Shown: in pieces, positions 1 through 64,000 of the stretch
How the letters are laid out: each line of letters opens with the position of its first letter
How positions within the stretch are numbered: the first letter of the stretch is position 1
Source: Serinicoccus profundi
Lineage (GTDB): Bacteria > Actinomycetota > Actinomycetes > Actinomycetales > Dermatophilaceae
Reading direction: 5' to 3'
NCBI RefSeq assembly: GCF_008001015.1
Contig: NZ_CP042862.1
Coordinates: forward strand, 62,001 to 126,000
Length of the DNA stretch: 64,000 bases
The notes under the pieces: generated by a model
Seen by the model: only the letters and a program-made list of their open reading frames with translations
Databases searched by the model: none
What the model was told of the DNA's origin: nothing
Position numbers and translations under genes: made by a program

Positions 1-36
1 GGACCGGGTGCCAGTCCCGTCCGTAGCGGTAGGTCA
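1..36 (-). CDS. 5' end of an unidentified gene behind the toxin gene (possible immunity gene)
   Basis: An ATG at 36 opens a frame on the minus strand that reads MTYRYGRDWHPV and runs off the window. It starts 11 nt after the stop of the upstream polymorphic toxin gene, with a weak purine-rich GAGAAGG before it. Polymorphic toxin genes are usually followed directly by their immunity gene, so position suggests an immunity protein; nothing in the twelve visible residues confirms this. Confidence 0.4.
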
Positions 37-47
37 TCGCTGCCTTC

Positions 48-2012
48 TCAGGGGTAGAGGTGTGCGGTGTAGTCGAAACCGTTGATGTCGATGATATGGA
101 CGCCGTTCTCGAAGGCGTACTCCGCCACCTCGTCGGGGATGCTCCCCCCGGCCTGCGGCGGCACCTGAAGGACCATCTCGCCCTGCAGCCGCTGACCGGC
201 CAGCCCGGACATCTGCGTCGAGGGCACGTCGGCGACCGTCGCGCCGTCGGGGTACTTCGTGACCAGCTCGTCGATGTAGCCGAACGCCGTGGTCGGCTGC
301 ACGTCGCCGAGCTGGGTGAGCTTGCGGGAGATGATCTGATCGCCGGGCACGTAGCTGTCCAGCCGGACGTAGCCTGACCCGCCGGGCGCCTGAAGGTAGA
401 CCTGGTTGTGCGGGTAGTTCGGGGTCATGTAGGTGTCGAACCTGTTGCCCGCCAGCATGTTCTGCAGCCAGGGCCGGTCGCCGAAGCGGCGCAGCTCGGC
501 CGGGGTGAGAAAGGCGTCGGTGGTGAAGTTGGCGGCATCGGCCAGCTCGTCGGCCGAGGCAGCCGGCCGACCACCCGGGAGCAACCGTCCGACGTCGGTG
601 CCGCTGGCGGCCAGCCGCTCGATGGAGGCGAGCTCCTCGACCGTGAGAGCGCGCTTGACCCACTTGCCGCCGACGGCGAACCACCCGACGACCGGCACCG
701 CCCCGGCATACGACAGCCCGGCGTCGACGTAGTTGCCCTCGGCGGTGTACCAGAGGCCGTTGAGCACGTCGGCCGGCTCACCGACGAGCGGCACCATCCC
801 CAGGACGTCGAGGAGGATGTGACCGGCCTGGGCGTACCACGGCGGCCGGTTCTCCTCGGCGATCCGGGCCTCCCGCTCGATCGCCGCGATCGACCCCTCG
901 AGGTCCTCGACCAGCCCCGGCTGCCAGGCGTCGGCGCCCTCCACCGGCGGTGCCATCAGCCCGGTCTGGAGCCCGGCGACCAGCTGGGAGACGGCATACT
1001 CGTCCATCCCGCGCAGACGCAGCGTCTCCCACAGCCGGGCGTTGACCTGCACCGTGCCGTCGTCGGTCTCCACCGTCACGGTCTCGCCCTCGGCGAAGAC
1101 CTGCCGCAGCGCCTCGGGGTTGTTGCCCATGCCCTGGTAGAGCCCCCCGAACGGGTCCGTCACCAGGTTGGTGGCGGGGCTCTTGCTCGGGTCGGGATCG
1201 AAGACGAACCCCATGGAGGTCCAGTACTCCGCCCCGTCGTCGCCCTCCAGGTCGACCATGCGGTCGTGGACGGTCGTGAGCAGCTCGGTGGAGAAGGTGC
1301 CCCGCGAGATCACCAGGGACAGGCGCTGCGCGCGGCCGCTGAACTGCGGCGCCTGCTCGATGGCGTCGGCCCAGGCCTCGCTCATCCCGGGCACCTCCAG
1401 GTCGCCCTCGCCCTGGGAGGCCAGTCCGTAGGTCATCCCCAGGCCGTTGAGCAAGGCGTCGTAGCGACCGTCGAAATCGGTGGCCTCCTCCTCGGTACGC
1501 GCGTGGAACTCGCGGTAGGAGTTGATGCTCTGGAGGTACTGGTCCAGGGTCGAGGGCGAGACCCGGCCCGCCACGGCCGCGGCGAAGTAGGGGTCGTGGG
1601 CATGCTCGGCGAGGATCTCCAGCAGCCGAGGGTCGATGTCCTGCGGGTCGGTGAACTCCGCCGGCGTCATGAGCACCTCGACCTCCTCGGCCAAGGAGTC
1701 CACCTCGGCCTGCGACAGGTCGCTGACATAGCTCTCGTCGATCTCCACGACGCCGACGCCGGGTATGCCGGGGGTGCTGCCTGCGATGAGGCGCGCCAGC
1801 GCGAGGCGACGGTCGAGGTCGCGGATCCGGTCGCTCATCCACGTCCAGATGGCGGAGCCGAAGTCCACCTGCGCGACGGACCCGGTGCCGATGAGGACCT
1901 GGTCCAGCCGTCCCCTGATGGTGCTGACGTCGGAGGGGAGGTCGTCATGGGCCGACCTCATGTCACTGACGAGGTCCTCCATCGCCCCGATGTCGATGCT
2001 GACGAGTGTCAC
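48..2012 (-). CDS. Polymorphic toxin with pre-toxin TG domain, probably type VII secreted
   Basis: The 654-residue protein begins at a GTG preceded by AGGGG. The N-terminal 60-90 residues look helical and WXG/LXG-like (an aspartate/arginine-rich helix with WTWMSDRIRDLD). Around residues 395-455 is a hydrophobic Gly-rich segment of the pre-toxin TG type (ILLDVLGMVPLVGEPAD, then AGAVPVVG), which usually precedes a toxic C-terminus. The last 130 residues (from about FDTYMTPNYPHNQVYL to the end) form a compact domain with a conserved-looking VRLDSYVPGDQIISRKLTQL stretch; I recognise it as the variable toxin module but cannot assign its activity. The WXG100-like gene lies 9 nt upstream and a partial gene 11 nt downstream, giving a partner-toxin-immunity layout. 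Export through a type VII system is inferred from the N-terminus and neighbour. Confidence 0.75.
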   Translation of the reverse strand: MTLVSIDIGAMEDLVSDMRSAHDDLPSDVSTIRGRLDQVLIGTGSVAQVDFGSAIWTWMSDRIRDLDRRLALARLIAGSTPGIPGVGVVEIDESYVSDLSQAEVDSLAEEVEVLMTPAEFTDPQDIDPRLLEILAEHAHDPYFAAAVAGRVSPSTLDQYLQSINSYREFHARTEEEATDFDGRYDALLNGLGMTYGLASQGEGDLEVPGMSEAWADAIEQAPQFSGRAQRLSLVISRGTFSTELLTTVHDRMVDLEGDDGAEYWTSMGFVFDPDPSKSPATNLVTDPFGGLYQGMGNNPEALRQVFAEGETVTVETDDGTVQVNARLWETLRLRGMDEYAVSQLVAGLQTGLMAPPVEGADAWQPGLVEDLEGSIAAIEREARIAEENRPPWYAQAGHILLDVLGMVPLVGEPADVLNGLWYTAEGNYVDAGLSYAGAVPVVGWFAVGGKWVKRALTVEELASIERLAASGTDVGRLLPGGRPAASADELADAANFTTDAFLTPAELRRFGDRPWLQNMLAGNRFDTYMTPNYPHNQVYLQAPGGSGYVRLDSYVPGDQIISRKLTQLGDVQPTTAFGYIDELVTKYPDGATVADVPSTQMSGLAGQRLQGEMVLQVPPQAGGSIPDEVAEYAFENGVHIIDINGFDYTAHLYP

Positions 2013-2020
2013 CGCGACCC

Positions 2021-2335
2021 CTACCGCGGTCCCATGCGCTGCCAGCGCACCTGCCAGGCGGTCGACTCCACCCGCTCCGGCTGTCCGGCGATGACCCGGT
2101 CGAAGTCGTCGAGCGCCTCGGGACCGGCGTCGGTGAGCTTGCTCCGGTAGGTGTCGAGCTCGCCGGAGAAGTCCTCACCCATCGGGCCCTGCCAGGCTCC
2201 GGAGTCCATCGCGCGCCGCGCGGCGCGCAGGGCGTCCTCCAGGCGCGAGGCCGGGCCGACGCACGCAGCCCGGGCGCTGCGGACCGCATCCTTGTAGGTG
2301 TTGTCGACCATGACGACCTCGTCCTCGCCCGACAT
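2021..2335 (-). CDS. WXG100-like small helical protein, partner of the toxin
   Basis: The 104-residue product starts at an ATG with a strong GAGGAGGGG ribosome site. It has the size and helix-turn-helix hairpin character of ESAT-6/WXG100 proteins, with a turn motif SGAWQGPMGEDF near residues 44-55 where family members carry Trp-X-Gly; here the order is Ala-Trp-Gln-Gly. It ends 8 nt before the toxin gene and must be co-transcribed with it. The probable role is a secretion partner for the toxin's N-terminal helices. The signature is degenerate, so the assignment rests on size, predicted helices and context. Confidence 0.7.
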   Translation of the reverse strand: MSGEDEVVMVDNTYKDAVRSARAACVGPASRLEDALRAARRAMDSGAWQGPMGEDFSGELDTYRSKLTDAGPEALDDFDRVIAGQPERVESTAWQVRWQRMGPR

Positions 2336-2396
2336 GTGCCCCTCCTCGGTGCCAGCCGTCAGCCTGTCGACGGGTCACGCTAGCGGCGGTGCCGCG

Positions 2397-3278
2397 TCAC
2401 GGGACGACGACGACCGGCACCGGGGAGTGGCGCAGGATCTTGGAGGCGCTCGAGCCGAGGAAGACCTGGCTCATCCGGTGGGTCGAGCTGGAGCCCACGA
2501 CGAGGACGTCGCCCCGGTCCCAGTCCAGGCTGTCCATCGCCACCCCCCAGCTGCGGCCGACGGCGACCGACAGCTGCAGCCCGTCGCCGACGCCGAGCTC
2601 GAGCAGATGCTCGCGCGCCTTGGCCTGCTCCGCGCCGGCCGTCTCCACGCGGTGGGCCAGCACCATGTCCTCGGCGCCGCTGACCCGGGGTGGGTACATG
2701 GTGCGGGTGCGGACCGCGAAGGTCACGACCCGCAGCGACGCCTCGGTGCGCAGGGCGATCGCGGCGACCTGTCGCATGAGTGCCCAGGTCGGGTCGTCAC
2801 CGCGGAAGGCGAGGGTGACGCGGTGCACCGTGCTCCCTGCCCCGGCCTCGTAGCCACGAGGGGCGACGGCGACGGGCACCGTCGAGGAGTGCAGGAGGCG
2901 GTCGGTCTTGCTGGTGATGCCGATGCGACCGTGCGCCACGTCCTCGCCGGAGCCGACGACGAGCAGGTCGGCACCGTGCGCCCCGGCGTGCTCCAGCAGG
3001 ACAGGTGGGACGGAGCGGCCCGAGACCCACCGGGCGTCGCTCGGCACGTCATCGTGCTCGCTCAGGTATGCGGTCGCCGCGGTGACCGCGGCCTCACCCT
3101 CCTCAGCGGCCCAGCGCTCGAACTCGCGGTCGGTGTCGCCCGCGACGGCGGTCGGCCAGCCCTGGGGGACCACGGTGAGGGCGTGCACCTCGGTCCGGTC
3201 GGACCTGGCCAGCTGGCAGGCCAGGTCCAGGGCACCCAGGTCCTCACGGTGCGGGCTGTAGCCGACCAGGATGCTCAT
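2397..3278 (-). CDS. Tandem-domain universal stress protein (UspA family)
   Basis: The start at 3278 (MSILVGYSPHRED) overlaps the permease stop as ATGA and has GAGGAG upstream. The 293-residue protein holds two Usp domains, about residues 1-145 and 150-293. Each ends with an ATP-binding type loop: VVGSGEDVAHGRIG in the first and VVGSSSTHRMSQVFLGS in the second, followed by SPVPVVVV-like strands. Usp proteins bind ATP and act in stress and stationary-phase survival in the cytoplasm. Translational coupling to an amino-acid permease suggests that it modulates or monitors that transporter, an arrangement seen in other bacteria; the regulatory role is inferred. Confidence 0.9.
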   Translation of the reverse strand: MSILVGYSPHREDLGALDLACQLARSDRTEVHALTVVPQGWPTAVAGDTDREFERWAAEEGEAAVTAATAYLSEHDDVPSDARWVSGRSVPPVLLEHAGAHGADLLVVGSGEDVAHGRIGITSKTDRLLHSSTVPVAVAPRGYEAGAGSTVHRVTLAFRGDDPTWALMRQVAAIALRTEASLRVVTFAVRTRTMYPPRVSGAEDMVLAHRVETAGAEQAKAREHLLELGVGDGLQLSVAVGRSWGVAMDSLDWDRGDVLVVGSSSTHRMSQVFLGSSASKILRHSPVPVVVVP

Positions 3279-4783
3279 ACGCTCTCGGTCTCCTCGTCGC
3301 CGCGGCTCTCGGCGATCTGCTCGAGGTCGGTGATGGTGTTGAGCGCGGCATGGCGCCGGCCGTAGGCGAAGTAGAAGATCACCACGACGAGCAGCCAGCT
3401 CGCGAAGATGAGCCAGGTCAGCGCGGGGAGTCCGAGGACGATCCACACGCAGATCAGCACGGTGAGCAGGGGCGTCACCGGGTAGCCGGGGATGCGGAAC
3501 GGTCGCTCCAGGTCGGGGTGGGTGCGGCGCAGCACCACCACGCCGATGGCCACGGCGGAGAACGCCACGAGGGTCCCGATCGACACGGTGTCCCACAGGT
3601 AGTCGGCGGGGACGAAACCGGCGATCACCGCGATGACGACCGCCGCGACCACCGTGTTGAAGTTGGGGGTCAGCGTGGTCGGGTTGACCTTGGTGAACCG
3701 TCTGGAGATCAGTCCGTCGCGACCGATCGCGAACAGGATGCGGGTCTGGCCGTAGAGCGTGACCAGGGTGACCGAGAAGATCGAGATCACCGCGCCCGCG
3801 GCGAGGACGGTGCCCCATACCGCGGTGCCGGTCACGTCGTTGAGGATCTGTGACAGGCCCGCGCTCTGGGCCTCCTCGGTCGCGAACCAGGCGGGCTCCT
3901 TGGCCGCGATCCCGGCGAAGGCCACCAGCAGGTAGACGGTGGTGACGATGATCAGGGCGCCGATGATGGCCCGGGGCAGCGCCTTCTGCGGGTTCTTGAC
4001 CTCTTCACCGGCGGTGGCCACGGCGTCCAGACCGATGAAGGAGAAGAAGATCGTGCCTGCGGCGGCCGTGATCCCGCCGACCCCCGAGCCGAAGAAGTTG
4101 CTGAAGTTGTCGGCGTTGAACCCGGTGATGGCGATGATGATGAAGAGCACGAGCACGCCGAGCTTGGTGATCACCATGATCGCGTTGACACGCGCGGACT
4201 CCGTCGCACCGCGTATCAGCAGGAGCATGCAGAGCAGGACCAGCACTACCGCGGGCAGGTTGACGAACCCCCCGGTCGCGAGGCCGTCCTCGCCCGGCAC
4301 GAAGGATGTGGACAGCGCCGCGGGCAGCTGGAAGCCCAGCGTGGAGGAGAGGAGCTCGTTGAAGTAGCCGCTCCACCCCACCGAGACCGCGGAGGTGGCC
4401 ACGCCATACTCCAGCAGCACGCAACCAGCGATCAGGACGGCGACGAACTCACCCATCGCGTGGTAGGCGTAGGAGTAGGTCGAGCCGCTGACCGGGATCG
4501 AACTGGCCAGCTCGGCGTAGCACAGTGCTGACAGGCCAGCGGCGAGGCCAGCGAGGAGGAAGCTGACGATGACGCCTGGGCCGGCCTCCGGCACCGACTC
4601 GCTGAGCACGAAGAAGATCCCGGTGCCCACCGTCGCGCCGACCCCGAACATCATCAGCTGGAAGGTCGTCAGGGTGCGTCCGAGCTCCTCGCCCGGATGG
4701 TGGTGCTTGCGAAACACGATCGGCTTGCGCCGCCGGAGCTGCTCTCCCAGCGACAGGTGTGCGGCGTGCCCAGTTGTGGCCAT
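3275..4783 (-). CDS. APC-family amino acid permease (cationic-type)
   Basis: The protein has 502 residues and about 12 hydrophobic spans. The N-terminal signature (GVGATVGTGIFFVLSE) is the unwound TM1 substrate site of APC transporters, and FSFIGLDAVATAGEEVKNPQKALPRAI is the TM6-TM7 signature of the cationic amino acid transporter/YfnA branch. It should be an inner-membrane amino acid/H+ symporter; the exact substrate is not visible. It starts at ATG with GAGGGG upstream, and its last four bases overlap the downstream universal stress protein gene. Confidence 0.9.
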   Translation of the reverse strand: MATTGHAAHLSLGEQLRRRKPIVFRKHHHPGEELGRTLTTFQLMMFGVGATVGTGIFFVLSESVPEAGPGVIVSFLLAGLAAGLSALCYAELASSIPVSGSTYSYAYHAMGEFVAVLIAGCVLLEYGVATSAVSVGWSGYFNELLSSTLGFQLPAALSTSFVPGEDGLATGGFVNLPAVVLVLLCMLLLIRGATESARVNAIMVITKLGVLVLFIIIAITGFNADNFSNFFGSGVGGITAAAGTIFFSFIGLDAVATAGEEVKNPQKALPRAIIGALIIVTTVYLLVAFAGIAAKEPAWFATEEAQSAGLSQILNDVTGTAVWGTVLAAGAVISIFSVTLVTLYGQTRILFAIGRDGLISRRFTKVNPTTLTPNFNTVVAAVVIAVIAGFVPADYLWDTVSIGTLVAFSAVAIGVVVLRRTHPDLERPFRIPGYPVTPLLTVLICVWIVLGLPALTWLIFASWLLVVVIFYFAYGRRHAALNTITDLEQIAESRGDEETESV

Positions 4784-4951
4784 GGGGCGATCCCCTCGTG
4801 TGATCAGGTGGGCGGTAACCTACTCCTGGGTCGGGACTGCTGCAACAGCGGAACTCGCGGGAGTCGGCCACCTCAGATCGCAGCAGATGTCGTCCACCGC
4901 ACCCCGGCGCGATCAGGTGACGTGGTCGGCCGGTTGTGCTTGCATGAGCGC

Positions 4952-5998
4952 ATGTCAACGACGACACGGACCAGCCTGGCCGCCCTCTGCGCCACCGCCC
5001 TCGCGGGCACCCTCGCCGCCGCACCCACCCAGGCGGTGGACAGCACCGACTACGTCGCCCTCGGCGACAGCTTCTCCGCCGGCACCGGCACCTTCGCCCG
5101 CACCGACTCCTGCTACCGCTCGCCCTACGGATATCCCGTCCTCGTCGCGGGCCAGCAGGGGCTCGCCCTGGACTACCAGGCCTGCTCCGGCGCCGACACT
5201 TCCGACGTGCTGGCCGACCAGCTCGGCACGCTGAGTCCCGGGACCGCGCACGTGTCGATGACGATCGGCGGCAACGACGTCGGCTTCGCCGACGTGCTCA
5301 CCGAGTGCGCGCTCCCCGGCTGGGTCAGCGACTGCGACGGCGAGATCGACGACAGCCTGGTCACCCTGCGCACCCAGCTGCCGGGTCGTCTCGACCAGGT
5401 CTACGGCGAGATCGCGGACCGGGCGCCCAACGCTCAGGTGGCGATCGCCGGCTACCCCTACCTCTTCAACGGCCAGGACTGCTCCTTCGCGACCTTCTTC
5501 TCCGGGCGCGAGATGTCCCGGCTCAACGCCGGTACCGCCGAGCTGGACCGCCTCATCGACGCCCGCTCCGGCGCCGCCGGGTTCACCTACGTCGAGGTCC
5601 GCGACGACTTCGCCGGCCACGCGGTGTGCGACAGCCAGGCGTGGATCAACAACCTGACCTTCCCGGTCGACGAGTCCTTCCACCCCAACCGCGCCGGCAA
5701 CCGGGCGTATGCCGCGGCGATCACCCCCGCGCTCGGCGTCACCTCGTCGACCGCCTCGCGGATGGCGACGCCTCAGGCCGAGCCCGCGTCGACCCCGAGC
5801 CTGCGGGCCCAGGCCGACGCCGTGCTCGACCTGCAGCTCACCAGCGACCGCAACCTGCGCCGGGCCGCGACGGCCGGGGTGAACCCCGGTGAGGTCACCC
5901 GCGCCGTCGCCAAGCTGCGCAGCGGCAACGAGCGGGTCGTCCGGACCGGGCTCGCCGACCTGCAGGCCCTCGACGCCGAGCTCGCGGCGCGCGACTGA
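4952..5998 (+). CDS. Secreted SGNH/GDSL hydrolase with extra C-terminal helical region
   Basis: The chosen ATG at 4952 starts a Sec signal peptide (about 28 residues ending ...AAPTQA). The mature protein begins with block I (YVALGDSFSAG, catalytic Ser), has block III GGNDVGF with the Asn of the oxyanion hole, and ends its catalytic domain with block V SFHPNRAGNRAY carrying the catalytic His. This is the Streptomyces-type extracellular lipase/esterase fold. About 90 residues follow (from about residue 260), charged and helical, ending LDAELAARD; their role is unknown. The 348-residue length is longer than a minimal SGNH enzyme because of this tail. It is a single gene divergent from the permease. 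Confidence 0.88.
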   Translation: MSTTTRTSLAALCATALAGTLAAAPTQAVDSTDYVALGDSFSAGTGTFARTDSCYRSPYGYPVLVAGQQGLALDYQACSGADTSDVLADQLGTLSPGTAHVSMTIGGNDVGFADVLTECALPGWVSDCDGEIDDSLVTLRTQLPGRLDQVYGEIADRAPNAQVAIAGYPYLFNGQDCSFATFFSGREMSRLNAGTAELDRLIDARSGAAGFTYVEVRDDFAGHAVCDSQAWINNLTFPVDESFHPNRAGNRAYAAAITPALGVTSSTASRMATPQAEPASTPSLRAQADAVLDLQLTSDRNLRRAATAGVNPGEVTRAVAKLRSGNERVVRTGLADLQALDAELAARD

Positions 5999-6005
5999 CC
6001 TCAGA

Positions 6006-7037
6006 TCAAAGAACGTCGACCAACTGCTCCATCCGGTCGGCCTGGCGCGCGAGCTGGCGCCGGTACACGTCCTCCCGGGCATGTCCCCGCAGAACCGTCA
6101 GGCGCCTGGTCGAGCCGCTCATCAGCCAGCCGTGAGCCAGCAAGAGTTGCTCTGCGGGTTCCAGCGTGCCCGGCAGTCTCGACCAGACCCGCAGGATGTC
6201 GTCGACTGTCCGTCGGGGATCGCGGGAGAAGAGGTGGAGCTTCGCGGCGTCGATCATCACCGGAGCCTCGCCGGAGTGCTCCCAGTCGACCAGGCGGTAC
6301 CCGCCCGGCCCCTCGAGGACGTTCGAAGCCACGAGGTCACCATGGCTCCAGGAGACGGCGACGGTCTTGTGATGCTGCGCGAGCAGTTCGGACACTCGGC
6401 CCTCGACGCGTCGCTGGACGAGTCCCGCGGCGGCAGTCCGGGCCCACCGGAGGGCGAAGACCTCGCCCCACTCATCGCGGACGGAGACCTCGCGCAGACC
6501 GTATGACCTGTGCACAGCCCCGAGCCGGTGCAGCAGGTGAGGCGCGGCGACGGCCAGTCGACCGGTGCCGACCAGCGGGGAGCCGTCGACCCAGTCCTCC
6601 ACGAGATAGGCGAGCCTGCGGTCGAGCCTGCCGTGCGCTCGCAGCGGAGGGACGAGGTCAGGGTCTACCGCTGAGACGACCTCATGGGCTCGGACAGCTC
6701 GAGAGATGCCACCGTTCGCGTCCCCTGGCTGGATCGCCAAGGTGAGGCGCGACCGCTGGTAGCCGGCCCGCAGCTTGACCTCCGCACGCAGGTCGAACTT
6801 GGCCAGGACGATGACATCCGCGGCCACCTTCGCGCTGTGGACGTGCACCTCGTCGGCTGGCCAGTCACCCTGCGCCGAGCGCGGGATCAGGGACACTCTC
6901 CGGGGGTCGATCCTCGGTGTCATCAAGGTGCGCCCGTGGGCGACCAGGCGACGAGGGCGCGTGGCTGCGGGAAGCAGGGCCTCGGTGCGCTCGGCGCGGC
7001 GGACAGCCTTGAGTGCCAGGTTGTTCCGGTCCGGCAT
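6006..7037 (-). CDS. Aminoglycoside-phosphotransferase-fold kinase of unknown substrate
   Basis: The 343-residue protein contains the APH catalytic loop SWSHGDLVASNVLEG (HGD with the Asn six positions on) and the metal-binding DWEHSGEAPVMIDAAKL that follows. An N-lobe type AYLVEDWVDGSPL hinge lies upstream. These identify an ATP-dependent small-molecule kinase of the APH/choline kinase superfamily. Basic residues are plentiful, and no close subfamily is recognisable. A GGAGAGGGG site precedes the ATG. It converges on the SGNH gene with only 7 nt between the stops. Confidence 0.75.
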   Translation of the reverse strand: MPDRNNLALKAVRRAERTEALLPAATRPRRLVAHGRTLMTPRIDPRRVSLIPRSAQGDWPADEVHVHSAKVAADVIVLAKFDLRAEVKLRAGYQRSRLTLAIQPGDANGGISRAVRAHEVVSAVDPDLVPPLRAHGRLDRRLAYLVEDWVDGSPLVGTGRLAVAAPHLLHRLGAVHRSYGLREVSVRDEWGEVFALRWARTAAAGLVQRRVEGRVSELLAQHHKTVAVSWSHGDLVASNVLEGPGGYRLVDWEHSGEAPVMIDAAKLHLFSRDPRRTVDDILRVWSRLPGTLEPAEQLLLAHGWLMSGSTRRLTVLRGHAREDVYRRQLARQADRMEQLVDVL

Positions 7038-7123
7038 GGTCGCCCCTCTCCTGGCGGTTCCAACCAGTCAATCGGGGCAAGAGGAGAGGACCATGAGAGG
7101 AGACCGCCTGCCATGCTGGGCGC

Positions 7124-7504
7124 ATGCGGAACGTGCTCGGCTCGCCCCTGGAGGAGTGCGGCCTGGACCCGGTGACCGGATTCACCCGGTCCGGGGGCTG
7201 CGAGGTCACCCCGGACGATGCCGGGATCCACGGGATCTGCGCGGTGGTGACCGAGGACTTCCTGGCCCACCAGTTCTCCGTCGGCAACGACCTGCTCACG
7301 CCCCGCCCCGCCTGGGGCTTCCCCGGGCTGACGCCCGGCGACCGCTGGTGCGTGGTCGCGCTGCGCTGGCTGCAGGCGCACCAGGCCGGTCACGCCGCGC
7401 CGGTGGTGCTCGCCAGCACCCACGAGCGGGTGCTCGAGGTCGTCCCCCTCGACCTGCTGCAGCGGTATGCCGTGGACGTGCCGGACGACCTCTCGGGCCT
7501 CTAG
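7124..7504 (+). CDS. DUF2237 family protein
   Basis: This 126-residue protein matches the DUF2237 pattern throughout: NVLGSPLEECGLDPVTGF, HGICAVVTEDFL, GNDLLTPRP, FPGLTPGDRWCVVALRW and a late VVLASTHERVL. The family is widespread in bacteria and eukaryotes and has no established function. The invariant Cys and His residues are present. A CATGCT hexamer sits exactly 6 nt before the ATG, which fits the leaderless pattern seen elsewhere in this window. It converges on the next gene, with a 4-nt gap. Confidence 0.9.
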   Translation: MRNVLGSPLEECGLDPVTGFTRSGGCEVTPDDAGIHGICAVVTEDFLAHQFSVGNDLLTPRPAWGFPGLTPGDRWCVVALRWLQAHQAGHAAPVVLASTHERVLEVVPLDLLQRYAVDVPDDLSGL

Positions 7505-7508
7505 CCGT

Positions 7509-8237
7509 TCACGGCGTGGTCGGCCCCGCCCCGGGCCCGGACTCTGCCGCGGGCTCGGGCTCCGCGGCACGCCGCGACACCGACAGCAGCATGAGCCCGC
7601 CGAGCAGGTCGAGCACCCCGATGACGAGCAGCATGATCGTCAGGACGCCGGTGTCGCCGGCCATGAGCCTCGGGGCGGTGAAGAGGAGGATGACGATGGC
7701 GAGGGCGAGGTAGAACCAGCCGCGTCGGCGCAGGCTCGCGGGGTTGCGCCGGGCGAGCTCGGCGGCCGACAGTCGGGTGGGGCCCGCCTGCTCGGCCGGC
7801 TCCGGCTCCGCGACCGGGTGCGCGAGGGTGCCGTCGAAGTCGCTGCGGGTCTGGTGGTCGTAGGCCTCGTAGCCCGTCTCGTCGGCCACGATCTCCACGG
7901 CGCGGCGGGCCTGGGAGTGCACCCGGTCGAGGTCGTCGTGCTCGCCGTCGGGCAGGCTCACCGACGCCGACCGGTCGAAGAGCTCCACCTGCAGGCCGGT
8001 CTGCGTCGCGGTGAGCTCGCCGTAGACGTCACCCCCGGTCTCCTCGGCGACCCACGTCTCGATCTCACCGTCCAGGACCTCGCGCAGGCGCAGCTCGATG
8101 CGGCGGAAGGTCTCGACACCGGTCGTCAGCGCCTGGGCGTCGGCCTCGGTCGCGGTGTCGTCGGCGTCGGCCTCCGCGAGCGCGTCGTCCCAGTCCTGGC
8201 CGGGGCTCCGGCGGCACAGCGTGATGTCGTAGCTCAT
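7509..8237 (-). CDS. Hypothetical protein with two C-terminal membrane spans
   Basis: The 242-residue product has an acidic soluble N-terminal region of about 165 residues (MSYDITLCRRSPGQDWDDALAEADAD) and then two hydrophobic segments, GWFYLALAIVILLFTAPRLM and a second ending GGLMLLSV, with an acidic Pro-rich tail. The family is not recognised. The soluble domain has an immunity- or adaptor-like look, but there is no motif to support that. The ATG is preceded by AGGATGAG. Confidence 0.6.
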   Translation of the reverse strand: MSYDITLCRRSPGQDWDDALAEADADDTATEADAQALTTGVETFRRIELRLREVLDGEIETWVAEETGGDVYGELTATQTGLQVELFDRSASVSLPDGEHDDLDRVHSQARRAVEIVADETGYEAYDHQTRSDFDGTLAHPVAEPEPAEQAGPTRLSAAELARRNPASLRRRGWFYLALAIVILLFTAPRLMAGDTGVLTIMLLVIGVLDLLGGLMLLSVSRRAAEPEPAAESGPGAGPTTP

Positions 8238-8298
8238 GGCGGCTCATCCTGCCCGGCCCGGGGTCCGCCTGACAAAAAGGGCACCTCAGCGGCACTCA

Positions 8299-8365
8299 CG
8301 ATATCCGTCACCGGAGCGTGCCGATATCCGCGCGGCATAACGAGAATGCGGCTGACAGGCATTCT
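8299..8365. promoter_or_regulatory. Direct and inverted repeats upstream of the DUF1540 gene
   Basis: The 9-mer CGATATCCG occurs at 8299-8307 and again at 8322-8330, 23 bp apart, i.e. about two helical turns. A perfect 7-bp inverted repeat, AGAATGC at 8343-8349 and GCATTCT at 8359-8365, follows with a 9-nt spacer. The spacing suggests paired binding sites for a dimeric regulator in the 246-bp gap before the DUF1540 gene. The regulator is unknown. Confidence 0.4.
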
Positions 8366-8450
8366 GGAATGTCGGCCTTTCCTATCTCTGATCAGGCACG
8401 ATGATCTTGTGGGAGCGGATCGCACGGCCCTACCGTCGTTCTCAGTCGCT

Positions 8451-9551
8451 TCATCCCGGAACGACGTGAAAGGACGATTCCTCATGGCCACCATGACCGC
8501 TGTCAGTGCCTGCGCCGCCACCTCCTGCGCCTACAACAACGACGGGTGCAGCGCCGAGGCCGTCACCATCACCGCCGACTCCGGCGCCTCGTGCGGCACC
8601 TTCATCGAGCTCGACGTGCGGGGCGGCCTGCCCGTGGCCCAGGGTCACGTCGGCGCCTGCCAGCGCCTGGAGTGCGTGCACAACTCCGACCTCATGTGCA
8701 CCGCCGAGGCGATCACCGTCGGCGGCGACACCGCCAGCTGCCAGACCTACGCCGCGAGCTGACCCCCAGCCGCCGATCGCCACCTCGAGCTCCTCGAGCG
8801 TGGTGACCGGCAGGTCGAAGGGCACGAAGACCGCGCGCGTGCGCTGGTCCTGCACCTCGATCCATGTGCAGCCCGTGCTGTCGACATCGGCGAGCAGGGT
8901 CTGACCGGCGAACGGGCGCACCGAGGCTGGGGTGGGCTGGCCGTGCGCGACTACGCCCCGGCGATGTCCGGCGACCACCTCGGCCGCCACGCGCGCCGTG
9001 CGATCGCCGCCCATACGCTGGACGATCTCCCGGCACTCCCACTCCTCCTGCGGCGCCGGGAACGTGCTCTGCCGCCCGTCGACGACCTCGGCGAAGGGCA
9101 GGGCGCTCACCCCGCCCTGGTCGTGCAGCACGACCCGGTCCAGGCTCACGAGCGCGACCTGGGCACCGGCGTCCGCTGCCCAGGCGATCGCCCGCGGCAG
9201 CGACCCGCGCGAGCAGAGGTCGGCGGCCTCCGCGGCGCTCACCGCTCGCACGTGGGCCAGGGCGTGCAGGCTCGCGGTCGAGACCCGTAGCCGCGGGTCG
9301 GCGCCGTGCTGGTCGATGCGCAGCCGCACGTCCACACCGGCGTCGCCCAGCTCGGGACGGTCGGTCGGGAGGGCCACGGCGAGCAGGCCGTCGGCGGTCA
9401 GTCCGTGGGCGAGGACCGGGTGCGACCGATCGGGGTCGTGGCGGTAGGCCACCAGGGCGGCATGCCCGGCGCCCTCCAGCAGCCGGGACGCGGTCGAGCG
9501 GGTCGTGGCGCCGCGCAGGTCGTGGCGCAGCGGTGTCGAGGGGCTCGTCAT
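8451..9551 (-). CDS. DUF2470-type (heme/iron utilisation-like) protein; 3' end probably frameshifted
   Basis: The first 260 residues look like actinobacterial HugZ/DUF2470-type proteins: SRLLEGAGHAALVAYRHD, a split-barrel half, then a DUF2470-like segment ending FVPFDLPVTTLEELEVAIGGWG. The frame as it stands does not stop there but continues through 8451 as 100 Gly/Ala-rich residues that are just the antisense of the DUF1540 gene. Removing one base from the C5 run at 8763-8767 would give ...GGWGQLAA and a stop at 8747, a sensible end of about 268 residues. I therefore think the real gene ends near 8747 and that the window carries an indel or sequence error. Expression should be iron-controlled, because an iron box covers the start. 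Confidence 0.65.
   Translation of the reverse strand: MTSPSTPLRHDLRGATTRSTASRLLEGAGHAALVAYRHDPDRSHPVLAHGLTADGLLAVALPTDRPELGDAGVDVRLRIDQHGADPRLRVSTASLHALAHVRAVSAAEAADLCSRGSLPRAIAWAADAGAQVALVSLDRVVLHDQGGVSALPFAEVVDGRQSTFPAPQEEWECREIVQRMGGDRTARVAAEVVAGHRRGVVAHGQPTPASVRPFAGQTLLADVDSTGCTWIEVQDQRTRAVFVPFDLPVTTLEELEVAIGGWGSARGVGLAAGGVAADGDRLGGAHEVGVVHALQALAGADVTLGHGQAAPHVELDEGAARGAGVGGDGDGLGAAPVVVVGAGGGGAGTDSGHGGHEESSFHVVPG
8484..8762 (+). CDS. Cys-rich protein with two DUF1540 repeats
   Basis: The ATG at 8484 follows AAAGGA. The 92-residue protein has two copies of the DUF1540 pattern: CAATSCAYNNDGCSAEAVTI...CGTF and CQRLECVHNSDLMCTAEAITV...CQTY, each with four cysteines spaced for a metal site. 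DUF1540 is a putative metal-binding domain of unknown role. It lies tail to tail with the iron-regulated DUF2470 gene, so a part in metal handling is plausible but inferred. Confidence 0.88.
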   Translation: MATMTAVSACAATSCAYNNDGCSAEAVTITADSGASCGTFIELDVRGGLPVAQGHVGACQRLECVHNSDLMCTAEAITVGGDTASCQTYAAS

Positions 9552-9569
9552 GAGGTAAGGATAACCTCA
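9551..9569 (-). promoter_or_regulatory. DtxR/IdeR-like iron box overlapping a leaderless start
   Basis: The 19-bp site reads TGAGGTAAGGATAACCTCA on the plus strand. It matches 14 of 19 positions of the DtxR/IdeR consensus TTAGGTTAGCCTAACCTAA, with six-base palindromic arms TGAGGT and ACCTCA. It touches the ATG at 9551. On the minus strand the -10 hexamer TATCCT (9558-9563) lies inside it and ends 6 nt before the ATG, so the transcript is probably leaderless and iron-loaded repressor would block the promoter. Confidence 0.75.
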
Positions 9570-9608
9570 CCCGAATAGAGATGACACCCCTGCGCGTATA
9601 CCTCCGCG

Positions 9609-10634
9609 TCAGGCCGGCCGGTGCGCGAAGCGCACGAGCACGATCCCGTGGTCGGCGGTGCCGTCCGAGCGGTGGTCCTTGGTGTTGAGGTGGTCGTTGA
9701 AGATCACGAGCCCGTCGAAGAGCCAGCGCCTGCGGCGCGAGTGGTCGTAGAACTGCTCGGAGACGAGCACGTGGTCCAGCGACTCGCGCAGGTCCTGGTA
9801 GACGTGGGTGTAGTAGACGTCCCGGGTGTCGCGGTACTCCTGCAGGGTCTGCGCGGTGTAGAGCGCGTTGTCACCCCCGCCGCGGGAGTCCCCGACGAGG
9901 TAGCGGGGCTGCTCGGTGAGGATGTTGAGGGTGTTGGAGTGCTGCCCGTCGTTGAGGTCGCCCAGCACGATGACCGGGGTGACCGTGCCCTTGAGCTGCG
10001 CGGTGAGCAGCACCCGGAGGGCGGCGGCCTCGGCGGTCCGACGGATCGTCGACAGCGCCGCCCCGAGCGCGGTGGTGTGCGCCTGGTAACGGTCACGGTC
10101 GGCGGCATACCACCCCTCGCGCCAGATCTGGGTCGGTGCCTTGGACTTGAAGTGGCAGACGTAGACCGCCGTCGCCGGCTCGTCCTCGCGGGGTGCGATC
10201 TCGAAGTGCAGCACCGGGCGGGAGAAGCCGCGGATCCCGACGGCGATCTGCGGGGTCTGCGGGTCCTCGCCGGAGGACGTCAGCCGCAGGTCGTCGGGGA
10301 AGTCCTCGATCCACCGGGCCGAGCCCGGCACGAGCAGCCCGCGCCGCACCAGCGCCGCGCAGACGATGCGCTCGCCGGTCGCGGGCGCGGCCAGCACGTC
10401 GTACTCCTCCGCCAGGCCCGACTGGGTGAGCACGTCGGTCAGCGCGTCGGCATGCCAGAGCTCCTGCACCCCGAGGACGTCCGGGGCGAGCTCGCGCAGC
10501 ATCCGCGCCGACCAGGCGACCTTGGCGGCATACTCCTCGCTGCTCCACCCGTCGACGTCGCGGTACATCGGGCCGCCGGGCAGGTTGAGGTTGTAGAGGT
10601 TGAACGTCGCGACGGACAGGGTCGACCGGTTCAT
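9609..10634 (-). CDS. Endonuclease/exonuclease/phosphatase (EEP) superfamily protein
   Basis: The 341-residue protein opens with the EEP strand LSVATFNLYNL (Asn), has DVLGVQELW (metal-ligand Glu), VYVCHFKSK, VIVLGDLNDGQHS (Asp and Asn) and RESLDHVLVS (Asp) with a terminal TADHGIVL (catalytic Asp-His). All catalytic positions of the Mg2+-dependent fold are present. There is no signal peptide, so it acts in the cytoplasm. The substrate may be nucleic acid, phospholipid or a phosphoester; the sequence does not decide. GGAGG precedes the ATG. Confidence 0.85.
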   Translation of the reverse strand: MNRSTLSVATFNLYNLNLPGGPMYRDVDGWSSEEYAAKVAWSARMLRELAPDVLGVQELWHADALTDVLTQSGLAEEYDVLAAPATGERIVCAALVRRGLLVPGSARWIEDFPDDLRLTSSGEDPQTPQIAVGIRGFSRPVLHFEIAPREDEPATAVYVCHFKSKAPTQIWREGWYAADRDRYQAHTTALGAALSTIRRTAEAAALRVLLTAQLKGTVTPVIVLGDLNDGQHSNTLNILTEQPRYLVGDSRGGGDNALYTAQTLQEYRDTRDVYYTHVYQDLRESLDHVLVSEQFYDHSRRRRWLFDGLVIFNDHLNTKDHRSDGTADHGIVLVRFAHRPA

Positions 10635-10684
10635 GGTGCGCCTCCTGCGGCTCGGGTCCTCGCGGTGTGCCTGGGCTCACCCTC

Positions 10685-11413
10685 TCAGAGCCCGCCCGCG
10701 AGCCGTGGATACCGACCGCGGTCACCGTGTCTCGACATCCATCGGGAACGTCGCCGATGGAGGTCGGCAGAAGGTGACCGCACTCCGAGGGGGCGGGGCG
10801 GACGAGCGGGGTATGCGGGCGCGAGGGCGACGTCGCCGGGCACCGACCGACGCGCCGCGTGCAGGGCCTCGAGGGCTCCGGCGGCGACCGCGTCGGAGGT
10901 GGCGAAGACGCCGTCGAGATCCGGCGCCCGCTCGAGGAGTTCGCGCATGGCGTCGCGGCCCGCGGCGTCCTCGTAGAGCGGCCGTTCGACGACGAGCTCG
11001 GGGTCGAAGGACTCGCCCAGGGCGTCGCGGAAGCCGGCCAGCCGGTCCGAGCCGGAATCACGGTCGAGCCCGACGGCGATGATCCCGACCCGCCGACGAC
11101 CCGCCGCCACGAGGTGCTCGGTCACGGCACGGGCGGCGCTGCGGTTGTCGATGCCGGCCCAGGGCATGCACACCTCGCCCGGCGGGCGACCGACGAGCGC
11201 GCTCGGCAGCGCCGTCCCCTGCAGCGCCTCCAGCAGCGAGTCGTGCTCGCGCGCGGAGACGATGACCACCCCGTCGACGAAGCCGCCGTGCAGGTAACGC
11301 GCGACCCGCTCGGTGTCGCGCTCGGAGTCGATGACCAGGCTGACGAGCTGCTGGTCGGCCTGGGAGAGCACCCGGTTGGCGCCGAGCAGGATGGCGCAGA
11401 TGTTGGGGTCCCC
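10685..11413 (-). pseudogene. Remnant of a LacI-family regulator lacking its DNA-binding domain
   Basis: From about 11405 down to 10830 the minus strand encodes the sugar-binding core of a LacI regulator: ILLGANRVLSQADQQLVSLV, HGGFVDGVVIVSAREHDSLL, GIDNRSAARAVTEHLVAAGRRRVG, and PDLDGVFATSDAVAAGALEALHAARRSVPGDVAL. The N-terminal helix-turn-helix (about 60-70 residues) is absent because the match stops abruptly where a permease fragment begins on the other strand. After PGDVAL the frame reads into Pro/Arg-rich nonsense instead of the expected GFDD strand, so the C-terminus is gone as well. It cannot be a working repressor. Confidence 0.75.
10718..10781. repeat. Imperfect long inverted repeat
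   Basis: Arms at 10718-10744 and 10755-10781 pair at 22 of 27 positions around a 10-nt loop; the outer 9 bases (GCGGTCACC/GGTGACCGC) pair perfectly. It lies where the C-terminus of the LacI remnant should be. It could be a rearrangement scar, the end of a lost mobile element or a terminator for the EEP nuclease region. Confidence 0.45.
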
Positions 11414-11527
11414 GAGCTGCGCCTCTACGTCCTGACCGGGTCGCTGGTCTCGATCCTGCCGCTCATCGTCGTCTTCCTCCTCCAGCGCTTCTGGCGCACC
11501 GGTCTCGGCACCGGCTCGATCAAGTAG
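11402..11527 (+). pseudogene. C-terminal remnant of a MalG-type sugar ABC permease
   Basis: The plus-strand frame reads PELRLYVLTGSLVSILPLIV, then VFLLQRFWRTGLGTGSIK and a stop at 11525-11527. This is the last transmembrane helix and tail of carbohydrate ABC permeases, which typically end LQRYFVxGLTAGAVK. Only about 38 codons remain. The join at roughly 11400-11411 abuts the LacI remnant on the other strand, so one deletion seems to have removed the lacI 5' end, the first permease and most of this one. Confidence 0.7.
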
Positions 11528-11571
11528 TCCGCCCACCCGTCCCACCCACCACCCACGAAAGAGTGACATCG

Positions 11572-12925
11572 ATGAAGATCAGCACCCGCGTGGCCAGCGT
11601 GACCTCGCTCGCTCTGCTCCTGCCCCTGGCCGCCTGCGGTGGCGGCTCCACCAGCGACGAGGGCAGCGGCTCCGGCGCTGCTGCTGGCGGCGGCGAGGCC
11701 ACCGCCTGCGAGCCCAGTGAGGGCGAGGTCTCCCTCACCTTCTTCTCGTGGGTGCCCGGCATCGACGGCGTCGTCGACATCTGGAACGAGCAGAACCCCG
11801 ACATCCAGGTCGAGGTCCAGACCGGCCCGAACGGCAACTTAGGCACCTACCAGAACTTCTTCAACCAGCTCGAGGCCGGCAACCCGCCCGACCTCGGTCA
11901 GATCGAGTTCGACGCGCTGCCCAACTTCCGCGTCCCAGGACGGCCTCACCGACATCGGCGGCTGTGAGGGGGTCATGGAGACGCAGGAGAAGTTCGTGGA
12001 CTGGACGTGGAGCCAGGTCCAGCTCGGCGAGGAGGACGCGGTCTACGCGATCCCCCAGGACACCGGCCCGATGGCCATGTTCTACCGCGAGGACCTCTTC
12101 ACCGAGGCGGGCATCGAGGTGCCGACGACTTGGGAGGAGTATGCCGCCGCCGCCGAGCAGGTGCGCGAGAACGACGGCTACATCACCAACTTCTCCACGA
12201 GCGACATCAACCAGTTCGCCGGCTTCGTGTGGCAGGCGGGCGGGTCGTGGTTCGCGACCGAGGGCGACACCTGGCAGGTCGGGCTCGACAGCCCGGAGTC
12301 CGTCCAGGTCGCCGACTACTGGAACGGCCTCATCCAGGACGACCTGGTCTCGACGCTGCCGCCGTGGACCACCGAGTGGGACAACCCCTACAACACCGGT
12401 GAGGCGTGGACGTGGGTCTCGGCCGTCTGGGGCGCCAACTCCCTCATGTCCGGAGCGCCCGACACCGAGGGCAGCTGGCGGGTCGCGCCCATGCCGACCT
12501 GGGGCGATGAGCAGGCCGCCGGCAACTGGGGCGGCTCGACCACCGCGGTCTTCAAGGGCACCGAGCACCCGCACGAGGCCGCGCAGTTCGCGCTGTGGCT
12601 CAACACCTCCGAGGAGGCGCACACGGCGCTCATCGAGGCCGCCAACCTCTACCCCGCGACGACCGAGGGCCAGCAGCTGCCGGCGCTGACCGAGGGCGTG
12701 CCGTTCCACGGCGACCAGGCGATCTACGAGGTCTTCACCGAGGCCGGCGCCACGGTGCCGACCGAGTGGACCTGGGGCCCGACGATGACGCAGGTCTACA
12801 ACGACGTCGCCGACGGCTTCTCCTCCGCCGCCAGCGGCGACGGCAGCCTGGCCGACGCCCTGGGCTCCACGCAGGAGTCCACGCTCGGCGCCCTGGAGAG
12901 CCAGGGCATCCCCGTCGGCGAGTAG
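11572..12925 (+). pseudogene. Sugar ABC transporter substrate-binding lipoprotein with a +1 frameshift
   Basis: The ATG at 11572 has GAAAGAG upstream and opens a lipoprotein signal (SLALLLPLAACGG, lipobox LAAC). The extracellular solute-binding family 1 sequence runs to ...DALPNFRV, breaks at the C3 run 11934-11936, and resumes one frame over as QDGLTDIGGCEGVMETQEKF through VPTTWEEYAAAAEQV to a proper end ...SQGIPVGE. One extra C explains the break; without it the protein would be about 450 residues and full length. The neighbouring regulator and permease are also destroyed, so this is probably genuine decay of a maltose/oligosaccharide uptake operon and not a simple sequencing error, but the latter is possible. 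Confidence 0.82.
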
Positions 12926-13040
12926 TCGACCTCCGACCGCGACCGGGCGCACCCACGTGCGCCCGGTCGCGGCGCGTCGCCACGGCATACCCGTGCGTGC
13001 GGCACCGGGGTGTGTCCGCCGCCCGTGGCACGATCAGCGC

Positions 13041-15398
13041 ATGCATCCTGCGGACAGCCACGACGTCATCCGGGTCCGCGGCGCCCGGGTCAACAACCTG
13101 CGGGACGTCGACGTCGACATCCCCAAGCGCCGGCTCACGGTCTTCAGCGGGGTGTCCGGGTCGGGCAAGTCGAGCCTGGTCTTCGGCACGATCGCCGCCG
13201 AGAGCCAGCGCCTGATCAACGAGACCTACTCGGCCTTCCTGCAGTCCTTCATGCCGGTGACGAGCCGTCCCGAGGTCGAGGAGCTCGACGGGCTGTCGGC
13301 CGCGATCGTCGTCGACCAGGAGCGGCTGGGCGCCAACGCCCGCTCGACCGTCGGCACCGCGACCGACGCGTATGCCCTCCTCCGGATCCTCTTCAGTCGC
13401 CTCTCCGAGCCGCACGTCGGCCCGAGCTCGGCCTTCTCCTTCAACCTCGCCAGCGCCAGCGGCAGCGGCCGGCTCGTCGTGGACAAGGGCGGCAAGCCGC
13501 CGAAGGGGGAGGCCGCGACCTTCGAGTTCATCGGCGGCATGTGCCCGGTGTGCGAGGGCATCGGCACCCAGGCCGCCATCGATGAGGACGTCGTCGTCGA
13601 CCGGACCAAGAGTCTCAACGAGGGCGCGATCCTCGTCCCGGGGTATGGCGTGGGCACCTGGGGCTGGAAGATGTACGGCGAGGAGGGGGCCGCCGCCGAC
13701 GGCAAGCTCGACATGGACAAGGTCCTGGGCGACTACTCCGAGCGCGAGTGGCACTGGTTGATGTACCAGGAGCCGACGAAGGTGAAGTTCGCCGGGATCA
13801 ACCTCACCTACGAGGGGCTGGTCGTGCGGATCCGGCGCACCCTCTTCGGCGACCGCGACCCCAAGCAGAAGCACATGATCGAGTTCAAGGAGCGGGTGGC
13901 GACCACCGGCCCCTGCACCGCCTGCGGTGGCACCCGGCTCAACGAGGCGGCCCGCACCGCGACGGTCGCCGGCACGACGATCAGCGAGTGCACCGCGATG
14001 CAGGTCAGCGACCTGGCGGAATGGGTCCGCGGCATCACCGACCCCTCGGTGCGGCCGCTGGTGGCCAACCTCGCCGCGATGCTCGACTCCTTCACCGAGA
14101 TCGGGCTGGGCTACCTCTCCCTGGACCGGGAGGCCGGCACGCTCTCGGGCGGGGAGGCCCAGCGGGTCAAGATGATCCGCCAGCTCGGCAGCGCGCTGAC
14201 CGACGTCACCTACGTCTTCGACGAGCCCACCGTCGGCCTGCACCCGCACGACATCCGGCGGATGATCGCGTTGCTCACCTCGCTGCGTGACAAGGGCAAC
14301 ACGATCCTCGTCGTCGAGCACAAGCCCGAGGTCATCGAGGCCGCCGACCACGTCATCGACATCGGCCCGGGGGCGGGCAACGACGGCGGCACCATCACCT
14401 TCGAGGGGGAGGTGGCCGGGCTGCGCGCCTCCGACACCGTCACCGGGCGCTACCTCGACCACCGGATGTCGCTGCGTCCTGCCGACCAGGTCCGCCCGGG
14501 CACCGGCGCCATCGAGATCCGCGGTGCGTCCACCCACAACCTCAAGGACGTCGACGTCGACCTGCCGACCGGCGTGCTGGTGGCGGTCACCGGGGTCGCG
14601 GGGTCGGGCAAGAGCTCCCTGGTCCACGGCTCGCTCGGCGGGCGCGAGGACGTCCTCATCGTCGACCAGTCCGCCATCCGGGGTTCGCGCCGCTCCAACC
14701 CGGCGACCTACTCGGGCCTGCTCGACCCGATCCGCACCGCCTTCGCCAAGGAGAACGGCGTGCCCGCCTCGCTCTTCTCCCCCAACTCCGAGGGTGCCTG
14801 CCCCGTCTGCAACGGCCAGGGCGTCATCTACCCCGAGCAGGGGATGCTCGCCGGGGGGCCCTCACGCTGCGAGACCTGCGGGGGCCGACGCTTCCGCGAC
14901 GACGTCCTCGAGCACACCCTCCACGGGCTCACCATCGCCGAGGTCTTCGAGCTCTCGATCGCCCAGGCCGCCGAGGTCTTCGGCACCGGCAAGGCCAAGG
15001 GGATTCTCGCCCGGCTGGTCGACGTCGGACTCGGCTACCTCCGCCTCGGGCAGCCGCTCACGACGCTCTCCGGCGGCGAGCGCCAGCGGCTCAAGCTGGC
15101 CTCGCAGCTCGGAGGCAAGGGCACGACGATCGTCCTGGACGAGCCCACCGCCGGGCTGCACCTGGCCGACACCGAGCGTCTCGTCGAGATGCTGCATACC
15201 TTGGTGGAGCAGGGGCACAGCCTCATCGTCATCGAGCACAACCTCGCCGTGGTCGCCCACGCCGACTGGGTCATCGACATCGGTCCGGGCGCCGGGCACG
15301 ACGGCGGCCAGGTGGTCTTCGAGGGCACCCCGGTCGACATGGTCGAGCGGGGCGACAGCCTCACCGCCGAGCACCTCAAGGAGTGGGTGAGCGCCTGA
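13041..15398 (+). CDS. Short UvrA-like ABC ATPase (excinuclease subunit A paralogue)
   Basis: The 785-residue protein starts at the ATG at 13041. It contains two ABC modules with Walker A loops GVSGSGKSSL (about residue 40) and GVAGSGKSSL (about 520), signature motifs LSGGEAQRVKM and LSGGERQRLKL, and Walker B strands FDEPTVGL and LDEPTAGL. UvrA zinc-binding Cys pairs are present (CPVCEGIG, CTACGG, CPVCNGQG, CETCGGRRF). It is about 170 residues shorter than canonical UvrA, as in the class II/drug-resistance UvrA paralogues. It probably binds DNA lesions or intercalated drugs; it is unlikely to be the only UvrA. A CACGAT hexamer 6 nt before the ATG fits a leaderless promoter. Confidence 0.9.
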   Translation: MHPADSHDVIRVRGARVNNLRDVDVDIPKRRLTVFSGVSGSGKSSLVFGTIAAESQRLINETYSAFLQSFMPVTSRPEVEELDGLSAAIVVDQERLGANARSTVGTATDAYALLRILFSRLSEPHVGPSSAFSFNLASASGSGRLVVDKGGKPPKGEAATFEFIGGMCPVCEGIGTQAAIDEDVVVDRTKSLNEGAILVPGYGVGTWGWKMYGEEGAAADGKLDMDKVLGDYSEREWHWLMYQEPTKVKFAGINLTYEGLVVRIRRTLFGDRDPKQKHMIEFKERVATTGPCTACGGTRLNEAARTATVAGTTISECTAMQVSDLAEWVRGITDPSVRPLVANLAAMLDSFTEIGLGYLSLDREAGTLSGGEAQRVKMIRQLGSALTDVTYVFDEPTVGLHPHDIRRMIALLTSLRDKGNTILVVEHKPEVIEAADHVIDIGPGAGNDGGTITFEGEVAGLRASDTVTGRYLDHRMSLRPADQVRPGTGAIEIRGASTHNLKDVDVDLPTGVLVAVTGVAGSGKSSLVHGSLGGREDVLIVDQSAIRGSRRSNPATYSGLLDPIRTAFAKENGVPASLFSPNSEGACPVCNGQGVIYPEQGMLAGGPSRCETCGGRRFRDDVLEHTLHGLTIAEVFELSIAQAAEVFGTGKAKGILARLVDVGLGYLRLGQPLTTLSGGERQRLKLASQLGGKGTTIVLDEPTAGLHLADTERLVEMLHTLVEQGHSLIVIEHNLAVVAHADWVIDIGPGAGHDGGQVVFEGTPVDMVERGDSLTAEHLKEWVSA

Positions 15399-15523
15399 GC
15401 GGCGAGTGTCCGCACGATCTCATCCTGTGGGCGGAGGCAGATCCGGCTGCGGGCTGATGTGCCCGGGGGCCCGGGTGACGAGGGTGGAAGGGACCGATTC
15501 GTCGAGACCGAGGAGTCACCACC

Positions 15524-16822
15524 ATGCACCGTCGCATCATGAGCAGCGCCGTCGCCCTGGCCCTGACCGTCACTCCGGCCGTCGCCCTGGCCACGCCCCA
15601 GGAGGGCGGGGCCGAGTTACCCGCGGCGCTCGGGTCACCTGCGGCCCCACCCTCGCTCGAGGAGGAGTCGGTGCGGGAGGCCCTCCGTGACGCCGCCTCC
15701 GAGGCGGCCACCCAGGTCGCCGCCCAGCGCACCGACGCCTCGGCGCCGGGCGGCCCGGTGCCGCGATCGATCCGCCCGGACCTCGACGCCGCCCTCGACA
15801 CGATCGTCGCGGACGGCGCGATCGGTATCAGCGCGACCGTCGAGACGCCCACCCTGAGCTGGGCGGACGCCGCGGGGCGGCGCCACCTGGAGGGTCGGGC
15901 TCCTGCCCTGGAGCGCAGCCCTGTGCGGGTCGCGAGCAACACCAAGATGATGATCGCGACCCTCGTCATGCAGGAGGTGGAGGCGGGCACCTGGACACTG
16001 GACACCCGGGTGGAGGACGTCATACCCGGGTTGTTCTCGGGGCGTCCCGAGATCACGATCCGCCACCTGCTCAGCCACACCTCGGGTATGCCGCTGGGCA
16101 CCTACGAGCTCATCACCCCCTACGCGGGCGAGGACCCGGAGGACTGGGACGCCTTCGTGTCCGCTATCAGCCGCGACTACACCGATGCAGAGCACATCCA
16201 GGCCGTCAACGCGGCTCCGTGGCCGGGCGAGCCGGGTGAGGGCTACACCTACTCCAACGCCGGGTACGTCGCGCTCGGCATGCTGCTGGAGCAGGTCACC
16301 GGTGAGTCGGTCGAGACGTTGGTGACCGAGCGCGTGCGTCGGCCGGCGGGCATGGGGCAGTCGAGGTACCCGGACGACCCCGGCCTGACCGGACCTGCCC
16401 TGCACGAGGCGATGTTCGTCGACGGGCGCGGCTGGATCGGGCTCGACGGCTTCGACCCCGACGTCTTCTCGCACAGCGGTGCGGCGACCAGCACCGTCGA
16501 GGACCTCAACGACTTCACCCGCTCGCTCATGTCGGGGGAGCTCGTCTCGCAGGACTCCGTCGAGCAGATGATCACGCTGTCGTCGGACAACCCCCTGGGC
16601 TACGGGCTCGGCACCTACGCGATCCCGGACCCGTGCCGTCCAGGTGAGTTCCTGCACGGGCACGACGGCGCGACCTTCGGCTCGCTGAGCATCGCCCTGA
16701 GCTCGCGCGACGGATCACGCCAGCTGGCGCTCGGGGTGACCGGGCGCGACCTCACCGTCGGTCAGGACGCGCTCTACGACCTCAACGACATCCTCGTGCC
16801 GATGCTGCTCGCCTCCTGCTGA
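15524..16822 (+). CDS. Secreted class C beta-lactamase-family serine hydrolase
   Basis: The 432-residue protein has a signal peptide (cleavage near residue 25). The catalytic domain carries SNTKMM (SxxK nucleophile and base), YTYSNAGY (YxN) and HGHDGATFG in place of the KTG box, the usual set for D-alanyl-D-alanine carboxypeptidase or esterase members. It acts outside the membrane, on peptidoglycan peptides or esters; no specific substrate is visible. GAGGAG precedes the ATG. The linker between the signal and the domain is acidic and Ala-rich. Confidence 0.9.
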   Translation: MHRRIMSSAVALALTVTPAVALATPQEGGAELPAALGSPAAPPSLEEESVREALRDAASEAATQVAAQRTDASAPGGPVPRSIRPDLDAALDTIVADGAIGISATVETPTLSWADAAGRRHLEGRAPALERSPVRVASNTKMMIATLVMQEVEAGTWTLDTRVEDVIPGLFSGRPEITIRHLLSHTSGMPLGTYELITPYAGEDPEDWDAFVSAISRDYTDAEHIQAVNAAPWPGEPGEGYTYSNAGYVALGMLLEQVTGESVETLVTERVRRPAGMGQSRYPDDPGLTGPALHEAMFVDGRGWIGLDGFDPDVFSHSGAATSTVEDLNDFTRSLMSGELVSQDSVEQMITLSSDNPLGYGLGTYAIPDPCRPGEFLHGHDGATFGSLSIALSSRDGSRQLALGVTGRDLTVGQDALYDLNDILVPMLLASC

Positions 16823-16832
16823 GGGCGCCCTG

Positions 16833-17264
16833 TCAGGGACGCTCCTGGTCGAACTCACCCTCGCTCACGTGCATCGCGGCCTCCTCGGCCGGGTCGCCGG
16901 CGCCGGACTCGAAGCCTTCGATGCCGGCGTCGGCGTCGCCGCCCAGCACGTCCTGGTCGGCGGGGATGGCGTCCGGGTCGTCGCCGCCGAGGAGTTCGGG
17001 CTCGCGGCTGGTGTCCTCCCCGCCGGTCTCCGGGCGGCCGTAGGACGTGCCCTCCTCCGGCAGCTCCTGGGAGATCCGCTGGTCGATGGTCTCCTCGGCC
17101 GGGTCGTCGTCGGCGAACTCCGAGCTCACCGGGCGGCGGTCCGGCGGGCTCCAGGCGACATCGGCGGTCGAGCTCGGCTCGTCGAGGTTGACCTCCGCCT
17201 CGGCCTCCTGCTCCGGGGAGTAGTCGCGGGTGCCGCTCTCGTCCTCATAGGGGTTCTCGCTCAT
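16833..17264 (-). CDS. DUF5709 family acidic protein
   Basis: This 143-residue, strongly acidic protein shows the actinobacterial DUF5709 layout: a DYSPEQEAEAEVNLDEPS start, a PPDRRP central motif, ETIDQRISQELPE, and a C-terminal AAMHVSEGEFDQERP. No function is established, and it is likely disordered and cytoplasmic. CACCGT lies 6 nt before the ATG, as in the leaderless starts of this window. It converges on the serine hydrolase. Confidence 0.85.
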   Translation of the reverse strand: MSENPYEDESGTRDYSPEQEAEAEVNLDEPSSTADVAWSPPDRRPVSSEFADDDPAEETIDQRISQELPEEGTSYGRPETGGEDTSREPELLGGDDPDAIPADQDVLGGDADAGIEGFESGAGDPAEEAAMHVSEGEFDQERP

Positions 17265-17314
17265 GGGTCCACGGTGCGCGCTGACACCCGCGTCGGCAAC
17301 TCCAACCGGACGTC

Positions 17315-17320
17315 TAGCAT
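17315..17320 (+). promoter_or_regulatory. -10 hexamer TAGCAT of a leaderless promoter (exonuclease III gene)
   Basis: TAGCAT ends exactly 6 nt before the ATG at 17327, and no Shine-Dalgarno sequence is present. With the usual 6-7 nt from -10 to the transcription start, the message would begin at the A of ATG. Confidence 0.6.
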
Positions 17321-17326
17321 CGCCGG

Positions 17327-18241
17327 ATGCTTCGCGTCGCCTCCGTCAACATCAACGGCATCCGGGCCAGCCGCCGACGCGGCCTGGGGGACTGGATGGC
17401 CGCCCGCGACTGCGACGTCCTTACCTTCCAGGAGGTCCGGTGCACCCTCGCCGACCTGCCGGAGGACGCCTTCGGCGGCTACCACGCGGCCTACGACCCC
17501 GGGTCGGTCGCCGGCCGCAACGGCGTCGCCGTCCTCACCCGCCGAGCACCTGCGGCGGTGCGCACCTGGGGAGCCGACGTGCTGCTGCGGGGGCCGGGGG
17601 AACGGCATACCTCGGTGGTGGCGGCGCAGGTGCCCACCCTCGCCCGCGGCATCTCGAGGTATGCCGGTGAGGGGCGCTACCTCGAGGTGGACCTGGCCGA
17701 CGCTCCCCTGACGGTGGCGGCGCTCTACCTGCCCAAGGGTGGGCTGCCCGCTCACCTGCAGAAGCCGGGGCGACAGCGCCAGGCCCCGGACGGCGGCGCG
17801 AGGTATGAGCGCAAGATGCACTTCCTCGACGCCTTCGCCCGGCAGCTCGGGCGGGCCCGGCGGGAGGCCCGGGCGCGAGGCCGGGACTTCCTGCTCACCG
17901 GCGACCTCAACCTCGCGCACACCCGGCTCGACGTCGCCGCATGGCGCCGCAACCAGCAGTCGGAGGGTTTCCTGCCGGAGGAACGGGCCTGGCTCGACGC
18001 CCAGCTCTCACCACGGACCCTCGTGGACGTCGTCCGGCACCTGCACCCTGCCGAGCCCGGCCCCTACTCGTGGTGGTCCTGGCTCGGTCAGGCGTATGCC
18101 AAGGACGCCGGGTGGCGGATCGACTACCACCTCGCCACGCCGGGCCTGGCCCGCACCGCGGCGCGGGCGGAGGTGGACCGGGAGCACGCGGGCGTCCGGC
18201 TCTCCGACCACGCCCCGGTCGTCGTGGACTACGAGGGCTGA
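17327..18241 (+). CDS. xthA: Exodeoxyribonuclease III (AP endonuclease)
   Basis: The 304-residue protein is a typical EEP-fold ExoIII: RVASVNINGIRA (Asn), DVLTFQEVR (Glu), YLPKGGL, FLLTGDLNLAH (Asp, Asn), SWWSWLGQAYAKDAGWRIDYHLA and LSDHAPVVVDYEG (Asp-His). It should cleave DNA 5' to abasic sites and trim 3' blocked ends in base excision repair. It shares a 62-bp divergent region with the DUF5709 gene and has a leaderless-type promoter. Confidence 0.9.
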   Translation: MLRVASVNINGIRASRRRGLGDWMAARDCDVLTFQEVRCTLADLPEDAFGGYHAAYDPGSVAGRNGVAVLTRRAPAAVRTWGADVLLRGPGERHTSVVAAQVPTLARGISRYAGEGRYLEVDLADAPLTVAALYLPKGGLPAHLQKPGRQRQAPDGGARYERKMHFLDAFARQLGRARREARARGRDFLLTGDLNLAHTRLDVAAWRRNQQSEGFLPEERAWLDAQLSPRTLVDVVRHLHPAEPGPYSWWSWLGQAYAKDAGWRIDYHLATPGLARTAARAEVDREHAGVRLSDHAPVVVDYEG

Positions 18242-18372
18242 CCGGTGGGCTGGAGGGCCTGCTGTCGGTGGGCTGGGGGCCCTGCTGACCGGTGGGCCGG
18301 GGGGCCCGCTGTCGGTGGGCTGGGCGCCTCGGGTGCCTGCTGTCGGTGGGCTGGGCGCCTCGGGTGCCTGCT
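18241..18372. repeat. GC-rich minisatellite, about five units
   Basis: Units built on GGTGGGCTGG...GCCTGCT follow directly after the exonuclease III stop. The last two are exact 31-bp tandem copies (18311-18341 and 18342-18372, starting GTCGGTGGGCTGGGCGCCTC), and the three earlier units are shorter and diverged. The remaining 210 bp to 18582 holds no gene that I can support. Confidence 0.8.
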
Positions 18373-18582
18373 GCTCCCCACGCTCGCGCTCGCCTCGCCG
18401 AACGTCAGGTCTCGCAGGTCACACGCGCACCAGACCGCCAGGAAATCAGCCTGTGCCGGAGATATGCGAGGCGCAGATCCTTTCTTCCTGGCAGGTCGTG
18501 ACAGGTGTGACGAAAGCGGCCGCCGAGACCGCCTGAGGGGCCATCGACCAGCGACGTACTCGGTCAGAGACGGCGAGGGCCT

Positions 18583-20433
18583 TCAGGTCGCGAGGTGGTG
18601 CACGTAGCACCACCGCCAGCCCTCCCCGGGCTCGGCCGACTGCATCACCGGGTGCCCGGTCTCCTGGAAGTGGGCGGTGGCGTGCTGACCTGCGGAGGAG
18701 TCGCAGCAGCCGACCTGGCCGCACTCCAGGCACCGGCGCAGGGCGACGACCTCGCGACCCTCGCGGGCGCACGGCTCGCACCGGGGGTTCTCGACGCGGG
18801 GTGCGCGGGGGTATGCCGTGAGCTCGGCGCACTGGAGGTGGCCGTCGCTGCCGGTCGCCCGGATGTCCTGCCGGGCGGTCGTCGAGGTGTCGATCATCGA
18901 TTCCTCGAGGTCGAGCATGCCGAGCACCTGCCGCACGACCGGCGAGGGGACCTTGCCCTTGGCGCGGATGTGCAGGATGCGCTCGCGCTCGGCGGCGATC
19001 ATCGCGCGCCGGAGCTCGGCATACGCGTCGGACGGCGTCTGCTGGCCCTCGGTCGTCGACAGCTGCTCCCACGCGGCGAAGGTGCGCTGGTCCAGGCGCT
19101 GGCGGATGGTGCGGGCGACCTCGGCGGTCTGCGGCGTCTCCAGCTCGTCGAGGCGCTCCAGCCCCACGGTCGCGGCCTGCTGGAGGAGCGTCGCCCGCGC
19201 GAGGGCGTCGTCGGCCGGGTCCGGGGGGCGCACCCGCAGGACCCGGGTGAGCGCGGGGAGGGTGAGGCCCTGCAGGAGCAGGGTGCCCGCCACCACGGTG
19301 AGCGCGACGAGCAGGAGGAGGTCACGGTAGGGGGCGTCCTCGGGCAGGATGAAGGCGCCCGCGAGGGTGACGACGCCGCGCATCCCGGCCCAGCCGATGA
19401 GCGTGGTCTCCGCGAGCCCGGCCGGCTCGCGGCGCTCCCCCAGCCGGCTGCCGAGCAGCGGGCGGGTGAGGTGGACCCAGGCCATCCGGACCGCGATCAC
19501 CGTAGCCAGCGTCGCGAGGCAAACGGTGAAGATCGTGCTCAGCGGGAGGTCGGAGCCGGAGAGGTCCTCGACAATCCACCGGGCCTGGAGGCCGATGAGG
19601 AGGAAGACGACATTCTCCAGCAGGAAGGAGATGGTGCTCCACGTCGTGCTCTCCACGATCCGGCCCCGGGCGGTCTGCAGGGCGAGGGACCGGTGGCTGA
19701 GCAGCAGCCCGACGACGACCACGCTGAAGACCCCGGACGCGCCCAGCTCCTCGGCGATCAGGTAGGCGGCGAAGGGCGTGACGAAGGAGACCGCCGTGTC
19801 GAGCAGCGGGTCGTGCAGGCGCCGCCGGACCCAGGCGACGACCCGGAAGACGATGAGCCCGATGAGCACCCCCCCGCCCGCGGCGAGGAGGAAGTCGCCC
19901 GCCACACCGGTGGCGGTCACCCCACCCGCCATCGCGGCGATCGCGGTGCGCAGGGCCACCAGCGCGGTCGCGTCGTTGAGCAGCGACTCGCCCTCGAGCA
20001 CCGAGACGACCCGTCGTGGCAGCCCGATCCGTCGGCCGACGGCGGTGGCCGCCACGGCGTCGGGCGGGGCGACGATGGCTCCGATCGCGAGCGCGACCGG
20101 CCAGCCGATGTCGGGCAGCAGGGCCATCATCACCGCGGCGACCGCGAGCATCGTCACGACCACGGCCGCGACCGAGAGCAGCATGATCGGGCGCAGGTTG
20201 GCCTTGAGGTCGACGAGCGAGGTCGACAGGGAGGCGGTGTAGAGCAGGGGAGGCAGCAGCCCGATGAGCACGATCTCCGGCGACAGGTGGATCTCGGGCA
20301 CGCCGGGCACGAAGGACAGCGCGATGCCGACGACGGTGAGCAACAACGGGGCCGGCGCTCCCAGGCGCGCGGACAGCGCCTCGCCCGCGATGACCACGAT
20401 CGCGAGCAGCACCAGCACGATGGCGATCTCCAC
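18583..20433 (-). CDS. NhaP-type Na+/H+ antiporter with C-terminal UBP zinc finger
   Basis: I start at the GTG at 20433 (MEIAIVLVLLAIV), with GAGGGGAG 11 nt upstream; an ATG at 20469 would add 12 residues. Residues 1-410 form 11-12 membrane spans of the CPA1 antiporter fold, with the ion-binding type segment AIGAIVAPPDAVAATAVG and a later SLLNDATALVAL. A cytoplasmic helical region follows (about 430-540). The last 85 residues are a UBP-type zinc finger: CAEL...CEPC...CLECGQVGCCDSSAGQHATAHFQETGHPV, with all Cys/His ligands. The transporter should exchange Na+ or K+ for H+; the finger may be a regulatory sensor. 616 residues. Confidence 0.88.
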   Translation of the reverse strand: MEIAIVLVLLAIVVIAGEALSARLGAPAPLLLTVVGIALSFVPGVPEIHLSPEIVLIGLLPPLLYTASLSTSLVDLKANLRPIMLLSVAAVVVTMLAVAAVMMALLPDIGWPVALAIGAIVAPPDAVAATAVGRRIGLPRRVVSVLEGESLLNDATALVALRTAIAAMAGGVTATGVAGDFLLAAGGGVLIGLIVFRVVAWVRRRLHDPLLDTAVSFVTPFAAYLIAEELGASGVFSVVVVGLLLSHRSLALQTARGRIVESTTWSTISFLLENVVFLLIGLQARWIVEDLSGSDLPLSTIFTVCLATLATVIAVRMAWVHLTRPLLGSRLGERREPAGLAETTLIGWAGMRGVVTLAGAFILPEDAPYRDLLLLVALTVVAGTLLLQGLTLPALTRVLRVRPPDPADDALARATLLQQAATVGLERLDELETPQTAEVARTIRQRLDQRTFAAWEQLSTTEGQQTPSDAYAELRRAMIAAERERILHIRAKGKVPSPVVRQVLGMLDLEESMIDTSTTARQDIRATGSDGHLQCAELTAYPRAPRVENPRCEPCAREGREVVALRRCLECGQVGCCDSSAGQHATAHFQETGHPVMQSAEPGEGWRWCYVHHLAT

Positions 20434-20437
20434 GGAG

Positions 20438-20479
20438 TCAGTGTCTCCCCTCAGGCGCGTGAACGACATACCGAGACAT
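20438..20479 (-). CDS. Possible 13-residue leader peptide before the antiporter gene
   Basis: An ATG at 20479 with a near-ideal AAAGGTGA ribosome site encodes MSRYVVHAPEGRH and stops 4 nt before the antiporter's GTG. It is the only start here with a strong ribosome site, and the close spacing would let terminating ribosomes reinitiate at the GTG. It could instead be chance; conservation of the mini-frame in relatives would decide. Confidence 0.35.
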   Translation of the reverse strand: MSRYVVHAPEGRH

Positions 20480-20567
20480 GAATCACCTTTCACGTTAGGG
20501 TCGGTGGCGGGACGGAGCGACCCACGCCGACACCGTCGTCGGCACCGACGACCTGGAGGTCCCACCC

Positions 20568-21929
20568 ATGAGGAAGTCACGCACCGGTATGCCGACGCTC
20601 GCGCTCGGAGGCGCCCTCGCCGCCGCCCTGGCGCTCGGAGCACCCGTCGCGCTCACCTCACCCGAGGCGGAGGCGCTCGCCTGCGAGCCACCGTTCGACA
20701 CCCTGCCCGGTTGCGACGGCGGCGGTAGTGCTGCGGAGGGGTGGGTGACCGAGTCGATCGCGGGGATGTCGGTGCGCCTCTACGTGCCGCAGACCGCCCC
20801 GACGGCAGGGTCGGGCCGGGCGCTCATGGTCAGTCTCCACGGGTGCGCGCAGACCGCGTCGACGCTGCAGGCCGGCGCCAACTGGCAGGCGACCGCCGAC
20901 GAGTACGGCATGGTGGTCGCCCTGCCGGACGCCCCGAACGGCGGCGTCATCTTCGGCTGCTGGGACTACTACGACAGCAACCACTCGCGCACCAACCCGG
21001 CCCGCCACGACGACAACCTGCTCGACCTCGTCGACGACCTCACGGCGCGCCCCGGGCTCGGCCTCGACGCCGACCAGGTCTACCTGTCAGGCCTGTCCTC
21101 CGGTGGCGGGCAGACGATGGTCATGGGGTGTCTCGCGCCGGACGTCTTCGCCGGGATCGGCATCAACGCCGGGCCGACCGTGGGCACCTCCTCCTCCCAG
21201 ATCTCCTCGGTCTCGACGACGAAGGCCGCGGGGACGAGCACGTGCACGGGCTTCGCCGGCGCGGCCGCCGGGGCCTTCGACACCCAGCTCACCTCGGTCG
21301 TCTACGGCAACAACGACGGCACCGTCGCGCCGGGCTACAACACGCTCAACGGCCAGATCATGGCCGGGATCTACGGCGCCTCGACGACGAGCACCCAGAG
21401 CCTGGCCGGGGTGCCGGGCAGCAACACCGCGGGGAGCGCGACGATCTATGCCGATGCCGCGGGGCCGCGGGTCTCGGTCGTGCAGAACACCGGCCTCGGG
21501 CACAACTGGCCGGCCGGCGAGGGGCCGGGCGGGGCCTACATCTCGACCAACAGCATCGACTACCCCGCCTACGTCACGGACTTCTTCTTCGACCACAACC
21601 GGCGCGTCGACGCCGGTGGCGACCCGACCGACCCCGACCCCACCGACCCCGACCCCACCGACCCCGACCCCACCGACCCCGACCCGACCGACCCCGACCC
21701 GACGGACCCGACCGACCCTGACCCGACCGACCCGGAGGGGCCGTGGTGCGGCACGGCGACCAATGCCGAGCACCAGGCGGCGGGCCGCGCGATCAACTAC
21801 GGCGTGCACCCCTACAACCCCTACTACGCCGTGGGCAGCAGCGACTACCTCGGCCAGGGTGACGGCACGACGAGCACGTTGATCGAGACCTCCGAGGGGG
21901 TCTTCGACGCGGTGACCGCCTGCCCCTGA
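20568..21929 (+). CDS. Secreted PHB-depolymerase-family esterase with PTDPD repeat linker
   Basis: The ATG follows TGGAGGT. A signal peptide of about 38 residues leads into a family 1 esterase (LpqC/PHB depolymerase) domain: RALMVSLHGCAQTA (oxyanion), GLSSGGGQTMVMGCLAP (lipase box, nucleophile Ser), YGNNDGTVAPGY (Asp) and NTGLGHNWPAGEG (His). A linker of about ten Asp-Pro-Thr-Asp-Pro repeats (21625-21737) joins a C-terminal domain of about 65 residues (CGTATNAEHQAAGRA...YAVGSSDYLGQ) of the type that binds polymer or is a small CBM-like module. It should hydrolyse polyesters or acetylated/feruloylated polysaccharides outside the cell. 453 residues. Confidence 0.87.
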   Translation: MRKSRTGMPTLALGGALAAALALGAPVALTSPEAEALACEPPFDTLPGCDGGGSAAEGWVTESIAGMSVRLYVPQTAPTAGSGRALMVSLHGCAQTASTLQAGANWQATADEYGMVVALPDAPNGGVIFGCWDYYDSNHSRTNPARHDDNLLDLVDDLTARPGLGLDADQVYLSGLSSGGGQTMVMGCLAPDVFAGIGINAGPTVGTSSSQISSVSTTKAAGTSTCTGFAGAAAGAFDTQLTSVVYGNNDGTVAPGYNTLNGQIMAGIYGASTTSTQSLAGVPGSNTAGSATIYADAAGPRVSVVQNTGLGHNWPAGEGPGGAYISTNSIDYPAYVTDFFFDHNRRVDAGGDPTDPDPTDPDPTDPDPTDPDPTDPDPTDPTDPDPTDPEGPWCGTATNAEHQAAGRAINYGVHPYNPYYAVGSSDYLGQGDGTTSTLIETSEGVFDAVTACP

Positions 21930-21930
21930 G

Positions 21931-21956
21931 GCCGCCCGCTCCCCCCGGGGGGCGGC
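21931..21956 (+). terminator. GC-rich hairpin after the esterase gene
   Basis: GCCGCCC (21931-21937) pairs with GGGCGGC (21950-21956), with CCCCCCGGGGGG at its core (21941-21952). It lies 1 nt after the esterase stop and lacks a T-run, as is common in actinobacteria. Confidence 0.55.
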
Positions 21957-21995
21957 ACGCCGCTGGGCGACATAGACTCGGGGCAGGTTCTGGAC

Positions 21996-22018
21996 CGGTC
22001 CCGGTCGAGGCGGGACCG
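21996..22018. promoter_or_regulatory. Inverted repeat upstream of the carotenoid operon
   Basis: CGGTCCC (21996-22002) and GGGACCG (22012-22018) form a perfect 7-bp dyad with a 9-nt spacer, 17 bp before the idi-crtE start. A TAGACT -10-like hexamer lies at about 21973-21978, so the dyad falls just downstream of the likely transcription start, where a repressor would act. The regulator is unknown. Confidence 0.4.
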
Positions 22019-22035
22019 TGTCCCTAGGAGCGTGG

Positions 22036-23712
22036 ATGACCGGAGAAGAGCGTGGTCGGGTGCGGCATACCCCCCCCGACGACGAGGTCGTGCTGGTCGA
22101 TGACGACGCACGGCCGGTCGGGACGGCCCGGCGTCTCACGGTCCACGACGAGGACACCCCGCTGCACCTAGCCTTCTCCCTCTACCTCTTCGACCGCGAG
22201 GGGCGTGTCCTGCTCACCCGGCGGGCCCTCACCAAGAAGACGTGGCCCGGGGTGTGGACCAACGCCTGCTGCGGGCACCCGCGGCCCGGTGAGGCCGATG
22301 CCGACGCCGTCCGGCGTCGGCTCGGGGAGGAGCTGAGAGTGCGCGTCGAGAGCCTCTCGGTGGCGATCCCCGAGTTCCGCTACCGCGCCGTCGACGCGAG
22401 CGGCATCGTCGAGCACGAGATCTGCCCCGTCTTCGTCGGCACCGTCGCCGACGACCTCGACCCCGACCCCGCAGAGGTCGCCGAGCACGCCTGGGTCGCC
22501 TGGGAGAGCCTGGTGGCGACCGTGCGAGCCACGCCGCACCTGCTCAGCCCGTGGGCGGCGCAGCAGGTCCTCCTGCTCGAGGCCGAGCGCGGCAGGTTGC
22601 CCCTCGGGCCCCCGCGGAGCGACCAGGAGCAGCCCGCGCCGGGCGTCGAGGACACCCTGACCAGGATCGGTGAGCTCATCGACCGGGAGTGCGCCTGGAC
22701 CGAGCAGATGTGGGCTGGGCTCGCCGCGGCCGGTCCGGTCGACCTCCTGTCACCGGATCCCGGTGACCTGCCCACCTGGCTGCGCCGGACCCTCGCCTCG
22801 GGCGGCAAGCGGCTGCGGCCGCGGATGTGCCACTGGGGCTTCGTCGCGACGGGGGGCCGCGGGGGTACACCCGCGCACGACCACGTCGTCCGCGCGGGCG
22901 CCGCGCTGGAGGTGCTGCACGCCTTCGCCCTCATCCACGACGACGTCATGGACGAGTCGGTGCTGCGGCGGGGGACGCCCGCCGCGCACGTCGTCGCAGG
23001 CACCGCCCACCGGGAGGCCGGCGCCCGCGGTGACGCCGGGCGCTTCGGGGACAACCTGGCGATCCTGCTCGGCGACCTGGCCCACGCGGTCGCGGACCGG
23101 CTCGTCGTGCCGCTCCCGCCCGTCCTGCGCGACTGCTGGTATGAGCTCAACCTGGAGCTCCTCGCCGGGCAGCGGGCGGATCTCACCGGCGCGGCAGCCG
23201 GGCGCCGCGACGCCGGTCACGCCCGCGACGTGGCGGCGCTGAAGTCCGGTGCCTACACGATCGAGCGGCCGCTGCGGCTGGGCGCCATGGCGGCCGGGGC
23301 GGACCCACGTCAGCAGGAGGTGCTCGGCTCCTACGGGCGGCACCTGGGGCGGGCCTTCGCCTGGCGTGACGACGTCCTCGGGGTGTGGGGCGAGGATGCG
23401 GTGACGGGCAAGCCGTCCGACGACGACCTCCGGGAGGGCAAGGCCACGATGATCTGGGTGCTGGGTGCGCAGCGTCTGACCGGCGCCGCCGCAGAGGTGA
23501 TGGACCGGGTCACGACCGAGCGGGCCCGGCCGGACGACGTGCGCGTGCTGCGCAGGATGCTGGAGGAGGCAGGCGTGCGTGAGGAGATGGAACGTCGGAT
23601 CGCCGAGGAGGCCGCGGCCGCGCAGGAGGCGCTGGACGTCGACTGCCTGAGCGAAGAAGCTTTGGTCGGGCTGCGCGACGAGGCCCGCGCGATTGCCTGG
23701 CGCGACGCATGA
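22036..23712 (+). CDS. idi-crtE: Fused isopentenyl-diphosphate isomerase and geranylgeranyl diphosphate synthase
   Basis: The ATG at 22036 has AGGAG 5 nt upstream. Residues 1-190 are a type I (Nudix) IPP isomerase with TNACCGHP (75-82, active Cys), the Nudix stretch AVRRRLGEEL (91-100) and EHEICPVF (126-133, active Glu). A 15-residue linker precedes residues 205-558, a polyprenyl synthetase with GGKRLRP (256-262), the first Asp-rich motif DDVMD (302-306), KSGAYTIERP and the second Asp region WRDDVLGVWG (443-452). The fusion should both make DMAPP from IPP and condense these to GGPP, the entry to carotenoids. There is no stop or frameshift between the halves. It overlaps crtI by ATGA. 558 residues. 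Confidence 0.93.
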   Translation: MTGEERGRVRHTPPDDEVVLVDDDARPVGTARRLTVHDEDTPLHLAFSLYLFDREGRVLLTRRALTKKTWPGVWTNACCGHPRPGEADADAVRRRLGEELRVRVESLSVAIPEFRYRAVDASGIVEHEICPVFVGTVADDLDPDPAEVAEHAWVAWESLVATVRATPHLLSPWAAQQVLLLEAERGRLPLGPPRSDQEQPAPGVEDTLTRIGELIDRECAWTEQMWAGLAAAGPVDLLSPDPGDLPTWLRRTLASGGKRLRPRMCHWGFVATGGRGGTPAHDHVVRAGAALEVLHAFALIHDDVMDESVLRRGTPAAHVVAGTAHREAGARGDAGRFGDNLAILLGDLAHAVADRLVVPLPPVLRDCWYELNLELLAGQRADLTGAAAGRRDAGHARDVAALKSGAYTIERPLRLGAMAAGADPRQQEVLGSYGRHLGRAFAWRDDVLGVWGEDAVTGKPSDDDLREGKATMIWVLGAQRLTGAAAEVMDRVTTERARPDDVRVLRRMLEEAGVREEMERRIAEEAAAAQEALDVDCLSEEALVGLRDEARAIAWRDA

Positions 23713-25202
23713 GCCACGTCATCGTCATCGGCGCCGGCCTGAGCGGTCTGGCCGCAGCGTGCCACCTTGTCGGCGACGGTCACCGGGTCACGGTGGTGGA
23801 GCGCGAGGACGTGCCCGGTGGGCGGGCCGGACGACTCACCCGCGACGGCTTCACCTTCGACACCGGCCCGACCGTGCTGACCATGCCGGACCTCATCGAC
23901 CGGCCGCTGCGGGCGGCGGGCTCGAGCCTCGCGGAGCGGCTGGACCTCCAGCTGCTCGACCCGGCATACCTCGGCTTCTTCGCCGACGGGAGCACCCTGC
24001 AGGTGCGCCACGGGCACGAGGCGATGCGCGCGGAGATCCACCGCGAGTGCGGCAGCCTGGACGCGGCGGCCTTCGACGAGTTCGTCATCTGGCTGCGCCG
24101 GCTCTACCTCGCGGAGATGGGGTCGTTCATCGACCGCAACTTCGACCGCCCGACCGACCTGCTGGCCAACCCGCGCGCCGCGGCCACGCTGCTGCGCATG
24201 GGCGGCTTCGGGCGTCTCGGGCCGATGATCCGGCGCCGGTTCCGCGACGAGCGGCTGCACCGGCTCTTCTCGTTCCAGGCGATGTATGCCGGTCTCGCAC
24301 CCGACGACGCGTTGTCCATCTACGCGGTCATCACCTACATGGACTCCATCGAGGGCGTCTACTTCCCGCGCGGAGGGATGCGCGCCGTCCCCGACGCCCT
24401 CGCCGGGGCGGCCGCGGACGCCGGGGCCGAGTTCCGCTACGGCACGTCGGTCAGCGAGCTGGTGCGCGACTCCTCGGGCCGGGTGCGGGGAGTGGCGACC
24501 GACGACGGCGAGCAACTCGCTGCCGACGCGGTCGTGTGCACGGTCGACCTGCCCACGGCATACCGCTGGTGGTTGCCCGATGTGCGGCCGCCGCGGGCCG
24601 TGGGCGGACTCCTGGGCGGCGACTACTCCCCGTCGTGCGTGGTGTGGCACCTGGGCGTCAAGGGCGTGCCGGAGGGCAAGGCGCACCACAACATCCACTT
24701 CGGGCACGAGTGGTCCGGGGCCTTCGATGACCTCCTCAAGCGCGGCACCCTGATGCGCGACCCGTCCCGCCTGGTCACCGTGCACTCCCTCGACGACCCG
24801 GAGGCCGCGCCCGAGGGCCACAGCACCCTCTACGTCCTCGAGCCGGTGCCCAACCTGGACGTGGGCTCCCTCGACTGGGAGTCGGCGTCGGCGCGGGAGT
24901 CGATGCGGGAGCGGCTGCTGACCTTCCTGCAGGACGCGGGCTATCCCACCGAGATCGTCACCGAGGAGCTCGTCACGCCGGCCGACTGGCAGGCGCAGGG
25001 TATGGCGGCCGGCACCCCCTTCGCGCTCGCCCATACCTTCCCGCAGACCGGGCCGTTCCGGCCCGGCAACGTCGACCGGCGCGTGCAGGGCCTGGTCTTC
25101 GCCGGGTCCGGGACGGTGCCCGGCGTGGGCGTGCCCATGGTGCTGCCGTCGGGCCGGCTGGCAGCGCAGCGGGTCAGCCAGATGCTGGGTCATCCGGCCT
25201 GA
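23709..25202 (+). CDS. crtI: Phytoene desaturase
   Basis: The 497-residue flavoprotein starts with the FAD-binding dinucleotide fold (VIVIGAGLSGLAAACHLVGDGHRVTVVEREDVPGGRAGR), has FDTGPTVLTMPDLI, YFPRGGMRAVPDALA and the C-terminal bacterial-type desaturase signature GLVFAGSGTVPGVGVPMVLPSGRLAAQRV. It converts phytoene to lycopene at the membrane. Its start overlaps the idi-crtE stop by 4 nt, so the two are translationally coupled. The accessory island begins directly after its stop, separating it from crtB. Confidence 0.95.
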   Translation: MSHVIVIGAGLSGLAAACHLVGDGHRVTVVEREDVPGGRAGRLTRDGFTFDTGPTVLTMPDLIDRPLRAAGSSLAERLDLQLLDPAYLGFFADGSTLQVRHGHEAMRAEIHRECGSLDAAAFDEFVIWLRRLYLAEMGSFIDRNFDRPTDLLANPRAAATLLRMGGFGRLGPMIRRRFRDERLHRLFSFQAMYAGLAPDDALSIYAVITYMDSIEGVYFPRGGMRAVPDALAGAAADAGAEFRYGTSVSELVRDSSGRVRGVATDDGEQLAADAVVCTVDLPTAYRWWLPDVRPPRAVGGLLGGDYSPSCVVWHLGVKGVPEGKAHHNIHFGHEWSGAFDDLLKRGTLMRDPSRLVTVHSLDDPEAAPEGHSTLYVLEPVPNLDVGSLDWESASARESMRERLLTFLQDAGYPTEIVTEELVTPADWQAQGMAAGTPFALAHTFPQTGPFRPGNVDRRVQGLVFAGSGTVPGVGVPMVLPSGRLAAQRVSQMLGHPA

Positions 25203-25254
25203 CTGTGGGTCTGCCCGTACCGTCGTATGAGACCGAGCGTGCGCATCATGGGGC

Positions 25255-25260
25255 TAGCGT
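25255..25260 (+). promoter_or_regulatory. -10 hexamer TAGCGT of a leaderless promoter (vapB remnant)
   Basis: TAGCGT ends 6 nt before the ATG at 25267, with no Shine-Dalgarno sequence. The arrangement is the same as at exonuclease III, crtB and pxpA. Confidence 0.5.
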
Positions 25261-25266
25261 GAGGCC

Positions 25267-25867
25267 ATGAGGACGACGATCACCTTGAGTGATGATGTCG
25301 CGGCGGAGGTCGAGCGACTTCGTCGCGAGCGTGGCGTGGGCCCGAGCGAGGTGGTCAACGCGCTCGCCCGCCGAGGCATGGCCGCCGCCGACACGCCAGC
25401 GCCGCGCTACGAGCACCACTCGACCAAGCTCGGCCTCAAGGTGGACGTCCGCAACATCGGCGAGGTCCTCGACCTGCTCGACGAGGAGAGCCCCTACGTC
25501 AACCGCGCCGCGACCTGGCTCACACGCCCTCGCGGGGCACGAGCGTGTCGGACTCCCCTGGCAGACCATCGGCTCTTTTCTCCGGATCTCCACCCACCCG
25601 CGGATCGCTCAGAGCCCACTCTCGGCCGGTGCGGCGCAGAGGTACGTGGACCGCTGGCTCGCTGCTCCGCCGGTGTGGGTGCCGCCAGCCACGGCACGGA
25701 TGGTGGCTGCGTATGCGCAGCTGTCGGAGGCTCACCACGTCACCGGAAACCTGGTCCCGGATGCACAGTTGGCTGCTCAGGCCCTCGAGTTCGGCGTCGC
25801 CGTGGTCTCGTCCACTCGACACGGCCCATCCCTCAGGCGTCGGATGCGCTGGCCGGCCCCCACCTAG
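25267..25867 (+). pseudogene. Broken VapBC: RHH antitoxin fused to a frameshifted PIN toxin
   Basis: The frame from 25267 gives a ribbon-helix-helix antitoxin (MRTTITLSDDVAAEVERLRR...SEVVNALARRGM, then LGLKVDVRNIGEVLDLLDE). It runs directly into PIN sequence (EESPYVNRAATWL) without the antitoxin stop or the PIN start with its first Asp, so an internal deletion joined the two genes. At 25520-25530 the frame shifts by one base, and the rest of the PIN domain (HALAGHERVGLPWQTIGSFL...GNLVPDAQLAAQALEFG) continues in the second frame to 25867. The toxin lacks its first catalytic Asp and is frameshifted, so it should be dead. Confidence 0.75.
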
Positions 25868-25894
25868 CCGCATGCGGCATGTCCGGATGATTGT

Positions 25895-26239
25895 TTAGGA
25901 CGCGTCGCCAAGCTTGCGGATGACGTACTGGTTGAGGCTGAGGTGCTCTTCGGCCGCCTTGAAGGCGAGCTGGCGGTGGAGTCGTTCACCGACACGGAGA
26001 TTGAACTTGCCCGAATAGGCGCGAGAGGACAGTGGGTCTGGAATCGGCTCACCGTTGCGGTGCAGGTCTGTAACGACCTCGTCCACCAGATCGCGAAGGC
26101 CTTGCAGGGACTCGTCCTGGGTTGGGGCGAGCCAGGACAGGGAGGGCAGTTCGAGGCAGGTGGCGACGAACTCTTGGTCCTCGGGCGACCAGCTGACGCG
26201 GTAGGTGTAGTGGGTGACGTCGGGGATTGTGGTGCTCAC
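25895..26239 (-). CDS. hicB: HicB-family antitoxin
   Basis: It begins at a GTG overlapping the hicA stop (GTGA). The 114-residue protein has the HicB partial RNase-H-like fold (YTYRVSWSPEDQEFVATCLELPSLSWLAPTQDESLQGL) followed by a C-terminal DNA-binding segment with FNLRVGERLHRQLAFKAAEEHLSLNQYVIRKL, a ribbon-helix-helix of the kind found in HicB antitoxins. It should neutralise HicA and repress the operon, probably at the palindrome at 26487-26516. Confidence 0.88.
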   Translation of the reverse strand: MSTTIPDVTHYTYRVSWSPEDQEFVATCLELPSLSWLAPTQDESLQGLRDLVDEVVTDLHRNGEPIPDPLSSRAYSGKFNLRVGERLHRQLAFKAAEEHLSLNQYVIRKLGDAS

Positions 26240-26454
26240 TGGGCTGCCTCCTTCTTGTCGATCGCTGTCAGGACCTGGCGGACCTGGTACGGGTTGGCCT
26301 TGCCGTGGTCGTTCTGGATATTCACTCGCGGGTCGCCGGGCCAGGGGGTCTTGTACACGGCGTGGGAGCCACCGCTGGTCCTGGGCGGTCCGAAGTAGTG
26401 CTCGCACACCTTCGAGAGGTCCTCATACCGGATGTTGGCCGGGTTGGCCCTCAT
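26236..26454 (-). CDS. hicA: HicA-family mRNA interferase toxin
   Basis: The 72-residue product starts at the ATG at 26454. It has the double-stranded-RNA-binding-like HicA fold with TSGGSHAVYKTPWPG (the catalytic His in G-S-H), then VNIQNDHGKANPYQVRQVLTAI. HicA cleaves mRNA. It is toxin-first, antitoxin-second with a 4-nt overlap, as usual for hicAB. The start has no strong ribosome site, and an upstream in-frame extension is possible. Confidence 0.85.
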   Translation of the reverse strand: MRANPANIRYEDLSKVCEHYFGPPRTSGGSHAVYKTPWPGDPRVNIQNDHGKANPYQVRQVLTAIDKKEAAQ

Positions 26455-26486
26455 CTGGGCCAGGATCTTCGCAACTGACAGCACAA

Positions 26487-26516
26487 CTCGATGGTACTGC
26501 TCGTAGTACCATCGAG
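26487..26516. promoter_or_regulatory. Perfect 12-bp palindrome upstream of hicAB
   Basis: CTCGATGGTACT (26487-26498) and AGTACCATCGAG (26505-26516) are exact inverted copies around GCTCGT. The site is 33 bp before the hicA start and is the obvious autoregulatory operator for the RHH domain of HicB; it would also fold as a hairpin. Confidence 0.6.
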
Positions 26517-26569
26517 CAAGGGGATCCGCACCCGAGGGCTGGGCTGGTCGAACAAGGACCGGCTGTTCG

Positions 26570-27495
26570 TCAGGTGCCGGAGGCCATGTAGGCGGCGAGG
26601 ATGTAGTTGGGGTGACGGTCGAGGTTCTTGCGGGCTCGGTCGTAACGCATGGTGGTGCGGGGGTCGGCGTGGCGGGCGGCGTGGACTTCCCGCAGGTCGA
26701 CATCGGCGTCGAGCATGGTGGTGACGAACGTGTGCCGGAGCATGTGGGGGTGCATCCGGGGCAGGTTGATGCCGGCGTCGTCGGCCAGGTGGTGCAGGCG
26801 CCGGGTCGCGGCGTGACGGTCCATCCGTCCGCCCTGCCGGTTGCGCAGGATCGGCCCATCCTCACGGTGGTCGACGGCGCGTTCGATCGCGCGCTGCACG
26901 GCTGGGGGCAGCGGGGTCAGCACCACCTTGCCTCCCTTGCCTCGCACCTTCAGCACCCGGTGGCCGTGCTCCTCGCGCAAGTCCTGGATGTTCGCGCGCA
27001 CGCCTCGAAGATGCGCAGTCCGAGCAGTCCGAGCATGGTGACCAGGGCGAAGTCGTTGATGTTGATACTGGCCCGTGCGGTCTGCAGCATGGCCTCGAAC
27101 TGCAAGTGGGAAAGTCCCAGGGTGGGTGATTCGGGTGGCACGTGCGGTCGGCGGACGTGGTCGGCCGGGGAGGCGGTGAGGACACCGTCGATGACGGCCG
27201 TGCGGTAGAACCCGATCACGACGGACAGCCGCCTTGAGATCGTGGACGGCTTGTACCGGCGGGTCTCCTGCATCCACCGCACGTACAGCTCGACGTGCAC
27301 CCGATGGGCGGCCAGCGGTTCCAGGTGACGTTCGGCGCACCAGGTAAGGAAGGCGCGCAGGTCCGACTCGGTGTGCGTGCGCGTCTGCCCGGTGTAGCGG
27401 GCAAGGTGCGCGGCCACCGCCTGGCGCAGCGCGGCAGCGGAGGGGTCGTCGGTCGATATTGGAACGAGGGCGGAGGTGATCTGGAAGTTGTTCAT
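26570..27495 (-). pseudogene. Frameshifted XerC/D-like tyrosine recombinase
   Basis: The N-terminal part (from the ATG at 27495: MNNFQITSALVPISTDD, SAM-like core-binding domain) runs in one frame to LLGLRIFEAC (the first catalytic Arg). The rest lies in another frame: ANIQDLREEHGHRVLKVRGKGGK, MHPHMLRHTFV (HxxR), ARHADPRTTMRYDRA (His and nucleophile Tyr). The break is at about 27000 in a TGCGCGCG run, where one extra CG dinucleotide would account for it. All six catalytic residues are otherwise kept, so the loss is recent or a sequence error. About 308 residues if repaired. Confidence 0.8.
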
Positions 27496-27636
27496 GAACC
27501 ATCGTGACCGCACATGATCGATGCGAATTCGAGCCGACCGACGCGCGGCAGATCCGGATGCCTCGGCCGTGCCAAGGTAGGGCTGCCGACAACCGCTCTG
27601 TTGTTATACATATGGGAGCCGGGGGCGTCAGTCCAC

Positions 27637-28332
27637 TTAGGTGTAGAAGGGCTGCGGCTGGGTTGGGTCGGCTTCCACCACGTCGAGATCCGCGACGCTG
27701 AGCAGAGCGTCCACGACATCTTGCGACGCTCCGATGCCTGCCCAGTGGGGGTCTACGTCTGCGGCGATGCACCAGGCGTGGTCGGCGGGCCAGACGAAGG
27801 CGGGACACAGGTCCTGCCGGGGTATGCCGGGTGCCATGTCGGCGGCGTCCCAGTTGCCCACGTCCCAGACCGGTCCCCGGAACAGGTAGTAGCTGCGATG
27901 CTCGTGCTCGACCATCGGGCCGTCGAGCACTTCTACGGGGAAGGCTGGGCGAGCTCGGGGGGCCTCGCGCTCCTGTCCTGTGGTGCGGTCGACGAGGAAT
28001 CGGATTGTGTCTGCCCGCAGGTCACCCGCTCCTTCCCACAGGCAGTGAAAACCGTCATCGGGCGTGGTGGTGTGGTGCTGAAGCACCTCGGCCAGTCGGC
28101 GCAACAGTCGTATCTCAGGAACAGGCTCACCGTCATGGTTCACCGCCTCAGTTTCGGGCACTCCAGGCTCGACGGGGTCGGGCAGGAAACGTAGGCGCGC
28201 GTATGCACTGAACACGGGTGGCCCGAAGAGTGGAAGTCTCGGCCAGGGCTGAGCATGCTGCGTCAACCACTCGGCAGCAGACAGGTCAACAGACGGGCTC
28301 AGGCTCACCCCGCCATCCTGGCACCCCAGCAC
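27637..28332 (-). CDS. Hypothetical protein of the accessory island
   Basis: The frame opens with GTG at 28332; a second GTG at 28308 (VSLSPSVDLSAAEWL) may be the true start. The 231-residue product is rich in Pro and Trp (PWPRLPLFGPPVFSAYARLRFLPDP, GFHCLWEGAGDL, HAWCIAADVDPHWAGIGAS) and looks globular. I do not recognise a family, and there are no membrane spans. The segment WPADHAWCIAADVDPHWAGIG resembles the SUKH/SMI1-type proteins that measure ward-like displays, but this is weak. It sits between an integrase remnant and the two-recombinase element. Confidence 0.6.
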   Translation of the reverse strand: MLGCQDGGVSLSPSVDLSAAEWLTQHAQPWPRLPLFGPPVFSAYARLRFLPDPVEPGVPETEAVNHDGEPVPEIRLLRRLAEVLQHHTTTPDDGFHCLWEGAGDLRADTIRFLVDRTTGQEREAPRARPAFPVEVLDGPMVEHEHRSYYLFRGPVWDVGNWDAADMAPGIPRQDLCPAFVWPADHAWCIAADVDPHWAGIGASQDVVDALLSVADLDVVEADPTQPQPFYT

Positions 28333-28380
28333 CGAGCGAACGGTAGGACAGGACGATAGCTGCTCGAGCGTAATGCGGCA

Positions 28381-28393
28381 TTATGCACGTGAT
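28381..28393 (+). repeat. Left terminal inverted repeat of the two-recombinase element
   Basis: TTATGCACGTGAT, an exact inverted copy of 30871-30883. It is immediately preceded by TAATGCGGCA, which forms a second small palindrome with its first bases (TAATGC-G-GCATTA). Confidence 0.65.
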
Positions 28394-28408
28394 GGGGGTG
28401 GGGGTGGT

Positions 28409-29704
28409 TCATGATGCTTCGCCGTTCTCGAGGTTGTTCAGGAGCTGGGTGAAGAGCTGGGCTCGGTGGGTCTGGCCCTTGGCGTGGGCGTCGTCCTGCT
28501 GGGCCTGGAGAGTGGGGCGAAAGGCGATGGTGGTCTGGAAGAAGGTGCAGGTCTCGCAGATCGACTCGAAGGCGCAGTCGAGCTCGGGGGGCCTGGTGCA
28601 GTAGCCGTTGCCGAGCATTCGGGAGTGCTCGCGACGGAGGCGGGCCATGTTGGGTCCGAGGGCGTCGGCGGGCAGCTGGGCGGGGTCGTTGTAGAGGGCG
28701 TCGACCTTGTCGGTGACGGCGAAGTACTCCTCCGCGACGGTGCGGTTGGCGATGCGGGCGTAGCGCAGGGTCATGTCCATCGAGGAGTGGCCTAGCATCG
28801 CGGCGATGGCTTCCAGGGACATGCCGCGGTTGATGGCCTGGGTGGCCAGGGTGTGGCGCAGCTGGTGGGGGTGGATGTGGCCCAGCCCGGCGGCGGCGCC
28901 GGCCTTGTTGATCATCCGGGTGACGGTGTGCCGGTCCAGCGCCCGGCCGTTCTCCCTGGGCAGCAGCAGCGGGTGGGTGGGGTCGACGTGGGTGGCCCGG
29001 TAGTCCTGGATCAGAGTCACCACGTGCGGGTGCAGGGGCAGGTAGCGGTCCTGGTGCAGCTTGCCGACCGGGACGTGCAGCCAGGGTCCGGCGCCGATGT
29101 GCACGAGCGCGTCGGCGGGCAGCGCGGTGTACTCGCTGACCCGCAGACCGGTGCGCAGCAGCACCTCCACGGTCACGCGCAGCAGCATCCGGGGCTGGGC
29201 CTGGGCGGCGCGCAGCAGCCGGGCGGCGCTCGGGTCGTCCAGTGCTTTGGGCAGGGGCCGGTCCTGGCGGGGCAGGTCCCCGGAGAACATCGGCACCCGG
29301 GCCGGGGCGTCGTCCCAGTCCCACTCGGCGATCCGGATGAAGAACATCCGCAGCGTGCCGAGCCGGCCGGCGATGGTGGCCAGGCCCAGCGGGGCGCCGC
29401 CGCGGCCGGGGCGTGCGGCCAGCCACGGCTTGTAGGCCTCGATGGTGGACCGGTCGATGTCGGCCACGCAGGCCAGGGCCGGGGTGTGGGTGAGCAGGTA
29501 GGTGGCGAAGCAGCGCAGCGACTGGTCGGCGCCGTTGACGCTGCCCGGGCGCAGCACGCAGGCGATCTGGGTCAGGTAGGCCTGCATGGTGGCCGCGACC
29601 ATGGGCAGCTCGGCGGCGATCTGGTCCCAGGTCGCGACCGGTGCGGCGCCGCCGCGCTGGTCCTGCCCGGGGTCGAACCGGACCGGCAGAGCGGTGGTGC
29701 TCAT
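28409..29704 (-). CDS. Tyrosine recombinase with C-terminal Cys cluster
   Basis: The 431-residue protein has an N-terminal SAM-like domain (about 30-170) and a catalytic domain with LLRTGLRVSEY (Arg), KLHQDRYLPLH (Lys region), HIHPHQLRHTLAT (HxxR), LGHSSMDMTLRYARI (His and nucleophile Tyr). After the catalytic core it has an added tail with four cysteines, GNGYCTRPPELDCAFESICETCTFF, a probable zinc knuckle. This tail is typical of transposon-type tyrosine recombinases and not of XerC/D. The start has GGAGG upstream and overlaps the preceding recombinase stop by ATGA. Confidence 0.88.
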   Translation of the reverse strand: MSTTALPVRFDPGQDQRGGAAPVATWDQIAAELPMVAATMQAYLTQIACVLRPGSVNGADQSLRCFATYLLTHTPALACVADIDRSTIEAYKPWLAARPGRGGAPLGLATIAGRLGTLRMFFIRIAEWDWDDAPARVPMFSGDLPRQDRPLPKALDDPSAARLLRAAQAQPRMLLRVTVEVLLRTGLRVSEYTALPADALVHIGAGPWLHVPVGKLHQDRYLPLHPHVVTLIQDYRATHVDPTHPLLLPRENGRALDRHTVTRMINKAGAAAGLGHIHPHQLRHTLATQAINRGMSLEAIAAMLGHSSMDMTLRYARIANRTVAEEYFAVTDKVDALYNDPAQLPADALGPNMARLRREHSRMLGNGYCTRPPELDCAFESICETCTFFQTTIAFRPTLQAQQDDAHAKGQTHRAQLFTQLLNNLENGEAS

Positions 29705-30810
29705 CGCAGCCTCCGGAACCCCGGCAGCGCCGGTCGCTCACGCGGCGGCGGTGTGAGGGTCGGGAGGGCGCCGGGGGTGCCGGCGAAGACCTGGGCGTCG
29801 ATGACCTCGGCGGCCCTGCGGTACTGGGAGGCCAACCAGCAGTCGTCGGCCAGGTGCAGGTAGATCCGGGTGGACTCGATCGAGGCGTGCCCGGCCTGTG
29901 CCTGGACGGCCTCCAGGGCCATCCCGGCCTCCCGCAGCCGGGTCAGGCAGGTGTGCCGCAGCTCGTGGCAGGTGCCGTGGGACAGGCCCGCGCGGGCCCG
30001 GGCACCGGTCAGGACCTGGTCGATGCCGCGCACGGTCAGCGGTTGCCCGCGGGTGGGACCCTTGAGCACGACGAACAACCGGTCGGTCGCGGCGTCGGCG
30101 GGACGTTCGGTGGTCAGGTAGTCGGCGACCGCGGTGAAGAACCTGGCCGAGACGGGCACGATGCGTTGCCGTCCGCCCTTGCCCTCGGCGATGAACACCC
30201 GCCGTTCGGCGAGGCGCAGGTCTTCCAGGCGCAGGCCCAGGACCTCGCAGCGGCGCAGCCCGCCGAGCACCATCGCCGCGACCATGGCCCGGTCCCGGTG
30301 GGTGCGCAGGGCGCCGGTGAGGGCGTCGACCTCGGCTGGGGCCAGGATCTGCGGCAGGGACCGGACCCGCCTGGTCAACGGCACGCCCTGGGAGGGCCGG
30401 GATCTCTCCCGGCGGGTCGGCAGCCCCCGGGGAACCGGGTTGGTGACCACGTCCCCGCGGACCTGCAAGAAGGCGTAGAACCCGGAGATCGTGGAGACCC
30501 GCCGGGCGATCGTGGCCGGCCCGACCCCGCCACCACCGTGCCGGGGCAGGCCCTGGACGACGCCGGCGGGCCGGCCGGTGCGCTGGGCGGTGATGAAGGC
30601 GAGCACGTCGGCCGGGACCGCCTCGGTCGGGTCCTTGCCGAGCACGCCCAGGAAGATCCTCAGGTCGTACGCCGCGGCCAGGACCGTGTTCGGCCGGCAC
30701 CGCCCGGACAGGAAGTCCAGGTAGTCGTCCGCGCAGGCGACCCCGACCCGCAGCAGCACCTCACCCGAGGGCCCTCGCGACCTGACCAGACACGGATCCA
30801 GACCCGACAT
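29701..30810 (-). CDS. Tyrosine recombinase, first gene of the two-recombinase element
   Basis: I chose the ATG at 30810 because GGGAGG lies 7 nt upstream; a longer frame begins at 30846. The 369-residue protein has an N-terminal core-binding domain (DDYLDFLSGRCRPNTVLAAAYDLRIFL) and the catalytic set: LGGLRRCEVLGLR (Arg), AEGKGGRQRIVP (Lys), CHELRHTCLTRLR (HxxR), AGHASIESTRIYLHLA (His, nucleophile Tyr). It precedes and overlaps its partner, so both are made together; paired catalysts acting on the two element ends are likely. Confidence 0.88.
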   Translation of the reverse strand: MSGLDPCLVRSRGPSGEVLLRVGVACADDYLDFLSGRCRPNTVLAAAYDLRIFLGVLGKDPTEAVPADVLAFITAQRTGRPAGVVQGLPRHGGGGVGPATIARRVSTISGFYAFLQVRGDVVTNPVPRGLPTRRERSRPSQGVPLTRRVRSLPQILAPAEVDALTGALRTHRDRAMVAAMVLGGLRRCEVLGLRLEDLRLAERRVFIAEGKGGRQRIVPVSARFFTAVADYLTTERPADAATDRLFVVLKGPTRGQPLTVRGIDQVLTGARARAGLSHGTCHELRHTCLTRLREAGMALEAVQAQAGHASIESTRIYLHLADDCWLASQYRRAAEVIDAQVFAGTPGALPTLTPPPRERPALPGFRRLR

Positions 30811-30870
30811 GTCACGACCTCCCGGTCCCTCGACCATCAGCCACACCGGCTGGTCGAAATCTCCCGGAAG

Positions 30871-30883
30871 ATCACGTGCATAA
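30871..30883 (-). repeat. Right terminal inverted repeat of the two-recombinase element
   Basis: ATCACGTGCATAA, exact reverse complement of 28381-28393. The two sequences diverge at once inside the repeats. Confidence 0.65.
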
Positions 30884-31026
30884 CAAGCAGAAGCGGATGC
30901 CCAGGGCGCCCACCCGCAGTGAGCCCCCGACCTGCGGAGATCGACATGCCCGCGTGTCGCCCACAGGCGCCAGCAGATTTCTTGCTAGTCTGAGCACCAG
31001 TTGGGGAGAACTACACCCTCAACCCG

Positions 31027-31056
31027 AAAGGCCCCGATCCTACGGACGGGGCCTTT
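31027..31056 (+). terminator. Strong hairpin in the leader of the double-HTH gene
   Basis: AAAGGCCCCG (31027-31036) and CGGGGCCTTT (31047-31056) pair perfectly around a 10-nt loop, and the T-run makes it a good intrinsic terminator. It lies 90 nt before the HTH gene, so it either ends an unseen upstream transcript or acts as an attenuator for that gene. The other 180 bp between 30884 and 31026 hold no gene that I can support. Confidence 0.65.
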
Positions 31057-31145
31057 AGCGTTCTCACCAGCGCAAACACCCCGAATCGCTCCAACTAGTG
31101 GCGAGCCTCCACCGGCTCTATCTGATGCAGTGTCACGCTCTAACA

Positions 31146-31832
31146 ATGCGCGCGTACGAACTCGCCCGCGAACTCGGCGTCACCAGCCGAGAGCTCCTCG
31201 CCTTCCTACGCTCCGGCAACCACGACGCGTGGAGTGCTCTCCAATCACTCACCGACGAACAGCTAGAGCTGTCTCGCTCGCTGCACCCGAGCCAGATCAG
31301 CCGGCAGGCCGTGTCGCAGGCATGGCGAGAACACCATGAGTCCTTCGAAGACTGGTACGAGCGCGACCACTGGGATGGTCGCACTGAGCTCTACCCACCC
31401 CGCCAGGTCATCTTCACGCGCGAGGCTGCACACCTCGTCGGTGTCCGCCCCGCCACGATCCGGCAGTGGGTCCGCCGGGGCCACCTGCAACCGATGGGGC
31501 GGTTGGGCAACACTCACTCCTTCCGTGTCGAGGACGTTCGCGCCGCGGCTGCGGAGCGCCTGGCTCAGACCCGCTCCTTCCACACCAACCGCGGTCCTCT
31601 GGACGTCCGCAACCTGTTACGTGGAGCACCTGACGTAGATGCTGTGGTGCCGGCGCGCGTAGCCGCTCAGGTCGCCGGCGTGGCCCGATCAACGGTCAGG
31701 TCTTGGATCAGGCGCGGCCACCTCCGTGTCCATGATCGGCGTGACCGGGAGTCCTTTGTCCGGCTTGGCGATGTCCTGATTCGCGCTCGCGCCAGGGGTT
31801 ATAGACCGCGTCGGACGAACCCGATGCCGTAG
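31146..31832 (+). CDS. Protein with IF2N-like start and two MerR-type helix-turn-helix motifs
   Basis: The first 20 residues, MRAYELARELGVTSRELLAFLRS, resemble the IF2N/translation factor N-terminal helix pair that also occurs in DNA-binding proteins. Two related helix-turn-helix segments follow: FTREAAHLVGVRPATIRQWVRRGHLQPMGR (about 97-126) and VPARVAAQVAGVARSTVRSWIRRGHLRVHDR (about 178-208). Each resembles excisionase/MerR motifs, so the protein can probably bind two half-sites. A GTG at 31098 would lengthen it by 16 residues; neither start has a clear ribosome site. It is likely a regulator or excision factor of the island. 228 residues. Confidence 0.65.
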   Translation: MRAYELARELGVTSRELLAFLRSGNHDAWSALQSLTDEQLELSRSLHPSQISRQAVSQAWREHHESFEDWYERDHWDGRTELYPPRQVIFTREAAHLVGVRPATIRQWVRRGHLQPMGRLGNTHSFRVEDVRAAAAERLAQTRSFHTNRGPLDVRNLLRGAPDVDAVVPARVAAQVAGVARSTVRSWIRRGHLRVHDRRDRESFVRLGDVLIRARARGYRPRRTNPMP

Positions 31833-31928
31833 TTCCACTCCTTCGAGGGGAGGTGTCCTTTGAGACCTCCCTAGGCGTAGCCATGCCTTCTTTGACCCTC
31901 TTCCCCTACTGACTTCTTAGACCCCCTA

Positions 31929-31957
31929 GGCCCGGACGGCTTCTTGTCCGGGCCTTT
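31929..31957 (+). terminator. Intrinsic terminator
   Basis: GGCCCGGAC (31929-31937) and GTCCGGGCC (31946-31954) form a perfect 9-bp stem with an 8-nt loop, followed by TTT. It lies 97 nt after the double-HTH gene stop, and a smaller hairpin (GGAGGT 31849-31854/ACCTCC 31865-31870) lies between. Confidence 0.7.
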
Positions 31958-31991
31958 GTCATGCCCGAAATCGGGCAGGAGGGAGCTTCCG

Positions 31992-32216
31992 ATGAAGGAG
32001 CTCATCGATCTCACCGAGGTGCTGGTCGCTTCGGCGGACCCGGTCAAGACTGTGATCGCGCTGCTGGTGTTCTCGGTTGGTCGTGCTGGCATTCGTCAGT
32101 CCGAGCGCCATCTGGAGCACCGTCGTGCGCGGCAGTCCGTTCAGGACTTCGCTTCTCTGCGGGGTCCTGTGCGGCGCGACGTGATCCGACTGCGGTCGGA
32201 CGAGGCTCAGGACTGA
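31992..32216 (+). CDS. Small hypothetical protein with one hydrophobic segment
   Basis: A good AGGAGGG site precedes the ATG at 31992. The 74-residue product, MKELIDLTEVLVASADPVKT, continues VIALLVFSVGRAG with a short hydrophobic stretch and then a highly basic, helical tail (HLEHRRARQSVQDFASLRGPVRRDVIRLRSDEAQD). No family is recognised. The strong ribosome site is the main support. Confidence 0.5.
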   Translation: MKELIDLTEVLVASADPVKTVIALLVFSVGRAGIRQSERHLEHRRARQSVQDFASLRGPVRRDVIRLRSDEAQD

Positions 32217-32232
32217 GGTGAGTCGGCTGACC

Positions 32233-32460
32233 TCAGCACGCGCGCCACCGGCGAGGGCGGGTTGCTCCTGCTGGTCGCGCGGCCTTATGCCCTCTCGCGA
32301 TGTTTCGCATCGCCCTGGCGCGATCGGTCATGCCCTGATGCGGGTCGACGACGCCGGTTGGGAGGCTGAAGCGGGCCACGATATGCAGCGAGCCGTGTCG
32401 GGCGGCCCAAGCGGCGAGGCCGGCTCGGTACTTGTCCCACGTCGTGTGAAATGGGGCACT
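32233..32460 (-). pseudogene. Fragment of a helicase-associated-domain protein
   Basis: On the minus strand, about 32445 to 32325 reads TTWDKYRAGLAAWAARHGSLHIVARFSLPTG. This matches the helicase-associated (HA) repeat pattern, with Trp, Tyr and the HGs..VP core found in phage- and plasmid-type helicases. The flanking frame is not convincing and no ATPase part is present, so it looks like a small leftover next to the IS110 insertion. Confidence 0.4.
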
Positions 32461-32625
32461 TTGCTTTGAAGGCTTGGGCGGAGCCCCGCCAACCTGCTGC
32501 TGGGATCTCAGCGAGTGACCCTTACTCTGCCGATCTAATCTCTCGCTCATCGGCGTGGCGACCGCTCGACCAGCGGCTACGTGTTTCATTGACGGCAGGA
32601 TCGGGCCCGGCCAGGCTCGGTCTCA

Positions 32626-32750
32626 GGTGACCGGGATGGTCGTTCTCTTTGCGGCTGCCCACGCTCTTGGCGTGAGGCTCACAATTGGCGTGCGTCGTCC
32701 CGGTCACCGCCAGGGCTGCGAGAGGCTCAAGAGGGGTATGCCCAGCCGTA
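32626..32750 (+). ncRNA. Structured noncoding region before the IS110 transposase, candidate bridge RNA
   Basis: GGTGACCGGGA (32626-32636) pairs perfectly with TCCCGGTCACC (32698-32708) and encloses a second hairpin, CACGC (32660-32664) with GCGTG (32670-32674). A further GGCTG...CAGCC pair follows at about 32715-32747. IS110-family elements are known to encode a bridge (seek) RNA in a noncoding end next to the transposase, and this position and multi-stem shape fit. The exact limits and guide loops are not determined. Confidence 0.4.
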
Positions 32751-32806
32751 CGTAGCGGTGCCCTCCCAGCTCGACATCACCGTTGTCCGAGCAAAGGAGC
32801 ACAGCA

Positions 32807-33991
32807 ATGGACGAGCAGGAGTCACCGCGGGTCGTGATCGGGATGGACCCGCACAAGCGCAGCGTCACGATCGAGGTCATGACCGCCGACGAGTCCGTCG
32901 TCGGAGGCGGCCGCTTTCCCACGGACGCCGAGGGATACACCCGGCTGCCGGCCTACGCCCGTCAGTGGCCTGAGCGGGTGTGGGCGGTCGAGGGCTGCGC
33001 CGGGATCGGCAAGCACGTCGCCGACCGGCTCGTCGCCGACGGCGAGGACGTCGTGGACGTGCCGGCGAAGATGTCGGCGCGGGTGCGGATCTTCGCCACC
33101 GGGCAGGGCCGCAAGACCGACGCCACCGACGCCCATTCCATCGCCCTGGTCGGCGTCCGCATGAGCGGGCTGCGCCCGGTCATCAACGACGAGCAGCTCG
33201 AGGTGCTGCGGATGTGCGTGGACCGCCGCCGCTCCCTGGGTGAGGAGCACACCCGCAAGATATGTCAGCTGCACAAACTCCTGCTCGAGCTCATCCCCGG
33301 CGGCGCCAAGACGTTCCTGTCCGCGACCCAGGCCAAAGAGCTGCTGAAGAAGGTCCGCCCCACCACCGCGGCGGGCAAGGTCCGCAAGGCCCACGCCCTG
33401 GAACTGACAGCTGACCTGGCCACGATCTACGCCCGCACCAAGGCCGCGGACAAGGAGCTCAAAGCCCTCGTCGCCGAGACCGGGTCCTCGCTGATGGACC
33501 TGCACGGCATCGGACCCTCCGGCGCCGCGCGGCTCCTCGTCGAGGTCGGCGACATCACCCGCTTCCCCGACCGCAACCACTTCGCGTCCTGGACCGGCAC
33601 CGCGCCCATCGACGCCTCCTCCGGCGAGCACGTCCGCCACCGCCTCTCCCGAGGCGGGAACCGGCAGATCAACCGGGTGCTGCACGTCATGGCCATCGTC
33701 CAGCTCCGCACGAGAACCACCGAGGGCCGCGCCTACTACGACCGGAAGAAAGCCGCGGGGAAGACATCGATGGAAGCACTGCGGTGCCTCAAACGGCGCC
33801 TGTCCGACCTGGTCTACAAGGCGATGCTCGACGACCTCGCCCGACGCGCGACGACGGGCCCGGGAGGGCAAAGGGGTGACGACTCTGACTCCAGCGCGAC
33901 CGGCTCACAACCCGCTGCCGGCTCTTCGGACAAGCCACTTCCCGGACCCGCCACCACAAAGCCTAGAACGACCCTGCCAGCGGCGTCTTGA
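32807..33991 (+). CDS. IS110-family transposase
   Basis: The ATG at 32807 follows AAAGGAG. The 394-residue protein has the DEDD (RuvC-like) N-terminal domain: VVIGMDPHKRSVTIEV (first Asp), VWAVEGCAGIG (Glu), RKTDATDAHSIALV (two Asp). A helical spacer precedes the C-terminal Transposase_20 domain LMDLHGIGPSGAARLLVEVG...FASWTGTAPIDASSG...HRLSRGGNRQINRVLHVMA, which holds the catalytic Ser of SRGGN. The Ser/Thr-Pro-rich tail after residue 345 is extra and low complexity. All catalytic positions are kept, so it may be active. Confidence 0.93.
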   Translation: MDEQESPRVVIGMDPHKRSVTIEVMTADESVVGGGRFPTDAEGYTRLPAYARQWPERVWAVEGCAGIGKHVADRLVADGEDVVDVPAKMSARVRIFATGQGRKTDATDAHSIALVGVRMSGLRPVINDEQLEVLRMCVDRRRSLGEEHTRKICQLHKLLLELIPGGAKTFLSATQAKELLKKVRPTTAAGKVRKAHALELTADLATIYARTKAADKELKALVAETGSSLMDLHGIGPSGAARLLVEVGDITRFPDRNHFASWTGTAPIDASSGEHVRHRLSRGGNRQINRVLHVMAIVQLRTRTTEGRAYYDRKKAAGKTSMEALRCLKRRLSDLVYKAMLDDLARRATTGPGGQRGDDSDSSATGSQPAAGSSDKPLPGPATTKPRTTLPAAS

Positions 33992-34144
33992 CACAGAGGG
34001 GTGCCAGTACCGCGCGGTGAGGCTTACTGCGACGGCTGGGACTGCTGGACGGCCAGCGGCATAATGCGGCGGCAGAGTCGAGTGCTCGAATATAGGGCCA
34101 ACACAGTACGTCCTAGTTCACTGGACAAGAAGGCCACACCAGGC

Positions 34145-34167
34145 CAGGCCTCGAGGGCCGAGGCCTG
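34145..34167. terminator. Hairpin between the IS110 and DUF2971 genes
   Basis: CAGGCCTCG (34145-34153) and CGAGGCCTG (34159-34167) pair perfectly around AGGGC. It lies between two convergent genes, where a bidirectional terminator would act. The rest of the 226-bp gap shows no gene. Confidence 0.5.
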
Positions 34168-34217
34168 CGCGCGCTGCCACGGCTTGATCGTTGGCCACCT
34201 CACAGAAGGCCTGTGCT

Positions 34218-35051
34218 TCAATTCCTGAACGGAGCTTCGGACACTGACACCTCGACATCGCCGACGAACCCGGTGGACTGCAGAGCAATCACCGCGGCGT
34301 TCATCTGCAGAGCCTGGTCGTTTCCAGGTCCTACTCGGACGGCCTTTATGGCGTTCGAACTTAACGGGATGGGAAGGTACGGGACCAGGCCAGCACCACG
34401 CACTCGCACCTTCACAGACTCCACATTTGGGTTCAACACGATGAGTCGATGCTCTTGTTCTTCGTTGAAGGCGCCATGCTTTAGACGCGATGTATGCATC
34501 AGCAGGTTTTCCTTGGCGTCATCAATGCTGGCCGGATCCCAATAGTTCACCCAGCTGTGGGTAATGAATCGCTCGACGAAGTCACGCGCGTCCTGACCAT
34601 AGCAGATCGGATGCAACCGGCATACACCTCCGCACCGGTCGCCCACTAGTTCCCGCAGAGCTACGAAGTCGAATCCCACAGCGAAGCCCGACCCATTGGC
34701 GTACCCTCGCCATTGGCTGAGTTGGTCGCCATTTGAACTGAAACTCGTTGCAAATGCGGCCATAGGCTCACCAGGGTCGGGCTCCAACCCCTCGAGTTGT
34801 CCTGACACACTCGCGGCCCACGTGCGCAGGTCGCTCAAAGCCGGGTTGTAAGCGTCCTTCTCATGACTTCTCCCATAGGTCCGGCAGACCTCCTTTGCGA
34901 CATCTGCGATAACCCTCCGCCCGAACATCAACTCTTCGGCGTCGTTCATGTACTCCACAGATGACGCCCACAACTCCCTGCTGCGGAGGAGTCCTAGGAG
35001 CCCGTTGGCGTCCGTATAGTGCCAAAGCATTCTGACATTCTCAGTGTTCAC
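34218..35051 (-). CDS. DUF2971 domain protein
   Basis: The 277-residue protein (GTG at 35051; an ATG at 35030 is also possible) shows the DUF2971 pattern: MLWHYTDANGLLGLLRSRELWASSVEYMNDAEEL near the start, then FATSFSSNGDQLSQWRGYANGSGFAVGFDF, and CYGQDARDFVERFI. DUF2971 proteins are uncharacterised but often sit in phage-defence islands. Its A+T content is well above the chromosome around it. It follows the PIN-like gene by 112 nt in the same direction. Confidence 0.85.
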   Translation of the reverse strand: MNTENVRMLWHYTDANGLLGLLRSRELWASSVEYMNDAEELMFGRRVIADVAKEVCRTYGRSHEKDAYNPALSDLRTWAASVSGQLEGLEPDPGEPMAAFATSFSSNGDQLSQWRGYANGSGFAVGFDFVALRELVGDRCGGVCRLHPICYGQDARDFVERFITHSWVNYWDPASIDDAKENLLMHTSRLKHGAFNEEQEHRLIVLNPNVESVKVRVRGAGLVPYLPIPLSSNAIKAVRVGPGNDQALQMNAAVIALQSTGFVGDVEVSVSEAPFRN

Positions 35052-35163
35052 CAAGTACCATCCAGTAGTGTCATGCGGATCTGCCGGAGTTGGGTTCCGT
35101 CCAATGGTTCGTGATTCCGCGACCCCGATTGGCTAAAGCGCCGCAGCGGCCGAGTCGCCCAAG

Positions 35164-36456
35164 TCAAGATCGCAGAAGCTGAACGATCTCGGCTGGAATT
35201 CTGAAACCGTCCACCCATCCGAAGCCGTGCTTCCCTTCGTCGTACACCGGCACCAACACGTCCGCTGCGTCCTCCGGGATGGTGCCAATCTCTCGGAGCG
35301 CCTGGACGTGCCGGTTAACGGGCCGCGTGAATCCCTTGAGCTGTCTTGATGGCTCATACTCGCCGATGCTATAGACCTCGTCACGCCCTACGAAGCCTCC
35401 GTTTTGAGCGGCGTAACGGATGGTTGCCTCTTGCACTGGTGCCTCGATCTTGAGCTTTCGCAGGAGAGTCTCGACCGCCTCAGGCGTCCACCCCGTTGCA
35501 TCTCGATCGTCTTCTTCAGCTTCTTCCAGGCGGGTGGTACGTTCAACGTCCTCTACCGCGCCCGGGCGCACGCTGACAGACAAAGTATCTGCCAACTCCA
35601 GCAGTGTCTCGGGTCGAAGCATGATGAGATCTTGGCCACAACGTGCGTTCAGTTCGCGAGCGAGTTCCACGCGCGGCCCTCTGGGGCTGCTGCCTTCGAA
35701 GCGCCACCAGTCCCTCTTAACGTCGCCCGTTACAAACAGGACCGGCATCTGTCGGGTTGACGCTTCCCGAAGCACCTGCTCCCACACAAGATAATCGCCA
35801 GCCGCGCCTTCACCACCACGGTTTGCCTTCTTGGCGTCCCCGAAGCCGGGCGGCTCACCTGCCTCTACCCTTCGATGCCCTTCCTTAACAGCGTTCGTGT
35901 AGCCTTCCGCCGACATCGGCGGCCCCACCTTGCCAGTCAGGACGCTCTCCAGACTATCCAACACCCGGTCGTTTCTTGTATTCTTGGCGCGCGACACTTC
36001 CTCCTCATCGATCAGGCCATCCAGCAGACCCTGCGCCTCACCAAAGGCGGCGTCGAGCGAGGACTCGACTGCTTCCTCCTCCGCTTTGCTGAGTGCCGCC
36101 CTATTCACCCACATGCGAAGTTGGTCTACAGCTGCAGCGCGTAACTTCTCTAACTCATTGGAGGTTTGCTGGACCTGCCCGAGTGGGTCGGAAAGCGCCC
36201 GTTCCCGGTTGCGCCAAAACTCTTCGAGCACCTGATGCGGTACCCAAAGACGATCCCCCAGTGCGCTCATCACATCAACGATAGAGGCGCGGGTCTCTTC
36301 GTTGTATCGATAGAGGTTCAGAAGGACGTTCGTATCAAAGACGACGAGACAACTCCGAAGTGCGTGGCGGAGTTCTTCCGAACTGTGAGTTCGATACGCC
36401 TCGAACCCTGCGTAAAGTCCCCCCACGTGCTGACCCTGATTGCCGACCGCTGACAT
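35164..36456 (-). CDS. PIN-like domain protein (PIN_8 type) with C-terminal helical domain
   Basis: The 430-residue protein has a PIN_8-like nuclease domain: VVFDTNVLLNLYRYNEETR (first Asp, about 41-59), WVPHQVLEEFWRNRERAL, then GDYLVWEQVLREA (Asp) and PVLFVTGDVKRDWWR (Asp), the metal-ligand positions of PIN RNases. A charged linker rich in Glu/Asp leads to a C-terminal region (about 325-430, TPEAVETLLRKLKIEAPVQEATIRYAAQNGGFVGRDEVY) like a winged-helix domain. It is likely an RNase effector. Low G+C like its neighbour marks both as foreign. TACCCT lies 7 nt before the ATG and there is no ribosome site. Confidence 0.82.
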   Translation of the reverse strand: MSAVGNQGQHVGGLYAGFEAYRTHSSEELRHALRSCLVVFDTNVLLNLYRYNEETRASIVDVMSALGDRLWVPHQVLEEFWRNRERALSDPLGQVQQTSNELEKLRAAAVDQLRMWVNRAALSKAEEEAVESSLDAAFGEAQGLLDGLIDEEEVSRAKNTRNDRVLDSLESVLTGKVGPPMSAEGYTNAVKEGHRRVEAGEPPGFGDAKKANRGGEGAAGDYLVWEQVLREASTRQMPVLFVTGDVKRDWWRFEGSSPRGPRVELARELNARCGQDLIMLRPETLLELADTLSVSVRPGAVEDVERTTRLEEAEEDDRDATGWTPEAVETLLRKLKIEAPVQEATIRYAAQNGGFVGRDEVYSIGEYEPSRQLKGFTRPVNRHVQALREIGTIPEDAADVLVPVYDEGKHGFGWVDGFRIPAEIVQLLRS

Positions 36457-36902
36457 GTAGGCGAGGGTACAGCCTGTTGGGTCGGACTGACCCGAGAGTG
36501 CTGCCAGTCGAGACAGGCCGCCAAGATTGACGACTCACCCCCTCCGCCTATCGAAGGGCCCCGCGTGACGCGGCTGGCGGGCGTTCCCTTGGGAATGGCC
36601 GGATCCTGCATGGCGAGGTCTACCGAGGAGGAGTGAACGATCCGCTCATCGGCAGATCCGGTCTGTCATGACCTCGGCACTTGGGCGGCAGCGCCGGCGA
36701 CGAGGCCATAACACGCTGCTTGGAGCCTCCGAGACGCAAGATCGGCGTGGCGCGGTCACGACCGTTTTCGAGTCGCGGTCGCGCCCAGTGGTCTGGCCCA
36801 TCACCGCAGGTGCGGGACCGGCTCGATACCCCGACTCGAGAGGGACGTGGCCCGGAATCCGTCACAGGACGTACTTTCAGACCGCGGCCTGAGTTGGACT
36901 GC
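36457..36902. other. 446-bp intergenic stretch with no supportable gene
   Basis: This lies between the PIN-like gene and the 3' end of the lycopene cyclase gene. G+C rises from island-like to chromosome-like across it, so the right boundary of the island probably falls here. Frames on both strands are short, Arg/Ser-rich shadows. I see no repeat that matches the sequence after crtI. Confidence 0.6.
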
Positions 36903-38054
36903 TCACGGCTGGCCGCCGAGCGCACGTCGCCCGGGTCCGAGGGTGGCCCGCACGAGCGCAGCCTTCCCCGACTTCGGCATAGAGGCGAACATTCCCCACA
37001 TGGCCGCCCCGAGCTGCTGCGCGTCCGCCCCTCGCGCCATGACCGCGCGCTGGCGGTGCACCGGAAGGGTGCCGAAGGCCTCGAAGAGCTCTGTGGTGCC
37101 CTCGGTGTCCAGGCGCAGCAGGGCCCGCAGCCCGGCCTGCCGGAGGAGGTCGGCCGGGCGTAGCGGGTCGGCAGCGCGTGGCACGCCGTCGGCCGCGACC
37201 CGGTCGACGAGAGCCTGGGCCGAGCGCAGCGAGTGCGCGACCGAGTAGCCGGTGATCAGGTGCCCCCCACGGCCGGCGGTGCCGACCGCGATCGTCCCGG
37301 CCGGGGGCGTCTCGTCGCGACCCCTCATGGGGATCCACACCGCCTCCCGACCGAGCGGCCGCTCGACCGCCGACGCGGGCACGCCACGGCTGAGCAGCCG
37401 TCGGAGCAGGCGCTCGCGGAGCTCCGCGACGCCCATCCCGGGGGCTGCGGCAAGACACGTCTCCTCGAGCAGCACCCGGTCGTCGTCCAGGGGCAGGGCG
37501 TAGAGGAAGGACGGGGTGCCCTGGGGCGTCCGCGGCGTCGCCGACCAGTCGGCCCGCCAGTCCATGAGCAGCCCCTGGGCTCCCCCCAGCGCGGCGGCGG
37601 CGTCGGCGGCGGGCACGACGATGCCGACGGCCGTCTGCGCCGGCGAGGCATCCCGGGGCCGGCGTCCCGCGGGGCGCGCGCCCCGGGCATCGACGACCAC
37701 CCGCGCCTCACTCCTCAGCGCAGCGACCTCGTCGTCGTCCAGCCGCGCCTCTCGGACCTCGACCCCGGCCAGGGGGAGGGCCCGCTGCAGAGCGAGGTTG
37801 TCGAGCACGGCATACGGCCGCTCCAGCCGGTGACGTCGGCGGGCCCACAGCTCGGGGACGGTGATCGCGCGGGCCACGACCTCGGGCGGCAGCCCGGAGA
37901 GCTCCTCCACCCAGGCGCCGTAGGTCGGCGTCCACGGCGCGTCCGGTCGCGGGTCGACGGCGAGGACGGACATCCCCTGGCGCACGGCGTGGGAGGCCAG
38001 CGCCCGACCGGCCGGCCCTAGCCCGACCACGGCGACATCGTGCACGTGCCTCAC
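36903..38054 (-). CDS. crtL: Lycopene cyclase (CrtL type)
   Basis: The 383-residue flavoprotein has a dinucleotide-binding start (DVAVVGLGPAGRALASHAVRQGMSVLAVDPRP) and cyclase segments TYGAWVEEL, VVVDARGARP, FLYALPLDDDRVLLEETCL and AVGTAGRGGHLITGYSVAHSL, where the LEET region holds the catalytic acid. It should cyclise the ends of lycopene to beta-carotene. The frame opens at GTG 38054; a GTG at 38045 has GGAGGT 7 nt upstream and may be the actual start. It is divergent from crtB with 35 bp between them and ends at the island edge. Confidence 0.88.
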   Translation of the reverse strand: MRHVHDVAVVGLGPAGRALASHAVRQGMSVLAVDPRPDAPWTPTYGAWVEELSGLPPEVVARAITVPELWARRRHRLERPYAVLDNLALQRALPLAGVEVREARLDDDEVAALRSEARVVVDARGARPAGRRPRDASPAQTAVGIVVPAADAAAALGGAQGLLMDWRADWSATPRTPQGTPSFLYALPLDDDRVLLEETCLAAAPGMGVAELRERLLRRLLSRGVPASAVERPLGREAVWIPMRGRDETPPAGTIAVGTAGRGGHLITGYSVAHSLRSAQALVDRVAADGVPRAADPLRPADLLRQAGLRALLRLDTEGTTELFEAFGTLPVHRQRAVMARGADAQQLGAAMWGMFASMPKSGKAALVRATLGPGRRALGGQP

Positions 38055-38066
38055 CTCCGGGCCGAC

Positions 38067-38083
38067 CCTAGCCGGACTAGGCT
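38067..38083 (+). promoter_or_regulatory. Dyad and leaderless -10 of crtB
   Basis: CCTAG (38067-38071) and CTAGG (38077-38081) form a dyad in the 35-bp space between crtL and crtB. The -10 TAGGCT (38078-38083) ends exactly 6 nt before the crtB ATG, so crtB should be leaderless. On the other strand TAGGGT may serve crtL. A regulator at the dyad would control both. Confidence 0.55.
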
Positions 38084-38089
38084 GGCCGC

Positions 38090-39016
38090 ATGCACGACGC
38101 GGTGTCCCGAGCGGCAGACCCCCTGCTCAGCCAGGGGTATTCCCGGTGCCGGGAGCTGACGAGACGGCACGGCACGACCTACTACTGGGGGGCGCGTCTG
38201 CTCCCGCCCGAGCAGCGCCGCGACGTCTACGCGGTCTATGCCCTGTGCCGCCTCGCCGACGACATCGTCGACGAGCCCGAGACGGTGCAGGTCCCCGTGC
38301 CGGCGGACGCCGACCCCGGGGTGCGGCTGCGCGGGTTCCAAGCGCTCTTCACCACCGCGCTCGCCGACGGCGGCTCCACCGACCCGGTCATGGCCGCGGT
38401 CGTCGACAGCGTGCGGCGCCGCGGCACCGACCCCGAGTGCTTCGACCGCTTCTTCCGCGCGATGGAGCTGGACCTCACCCGCGAGACGTGGGCCACCTGG
38501 GAGGAGCTGCGGGACGGTTACATGGAGGGCTCGGCGGCAGTCATCGGCGAGATGATGCTGCCGGTCCTGGAGCCGGTCAACCCCGCGGCGAAGGGCCCGG
38601 CACGCTCGCTCGGCCTGGCCTTCCAGCTCACCAACTTCCTGCGCGATGTCGGCGAGGACCTCGACCGCGGGCGGGTCTACCTGCCCCAGGCGGACCTCGC
38701 CCGGCACGGTGCGGACCCGCATACCCGCACCGTCACCCCGGCCTGGCGGGCCGTGATGGCCGAGCAGATCAAGCGCAACCGCGAGCTCTACCGCGACGCC
38801 TCCCGCGGCGTCGCCATGCTGCCTCCGCGCAGCGCCCGCTGCGTCGCGACGGCGCTGCGGATGTATGCCCTCATCCTCGACCGGATCGAGGCCGCCGACT
38901 ACGACGTGTTCAGCGAGCGCCGCCGTGTGCCGCGCCGGGTCAAGGTCGCCATCGTCTCCGACGTTCTGGCCCGGGGTCCGCTGCGGCGGCTGCCCGGGCC
39001 CGTGGACGGTGGGTGA
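38090..39016 (+). CDS. crtB: Phytoene synthase
   Basis: The 308-residue trans-isoprenyl synthase shows both Asp-rich motifs: YALCRLADDIVDEPE (DDIVD) and LTNFLRDVGEDLDRGRVYLP (DVGED), plus the YMEGSAAVIGEMMLPVL squalene/phytoene synthase signature. It condenses two GGPP into phytoene, which CrtI then desaturates. It is separated from idi-crtE and crtI by the island but remains on the same strand with its own promoter. Confidence 0.95.
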   Translation: MHDAVSRAADPLLSQGYSRCRELTRRHGTTYYWGARLLPPEQRRDVYAVYALCRLADDIVDEPETVQVPVPADADPGVRLRGFQALFTTALADGGSTDPVMAAVVDSVRRRGTDPECFDRFFRAMELDLTRETWATWEELRDGYMEGSAAVIGEMMLPVLEPVNPAAKGPARSLGLAFQLTNFLRDVGEDLDRGRVYLPQADLARHGADPHTRTVTPAWRAVMAEQIKRNRELYRDASRGVAMLPPRSARCVATALRMYALILDRIEAADYDVFSERRRVPRRVKVAIVSDVLARGPLRRLPGPVDGG

Positions 39017-39021
39017 GAGGT

Positions 39022-39441
39022 ATGCCGCTCCCCGCCTCCCTGCCGCACCCGCACCTCATCGTGCTCCGGTCGGCCGCGACGCTCCTGCTGAGCGCGGTCG
39101 TCGCCCAGTCCGGCTGGGCGGCGGCCTTCATCGGGGGCCGCTCGCGCTACCTCGCCTTACACGAGGTGGGGGCGTGGGTCACGCTGGTCGTCGTCCTGGC
39201 GGCCGTCGCGGTCTACCTCGTGCTGCGCCGCTCGGCCGGGCCGGTCAACGTCGCGCTCGCGGTGGCGGTGGGGGTCGCCGTCGTGGTGCAGGCCGCCCTG
39301 GGCTTCTCGCGCGTCGTCGACGTCCACGTCTTCCTCGGGGTGCTCATCGCCATGCTCGCCACCGCGCTGACGTCGTGGACCTACCGTCACTCGCTCCCGG
39401 AGGACGGGTCGAGCTCGAGCTCGAAGCCGCGCAGCCAGTAA
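39022..39441 (+). CDS. Small four-span membrane protein after crtB
   Basis: The ATG at 39022 lies 5 nt after the crtB stop, with GAGAGG. The 139-residue product has about four hydrophobic segments (VLRSAATLLLSAVVAQSGWA, GAWVTLVVVLAAVAVYLVL, VALAVAVGVAVVVQAALGF, HVFLGVLIAMLATALTSW) and conserved-looking His residues in LALHEVG and DVHVFLG, a spacing like that of b-type heme membrane proteins. Heme binding is only suggested. The coupling to crtB hints at a role in carotenoid membranes or electron supply. Its last 55 nt overlap the P450 gene tail to tail. Confidence 0.75.
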   Translation: MPLPASLPHPHLIVLRSAATLLLSAVVAQSGWAAAFIGGRSRYLALHEVGAWVTLVVVLAAVAVYLVLRRSAGPVNVALAVAVGVAVVVQAALGFSRVVDVHVFLGVLIAMLATALTSWTYRHSLPEDGSSSSSKPRSQ

Positions 39442-40661
39442 CCCTCGATGAGGTGGTCCCAGCCCAGCTCGGGCTCGCCCACCAGCCGGGGGCGGTGCAG
39501 CAGGAGCCGGGTGAGCAGGGCATCCGCCTCCAGCAGCGCGAGCGGCTGACCTGGGCACTTGTGCTCGCCGTCGCCGAAGGCCAGGCCTGCTCCGCCGACA
39601 CCGGAGGGCAGCGGGCGCCCCGGGCACAGCTCGTGCGGGGAGGCGCCGACCGCGGCGGTGTCGGTGTTGGCCGCGCGCACGCAGACGTCGACGAGGTCGC
39701 CGGGCGGGAGGGTCCAGGTCTGGTCGCCGTCGGTGATCTCGACCGGTCGGCGCACCCGGCGGTAGAGGTGGCCGACGACCGGCTCCAGGCGGATGACCTC
39801 CTCGAGGATCGCCAGCCGCTCCGGCTGCCCCGCGGCGAGGTAGCGCTCCCGCAGCGCGTCGTCGGACAGCAGGTGCCAGGCCGCCATGACGATGAACTCC
39901 CGCGTCGTCACCATGCCCGCCGTGCCGTAGGTGACGCACTCGATGAGGATGCTCGTCCGGCTGTAGCCCTCGTCGAGGAGGTGGCTGATGATGTCGGTCC
40001 GGCGCTCCCTGCGACGAGCGCGCAGGGCCGGGCGCACGTCATACCACCAGAGCCGGGCGACCGGCGAGAGGCCGTTGCGGGCGGCCCGCGCCCACTGCCT
40101 GCGGCTGCGGCCGAGGTCGTCGCGAGCGATGTCGAAGGGCGGCTGGTCGAAGAACGCCACGAGCCGCCGCGAGAGCCCGGGCACGTCGGACTCGGTCAGC
40201 CCGACCAGCTCCGCGGTGACCTCGACGGTGTAGTGCAGGGCGGCCTCGTCGAGCCGGCACCGGCCGGACCGCAGCGCCCGCTCGACGGTGCGGTCGGCGA
40301 CCTGCGCCATGAGGTCGCCGTAGCGCTCGGTCACGACCGCAGGCGCGAGGAACCTCGCCACCTTGCGTCGCTGCTCGTCGTGCTGCGGCCCGTCCGAGAC
40401 GAGGATCGGGTGGTGCTTCAGCCGCCCCTGCGGGATCGCCTCTGCGGTGAAGCCGGCCTGGGTCGTCGCGTAGCGCGCGCGCAGCAGCTGGCGCGCAGGC
40501 TGCAGGCCCCGTAGCCGCCACACGGTGCTCACCCCCGCACGCCCGCCCGCGTCGACGCGCTCCACGACCGGGGTCTGCGGCTCCTCCGGTCGCCGCGCGC
40601 GGCGCACACCCTGAGGCGCCCCGGGGCAGCCGGGGGGCCTGTCGGCCGGGGCGGTGCTCAT
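39387..40661 (-). CDS. Cytochrome P450 of the carotenoid operon
   Basis: The 424-residue protein has the heme-ligand loop LAFGDGEHKCPGQPLAL (Cys), the EXXR pair EEVIRLEP, an I-helix TYGTAGMVTTREF with Thr pairs, and an N-terminal region of 60 residues without a membrane anchor, i.e. a soluble class I enzyme. Its start overlaps crtU by 4 nt, so it belongs to the crtT-crtU-P450 operon. In Brevibacterium linens a P450 next to crtU is linked to 3,3'-dihydroxyisorenieratene; a similar ring hydroxylation is my inference here. Confidence 0.9.
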   Translation of the reverse strand: MSTAPADRPPGCPGAPQGVRRARRPEEPQTPVVERVDAGGRAGVSTVWRLRGLQPARQLLRARYATTQAGFTAEAIPQGRLKHHPILVSDGPQHDEQRRKVARFLAPAVVTERYGDLMAQVADRTVERALRSGRCRLDEAALHYTVEVTAELVGLTESDVPGLSRRLVAFFDQPPFDIARDDLGRSRRQWARAARNGLSPVARLWWYDVRPALRARRRERRTDIISHLLDEGYSRTSILIECVTYGTAGMVTTREFIVMAAWHLLSDDALRERYLAAGQPERLAILEEVIRLEPVVGHLYRRVRRPVEITDGDQTWTLPPGDLVDVCVRAANTDTAAVGASPHELCPGRPLPSGVGGAGLAFGDGEHKCPGQPLALLEADALLTRLLLHRPRLVGEPELGWDHLIEGYWLRGFELELDPSSGSE

Positions 40662-42271
40662 CGCCCGGAGCGGTAGCGCCCGGGCCGCAGGACGCCCTCG
40701 AGCGGGACCGTCCAGATGTCCTCGCCCCGCGCGCCCCAGCCGGAGAGCAGGTCGTTGGCGGCGAGCACCCCGGTCACGGCAGCCCGCTCCATGAGCGCGA
40801 CTGGCCAGTCGACCCGCAGCCCGTCACCGGCCAGCACGAGCCCGGGGTATGGCGTGGACACGGTCAGCCGGTCGCGCCAGGGTCCGGTGCCGACCAGACC
40901 GCAGTCGTCCTCGACGAGCAGCTCCTCGTGCACCACCGGCATCGTCGCGGTCTCGGGGTAGACCTCGTGCAGGGACTCCAGCAGCCGCTCCCGGATGACC
41001 GCCAGGTCGACACCGTGCCGACCCCCGTCGTCACCCTCGCCGGCCGCCAGCGAGGGGTCGCGGACCGGGTCGACGGCATACCCGTGCAGCTCCACGACGG
41101 AGCCACCGTGCTCGGCCGACCACCGGGCGGCGCCGTCCTCGAAGCGCTCGAGCACGGTGACATTGTCGAGTAGGTCGAAGCCGCTGGTCCCGAGAAAGGC
41201 CTCCCGCCCGGGGTCGACCAAGCCGTCGAGCCAGACGCGCAGCACGACGAAGGGCGGGGCGTTGCGCCCGGCCGCCAGCCGCCGGTGCCAGTCCTCGCGC
41301 GCCGCGTCGGAGGCGGGCAGGGAGCCGGCCAGGGCGCGGGTGGCCCGCGGGTCTGTGGCGAGCACTACCGCGTCGGCCCGCAGAGTGTCCTGCTGCTCGC
41401 CGTCGTCCACGCGGACCTGCCAGCCCGCCCCGTCTCCGGGGCCGGTGAGCGAGCTGACCGTCGTCCCCGTGCGGACCGTCGCGCCGCGCGCGAGGAGGTA
41501 GCGGCGCAGCGGCTCCCACAGCACGGTGTCGTAGTCGTCGCCCGGGACGTCGAAGAGCAGTCCCTCGGCCGACCCGGTGAAGTAGGCGTGGAACATCCCG
41601 ACGAGCTCCCCGGCCCCGAACTCGTCCGGGTGGGCGAAGAAGGAGCGGGCGAAGACCTCCAGCGCCAGGTGTCGGGCCCCCTCGGGGAAGCGCAACCGGT
41701 CGAGGAAGGCCTGCGCCGACTCGCCGTCGTAGCGCTCGTGGCTCGCGGGGTAGGACGCGGTGATGAGCTCCACGGCGCTCGGCAGGTGCACCGAGGTGAG
41801 GCTCCGGACCGGGAAGGTCGGGCTGCGCACGACGAAGGTCGCGAGGTTGGCGGGCGGGGTCGGCGGGAGCACCGCGAAGGAGTCGGTGAGCCCGTCGTGG
41901 CGCCGCAGCGGGTAGTCGGGGACCGGCACCAGGTGGGCCAGGGTCGGGTCGACGCGGCGCAGCAGTGCCCGCAGCGTGTAGTACTGCCGGAAGAACGCGT
42001 GGAAGCCGCGCGACATCGTCCGTCCGCCGTCGACGGGCCAGGAACGCACCCGACCCCCGAGCTGGTCGTGGGCCTCGACCAGGGTCACGTCCACCCCTCG
42101 CTCGGCGAGCACGGTCGCTGCCGCGATCCCCGCGATGCCGCCCCCGACCACGACGGCGGAGCGGGGCTGGTCGACCCGGGCCGCCCCCGCGTGGCCGGGG
42201 TGACGGACGGCCCGCGGGTCCCTGCCCGGGGGCAGCGGTCGGGCGGGGCGCGCACCGGGGAGGGGGCTCAT
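40658..42271 (-). CDS. crtU: Isorenieratene synthase/beta-carotene desaturase-methyltransferase
   Basis: The start at 42271 overlaps the crtT stop (ATGA). The 537-residue protein opens MSPLPGARPARPLPPGRDPRAVRHPG, has SAVVVGGGIAGIAAATVLAERGVDVTLVEAHDQLGGRV (FAD fold, about 40-75), then the CrtU-typical SRGFHAFFRQYYTLRALLRRVDP and ARSFFAHPDEFGAGELVGMFHAYFTGSAEGLLFDVPGDDYD. CrtU converts the beta rings of beta-carotene into aromatic phi rings with methyl migration. It marks the pathway end-product as isorenieratene or a derivative. Confidence 0.9.
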   Translation of the reverse strand: MSPLPGARPARPLPPGRDPRAVRHPGHAGAARVDQPRSAVVVGGGIAGIAAATVLAERGVDVTLVEAHDQLGGRVRSWPVDGGRTMSRGFHAFFRQYYTLRALLRRVDPTLAHLVPVPDYPLRRHDGLTDSFAVLPPTPPANLATFVVRSPTFPVRSLTSVHLPSAVELITASYPASHERYDGESAQAFLDRLRFPEGARHLALEVFARSFFAHPDEFGAGELVGMFHAYFTGSAEGLLFDVPGDDYDTVLWEPLRRYLLARGATVRTGTTVSSLTGPGDGAGWQVRVDDGEQQDTLRADAVVLATDPRATRALAGSLPASDAAREDWHRRLAAGRNAPPFVVLRVWLDGLVDPGREAFLGTSGFDLLDNVTVLERFEDGAARWSAEHGGSVVELHGYAVDPVRDPSLAAGEGDDGGRHGVDLAVIRERLLESLHEVYPETATMPVVHEELLVEDDCGLVGTGPWRDRLTVSTPYPGLVLAGDGLRVDWPVALMERAAVTGVLAANDLLSGWGARGEDIWTVPLEGVLRPGRYRSGR

Positions 42272-43032
42272 GCGGTCCCGTCCTCGAGCGGACGGCGGGC
42301 CAGGACGGTGTGCAGGATGCCGCGCTGCCACCCGGCGGCGGTGCTCCACTCCAGGTCCACGAGCCCGGCGCGGCGCAGGCGGGCGTCGAGTTCGGCCGTG
42401 GAGTCGTTGTCCAGGACGCTGCGGTGGAGGTAGGTGTAGATCGCGGGGTTGCCACGCGTGACCACCGCGAGCGGGGTGACGATGAGACGGCATACCGTCG
42501 ACCAGGTCGCGCTCGCCCGGCGGCTGCCCTTGACGTGGTAGTCCTGCAGCGCGACCCAGCCGTCCGGCCGCACCTGCTCGGCGATGGCGCGGACCACGGC
42601 GTCGCGCTCCTCGGCGGGCACGTTGCGCAGGAGGTATGCCGCGAAGGCGCCGTCCGCGGGGCCGTCGAGCTCCTCGCCGGCCACCCGGGCCAGCTCCTGG
42701 GCGGTGGCGTGGACGAAGCCCACCCCGGCGGGCCACTGCTTGTCGCGCGCCTGGGCGAGCATGCCGGCGGAGGCGTCGAGTCCGACGATCCGCACCGAGG
42801 GACCGGTGGCCTCGACGAGCGCGCGCGTGGACAACCCCGACCCGCAGCCCAGGTCCCACAACGTCAGCGGACCTGACCCCAACCGCCCCACCAGTGCGGC
42901 GGTCGCCCGCCGGAGCGCCGCGTGGTAGCCGGGGTTGAGCCGGGTCAGCAGGTCGTAGCGGCCCGCCGCCCGGTCGAACTCCTCGTCGAGACGGACGGGT
43001 GAGGTGCGCCTGCTGCGCGGGGTGAGAGTCAC
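42268..43032 (-). CDS. crtT: CrtT-like SAM-dependent methyltransferase
   Basis: The 254-residue protein is a class I methyltransferase with motif I LTLWDLGCGSGLSTRAL, post-I VGLDASAGMLAQARDK and a ubiE-like FAAYLLRNVPAEERDAVVRAI. Streptomyces carotenoid clusters contain the same crtT-crtU pair; the substrate is not settled. The start is a GTG with a leaderless-type promoter, and the last bases overlap crtU. It heads the minus-strand operon crtT-crtU-P450. Confidence 0.85.
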   Translation of the reverse strand: MTLTPRSRRTSPVRLDEEFDRAAGRYDLLTRLNPGYHAALRRATAALVGRLGSGPLTLWDLGCGSGLSTRALVEATGPSVRIVGLDASAGMLAQARDKQWPAGVGFVHATAQELARVAGEELDGPADGAFAAYLLRNVPAEERDAVVRAIAEQVRPDGWVALQDYHVKGSRRASATWSTVCRLIVTPLAVVTRGNPAIYTYLHRSVLDNDSTAELDARLRRAGLVDLEWSTAAGWQRGILHTVLARRPLEDGTA

Positions 43033-43038
43033 GGTGCC

Positions 43039-43044
43039 AGCCTA
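43039..43044 (-). promoter_or_regulatory. -10 hexamer TAGGCT of a leaderless promoter (crtT)
   Basis: On the minus strand TAGGCT ends 6 nt before the GTG at 43032, identical in sequence and spacing to crtB and pxpA. A leaderless transcript starting at a GTG is predicted, which also supports the chosen start. Confidence 0.6.
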
Positions 43045-43124
43045 GATGTTGGCTGGCGGCCGGGGTGCGCAGGTGCACGTCGGACGCATGACAGATGACA
43101 TGCCCCGAGGGTCGCGCGGCCCCC

Positions 43125-43130
43125 TAGCGT
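43125..43130 (+). promoter_or_regulatory. -10 hexamer TAGCGT of a leaderless promoter (ABC ATPase)
   Basis: TAGCGT ends 6 nt before the ATG at 43137 and no Shine-Dalgarno sequence is present; same architecture as the other leaderless genes. Confidence 0.55.
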
Positions 43131-43136
43131 CGGGGC

Positions 43137-44084
43137 ATGACTTCACCCGTGCTCGTCGTCGAGGGACTGCGCCGCTCCTTCGGGACCCTGGCCGCGGTCG
43201 ACGGCGTGAGCCTGCACATCGACCAGGGCGAGACGGTGGGGCTGCTCGGCCCCAACGGCGCCGGCAAGACGACCGCCATCTCGATGATCGCCGGGCTCCT
43301 GCGGCCCGATGCCGGGCAGGTCCGGATCAACGGCTCCGACATGGTGAGCGACCCCATCGCCACCAAGCGCCACCTCGGTCTCGTCCCGCAGGACCTCGCG
43401 ATCTATCCCGAGCTGTCGGCGCGCAGCAACCTGCTCTTCTTCGGCCGCCTGCAGGGGATGCGCGGGGCGGCGCTGCGCCACCGGGTCGCCGAGGTGCTCG
43501 AGACGGTCGGGCTGACCGACCGGGCGACCGGGCCCGCCAAGACCTTCTCCGGCGGCATGAAGCGTCGCCTCAACATCGGGATCGGGCTGCTCCACGAGCC
43601 CTCCCTGCTCATCCTCGACGAGCCGACGGTCGGCGTGGACCCGCAGTCGCGCAACGCGATCCTCGAGGCCGTGGAGGCCCTCTCGACGCAGGGCCGGGCC
43701 GTGCTCTACACCACGCACTACATGGAGGAGGCCGAGCGCCTCTGCGACCGGATCGGCATCATCGACGCGGGGCGCATCATCGCCGAGGGCACGCGCGAGG
43801 AGCTGGTGGAGCTGACCGGTCGGGCGGACACCGTCACCCTCGTCGGTGACGGGGCGAGCGCCGAGACGGAGGCGGCCCTGGCGCGCATACCCGTCGTGCG
43901 GCAGGTGCATCGCGTCGAGGGCGAGGGCCGCCTCGTGCTGTCGGTGGAGGGCGCGGCGCAGGCGATCAGCGCCATCGTCACGACCGTCAGCGCCTCCGGT
44001 ATGTCGTTGCGCGACGTCGAGATCGCCCGTCCCGACCTGGAGTCGGTCTTCCTCCACCTCACCGGCAAAGCGCTCCGGGACTGA
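43137..44084 (+). CDS. ABC-2 exporter ATP-binding protein
   Basis: The 315-residue ATPase has Walker A GPNGAGKTTA (about 40-49), Q-loop LVPQDLAIYPELSARSNL, signature FSGGMKRRLNIG, Walker B LLILDEPTVGVDPQSRN and the H-loop TTHYMEE. A C-terminal extension of about 90 residues follows, as in DrrA/ABC-2 drug and antibiotic exporters. It is the first gene of a three-gene operon with two ABC-2 permeases. Confidence 0.93.
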   Translation: MTSPVLVVEGLRRSFGTLAAVDGVSLHIDQGETVGLLGPNGAGKTTAISMIAGLLRPDAGQVRINGSDMVSDPIATKRHLGLVPQDLAIYPELSARSNLLFFGRLQGMRGAALRHRVAEVLETVGLTDRATGPAKTFSGGMKRRLNIGIGLLHEPSLLILDEPTVGVDPQSRNAILEAVEALSTQGRAVLYTTHYMEEAERLCDRIGIIDAGRIIAEGTREELVELTGRADTVTLVGDGASAETEAALARIPVVRQVHRVEGEGRLVLSVEGAAQAISAIVTTVSASGMSLRDVEIARPDLESVFLHLTGKALRD

Positions 44085-44086
44085 CC

Positions 44087-45259
44087 ATGGGACGACTCCT
44101 CGTGATGGTGGCCAGCGACCTGCGCCAGCAGGTGCTGGACCGCTCGATCCTCATCTTCGGTCTGGTGGTGCCGCTGGCCCTCATGTGGGTGTTCTCGCTG
44201 GTCTTCGCGCCGCTGACCGAGGAGCTGGAGCCGATCACCGTCGCCGTGAGCGCCCCGGCGGACGACCCGGCGGCGCAGGCCATCACGCAGGCTCTGGGGT
44301 CGCTCGGCGAGGAAGGGTTCGAGGTGGCGGTGGTCGAGTCCGCCCCGCAGGAGCTGCCCGCGCTGCTCGCCGACGGGGAGGTCGGTGCCGCCCTCGAGGT
44401 GCCGCAGGGTTTCGGCGCCGCGGTGACGGCGGGTGAGGCTCCCGAGGTGACCCTCGAGCTGGGCGGGTCCGCCGGGACGGAGGGCACGGTGGTCGCCTCC
44501 GTGGTGGACGAGGTGCTCCGCCAGCTCACCGCCACCGGGCGCACCGCCGCGGCTGCCGGCGCGCTGGGGGCCGACGGGCCGCAGATCGAGTCGCTGGTCC
44601 GCGCGGAGGCCTCTGCCGGGCCGGCGGTCGGCTGGAGCACGAGCCTGGCCACCGTCGAGGAGCTGACCCCGCGGGAGGCGATCGTCGCGGGCCAGGCCGG
44701 CTTCTTCCTCCTCTTCACCGTCGGGTTCGGCGTGCTGGGGCTGGTCGTCGAGCGGGAGTGGGGCACGCTGTCACGGCTGGTCTCGATGCCGATCCCGACC
44801 TGGTGGGTGCCGCTGTCCAAGGGCCTGTCGAGCTGGGTGCTCGGGGTGCTCGCGACCGGGGTGCTGCTGGCCGCCGGCACGGTGTTCTTCGACGACGTCG
44901 ACCTCGGCTCGCCCCCGGTCGTCGCGGTGCTGGTGATGGGTGTCGTCGCCGCGGCCACGTCGATCATGTTCCTCATCGCCAAGGTCGCCCGCACCGCCGA
45001 GCAGGCAGGGGTCGCGCAGACCATCGTGGCCGTCACGCTGGGCATGAGTGGCGGGTCCTTCTTCCGGGTGGACGCCGAGGGTCTGCTCGGGCAGGTCCTG
45101 CTCCTCAACCCGGTGTCGGCGCTGAGCCGGGGCCTGGGCGTCGTTTCCGGGGGCGGCGGGGTCGTGGACCTGGCCCCGGTGCTGCTGGCCATGCTCCTCT
45201 TCACCGTGGTGATGCTGGCGCTCGCCGCCCTCACCCCCGGACGGACGGACGTGCTGTGA
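44087..45259 (+). CDS. ABC-2 family permease, first subunit
   Basis: The start is 2 nt after the ATPase stop. The 390-residue protein has an N-terminal membrane anchor (LIFGLVVPLALMWVFSLVF), a large extracytoplasmic Ala/Glu-rich domain (about 45-190), and five clustered C-terminal spans, the ABC2_membrane_3/YhgE-like layout. It pairs with the next gene as a heterodimeric channel. The substrate is unknown; self-resistance or lipid export are possible. Confidence 0.88.
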   Translation: MGRLLVMVASDLRQQVLDRSILIFGLVVPLALMWVFSLVFAPLTEELEPITVAVSAPADDPAAQAITQALGSLGEEGFEVAVVESAPQELPALLADGEVGAALEVPQGFGAAVTAGEAPEVTLELGGSAGTEGTVVASVVDEVLRQLTATGRTAAAAGALGADGPQIESLVRAEASAGPAVGWSTSLATVEELTPREAIVAGQAGFFLLFTVGFGVLGLVVEREWGTLSRLVSMPIPTWWVPLSKGLSSWVLGVLATGVLLAAGTVFFDDVDLGSPPVVAVLVMGVVAAATSIMFLIAKVARTAEQAGVAQTIVAVTLGMSGGSFFRVDAEGLLGQVLLLNPVSALSRGLGVVSGGGGVVDLAPVLLAMLLFTVVMLALAALTPGRTDVL

Positions 45260-46431
45260 GAACGGTCCTGACCATCTCCTGGGTCGAGCTGCGACGCTTC
45301 GTCGCCGACCGCTCCAACATCTTCTTCGTCTTCATCTTCCCGCTCGCGATGGTCGCGGTGATCGGCTGGCAGTTCGGGACCGGTGGGTCCTCCGCGGGCT
45401 CGGTGTCCGTGGCGGCCCCCGAGGGGTCGGCGCGCACCGCCCTGGTGGAGGAGTGGCGGGCCGCCGAGCTCGAGGTGAGCGTCGACGACTCGGCCGAATC
45501 GGTGCGCCAGGACATCGCCCGTGGGCGGGCCCAGGTCGGGGTGCTCGTGTCGGAGCGAGCGGCCGGGCAGTTCGAGGCGGGGGCGCCGATGGACCTCGAG
45601 CTCGTCCAGGGCAGCGACGCCCAGGCGCCGGCGACCGCCCAGCTGGTCCGCAGCCGGACGCAGTCGTTGGTGGGTCAGAATGGGCAGGTCATGAGCCTGG
45701 TCGAGGCGGTCGGTGTCGACGAGGCGTCGGCCCGGTCGGCGCTCTCCGATGCCGAGCAGCGGGTGCCCGGGCCGACCCTGCTGGTCCGGGAGCCCACCGA
45801 CGAGCTCGCGAGGCAGTTCGACGGCGCCGGACAGTTCGACGTGGGCGCCTCGGGCCAGCTCCTGCTCTTCGTCTTCCTCAGCACGCTCAGCGCGTCGGCG
45901 GCCCTCATCAAGGCCAGGCGTGCCGGAGTGATCCGGCGCGTCGTCGCCGCACCGGTGACGCCGCTGCAGGCCATGCTCGGGCTGACCGTCGGTCGGGTGC
46001 TCATCGCGCTGCTGCAGGGGGCATACATCATGCTCGCCTCGGCGCTGCTCTTCGGCGTCGACTGGGGCGATCTGCGGGTGAGCCTGCTCGTGCTCCTCGT
46101 CTTCGCCGCCATCGCGGCTGGAGCGGCCATGGTGCTCGGCGTCCTCGTCGACGGCGAGGGCGCGGCGAGCGGCCTCGCGGTGGGGCTCGGCCTGGTCCTG
46201 GCCACCCTCGGTGGGTGCATGCTGCCGCTGGAGATCTTCCCCGAGCGGCTACGGGCCATCGCCCACGTCACGCCGCACGCCTGGGCCTACGACGCGATGG
46301 CCGAGCTGGTGCGGCGCGACGGCGGGCTTGGCGACGTCCTCACCGAGCTCGGCGTGCTCACGCTCATGGCCGCCGTCGTGCTCGCGCTCGGATCGGTGCT
46401 GCTGCGGCGCAGCCTCGAACGCTCCATGTGA
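45256..46431 (+). CDS. ABC-2 family permease, second subunit
   Basis: It begins at a GTG overlapping the previous stop (GTGA). The 391-residue protein repeats the layout of its partner: one span (NIFFVFIFPLAMVAVIGW), a soluble domain of about 170 residues, then five spans with GGCMLPLEIFPERLRAIAHVTPHAWAYDAMAEL, the signature end of ABC-2 permeases. A strong hairpin follows the stop. Confidence 0.88.
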   Translation: MRTVLTISWVELRRFVADRSNIFFVFIFPLAMVAVIGWQFGTGGSSAGSVSVAAPEGSARTALVEEWRAAELEVSVDDSAESVRQDIARGRAQVGVLVSERAAGQFEAGAPMDLELVQGSDAQAPATAQLVRSRTQSLVGQNGQVMSLVEAVGVDEASARSALSDAEQRVPGPTLLVREPTDELARQFDGAGQFDVGASGQLLLFVFLSTLSASAALIKARRAGVIRRVVAAPVTPLQAMLGLTVGRVLIALLQGAYIMLASALLFGVDWGDLRVSLLVLLVFAAIAAGAAMVLGVLVDGEGAASGLAVGLGLVLATLGGCMLPLEIFPERLRAIAHVTPHAWAYDAMAELVRRDGGLGDVLTELGVLTLMAAVVLALGSVLLRRSLERSM

Positions 46432-46458
46432 GTCGCGCCCGGATGAGCGCTGGACGCC

Positions 46459-46526
46459 ACTCTCAGCCGTGAGGTCAACCCTCAGCCTGCTCGAGGGGGC
46501 TGACACATGACCTGGCGGCTGAGAGT
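46459..46526. terminator. Long nested hairpin after the ABC-2 operon
   Basis: ACTCTCAGCCG (46459-46469) pairs perfectly with CGGCTGAGAGT (46516-46526). Inside it AGGTCA (46472-46477) pairs with TGACCT (46508-46513), with a further CAGCC/GGCTG stem at the core. It sits 28 nt after the permease stop, where a terminator would be, but its length is unusual. The rest of 46527-46650 shows no gene. Confidence 0.55.
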
Positions 46527-46650
46527 CGGTGCGTGACCCTTTCACCGGTGAGGATCGGTGCACCTGCATGCATCGTCGACGGTATGCGGCGCCTTCCTGG
46601 GGAGTATCCGTGCACGTGCGCCGATGATCACCCTGCGCAGGCACTGCAGA

Positions 46651-46810
46651 CGACCATCTGCGGCGCTCGGTGGGGCCTAGGGCGACCATCTGCGGCGCTC
46701 GGTCAGGCCCAGGGCGACCATCTGCGGCGCTCGGTCAGGCCCAGGGCAGCCATCTGCGGCGCTCGGTCAGGCCCAGGGCGACCATCTGCGGCGCTCGGTC
46801 GGGGTCAGGG
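46651..46810. repeat. Five tandem 32-bp repeats
   Basis: Copies begin at 46651, 46683, 46715, 46747 and 46779, exactly 32 bp apart. The core is CGACCATCTGCGGCGCTCGG followed by TCAGGCCCAGGG. Copy 3 and its neighbours are almost identical, copy 1 differs in its second half and copy 4 has one changed base in the first. There are no unique spacers. From 46811 to 47035 I see only GT-rich sequence and the promoter region of the lipoprotein gene. Confidence 0.9.
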
Positions 46811-47035
46811 GTGTGAGGAGGGGTGGTGGGAAGGGTGGTTGAGGAGAGGTCGTGAGCAGGGCGTCGTGACCCGACGCCGGACTTCGACGACGTCTGCCAG
46901 GCGTCGGCCCTGCTGACCAGGCACGACGAGTGCATCCGTGTAGGGTCGGAGGTGCGCCAGAGCCCGGGGGGCTCGTCCGCCGGACAGCCACCGGTCGTGC
47001 AGGCGACCATCACCCCCCACCCACAGGGAGACAGC

Positions 47036-47890
47036 ATGTCCAGCAACCGCCACCTGACCTCGATCGCCCTCGCCGGCCTGCTGCTCGGCGGTCTGACCGC
47101 CTGCGGCGGCGAGGACGAGCCCGCCGCCTCGCCGCCGGCCGACGCTGCCGCGGAGAGCCCGGAGGACACCGCCACCGAGGACGCCGCCGCCGACGACACC
47201 GCGACCGAGGAGGACATGGCCGAGGAGACGACCGAGGAGGAGGCCACCGAGGAGGCCGCGGGCAGCTCCGAGGTGCCGCCGCTGGAGGACCTCTGGCCGA
47301 CGGTCATCGACAACGCCAACAGCGCGGAGTCGATGACGGCGACCATCACGGGCTCCGACGACGAGATGACGATCGACGCCACCCTCAGCGGGCAGCTCGA
47401 CAACTCCAACTTCTCCGTGGACGCCACGATCGACGGTGCGCAGGTGCAGATCATCGCCGTCGACGAGGTCTACTACCTCAACGGCGACGAGGCCTTCTGG
47501 ACGATGGCCGGGGCATCGGCCGAGGCCGAGACCCTGGCCGGTCAGTGGATCGAGACCCCGCCGGAGATGAACATCGGCGACTCCTTCTCCCTCTCCAGCC
47601 TATGGGAGGAGTTCTTCTCCGAGATCCCGACCGACGCCAGCGACCTGCAGACCTCCGCGGAGGAGCTCGGCGAGGTCGACGGTGTCGAGGCCTACCACTA
47701 CACCATCGAGGACGAGGAGGCCGAGATCTGGATCTCGGCCGACGGGGAGGACAACCTGCTCCGCGTCCTCATCTCCGAGGGGATGGAAGAGCCTTTGGAG
47801 ATGGTGCTCACCGACTGGAACTCCGCAGAAGAGGTCGAGGCTCCCGCCGACGCCGTCCCGGCCGAGGAGCTCATGGGCTCGGAGAGCTGA
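47036..47890 (+). CDS. Acidic lipoprotein with LppX/LprG-like C-terminal domain
   Basis: The ATG follows AGGGAG. The signal ends in LLLGGLTACGG (lipobox LTAC). About 65 residues of Asp/Glu/Ala/Thr-rich spacer lead to a domain (from about residue 80) with SAESMTATITGSDDEMTIDATLSGQ, VDEVYYLNGDEAFWTMAG and VEAYHYTIEDEEAEIWISADGEDNLLRVLI, the sort of half-barrel found in actinobacterial lipid- or ligand-binding lipoproteins. The exact family is uncertain. It is anchored outside the cell. Its 3' end overlaps the convergent ABC exporter gene by 20 bp. 284 residues. Confidence 0.82.
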   Translation: MSSNRHLTSIALAGLLLGGLTACGGEDEPAASPPADAAAESPEDTATEDAAADDTATEEDMAEETTEEEATEEAAGSSEVPPLEDLWPTVIDNANSAESMTATITGSDDEMTIDATLSGQLDNSNFSVDATIDGAQVQIIAVDEVYYLNGDEAFWTMAGASAEAETLAGQWIETPPEMNIGDSFSLSSLWEEFFSEIPTDASDLQTSAEELGEVDGVEAYHYTIEDEEAEIWISADGEDNLLRVLISEGMEEPLEMVLTDWNSAEEVEAPADAVPAEELMGSES

Positions 47891-49865
47891 CCTCCCCTTC
47901 GTCCACCTGCACCGCGGCGCCGCTGAACTGCGCCGCGTGCAGGCGGGCGTAGGCCCCGCCCCTCGCGAGCAGGTCCTCGTGCGAGCCCTGCTCGACGATC
48001 TGGCCGGCTTCCATCACGAGGATGAGGTCGGCGTCCCGGATCGTCGAGAGCCGGTGGGCGATGACGAAGCTCGTGCGGTCGGCCCGCAACCGGGCCATCG
48101 CCCCCTGCACGAGGAGCTCGGTCCGCGTGTCGACCGAACTGGTGGCCTCGTCGAGGATGAGCAGCGAGGGCTGGGCGACGAAGGCGCGGGCGATCGTGAT
48201 GAGCTGCTTCTCGCCGACCGACACCGCACCGGCGTCGTCGTCGAGGACGGTGTCGTAGCCCTCCGGCAGGTGCTGCACGAAGCGGTCGACGTAGGCCGCC
48301 TCGGCCGCCGCCCGCACCTCGGCCTCACTCGCCCCCGGTCGCCCGTAGGCGATGTTGTCGGCGATGGTGCCCTCGAAGAGCCACGTGTCCTGCAGCACCA
48401 TGCCGACCCGTGAGCGCAGGTCCTGCCGGGTCATCGTGGTGATGTCACGACCGTCGAGGGTGATCCGGCCCCCGTCCAGCTCGTAGAAGCGCAGGATGAG
48501 GTTGACCAGCGTCGTCTTGCCCGCCCCGGTGGGCCCGACGATCGCGACCGTCTGCCCGGGCTCGGCCACGAGCGAGAGCCCCTCGATGAGCGGCTCCTCG
48601 CCGTAGGCGAAGCGCACGTCCTCGAAGGCGATCCGCCCGCCCCGGCCACGCGGTGCCGGCTGCGCGTCGGCGGCCTCGGGCACCTGCCGCTGGGCGTCGA
48701 GCAGCTCGAAGGTCCGCTCCGCCGACGCGACACCCGACTGCAGCAGGTTGGCCATGGAGGCGACCTGGGTGACCGGCTGGGTGAACTGGCGGGAGTACTG
48801 GATGAAGGCCTGGACGCTGCCCAGCGACAGCGTCCCCGAGGTCACCCTGATCGCCCCGACGACGGCGACGAGCACATACCCGAGGTTGCCGATGAGGAAC
48901 ATCGCCGGCATGATCACGCCGCTCATGAACTGCGCCCGCCAGGTGACGTCGTAGAGCTGGTCGTTGATCGCCCGCACCCGGTCGGCGACCTGCTCGCGGC
49001 GACCGAAGACGGTGACCAGCTCGTGCCCGGTGAAGGCCTCCTCGATCTGTCCGTTGAGCGTCCCGGTGTGCGCCCACTGGGCCTTGAAGAGCTTCTGGCT
49101 GCGCCGCGCGATGAGCACGGTCACCAGCACCGAGACCGGGATGGTGAGCACGGCGATGATCGTCAGCGTCGGGGAGATCCACAGCATCATCGCCAGGATC
49201 GCGACCACCGTGACCAGGGCGTTGAGCAGCTGGCCGAAGGTCTGCTGGAGGGTCGTCTGCAGGTTGTCGAGGTCGTTGGTGACCCGGGAGAGGATCTCGC
49301 CGCGGGGCCGCCCGTCGAAGTAGGCCAGCGGTAGCTCGTGCAGCTGGTCCTCGGCGTCCGAGCGCAGGTCGCGCACGGTCCGCATGGAGATCCGGTTGAC
49401 TAGGCGCGTCGAGAGCCACATGAGGACCGCGGACGCGGCGTAGAGCGCGACGACCACCGCCACCGTCCGGCCCACGGCACCGAAATCGATGCCCTGACCG
49501 GGCACGAGGTAGGGCGTGCCGGCGACGAGGTCGGCCTGCGTCTCTTGACCGGCCGCCCGGAGATCCCCGACGGCCTCCTCGACGCTCGCGCCGGCCGGCA
49601 GCCGCGCCCCGAGGAAACCGGCGAAGACGTAGTCCGTCGCCCGGCCCAGCACGCGGGGGCCGAGGACACTGAGCACGACCGCGACCAGGGTGAGCAGCAC
49701 CGACAGCGCGACGAGCGCGCGGTAGGGACGCAGCCGACCGGCCAGACGCCGGGCCGAGGCGGCGAAGTTGCTGGGCTTGTCGACCGGCACCGCAGCCCCG
49801 ATCGGCCCGCCCGGGCCGCGGCGCGGCGGCGCGGCGGCAGGCTCGGAGGTCCTGTCCTCACTCAT
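47871..49865 (-). CDS. ABC exporter subunit, MdlB-like half of a heterodimer
   Basis: The ATG at 49865 overlaps the previous stop by 4 nt. The 664-residue protein has an N-terminal extension of about 45 residues, six spans with a 60-residue extracytoplasmic loop insert (FAGFLGARLPAGASVEEAVGDLRAAGQETQ) after TM1, and an ATPase with GPTGAGKTTL, an atypical signature VSVGEKQLI and LLILDEATSSVDTRTE. It carries the canonical Walker B Glu. The extra loop and non-consensus signature typify the B subunit of heterodimeric multidrug-type exporters. Confidence 0.9.
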   Translation of the reverse strand: MSEDRTSEPAAAPPRRGPGGPIGAAVPVDKPSNFAASARRLAGRLRPYRALVALSVLLTLVAVVLSVLGPRVLGRATDYVFAGFLGARLPAGASVEEAVGDLRAAGQETQADLVAGTPYLVPGQGIDFGAVGRTVAVVVALYAASAVLMWLSTRLVNRISMRTVRDLRSDAEDQLHELPLAYFDGRPRGEILSRVTNDLDNLQTTLQQTFGQLLNALVTVVAILAMMLWISPTLTIIAVLTIPVSVLVTVLIARRSQKLFKAQWAHTGTLNGQIEEAFTGHELVTVFGRREQVADRVRAINDQLYDVTWRAQFMSGVIMPAMFLIGNLGYVLVAVVGAIRVTSGTLSLGSVQAFIQYSRQFTQPVTQVASMANLLQSGVASAERTFELLDAQRQVPEAADAQPAPRGRGGRIAFEDVRFAYGEEPLIEGLSLVAEPGQTVAIVGPTGAGKTTLVNLILRFYELDGGRITLDGRDITTMTRQDLRSRVGMVLQDTWLFEGTIADNIAYGRPGASEAEVRAAAEAAYVDRFVQHLPEGYDTVLDDDAGAVSVGEKQLITIARAFVAQPSLLILDEATSSVDTRTELLVQGAMARLRADRTSFVIAHRLSTIRDADLILVMEAGQIVEQGSHEDLLARGGAYARLHAAQFSGAAVQVDEGEVSSPSP

Positions 49866-51619
49866 GCCGCCACCTCCCCGTGCTCCTGCGAGCGGACGAT
49901 CTCGGCATACGTCCGGCAGCTCTCGATCAGGTCGGTATGCCTCCCGGCGCCGACCACCCTGCCCTCGTCGAGGACGACGATCTGGTCGGCGTCGGCGATG
50001 GTGGACACGCGCTGGGCGACGACGACGACGGTGGCCTCCCGGGTGAGGGGGCGCAGCGCGGCGCGCAGGCGCGCGTCGGTGGCGAGGTCGAGGGCTGAGA
50101 AGGAGTCGTCGAAGAGGTAGACCGAGGGCCGGGCCACGAGGGCCCGCGCGATGCACAGCCGTTGGCGCTGACCCCCGGAGACATTGCTGCCGCCCTGGCC
50201 GATCGGGTGCTCGAGGCCCTCGGGGAAGGCGCTGACGAAGTCCTCCGCCTGCGCCACCCGCAGCGCCTCCCACAGCTGCTCGTCGGTGGCGTCCGGGTCG
50301 CCGAAGCGCAGGTTGGAGGCGACGGTGCCGGAGAAGAGGTAGGGGCGCTGCGGCACGAGCCCGACCCGTGACCACAGCTCGTCCGGGGCGAGCTCGCGCA
50401 CGTCCACCCCGTCGAGGAGCACCTGGCCACCGGTGACGTCGGCGAGGCGGGGCAGCAGCCGGACGAGGGTGGTCTTGCCGGCGCCGGTCGCCCCGACGAT
50501 CGCGGTGGTCGTGCCCGGCCGGGCGGTGAGGTCGATGTCGCAGAGCACGGGGGTCTCGGCGCCGGGGTAGGAGAAGGTCGCCCCGCGCAGCTCCAGGAGG
50601 CCACGGGCGCCCGGCCCGGGCGAGCGCGGATGGTCCGGCGGGACGACCGTGCTGCTCGTCCCGAGGACGGCGCCGATCCGCTCGGCGGACACGGTGGCCC
50701 GCGGGATCATCGTCGCGACCATCGTGGCCATCATGATCGACATGAGGATCTGGATGAGATAGCTGATGTATGCCGTGAGCGCGCCGACCTCCATCGCCCC
50801 GGAGGACACGCGCTGGGCGCCGAACCAGATGACCCCGACGCTGGAGAGGTTCATCACGAGCATGACGAAGGGGAACATCAGGGCCATGAGGTCGCCGAGG
50901 CGCAGGCCGATGCCGGTGAGCTCGGTGTTGGTGCGGGCGAAGCGGGCGCGCTCCTCGGACTCCCGGGTGAAGGCTCGGATCACCCGGATGCCGGTGATCT
51001 GCTCGCGCATGACGCGGTTGACCGCGTCCAGCTGGGTCTGGTTGGCGCGGAAGAGCGGCACCATCCGGGCGATGATGAAGCCCATGCCGGCCAGGAGCAC
51101 GGCCACGGCGACGGCGATGAGCGGCGAGAGGCCGACGTCCTGGCGGACCGCCATGACGACCCCGCCGATCGCGGTGATCGGCGCCGCGACGAGCATGACG
51201 AGCGCCATGAAGGTCACCTGCTGGACCTGCTGGACGTCGTTGGTGCTGCGTGTGATGAGTGAGGGGGCGCCGAACTCGCCGAGCTCGCGGGAGGAGAAGG
51301 TCAGGACCCTCTCGACGACGGCCCCCCGCACGTCCCGCCCCACACCCATCGCCGTCCGTGCCGCCGCCCACGTCGCCGCGATCTGGGCCACGGCCTGCAC
51401 GGCGCTGACGGCCAGCATGAGGGCGCCCGTGCGCCAGATGTAGGGCAGGTCGGTCCCGACGATCCCCCGGTCGATGATGTCGGCGTTGAGGCTGGGCAGG
51501 ACGAGGCTGGCGAGGGTGGCCACCAGCTGGAGCGCCAGCACCGCCACGACCAGCCCGGTGTAGGGCCGCAGGTGGCGGCGCAGGAGCCGGGTGAGCACCC
51601 TGTGATTCTGCATCCTCAT
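49862..51619 (-). CDS. ABC exporter subunit, MdlA-like half of a heterodimer
   Basis: The 585-residue protein has six membrane spans, then an ATPase with GATGAGKTTL (about 380), signature VSGGQRQRL and VYLFDDSFSALDLATD. The Walker B strand has Asp where the catalytic Glu normally stands, so its own nucleotide site is degenerate and its partner supplies the active one. Start at 51619 or the ATG at 51613; an inverted repeat directly upstream suggests regulation. Substrate unknown. Confidence 0.9.
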   Translation of the reverse strand: MRMQNHRVLTRLLRRHLRPYTGLVVAVLALQLVATLASLVLPSLNADIIDRGIVGTDLPYIWRTGALMLAVSAVQAVAQIAATWAAARTAMGVGRDVRGAVVERVLTFSSRELGEFGAPSLITRSTNDVQQVQQVTFMALVMLVAAPITAIGGVVMAVRQDVGLSPLIAVAVAVLLAGMGFIIARMVPLFRANQTQLDAVNRVMREQITGIRVIRAFTRESEERARFARTNTELTGIGLRLGDLMALMFPFVMLVMNLSSVGVIWFGAQRVSSGAMEVGALTAYISYLIQILMSIMMATMVATMIPRATVSAERIGAVLGTSSTVVPPDHPRSPGPGARGLLELRGATFSYPGAETPVLCDIDLTARPGTTTAIVGATGAGKTTLVRLLPRLADVTGGQVLLDGVDVRELAPDELWSRVGLVPQRPYLFSGTVASNLRFGDPDATDEQLWEALRVAQAEDFVSAFPEGLEHPIGQGGSNVSGGQRQRLCIARALVARPSVYLFDDSFSALDLATDARLRAALRPLTREATVVVVAQRVSTIADADQIVVLDEGRVVGAGRHTDLIESCRTYAEIVRSQEHGEVAA

Positions 51620-51622
51620 CCT

Positions 51623-51645
51623 GGGTGAGGGTCACGCCCTCACCC
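51623..51645 (-). promoter_or_regulatory. Perfect 9-bp dyad in front of the ABC exporter operon
   Basis: GGGTGAGGG (51623-51631) and CCCTCACCC (51637-51645) are exact inverted copies separated by 5 nt. The dyad ends 4 nt before the operon start, so it is a strong operator candidate; a second TGAGGTGAGG half-like copy follows at about 51648-51657. The regulator, probably a TetR/MarR type, is not in the window. Confidence 0.5.
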
Positions 51646-51677
51646 GATGAGGTGAGGTCAAGGGCATACCCGCAGAT

Positions 51678-51714
51678 GAGAATGCCTTGACGCTAGGTCA
51701 GGTAAGGAATTCTC
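51678..51714. promoter_or_regulatory. Shared divergent control region of ABC exporter and subtilase genes
   Basis: GAGAAT (51678-51683) and ATTCTC (51709-51714) form a wide dyad. It contains TTGACG (51687-51692), a likely -35 element for the subtilase gene, and TAGGTCAGGTAAGG, which resembles a DtxR half-site only weakly. The rest of 51620-51834 holds no gene. Confidence 0.3.
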
Positions 51715-51834
51715 GTGACCCTATCGTCATGTGATCGTGATCTCGGCCCCCTGGTGACCCGCCGGTCAGCGCCTAGGGTCGAAGGCGGCCCTCGCCATCC
51801 CTGCGTCGGCCGGAATCATCAAAGGAGATCATTC

Positions 51835-55521
<3,687 letters not shown>

Positions 55522-55544
55522 GGTCACCGACCTGACGGACTGAC

Positions 55545-55588
55545 ACGAGGACGCCCCCGGGACCACCTGGTCCCGGGGGCGTCCTCGT
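55545..55588. terminator. Strong bidirectional terminator
   Basis: A 21-bp perfect stem (arms 55545-55565 and 55568-55588, starting ACGAGGACGCCCCCGGG) with a 2-nt centre lies 23 nt after the subtilase stop and 69 nt from the end of the convergent ArsA-like gene. It serves both. Confidence 0.85.
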
Positions 55589-55657
55589 GCGCTCAGGCTC
55601 GAGAACCGTGCGGGGGGTGCGGGAGGTGCGCCGCGCGGGGGAGGGTGCGTGCGGGGT

Positions 55658-56683
55658 TCAGAGGTATGCCGCGAGCCGGGTGAGGCCGTCGGCCCCCAGC
55701 ACCTCGTCGGGCAGCAGCGGGACCTGGGTCACCGGCAGGTCGGGGAGCGCGTCGCGGAGCTGGGCGACGTAGCCGTCCTCGAGCACCCGACGAGCCGCGA
55801 GCAGGTCTCCGGCATCGGCGGGCGAGCGCTTGTTGACGACAAGGGCGCCGACGCCCATCCCCGCGCGGGTGAGCCGCTCGTGCAGCTCCACGCTCTCCAG
55901 CACCGGCAGCCGCTCGGCCGCGAGCACGATGACGAAGGCGCTGCGCGCGGGGTCCTGCAGGACCGCCCGCAGGTCGGCGAAGCGGGCCTGGCGCCGATCC
56001 AGGATCTGGCGGATCTCGGCGTCGCGGCGCGAGCGCCGGTCGGTCGGTGCGGCCGCCCCGCCGCCCCGGGAGCTGCCGAGGATGTCGGCGGCGGCGCGCT
56101 CGCCGGCGTCGCGCGCACCGCCTCCCTGCAGCCCGCGCAGGGCGGCGCCGAAGCGGGCCGAGCGGTCCTGGCGGCGCAGCAGGCCGTCGGTCCAGGCCTG
56201 CATGAGCTCGGGCAGGGCGACCAGCCGCGAGGTGTGGCCCGAGGGCGCGGTGTCGAAGATGACCAGCTCGTCGGGGTGGCGGCCCTCGATGACCTCGGCG
56301 ATGCGCTCCAGGACGGCGGCCTCGTGGGTGCCGGGGGCGTCCCGGGCGAGCTCGAGGTGGGTGGTGATCTCGCCCTGCAGGTGCTCGGGCATGAGCCGGT
56401 GCATCGTCTCCCGGACGGCGCGCAGGTGCTCGTCGGTGGTGCGGGCGGGGTCGATCTCCAGGCCGCGCAGGAGCGGGGCGAGCTCGACGACCTCGTCGCC
56501 GACGTGCCGGTCCCACAGGTGCCCGAGGTTGTGCGCCGGGTCGGTCGAGACGACGAGCACCCGGCGTCCGCCCCGCGCGAGGCGCAGGCCGAGCGCGGAG
56601 GCGACGGCGGTCTTGCCGACCCCGCCCTTGCCGCCGACGAAGAGCACCTCGCGCTCCTGGGCGAGGGTGGTCAGGTCGGTCAT
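55658..56683 (-). CDS. ArsA/Get3-family ATPase
   Basis: The 341-residue protein starts at 56683. It has the deviant P-loop VGGKGGVGKTAVASAL, switch I DTDPAHNL-like VVSTDPAHNLGHLWDR, and switch II VIFDTAPSGHTSRLVALPELM. The ArsA fold is present once, as in Get3/TRC40 and stand-alone bacterial ArsA, but the arsenite cysteines are missing, so arsenic export is unlikely. It follows the cory-CC-star gene by 7 nt; that pairing is the best clue to its function, perhaps handling a small protein cargo. Confidence 0.88.
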   Translation of the reverse strand: MTDLTTLAQEREVLFVGGKGGVGKTAVASALGLRLARGGRRVLVVSTDPAHNLGHLWDRHVGDEVVELAPLLRGLEIDPARTTDEHLRAVRETMHRLMPEHLQGEITTHLELARDAPGTHEAAVLERIAEVIEGRHPDELVIFDTAPSGHTSRLVALPELMQAWTDGLLRRQDRSARFGAALRGLQGGGARDAGERAAADILGSSRGGGAAAPTDRRSRRDAEIRQILDRRQARFADLRAVLQDPARSAFVIVLAAERLPVLESVELHERLTRAGMGVGALVVNKRSPADAGDLLAARRVLEDGYVAQLRDALPDLPVTQVPLLPDEVLGADGLTRLAAYL

Positions 56684-56690
56684 CGGTCCC

Positions 56691-56975
56691 TCAGCAGCAC
56701 GAGAAGTGGTCCAGCGGGCTGCGGTCCAGCCCCATCCGCCGGTGCCAGTCGTGCACCTGGTCGTAGACGACGGGCAGCAGCTCGACGGTGTAGTAGCTCG
56801 CCGGGTTGGGCACCCCGAGCGCCTCGGCCATGACGATGACCATGAAGAGGTCGTCCTCGTCCTGCTGCGCGCGGGCGAAGGTGCGGGCATACGGGCCGGC
56901 GAAGACGTCGCGCAGCACCCCCGCCGCCGCCCGGAGGCGGGCGGTCGGCCGGGGGTGCGGCGCGTCGGTCGTCAT
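56691..56975 (-). CDS. cory-CC-star protein
   Basis: The 94-residue protein ends DRSPLDHFSCC, with two cysteines immediately before the stop, the defining feature of the actinobacterial cory-CC-star family. The core YARTFARAQQDEDDLFMVIVMAEALGVPNPASYYTVELLPVVYDQVHDWHRRMG is well conserved in style. No function is established. It directly precedes the ArsA-like ATPase gene, suggesting that the two work together and that the terminal Cys pair is modified, binds metal or is the element recognised by the ATPase. Confidence 0.85.
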   Translation of the reverse strand: MTTDAPHPRPTARLRAAAGVLRDVFAGPYARTFARAQQDEDDLFMVIVMAEALGVPNPASYYTVELLPVVYDQVHDWHRRMGLDRSPLDHFSCC

Positions 56976-57015
56976 CGGTCCAGGGTATGCCGTGGGCCGC
57001 GGCGGGCGCCTGCGC

Positions 57016-58761
57016 TCAGCCGTCCCTGCGGTCCGGTGCGGAGTCGCCACGGGCCGACTGCCCGGCGATCTCGGACGCGGAGAGCTGCTCGAGCTCGGCG
57101 TCGTCGTCGCCCTGGTAGTCCTTGGCCTTGCGCATGGCGCCCAGCGCCTCGACCATCACCCACAGCGACGCGACGAGGATGACGATGTCGAGGACGAGCA
57201 GCAGCCAGTTGCCCTCCGACCAGAAGGTCCCGAGCTGGATGAAGAGGGCATACAGCGTCATGACGCCGACGAAGGCGAGCGGGATGAGCGCCGGGAGGGC
57301 GGTGCGGCCACGGCGCAGGAGCATGATCGCGACGATCGACAGGGTCAGAGCGGCGAGCAGCTGGTTGGTCGTGCCGAAGAGCGGCCAGATGAGCATGCCG
57401 CCCGAGCCGTCGACGCCGGCGCCGAAGGTCAGGGCGAGGGCCACGCCGACGGCGATGAGCGTCGAGACGCCCTTGCCGAGCCGCACCCCGCCGATCTCAC
57501 CGATCTCCTGGACGACGAAGCGCTGCAGGCGGACACCGGTGTCCATCGTGGTCGCCGCGAAGAGGATCGCGGTGGTGGCCAGGATGGTGGCCGCCAGCGA
57601 CTCGGGGAGCCCCAGACCGCTCTGGACGATGGCTCCACCACCGGAGACGAAGGCCCCGACGTTGCCCTGGCCGAAGGCCGAGTAGACCTCTTCCCACGCG
57701 GCGAGCGTCTGGAAGCCGGCGGTCGCGGCGATGATCGCGCCCAGGGCGAGCAGCCCCTCGCCGACGGCGCCGAAGTAGCCGACGAAGCGGGCGTCGCTCT
57801 CCTTGTCCAGCTGCTTGGAGCTCGTGCCCGAGCTGACCATGCCGTGGAATCCGGAGATGGCGCCGCAGGCGATGGTGACGAAGAGCAGCGGCACGATCCC
57901 GGGCGTGCCCTCGGGGACGTTGCCGTTGACGGCGGGCGCGACGATCTCCGGGCGGGCCAGCAGCACCGAGCCGTAGAGGATGCCCAGGGCGATGAACAGC
58001 TGCAGGCCGTTGATGTAGTCGCGGGGCTGGAGCAGCACCCAGACCGGCAGCATCGAGGCGATGCCGGCGTACACGAAGAGCAGGATGATCCAGATCGCGT
58101 TGGCCGGCAGCCCGGCGACCGTCTCCGGCAGCGCCAGCGGCACCTGGTCACCGACCCAGATGAGGGCGTAGAGCGCCACGACACCGACGATCGAGACCAC
58201 CGGCAGGCTCCAGCGCAGGCGGTAGATCGCCTGGCCCACGCCGAGCGCCACGAGCAGCGCGCCCCAGGTGGGGATGACGGCGGTGGGCGTGCTCACGAGC
58301 AGGCCCGCGATGACGACCGCGAAGGCGGCGTTGACCATGAGCAGCAGCAGGAAGATCACGACGAGGAAGAGGTTGCGCCCGCGGGCCCCGATGTAGCGGC
58401 CGGACAGCGCCCCCATGGACTGTCCCTTGTTGCGGACCGAGGCCCACAGCGCCCCGAGGTCGTGCATCCCGGCGAAGAAGACCGTGCCGATGGTCACCCA
58501 GAGGAAGGCCGGCAGCCAGCCCCAGATGACGGCGATGGCCGGGCCGACGATGGGCGCGGCTCCGGCGACCGAGGTGAAGTGGTGGCCCCACAGGACGTAC
58601 TTGTTGGTCGGGACGTAGTCGACGCCGTCCTCGAGCTCGTGGGCCGGGGTGGGGCGGGAGTCGTCGAGGGCGTAGATCTTGCTGGCGAGGAAGCGCGAGT
58701 AGAGCGCATACCCGGCCAGGATCATGGTCACCCCGATGAGGGCGAGGACGAGCGAGTTCAT
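57016..58761 (-). CDS. cstA: CstA-family carbon starvation transporter
   Basis: The ATG at 58761 has GGAGA upstream. The 581-residue protein has about 16 spans with CstA signatures: DDSRPTPAHELEDGVDYVPTNKYVLWGHHFTSVAGAAPIVGPAIAV near the start, FWGWLPAFLWVTIGTVFFAGMHDLGALWASVRNKG, and SGFHGMVSSGTSSKQL. CstA/BtsT members take up pyruvate or peptides when carbon is short. Length fits the short CstA class. It ends 41 nt from the cory-CC-star gene on the same strand. Confidence 0.92.
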   Translation of the reverse strand: MNSLVLALIGVTMILAGYALYSRFLASKIYALDDSRPTPAHELEDGVDYVPTNKYVLWGHHFTSVAGAAPIVGPAIAVIWGWLPAFLWVTIGTVFFAGMHDLGALWASVRNKGQSMGALSGRYIGARGRNLFLVVIFLLLLMVNAAFAVVIAGLLVSTPTAVIPTWGALLVALGVGQAIYRLRWSLPVVSIVGVVALYALIWVGDQVPLALPETVAGLPANAIWIILLFVYAGIASMLPVWVLLQPRDYINGLQLFIALGILYGSVLLARPEIVAPAVNGNVPEGTPGIVPLLFVTIACGAISGFHGMVSSGTSSKQLDKESDARFVGYFGAVGEGLLALGAIIAATAGFQTLAAWEEVYSAFGQGNVGAFVSGGGAIVQSGLGLPESLAATILATTAILFAATTMDTGVRLQRFVVQEIGEIGGVRLGKGVSTLIAVGVALALTFGAGVDGSGGMLIWPLFGTTNQLLAALTLSIVAIMLLRRGRTALPALIPLAFVGVMTLYALFIQLGTFWSEGNWLLLVLDIVILVASLWVMVEALGAMRKAKDYQGDDDAELEQLSASEIAGQSARGDSAPDRRDG

Positions 58762-58884
58762 GGCAGTCTCCGTTGACGGCACGGCAAGGGGCGTCCCCAA
58801 CCTACCCGATCTCAGCAGCCCCAGGCGTCACATCTGCCCCAGCGGTGCGGTCGAGGGCCCCTCAGCGGCACCGGTGGGCGGGCC

Positions 58885-59658
58885 TCAGAGGGTCACCGCG
58901 GGCAGGATCTCGATCGAGCCGAGCGTCGTCTCGACATCGATGACGTGCTCGGAGCCGGGCACGTCGTCGACCCGCACCCGCGGGCTGTCACCCTGGCTGG
59001 CCTCGGCGGTCACGGCATACCCCCGCCCCTCCGGGACCTCGAGGCCGACGTCGCCGAGGGTCGTGCGCACCCGCAGCAGCTCGGGCGGCTCCGGGCCGGT
59101 GTGCTCGACGTCGACCTGACCCAGGGTGCTGCGGATCACGGCCCGGGGCGGGGCACCCGCGAGGGTGATGTCACCGGCGGTGACGTCGACCTCGACCGTG
59201 CCGGTGGTGGTGATGTCGACATCGCCGAAGGTCCCGTCGATCACGAGCGCGGTGCCCGCGGGCACCCAGAGGCTGAGGTCCTGCGAGCAGACACCGAGGT
59301 TGCTGCCGTCGCAGGGGGCCTCGACGTGGACGGTCGCCCCCTCCTCGCGGGTGGTGACCTCAGGACGGTTGAGCGTCCACCGCGCGGTCGTCTCGATCCG
59401 GGGCTCCCCACCCTCGGGTACCTCGTGGATCTCGACGTCGCCGCGGGGTGCCTCGACGACCAACCGGGTCATGGAGTCGGGCAGCGGTGCGGTGTCGACC
59501 CCTTCCTGCGTCATCATCGCCGGCGCGGTGCTGAGGACGGCGCCGCCGACGAGCAGCGCGGTGACGACGGCGCCGACCGCCCGCAGTGCGGGGTATGCCG
59601 GTCGGGACCGCACCTCGCGCGCGGACGCCCGGGGGCGGCCCGGGGCGGGGGCGCTCAC
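58885..59658 (-). CDS. DUF4097-type beta-helix protein with membrane anchor
   Basis: It starts at a GTG overlapping the response-regulator stop (GTGA). The 257-residue protein has one span (about 24-45, AVGAVVTALLVGGAVLSTAPAM) and an outside domain of short repeated strands (RLVVEAPRGDVEIHEVP, LVIDGTFGDVDITTTGTVEVDVTAGDITLAG, VRTTLGDVGLEVPEGRGY, IDVETTLGSIEILP), the DUF4097/adhesin-like right-handed beta fold. Such proteins often accompany LiaRS-like systems. It probably senses or responds to envelope stress with the kinase in the same operon. Confidence 0.8.
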   Translation of the reverse strand: MSAPAPGRPRASAREVRSRPAYPALRAVGAVVTALLVGGAVLSTAPAMMTQEGVDTAPLPDSMTRLVVEAPRGDVEIHEVPEGGEPRIETTARWTLNRPEVTTREEGATVHVEAPCDGSNLGVCSQDLSLWVPAGTALVIDGTFGDVDITTTGTVEVDVTAGDITLAGAPPRAVIRSTLGQVDVEHTGPEPPELLRVRTTLGDVGLEVPEGRGYAVTAEASQGDSPRVRVDDVPGSEHVIDVETTLGSIEILPAVTL

Positions 59659-60344
59659 CCGTCGGCCCCGTGCTCGAGCCACTGGAGGACGGCGAGCACG
59701 CGACGGTGGTCGTCGTCGGTCGGGGGCAGGTCGAGCTTGGTGAAGATCGAGGAGACGTTCTTCTCCACCGCCCCCTCGCCGATGAACAGCTCGCGGCTGA
59801 TCGCGCTGTTGGTGCGGCCCTGCGCCATGAGTCGCATGACGTCGCGCTCGCGCGGGGTGAGGCGCTCCAGCGGGTCGACGTTGCGCGCCCGGGACATGAG
59901 CTGGGAGATCACCTCGGGGTCCAGGGCGGTCCCCCCGGCGGCGACGGTGCGCAGGGCGGTGACGAAGTCGCTCGTGTCGGCGACCCGGTCCTTGAGGAGG
60001 TAGCCCACCCCGCGCGGGCGCCCGGCGAGCAGCTCGGTGGCGTAACGCTCCTCGACGTACTGGCTGAGCACGACGACCGCGACCTCCGGCAGCTCGGCCC
60101 GCACCTCCAGGGCGGCCTGCAGTCCCTCGGCCGTGAAGGTCGGCGGCATCCGCACGTCGACGACGACGAGGTCGGGCCGGTGCTCGCGCACCGAGGTGAG
60201 GAAGGTCTGGGCGTCCGGGCAGGCGTCGACGACCTCGAAACCGGTGGCGCCGAGCAGCCGCACGATCCCGTCGCGCAGGAGGACCGAGTCCTCGGCGAGG
60301 ACGACCCGCAGCGGGGTCTGGATCTCGGTGTCGGGGGTGCTCAT
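59655..60344 (-). CDS. NarL/LuxR-family response regulator
   Basis: The 229-residue protein has a receiver domain with VVLAEDSVLLRDGI (acidic pocket), DLVVVDVRMPP (phosphoacceptor Asp), VVLSQYVEERYATELL (Ser/Thr) and LLKDRV (Lys). A LuxR helix-turn-helix, LTPRERDVMRLMAQGRTNSAISRELFIGEGAVEKNVSSIFTKL, lies at about 150-192. Its start overlaps the kinase stop by 4 nt, so the two are coupled. Its DNA target is not visible. Confidence 0.93.
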   Translation of the reverse strand: MSTPDTEIQTPLRVVLAEDSVLLRDGIVRLLGATGFEVVDACPDAQTFLTSVREHRPDLVVVDVRMPPTFTAEGLQAALEVRAELPEVAVVVLSQYVEERYATELLAGRPRGVGYLLKDRVADTSDFVTALRTVAAGGTALDPEVISQLMSRARNVDPLERLTPRERDVMRLMAQGRTNSAISRELFIGEGAVEKNVSSIFTKLDLPPTDDDHRRVLAVLQWLEHGADG

Positions 60345-61771
60345 CGGGTGGTCCTCGGGCGCAGGGGCAGGGTGATGGCGACGGTGGTGCCCGTGCCGAC
60401 CGGGGAGTGGACGTGCAAATGACCGTCGACCGCGCCGACCCGCTGGCGCAGCCCGGTGAGGCCGCTGCCGCCGCCGACGACCGCCCCGCCGCTGCCGTCG
60501 TCGGTGACGGTGATCGCGAGCAGGTCACCGGTCAGGCCTCGGGCGGTGCCCAGCTCGACGCCGGCGCGCGTGGCCCCGGAGTGCTTGGCGACGTTGGTGA
60601 GGGCCTCGGAGACGGAGAAGTAGGCGATCGCCTCGGTCGTGGGGTCGAGGCGGCCCTGCGGCAGCCGGCTGGTCACCGTGACGGGCACCGGGCTGCGGGC
60701 GGCGAGGGCCGACACCGCCGCGTCGAGGCCTCGGTCGGTGAGGATGGGCGGCACGATGCCGCGGGCGACCTGCCGCATCTCGATGATCGCCTCCTTGCTG
60801 GAGGAGTGCGCCTCGTCGAGGAGCTCGCGGACCCGCAGGGCGGCCTCGGGGCTGTCGGGGTCACGGTCGAGGGCGTCGCGGGCCAGACCCAGGGTCATGG
60901 CCACCGACACCAGACGCTGCTGCGGACCGTCGTGCAGGTCGCGCTCGATGCGGCGCCGCTCGGCCTCCACCGAGTCGAGGGTGTCCTCCCGCGTCGTCGT
61001 GAGCGTGTCGACGCGCTCGCTCATCTGCTGCAGCTGCGCCTGGGTGTCCTCGCCCAGCAACCACCGCGCGAGCACCACGTCCACGCTCGCCAGACCACGC
61101 GCGATCCACGGCATCCCCACGACGAGGACGACCCCGATCAGCCAGGCGAGCGTCATACCTCCGACGGACTCGACCCGCAGCGCCCCGAAGACGGTCACCC
61201 CGCCGGTGAACGCGGCCCACAGGGGCAGGGTGAGCAGGATCAGCCCCTGGACGAGCAGCGCCACGGTGAGCACGCTCGCGATGAGGCCCCACAGGCCGTG
61301 CAGGCCAACCCAGCCGAGGGCCCGCAGCCGCTTCTCGTCCAGCCCCAGCCACCGCCGCCAGGTGGGTGCGGTGGAGGGACCGCGCTCGCCGATCTCGATG
61401 CCGAGGAAGGCCGCGATGCGGTGCCGCTCCAGCACGGACAGGCCGTAGGCGCCCCAGATCGCGGGCACGAGCAGCAGCACGCCCACGCCGACGCCGAGCA
61501 TCGCGAAGGCGCCGCCGATCGCGACGCCCGCCAGCACCAGGGCCGCGATGGCGGTGAAGATGCTGGTCACGAGGTAGCACACGGTCCACCAGTGCTCGAG
61601 CAGACGCCTGGCCACCGCGCCCCTCGGGCCGGGCCCGGTGCGCGGTCCGGGGTGCCGGTGCAGGTCGGGGGTGTCGTCCTCGACCTCGTCGCGCGGGCCA
61701 CCGACCAGGCGCGGCATCCGCCCCGGGTCGAGGTCGCGGTGCCCCTGGGTCGGCATGGGGTGACTGGTCAT
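60341..61771 (-). CDS. Two-component sensor histidine kinase (NarL-type)
   Basis: I chose the ATG at 61771 because TACGTT lies 7 nt upstream as a leaderless -10; a start at 61789 is possible. The 476-residue kinase has two pairs of membrane spans in a sensor-type domain (about 45-240), a dimerisation/phosphoacceptor helix ERRRIERDLHDGPQQRLVSVAMTLGLARDAL (HisKA_3, His in DLHDGPQQR) and an HATPase with ALTNVAKHSGATRAGVEL and GGGSGLTGLRQRV. It should phosphorylate the adjacent regulator in response to an envelope signal. Confidence 0.92.
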   Translation of the reverse strand: MTSHPMPTQGHRDLDPGRMPRLVGGPRDEVEDDTPDLHRHPGPRTGPGPRGAVARRLLEHWWTVCYLVTSIFTAIAALVLAGVAIGGAFAMLGVGVGVLLLVPAIWGAYGLSVLERHRIAAFLGIEIGERGPSTAPTWRRWLGLDEKRLRALGWVGLHGLWGLIASVLTVALLVQGLILLTLPLWAAFTGGVTVFGALRVESVGGMTLAWLIGVVLVVGMPWIARGLASVDVVLARWLLGEDTQAQLQQMSERVDTLTTTREDTLDSVEAERRRIERDLHDGPQQRLVSVAMTLGLARDALDRDPDSPEAALRVRELLDEAHSSSKEAIIEMRQVARGIVPPILTDRGLDAAVSALAARSPVPVTVTSRLPQGRLDPTTEAIAYFSVSEALTNVAKHSGATRAGVELGTARGLTGDLLAITVTDDGSGGAVVGGGSGLTGLRQRVGAVDGHLHVHSPVGTGTTVAITLPLRPRTTR

Positions 61772-61883
61772 GGCACCCAACGTAGTCACCGGCGCAGCCC
61801 GACGGCAGGCTGCGCGCCCCCGGACCGGTGGGGGGATAACCCCCGGCAGCGGCCGCGTCGGGCCCGGTGGAGCGGCACCGTCC

Positions 61884-61889
61884 TAGGCT
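61884..61889 (+). promoter_or_regulatory. -10 hexamer TAGGCT of a leaderless promoter (pxpA)
   Basis: TAGGCT ends 6 nt before the ATG at 61896, the same hexamer and spacing as crtB and crtT. No Shine-Dalgarno sequence is present. Confidence 0.6.
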
Positions 61890-61895
61890 GGCGGC

Positions 61896-62654
61896 ATGCG
61901 CATCGACCTCAACGCCGACCTCGGGGAGTCCTTCGGGACGTGGACGCTCGGTGACGACGACGTGATGCTCGACCTCGTGACCAGCGCCAACGTCGCGTGC
62001 GGCTTCCACGCGGGCGACGCCCGTACGCTGGAGCGCACGGTCGCGGCCGCCGCCGCGCGGGGGGTCGTCATCGGCGCGCAGGTGGCCTACCGCGACCTCG
62101 CGGGCTTCGGTCGGCGCTTCGTCGATGTCGATCCGGCGGACCTCGAGGCCGACGTGCTCTACCAGCTCGGCGCGCTCGAGGCGATGTGCCGCGTCGCCGG
62201 GACCCGGGTCGCCTACCTCAAGCCGCACGGGGCGCTCTACCACGCGGTCGGTCGCCACGAGGGCCAGGCGCGGGCGCTGCTGCGCGCGATGAGCAGGTAT
62301 GACGTGTCCCTCCCGCTCCTGCACCAGGCGGGATCGCTGGTGTCGGGGCTGGCGCAGGAGGGCGAGGTGCAGGTCGTGGCCGAGGCCTTCGCCGACCGCG
62401 GCTACCTGCCGGACGGCACCCTCGTGCCGCGTTTGGAGGACGGCGCCGTGCTGCACGACCCGCAGGCGGTCGCCGCCCGGATGGTCCGGCTCGTGCGGGA
62501 CGGGCTGGTGGAGGCGGTCGACGGCTCCGACGTGGCCGTGCAGGTCGCCTCGATCTGCACGCACGGCGACTCCCCGGGGGCGGTCGCGATGGCCCGGGCG
62601 GTGCGCTCGGCCCTGGAGGACGACGGGGTCGAGCTCGCCGCCTTCGCCGGGTGA
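61896..62654 (+). CDS. pxpA: 5-oxoprolinase subunit A (LamB/YcsF family)
   Basis: The 252-residue protein starts with the YcsF signature MRIDLNADLGESFGTWTLGDDDVMLDLVTSANVACGFHAGD, then VVIGAQVAYRDLAGFGRR, RVAYLKPHGALYH and EAFADRGYLPDGTLVPR. With PxpB and PxpC it performs ATP-dependent ring opening of 5-oxoproline to glutamate. It begins the pxpABC operon. Confidence 0.95.
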   Translation: MRIDLNADLGESFGTWTLGDDDVMLDLVTSANVACGFHAGDARTLERTVAAAAARGVVIGAQVAYRDLAGFGRRFVDVDPADLEADVLYQLGALEAMCRVAGTRVAYLKPHGALYHAVGRHEGQARALLRAMSRYDVSLPLLHQAGSLVSGLAQEGEVQVVAEAFADRGYLPDGTLVPRLEDGAVLHDPQAVAARMVRLVRDGLVEAVDGSDVAVQVASICTHGDSPGAVAMARAVRSALEDDGVELAAFAG

Positions 62655-63343
62655 GCGCGGTGGAGGTCACGCTGCTGCCGATGGGTCGGGAGGCCGTGCT
62701 CGTGGAGGTGGCGGGGACGGGGGAGGTGCTGGCCCTCGCGGACGCCCTGCACGAGCAGGGCGGGCGGCAGGACGCGCCCACGTGGGTGCGGAGCCTCGCC
62801 GAGGTCGTGCCGGCCGCGCGCACCCTGCTGCTGCGCGTCGCCGAGCCCAGGGACGTCCCCGCGGTCCGGGCCGGGGTGGTCACGCTGGCCGCCTCGCTCG
62901 ACGTCGCGACCGCCGGGCACCCAGGAGGTCAGGAGCCCGGGGTGGGGCGGGGTGCGCCGGACACGCCGGTGGTGACCCTCCCCGTCACCTACGACGGTGC
63001 CGACCTCGCCGACGTGGCGCGGCTCATCGGGCTGGACGAGCAGGAGGTGGTGGAGGCGCATACGGGGTCGGCCTGGCGGGTGGGCTTCATCGGTTTCGCT
63101 CCCGGCTTCGCCTACCTCGTCGGCGGCGACCCCCGGCTGCACGTGCCCCGCCGCGAGACCCCGCGCACCCGGGTGCCCGCGGGGTCGGTGGGGCTGGCGG
63201 GCGAGTTCGGTGGGATCTACCCCCGCCCCTCGCCGGGCGGCTGGCAGCTCATCGGCCGCACCGAGGTCACCCTGTGGGACCTCGACCGGGACCCTCCGGC
63301 CCTCCTGCAGCCCGGCACGCTCGTGCGCTTCGAGGCGCTCTGA
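62651..63343 (+). CDS. pxpB: 5-oxoprolinase subunit B
   Basis: It begins at a GTG overlapping the pxpA stop (GTGA). The 230-residue protein matches KipI/PxpB (carboxyltransferase domain, CHP1370): MGREAVLVEVAGTGE at the start, VTLPVTYDGADLADVARLIGLDEQEVVEAHTG and then GFIGFAPGFAYLVGGDPRLHVPRRETPRTRVPAGSVGLAGEFGGIYPRPSPGGWQLIGRT. It should form the ATP-using complex with PxpC. Its last base is shared with the pxpC start. Confidence 0.93.
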   Translation: MSAVEVTLLPMGREAVLVEVAGTGEVLALADALHEQGGRQDAPTWVRSLAEVVPAARTLLLRVAEPRDVPAVRAGVVTLAASLDVATAGHPGGQEPGVGRGAPDTPVVTLPVTYDGADLADVARLIGLDEQEVVEAHTGSAWRVGFIGFAPGFAYLVGGDPRLHVPRRETPRTRVPAGSVGLAGEFGGIYPRPSPGGWQLIGRTEVTLWDLDRDPPALLQPGTLVRFEAL

Positions 63344-64000
63344 TGGCCGCCCTGGAGGTGCTCGACGTCGGCCCCCTGGTGCTCGTGCAGGACCTCGGCC
63401 GCCCCGGCCTGGCCGCGCTCGGGGTCGGCCGCTCCGGCGCCGCGGACCGCGGGGCTCACCGGCTGGGGGCCCGCGTCCTGGCCCAGCGCGAGTCGCTCGC
63501 GGGTCTCGAGGTGCTGCTCGGGGGGTGCACGCTGCAGGCGCGGGGCGCGGTGACCGTCGCCCTCACCGGCGCCGCGGCGCCCGTCTCCGTCGACGGGCGG
63601 GCGGTCGCGTGGGGTGCGCCCGTCCGGCTCGGGGACGGGCAGCGCCTGCAGATCGGCCTGCCCACGTCGGGGGTGCGCAGCTACCTCGCGGTGCGGGGAG
63701 GGCTGGACGTGCCCGCGGTCCTCGGCTCGCGCAGCCGTGACACGCTCGCCGGTCTGGGGCCTGAGCCGCTGCGTCCCGGCGACGTGCTCCCGGTGGGACG
63801 ACCCCCGCAGGAGGCGCCGCTGCTCGACCAGGTGCCGCCCCCTCGGGCGCCGACCGGAGCCCTGGTGATGTACGTCACCCCCGGGCCGCGGGCCGACTGG
63901 CTGGCGGACCCGACCGCGCTCACGACCGCGGAGTGGACGGTCAGCGAGCGCAGCGACCGGGTGGGCACCCGGCTCACCGGGCCGGCGCTCGGGCGGGCGC
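63343..64000 (+). CDS. pxpC: 5-oxoprolinase subunit C, cut by the window end
   Basis: The ATG overlaps the pxpB stop as TGATG. The visible 219 residues match KipA/PxpC: LEVLDVGPLVLVQDLGRPGLAALGVGRSGAADRGAHRLG, then LLGGCTLQARGAVTVALTGAAAPVSVDG and GVRSYLAVRGGLDVPAVLGSRSRDTLAGLGPEPLRPGD. It continues past position 64000 with its C-terminal part missing. The typical protein is about 290-310 residues, so roughly three quarters is here. Confidence 0.93.
   Translation, partial: MAALEVLDVGPLVLVQDLGRPGLAALGVGRSGAADRGAHRLGARVLAQRESLAGLEVLLGGCTLQARGAVTVALTGAAAPVSVDGRAVAWGAPVRLGDGQRLQIGLPTSGVRSYLAVRGGLDVPAVLGSRSRDTLAGLGPEPLRPGDVLPVGRPPQEAPLLDQVPPPRAPTGALVMYVTPGPRADWLADPTALTTAEWTVSERSDRVGTRLTGPALGRA

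Follow-up and report, generated by a model that had tools for sequence, protein, structure and literature searches.

A compact Tn554-related pair of tyrosine recombinases with short terminal repeats and a recurring GCGGCA target in Serinicoccus profundi

Organization of the element and its copies

The window, a 64,000-nucleotide stretch of the Serinicoccus profundi genome (NZ_CP042862.1, positions 62,001 to 126,000), carries two tyrosine recombinase genes on the minus strand in a unit of 2,503 bp, measured repeat to repeat. As a sequence-only reading of this DNA had described, the genes overlap by ATGA and exact 13-bp inverted repeats close both ends:

28375..28380, plus strand: target six GCGGCA kept at the tnpB end (own copies, relatives' loci)
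28381..30889, minus strand: full extent assigned to the element, both repeats and everything between them, with the element's own CAAGCA added at the tnpA end
28381..28393, plus strand: terminal repeat, tnpB side, TTATGCACGTGAT
28409..29704, minus strand: second recombinase (P0001), 431 aa, TnpB-like without N-terminal extension (PF00589, 1.2e-27)
29701..30846, minus strand: first recombinase (P0002), 381 aa, TnpA-like short type (PF00589, 4.4e-33)
30871..30883, minus strand: terminal repeat, tnpA side, TTATGCACGTGAT on the minus strand
30884..30889, plus strand: element-borne six CAAGCA at the tnpA end (own copies, relatives' loci)

The exact 13-mer occurs six times in the 3,475,711-bp genome, always as inverted pairs about 2.5 kb apart (three pairs), and the reversed control gives none, so the repeats are not due to chance; allowing one mismatch adds a single further place. 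Besides the window copy, the element is present at C1:1310370-1312869 and 1544807-1547306. The three copies of about 2.5 kb, at 99.8% identity to the window copy, lie in different flanks, with homology stopping just outside the 13-mers. The boundaries had been set at the 13-mers themselves; the repeats hold, and the sequence common to the three copies runs past them by 6 bp on the tnpB side (GCGGCA) and 8 bp on the tnpA side (CAAGCAGA). The ends are placed where the three own-genome copies end, and relatives have ends of the same kind. An equivalent placement puts the element at 28381-30886, between GCA direct repeats. The exact 13-mer was found in four of 58 genomes (control 0) and is confined to close relatives among the homologous loci compared.

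A short form of a known kind of recombinase couple

The four-cysteine tail that had been noticed on one recombinase belongs to the second (C369, C377, C383 and C386), and all four residues are invariant in 19 aligned rows. This protein is missing an N-terminal extension of about 200 aa, and such short-form second recombinases form one clade (44 of 79 rows, support 100/100) nested among long forms in a 79-sequence tree, from which named fragments, near-copies and some listed loci were left out and which carries a long-branch warning for L278, L130 and L057. A class apart from everything known is not supported for the element, given that the pair on pREL1 (L056) is 57%/53% identical to it and that the four-cysteine tail is present in a TnpB which we take to be of the Tn554 type, that of Lysinibacillus, aligning at 26% identity with the same NGYC...C...C..C tail. 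Plasmid matches ranking after the actinobacterial couples include Bacillota proteins, presumably Tn554-type TnpB, that align with 77-81% of the query at E 9e-21 to 2e-18.

By homology, the two recombinases group with the actinobacterial Tn554-related couples that have no TnpC, Famint36 and Famint41, for which Table 2 of Van Houdt et al. (2012; PMC3414803) lists pREL1 of Rhodococcus erythropolis PR4. These couples likewise consist of two adjacent tyrosine recombinases, homologous to the present pair, in Actinobacteria, without a TnpC partner and in some cases in multiple copies; their long recombinase measures 611-828 aa, however, against 431 aa here, the pREL1 copy has other flanking bases than the window element, and the available part of PMC3414803 describes no terminal repeats, spacer rule or targets. 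The kind of couple is known, and the element falls into a strongly supported distinct subclade with a short second recombinase; the new aspects are this short-form variant and the unexpected target, which is the main surprise. A bipartite module, defined as one recombinase with a conserved non-recombinase protein (PMC3414803, in part), was ruled out by that definition, both proteins here being PF00589 members. Tn554 of Staphylococcus had been said to lack inverted repeats; the accessible portion of PMC10214605 contradicts this, reporting imperfect ones. Tn554 likewise has two tyrosine recombinases, and imperfect terminal repeats and a six-base flank behaviour are described for it (PMC10214605, same portion); the present element has no TnpC, no cargo, a short TnpB and perfect repeats.

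Terminal repeats and unit size in homologous loci

Whether homologous pairs always show the 13-mer at both ends had been put forward as a check; matching ends are present in part of the loci, and the exact 13-mer in close relatives only. In a pattern-free test of 72 loci with both flanks, 27, the three own copies included, carry a perfect 13/13 end pair and 45 do not, against one perfect pair in 600 mixed-locus reversed controls; at 10-12 of 13, many best matches fall in chance-like places, and controls reach 12 in 34/600. The middle bases of the two ends change together between loci, and a Nocardioides plasmid pair has an identical exact 13-mer at both ends. Xer models match both recombinases, below cut-off, as would suit chance repeats around an ordinary XerC/XerD-type gene pair. 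That explanation was rejected as practically negligible on the genome 13-mer counts, the 58-genome control and the pattern-free test, with the three own copies, the six exact 13-mers, the Nocardioides pair and the 27/72 against 1/600 all speaking against it.

Of 115 loci confirmed in the genome scan, 80 were retained. Among 91 loci, 45 have two placed ends: a pattern located them in 39, and in six Mycobacterium loci the 5' ends were added after inspection of those ends rather than by pattern. The end pair is missing from the other 46 (one end in 21, none in 25), where some contigs stop early and others do not. With L095 dropped as too short after its end, 44 units with six bases available on each side measure 2375-3038 bp and are therefore too short for a third recombinase, and none contains one, in agreement with the two-gene reading. 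In the window element the terminal repeat follows the tnpB stop after 15 bp, leaving no room for a third gene (TnpC). The sequence of the terminal repeats varies from one tnpAB clade to another, and elements of sister clades, although their ends are of this kind, use other insertion sites. Multiple copies and matching ends in other genera bear out a compact mobile two-recombinase unit with genuine short terminal repeats.

Adjacent, overlapping tyrosine recombinase genes between inverted repeats could also be the remains of a RIT element that had lost its third recombinase. This origin was rejected as very improbable on the lengths of the 44 units, and the matches to presumed Tn554-type TnpB of Bacillota, with the same cysteine tail in the one compared, also count against it; the separation from RIT elements is drawn from unit length and these matches. 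RIT elements likewise place tyrosine recombinase genes between inverted repeats, but have three of them and 34-bp repeats (PMC10214605, in the part available).

Flanking bases and target sites

The target bases stay next to the tnpB side of the element, and CAAGCA lies next to its tnpA side. Among 27 short-form loci, the two flanking sixes agree in their first three bases in 24 and in their last three in none. The shuffled mean for the first-three-base match is 15.4, and 0 of 20000 shuffles reach 24, a value that serves as a guide only because the sequences are related. L061 (GATTCA/TGCCGC) breaks the rule, L070 and L097 match at two bases, and the long-form pREL1 pair shows no base in common at either edge. 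In the sister clade, all eight Mycobacterium loci, three of them with nearly the same target, carry the target's six bases on the tnpB side, and the six on the tnpA side hardly vary.

Strand-biased circularizing elements (SEs) resemble this arrangement in their inverted terminal motifs, a 6-bp spacer when joined, and one flank set by the element and the other by the target; they differ in having four core genes and a median of 15.7 kb, compared with two genes in 2.5 kb here, and in the fate of the spacer (PMC10214605, portion available). In Tn554 and SEs, the six bases to the left of the donor are reported to reappear as a copy on the right of the new site (PMC10214605, same portion), whereas here the two sides stay different, and last three bases unlike in 27/27 short-form loci would argue against copying.

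Insertion is specific, with a recurring xCGGCA core and no single fixed site. A 28-letter target pattern is clean (11/58 genomes, control 0/58); a 20-mer search with three mismatches is weak, matching 29/31 genomes and often the reversed control too. Three sites spaced at 58-59 bp were not called as tandem repeats. The flanks had also been read as a simple palindrome (CGCTCA...TGAGCG), which was replaced by the junction reading after target-site comparisons.

Empty sites in relatives had been suggested as a check. For the window copy, a search of 31 genus genomes turned up no orthologous empty site that retains both flanks; elsewhere, sites unoccupied at the level of the junction do exist. L214 (in the same genome as L117) and L209 (in another) contain the tnpB-side flank of the occupied L117 through TCGGCA and no element (61 bp at 95% and 67 bp at 91%, respectively). 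The gene pair abutting own copies 2 and 3 has relatives in seven unoccupied places, one of them known only by its last ~110 bp, each with GCGGCA at the matching point and other DNA next.

Proposed mode of movement

The ends, copies, homology, spacer pattern and recurring junction, all read from sequence, are consistent with an autonomous transposon, related to Tn554, of which two tyrosine recombinases and the ends are all that is left, a reading to which we assign a probability of about 0.8 together with the following scheme. Each 13-bp repeat would be a recombinase half-site. Excision is predicted to join the ends as repeat, 6-bp spacer and repeat, giving an Xer/dif-like core on a circle, and integration would be strand exchange with a chromosomal core of two half-sites around xCGGCA, probably needing a spacer match of only about three bases (TGC, CGC or GTG). 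After integration, the tnpB end would carry the target six and the tnpA end the six that the element brought, the outcome expected from repeated exchange of the same strand. The circle, the strand used, the assignment of enzymes to half-sites and any activity are all putative. In this genus, the chromosomal core (GCGGCA or TCGGCA) may be the crossover of an apparent cassette array beside a XerC-like recombinase gene.

According to the consulted sections of PMC10214605, neither empty sites nor the mode of movement had been tested for Tn554-related elements, and their host range had received no formal investigation. The present family is minimal, with two genes between defined ends, a spacer rule that can be read off and a target that recurs; strand exchange is therefore testable with two proteins and two short DNA sites.

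A cassette-like neighbourhood

The window element sits exactly between two GCGGCA junctions, next to the following features:

26573..27513, minus strand: gene for the XerC-like recombinase of the proposed platform, broken across two frames here and a single open frame in L275
27545..27550, plus strand: GCGGCA, an attI-like junction immediately upstream of the gene for the XerC-like recombinase
27551..28380, plus strand: cassette-like unit 1, with one gene (27637-28332, minus strand; no family found)
36640..36676, plus strand: unoccupied target-like site (29.9 bits with model R1, and among the 16 sites from which R1 was built)

In 13 distinct genus loci, GCGGCA lies upstream of the XerC-like recombinase gene and different genes follow, with a mean identity of 0.70 before the junction and 0.34 after it; two duplicate rows were dropped from this set, which includes L265, whose GCGGCA looks like a chance match, and the pairs L272/L273 and L211/L276, which also share sequence after the junction. 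This recurring junction resembles an integron-like gene-collecting system, in which exchange would be putative. The region shares with integrons a recombinase gene, an adjacent insertion point and, as proposed, units joined at a shared crossover; units ending at a fixed crossover beside the recombinase gene do appear, although not generally. Integron attC sites are folded single-stranded sites. Here, in contrast, the core is GCGGCA, the recombinase scores 54.3 bits with the integron integrase model TIGR02249 (cut-off 265), and eight junction-side ends fold no better than shuffles (z -0.95 to 1.13; -0.82, 0.03, -0.95, 1.13, -0.15 and 0.93 for six well-placed ends, 1.01 and -0.75 for two earlier stretches), the L279 stretch being misplaced so that it ends before the junction.

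At somewhat less than even odds, this genus would carry an undescribed integron-like platform, made up of the XerC-like recombinase, the attI-like GCGGCA beside its gene and units of one to a few genes ending at the same crossover, without a folded attC; the two-recombinase clade would have specialised on this crossover and its sister clades on conserved motifs of other mobility genes, possibly those of IS21 and IS3 transposases and, in tyrosine recombinase genes, the active-site codons near LG/H or LD/H. Should the target prove to be such a crossover, it would also point to a gene-collecting system in a phylum from which complete integrons are reported absent (PMC9024848, in the portion available). 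The full-text literature searched, mostly open-licence and so a weak guide to absence, describes neither this target nor, for these bacteria, an integron-like platform.

The element could also be a passive cassette, moved into the GCGGCA junction by the XerC-like platform recombinase instead of its own pair, as its exact position between two junctions and the shared GCA ending of the element and platform sixes would suit. This is unlikely: a search at E <= 1e-25 found no platform recombinase in the available flanks of 81 element loci, of which this genus contributes four, and its absence from the available flanks of 10 of 11 genus element loci, all except the window copy, weakens the idea further, as do repeats that follow the tnpAB clade and like-ended sister clades that insert elsewhere.

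A stronger contender, to which we give roughly one chance in three, is that the target is a dispersed intergenic repeat or island hotspot beside which the XerC-like gene lies by coincidence, with no cassette system at all. Mobile genes cluster in islands anyway, the junction sides do not fold as attC would, and many R1 sites stand alone. Among relatives of the unit-1 gene, one of three (L279) lies between GCGGCA junctions and L282 and L283 do not, in the sequence compared; for the next gene, neither of two relatives (L280, L281) has a clear junction. These relatives, together with the 10 of 11 loci lacking the recombinase, weaken the cassette-system reading and strengthen coincidence. Against coincidence stand the 13 loci with their drop in identity after GCGGCA and the seven places where one gene pair or its relatives end at GCGGCA before different DNA. 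So does the spacing of R1 sites, the model having been built from 16 pattern-selected sites, some of which enter later counts as well: with cut-off-table sites on eight complete chromosomes, the length of G002 rounded and limits chosen with the positions in view, listed sites lie within 18 kb of 9/9 recombinase loci (0.45 expected) and within 7 kb of 4/9 (0.19 expected).

Structure and copies of the element

The sequence-only reading is confirmed on the window sequence: two recombinase genes overlap by ATGA, and exact inverted repeats of 13 bp bound them. In the Serinicoccus profundi genome, the 13-mer occurs six times exactly, as three inverted pairs, and once more with one mismatch (reversed control 0); across the genome set, it is found exactly in 4 of 58 genomes (control 0). 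The window copy measures 2503 bp and the other two 2500 bp each; it shares 99.8% identity with either of them, with homology stopping just beyond the 13-mers, and copies 2 and 3 have ~510 bp extra in common on the tnpB side. A 2506-bp element with GCA direct repeats on both flanks is an equally fitting description. No empty counterpart of the window copy's locus, orthologous on both flanks, turned up in 31 genus genomes. We consider it likely (roughly 80%) that the element is an autonomous Tn554-related transposon that follows the spacer rule described here.

Of 91 loci, 45 have both ends located (39 through the pattern; in six, all Mycobacterium, the 5' end was added on inspection), 21 a single end and 25 neither. 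A third recombinase in all homologous pairs would have pointed to a truncated RIT; the 44 measurable units, which span 2375–3038 bp, leave no room for one. Among 72 loci for which sequence was available on either side, a pattern-free test recovered a perfect 13/13 inverted pair in 27, compared with 1 of 600 controls (12 of 13 was reached in 34/600). The expectation that homologous pairs share these ends thus holds in part: perfect pairs recur and a Nocardioides plasmid couple carries a 13-mer identical to that of the window. The middle bases of the repeat vary from clade to clade, but covary at both ends (e.g. TTATGCACGTGAT, TTATGCCGGTGAT, TATTCCGGTAATC).

The 3' end motif is doubled at the tnpB end in L082, L087, L097 and L100 (spacing 32 bp), and in a Humibacillus locus (L071, 5001–6487) the 3' end lies ~200 bp past the second gene, compared with the usual ~18 bp. 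In a close relative copy (G004; L040, 7678–9436), ~1.8 kb of other DNA splits the first recombinase gene. Lone exact 13-mers with differing interiors occur in related genomes (L043, 5616; L050, 6467; L051, 9586), and are possibly remnants or other elements with common ends.

Recombinase family

Both recombinases (P0002, 381 aa; P0001, 431 aa) match PF00589, with Xer-like scores far under equivalog cut-offs. A plasmid search retrieved the Nocardioides couple (74%/70% identity) and Rhodococcus couples in which the second recombinase is long. A scan of genomes retained 80 of 115 confirmed loci; by record title, three are Chloroflexota, one Gemmatimonadota, one unassigned and the remainder Actinomycetota, with numerous metagenome bins among these. 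In a tree of 79 second recombinases, 44 short forms, lacking the N-terminal extension, fall to one side of a single branch (support 100/100), nested among long forms. The four-cysteine tail noticed in one recombinase is present, though not peculiar to it: the cysteines are invariant in 19 rows and also present in a Lysinibacillus TnpB adjoining fexA, which we take to be Tn554-type, and the tail therefore looks like a mark of the family rather than an oddity of the window protein. In the available portion of PMC3414803, pREL1 of R. erythropolis is named as carrier of a Tn554-related couple without TnpC; the couple at L056 would be the one tabulated there.

Insertion and the spacer rule

In the short clade, the tnpA-end flank reads outwards mostly CAAGCA (27 flanks, including one spurious second match in L069), and the tnpB-end flank TGCCG[AC] (26 flanks). 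When the six flanking bases are read from tnpA to tnpB, the first three are equal at both ends in 24 of 27 loci (TGC 19, CGC 3, GTG 2); the last three never are (0 of 27). Unoccupied junctions make the target's six identifiable: the tnpB-side flank of the occupied locus L117 recurs through TCGGCA, without the element, elsewhere in the same genome (L214) and in another (L209). Copies 2 and 3 adjoin a BrnT-like gene pair (27.8 bits, under the Pfam cut-off of 34.5) followed by GCGGCA. In seven other places, GCGGCA also follows relatives of this pair, with different DNA beyond it (the alignment reaches the junction in three and comes within ~25 bp of it in the others; one is known by its end only). 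These sites indicate that the target six is kept at the tnpB end, and that at the tnpA end the element's own last three bases (TTG in 20/27) adjoin the shared three.

On the favoured reading, the element would form a circle carrying a repeat–spacer–repeat core, and strand exchange would be tested across some three bases. Excision and integration would presumably use one and the same strand, and any split of roles between TnpA and TnpB is likewise putative. Strand-biased circularizing elements and Tn554-related elements copy left to right, according to the available portion of PMC10214605; the present elements, with unlike sixes at the two ends, appear to differ.

Long-form relatives use other insertion sites. 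In eight Mycobacterium loci (L102, L105, L108–L110, L113, L114 and L119), the frame across the flanks is, judged by eye, that of a tyrosine recombinase gene, interrupted at the LG/H codons (six loci) or the LD/H codons (two). The interrupted gene in L102 and L110 resembles, by eye, the element's own second recombinase. By eye, we take the targets of L080, L083 and L107 to be IS21-type transposase genes and that of L091 an IS3-type one, entered at conserved motifs. L080, L083 and L107 have a constant six, TAGAGG, at the tnpB end and share the last two bases, as if the opposite strand were exchanged.

Target sites and the XerC-like recombinase

Features in window order, with more genes between the element and the unoccupied site
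25895–26407, minus: HicB-family gene, directly behind the XerC-like gene
26573–27513, minus: XerC-like recombinase gene, split between two frames; relatives (matching 26950–27513) in 15/31 genus genomes
27545–27550: junction next to the XerC-like gene
27551–28380: unit 1
28381–30889, minus: element
32783–33991, plus: transposase gene (IS110 family) that separates the element from the next target-like site
36640–36676, plus: target-like site, unoccupied and oriented as the occupied one; upstream of a PIN_8 gene

Being split, the window XerC-like recombinase is probably inactive in its own genome. In eight complete chromosomes, a listed site lies within 18 kb of XerC-like loci in 9/9 cases (expected 0.45) and within 7 kb in 4/9 (expected 0.19). 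GCGGCA lies upstream of the XerC-like gene in 13 distinct loci, where mean identity is 0.70 over the 20 nt leading up to it and 0.34 over the 20 nt that follow (14 rows, one doubtful), and four further loci have the BrnT-like pair between gene and junction. A unit-1 gene relative in one other genome (L279) is flanked by GCGGCA junctions; no clear junction is seen with two other relatives of that gene or with two relatives of the gene across the element.

The target thus resembles an integron crossover, although the link is not general. Among 11 genus element loci, only the window copy has the XerC-like recombinase in its available flanks, and it is absent at E <= 1e-25 from those of 81 other element loci (four of the genus). 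By model, this recombinase is not an integron integrase, and junction-side DNA folds no better than shuffles. A true cassette system is a tentative reading, slightly less probable than its opposite. The available portion of PMC9024848 describes Actinobacteria as without complete integrons, with one lone integrase and a few arrays without integrase.

A 28-letter site pattern occurs in 11 of 58 genomes, with no control matches, and a 39-position model built on 16 sites of the target pattern matches 29/31 genus genomes and 1/27 others (E <= 0.001). Target-like sites at times form same-strand groups, spaced 58–99 bp. On the S. profundi chromosome (C1:327618–327771; L208, 7119–7273), three lie 58–59 bp apart, adjoined by a second XerC-like recombinase gene (L208, 7368–8180, minus). 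A protein similar to the HicB-family product lies, by eye, behind an XerC-like relative at L275.
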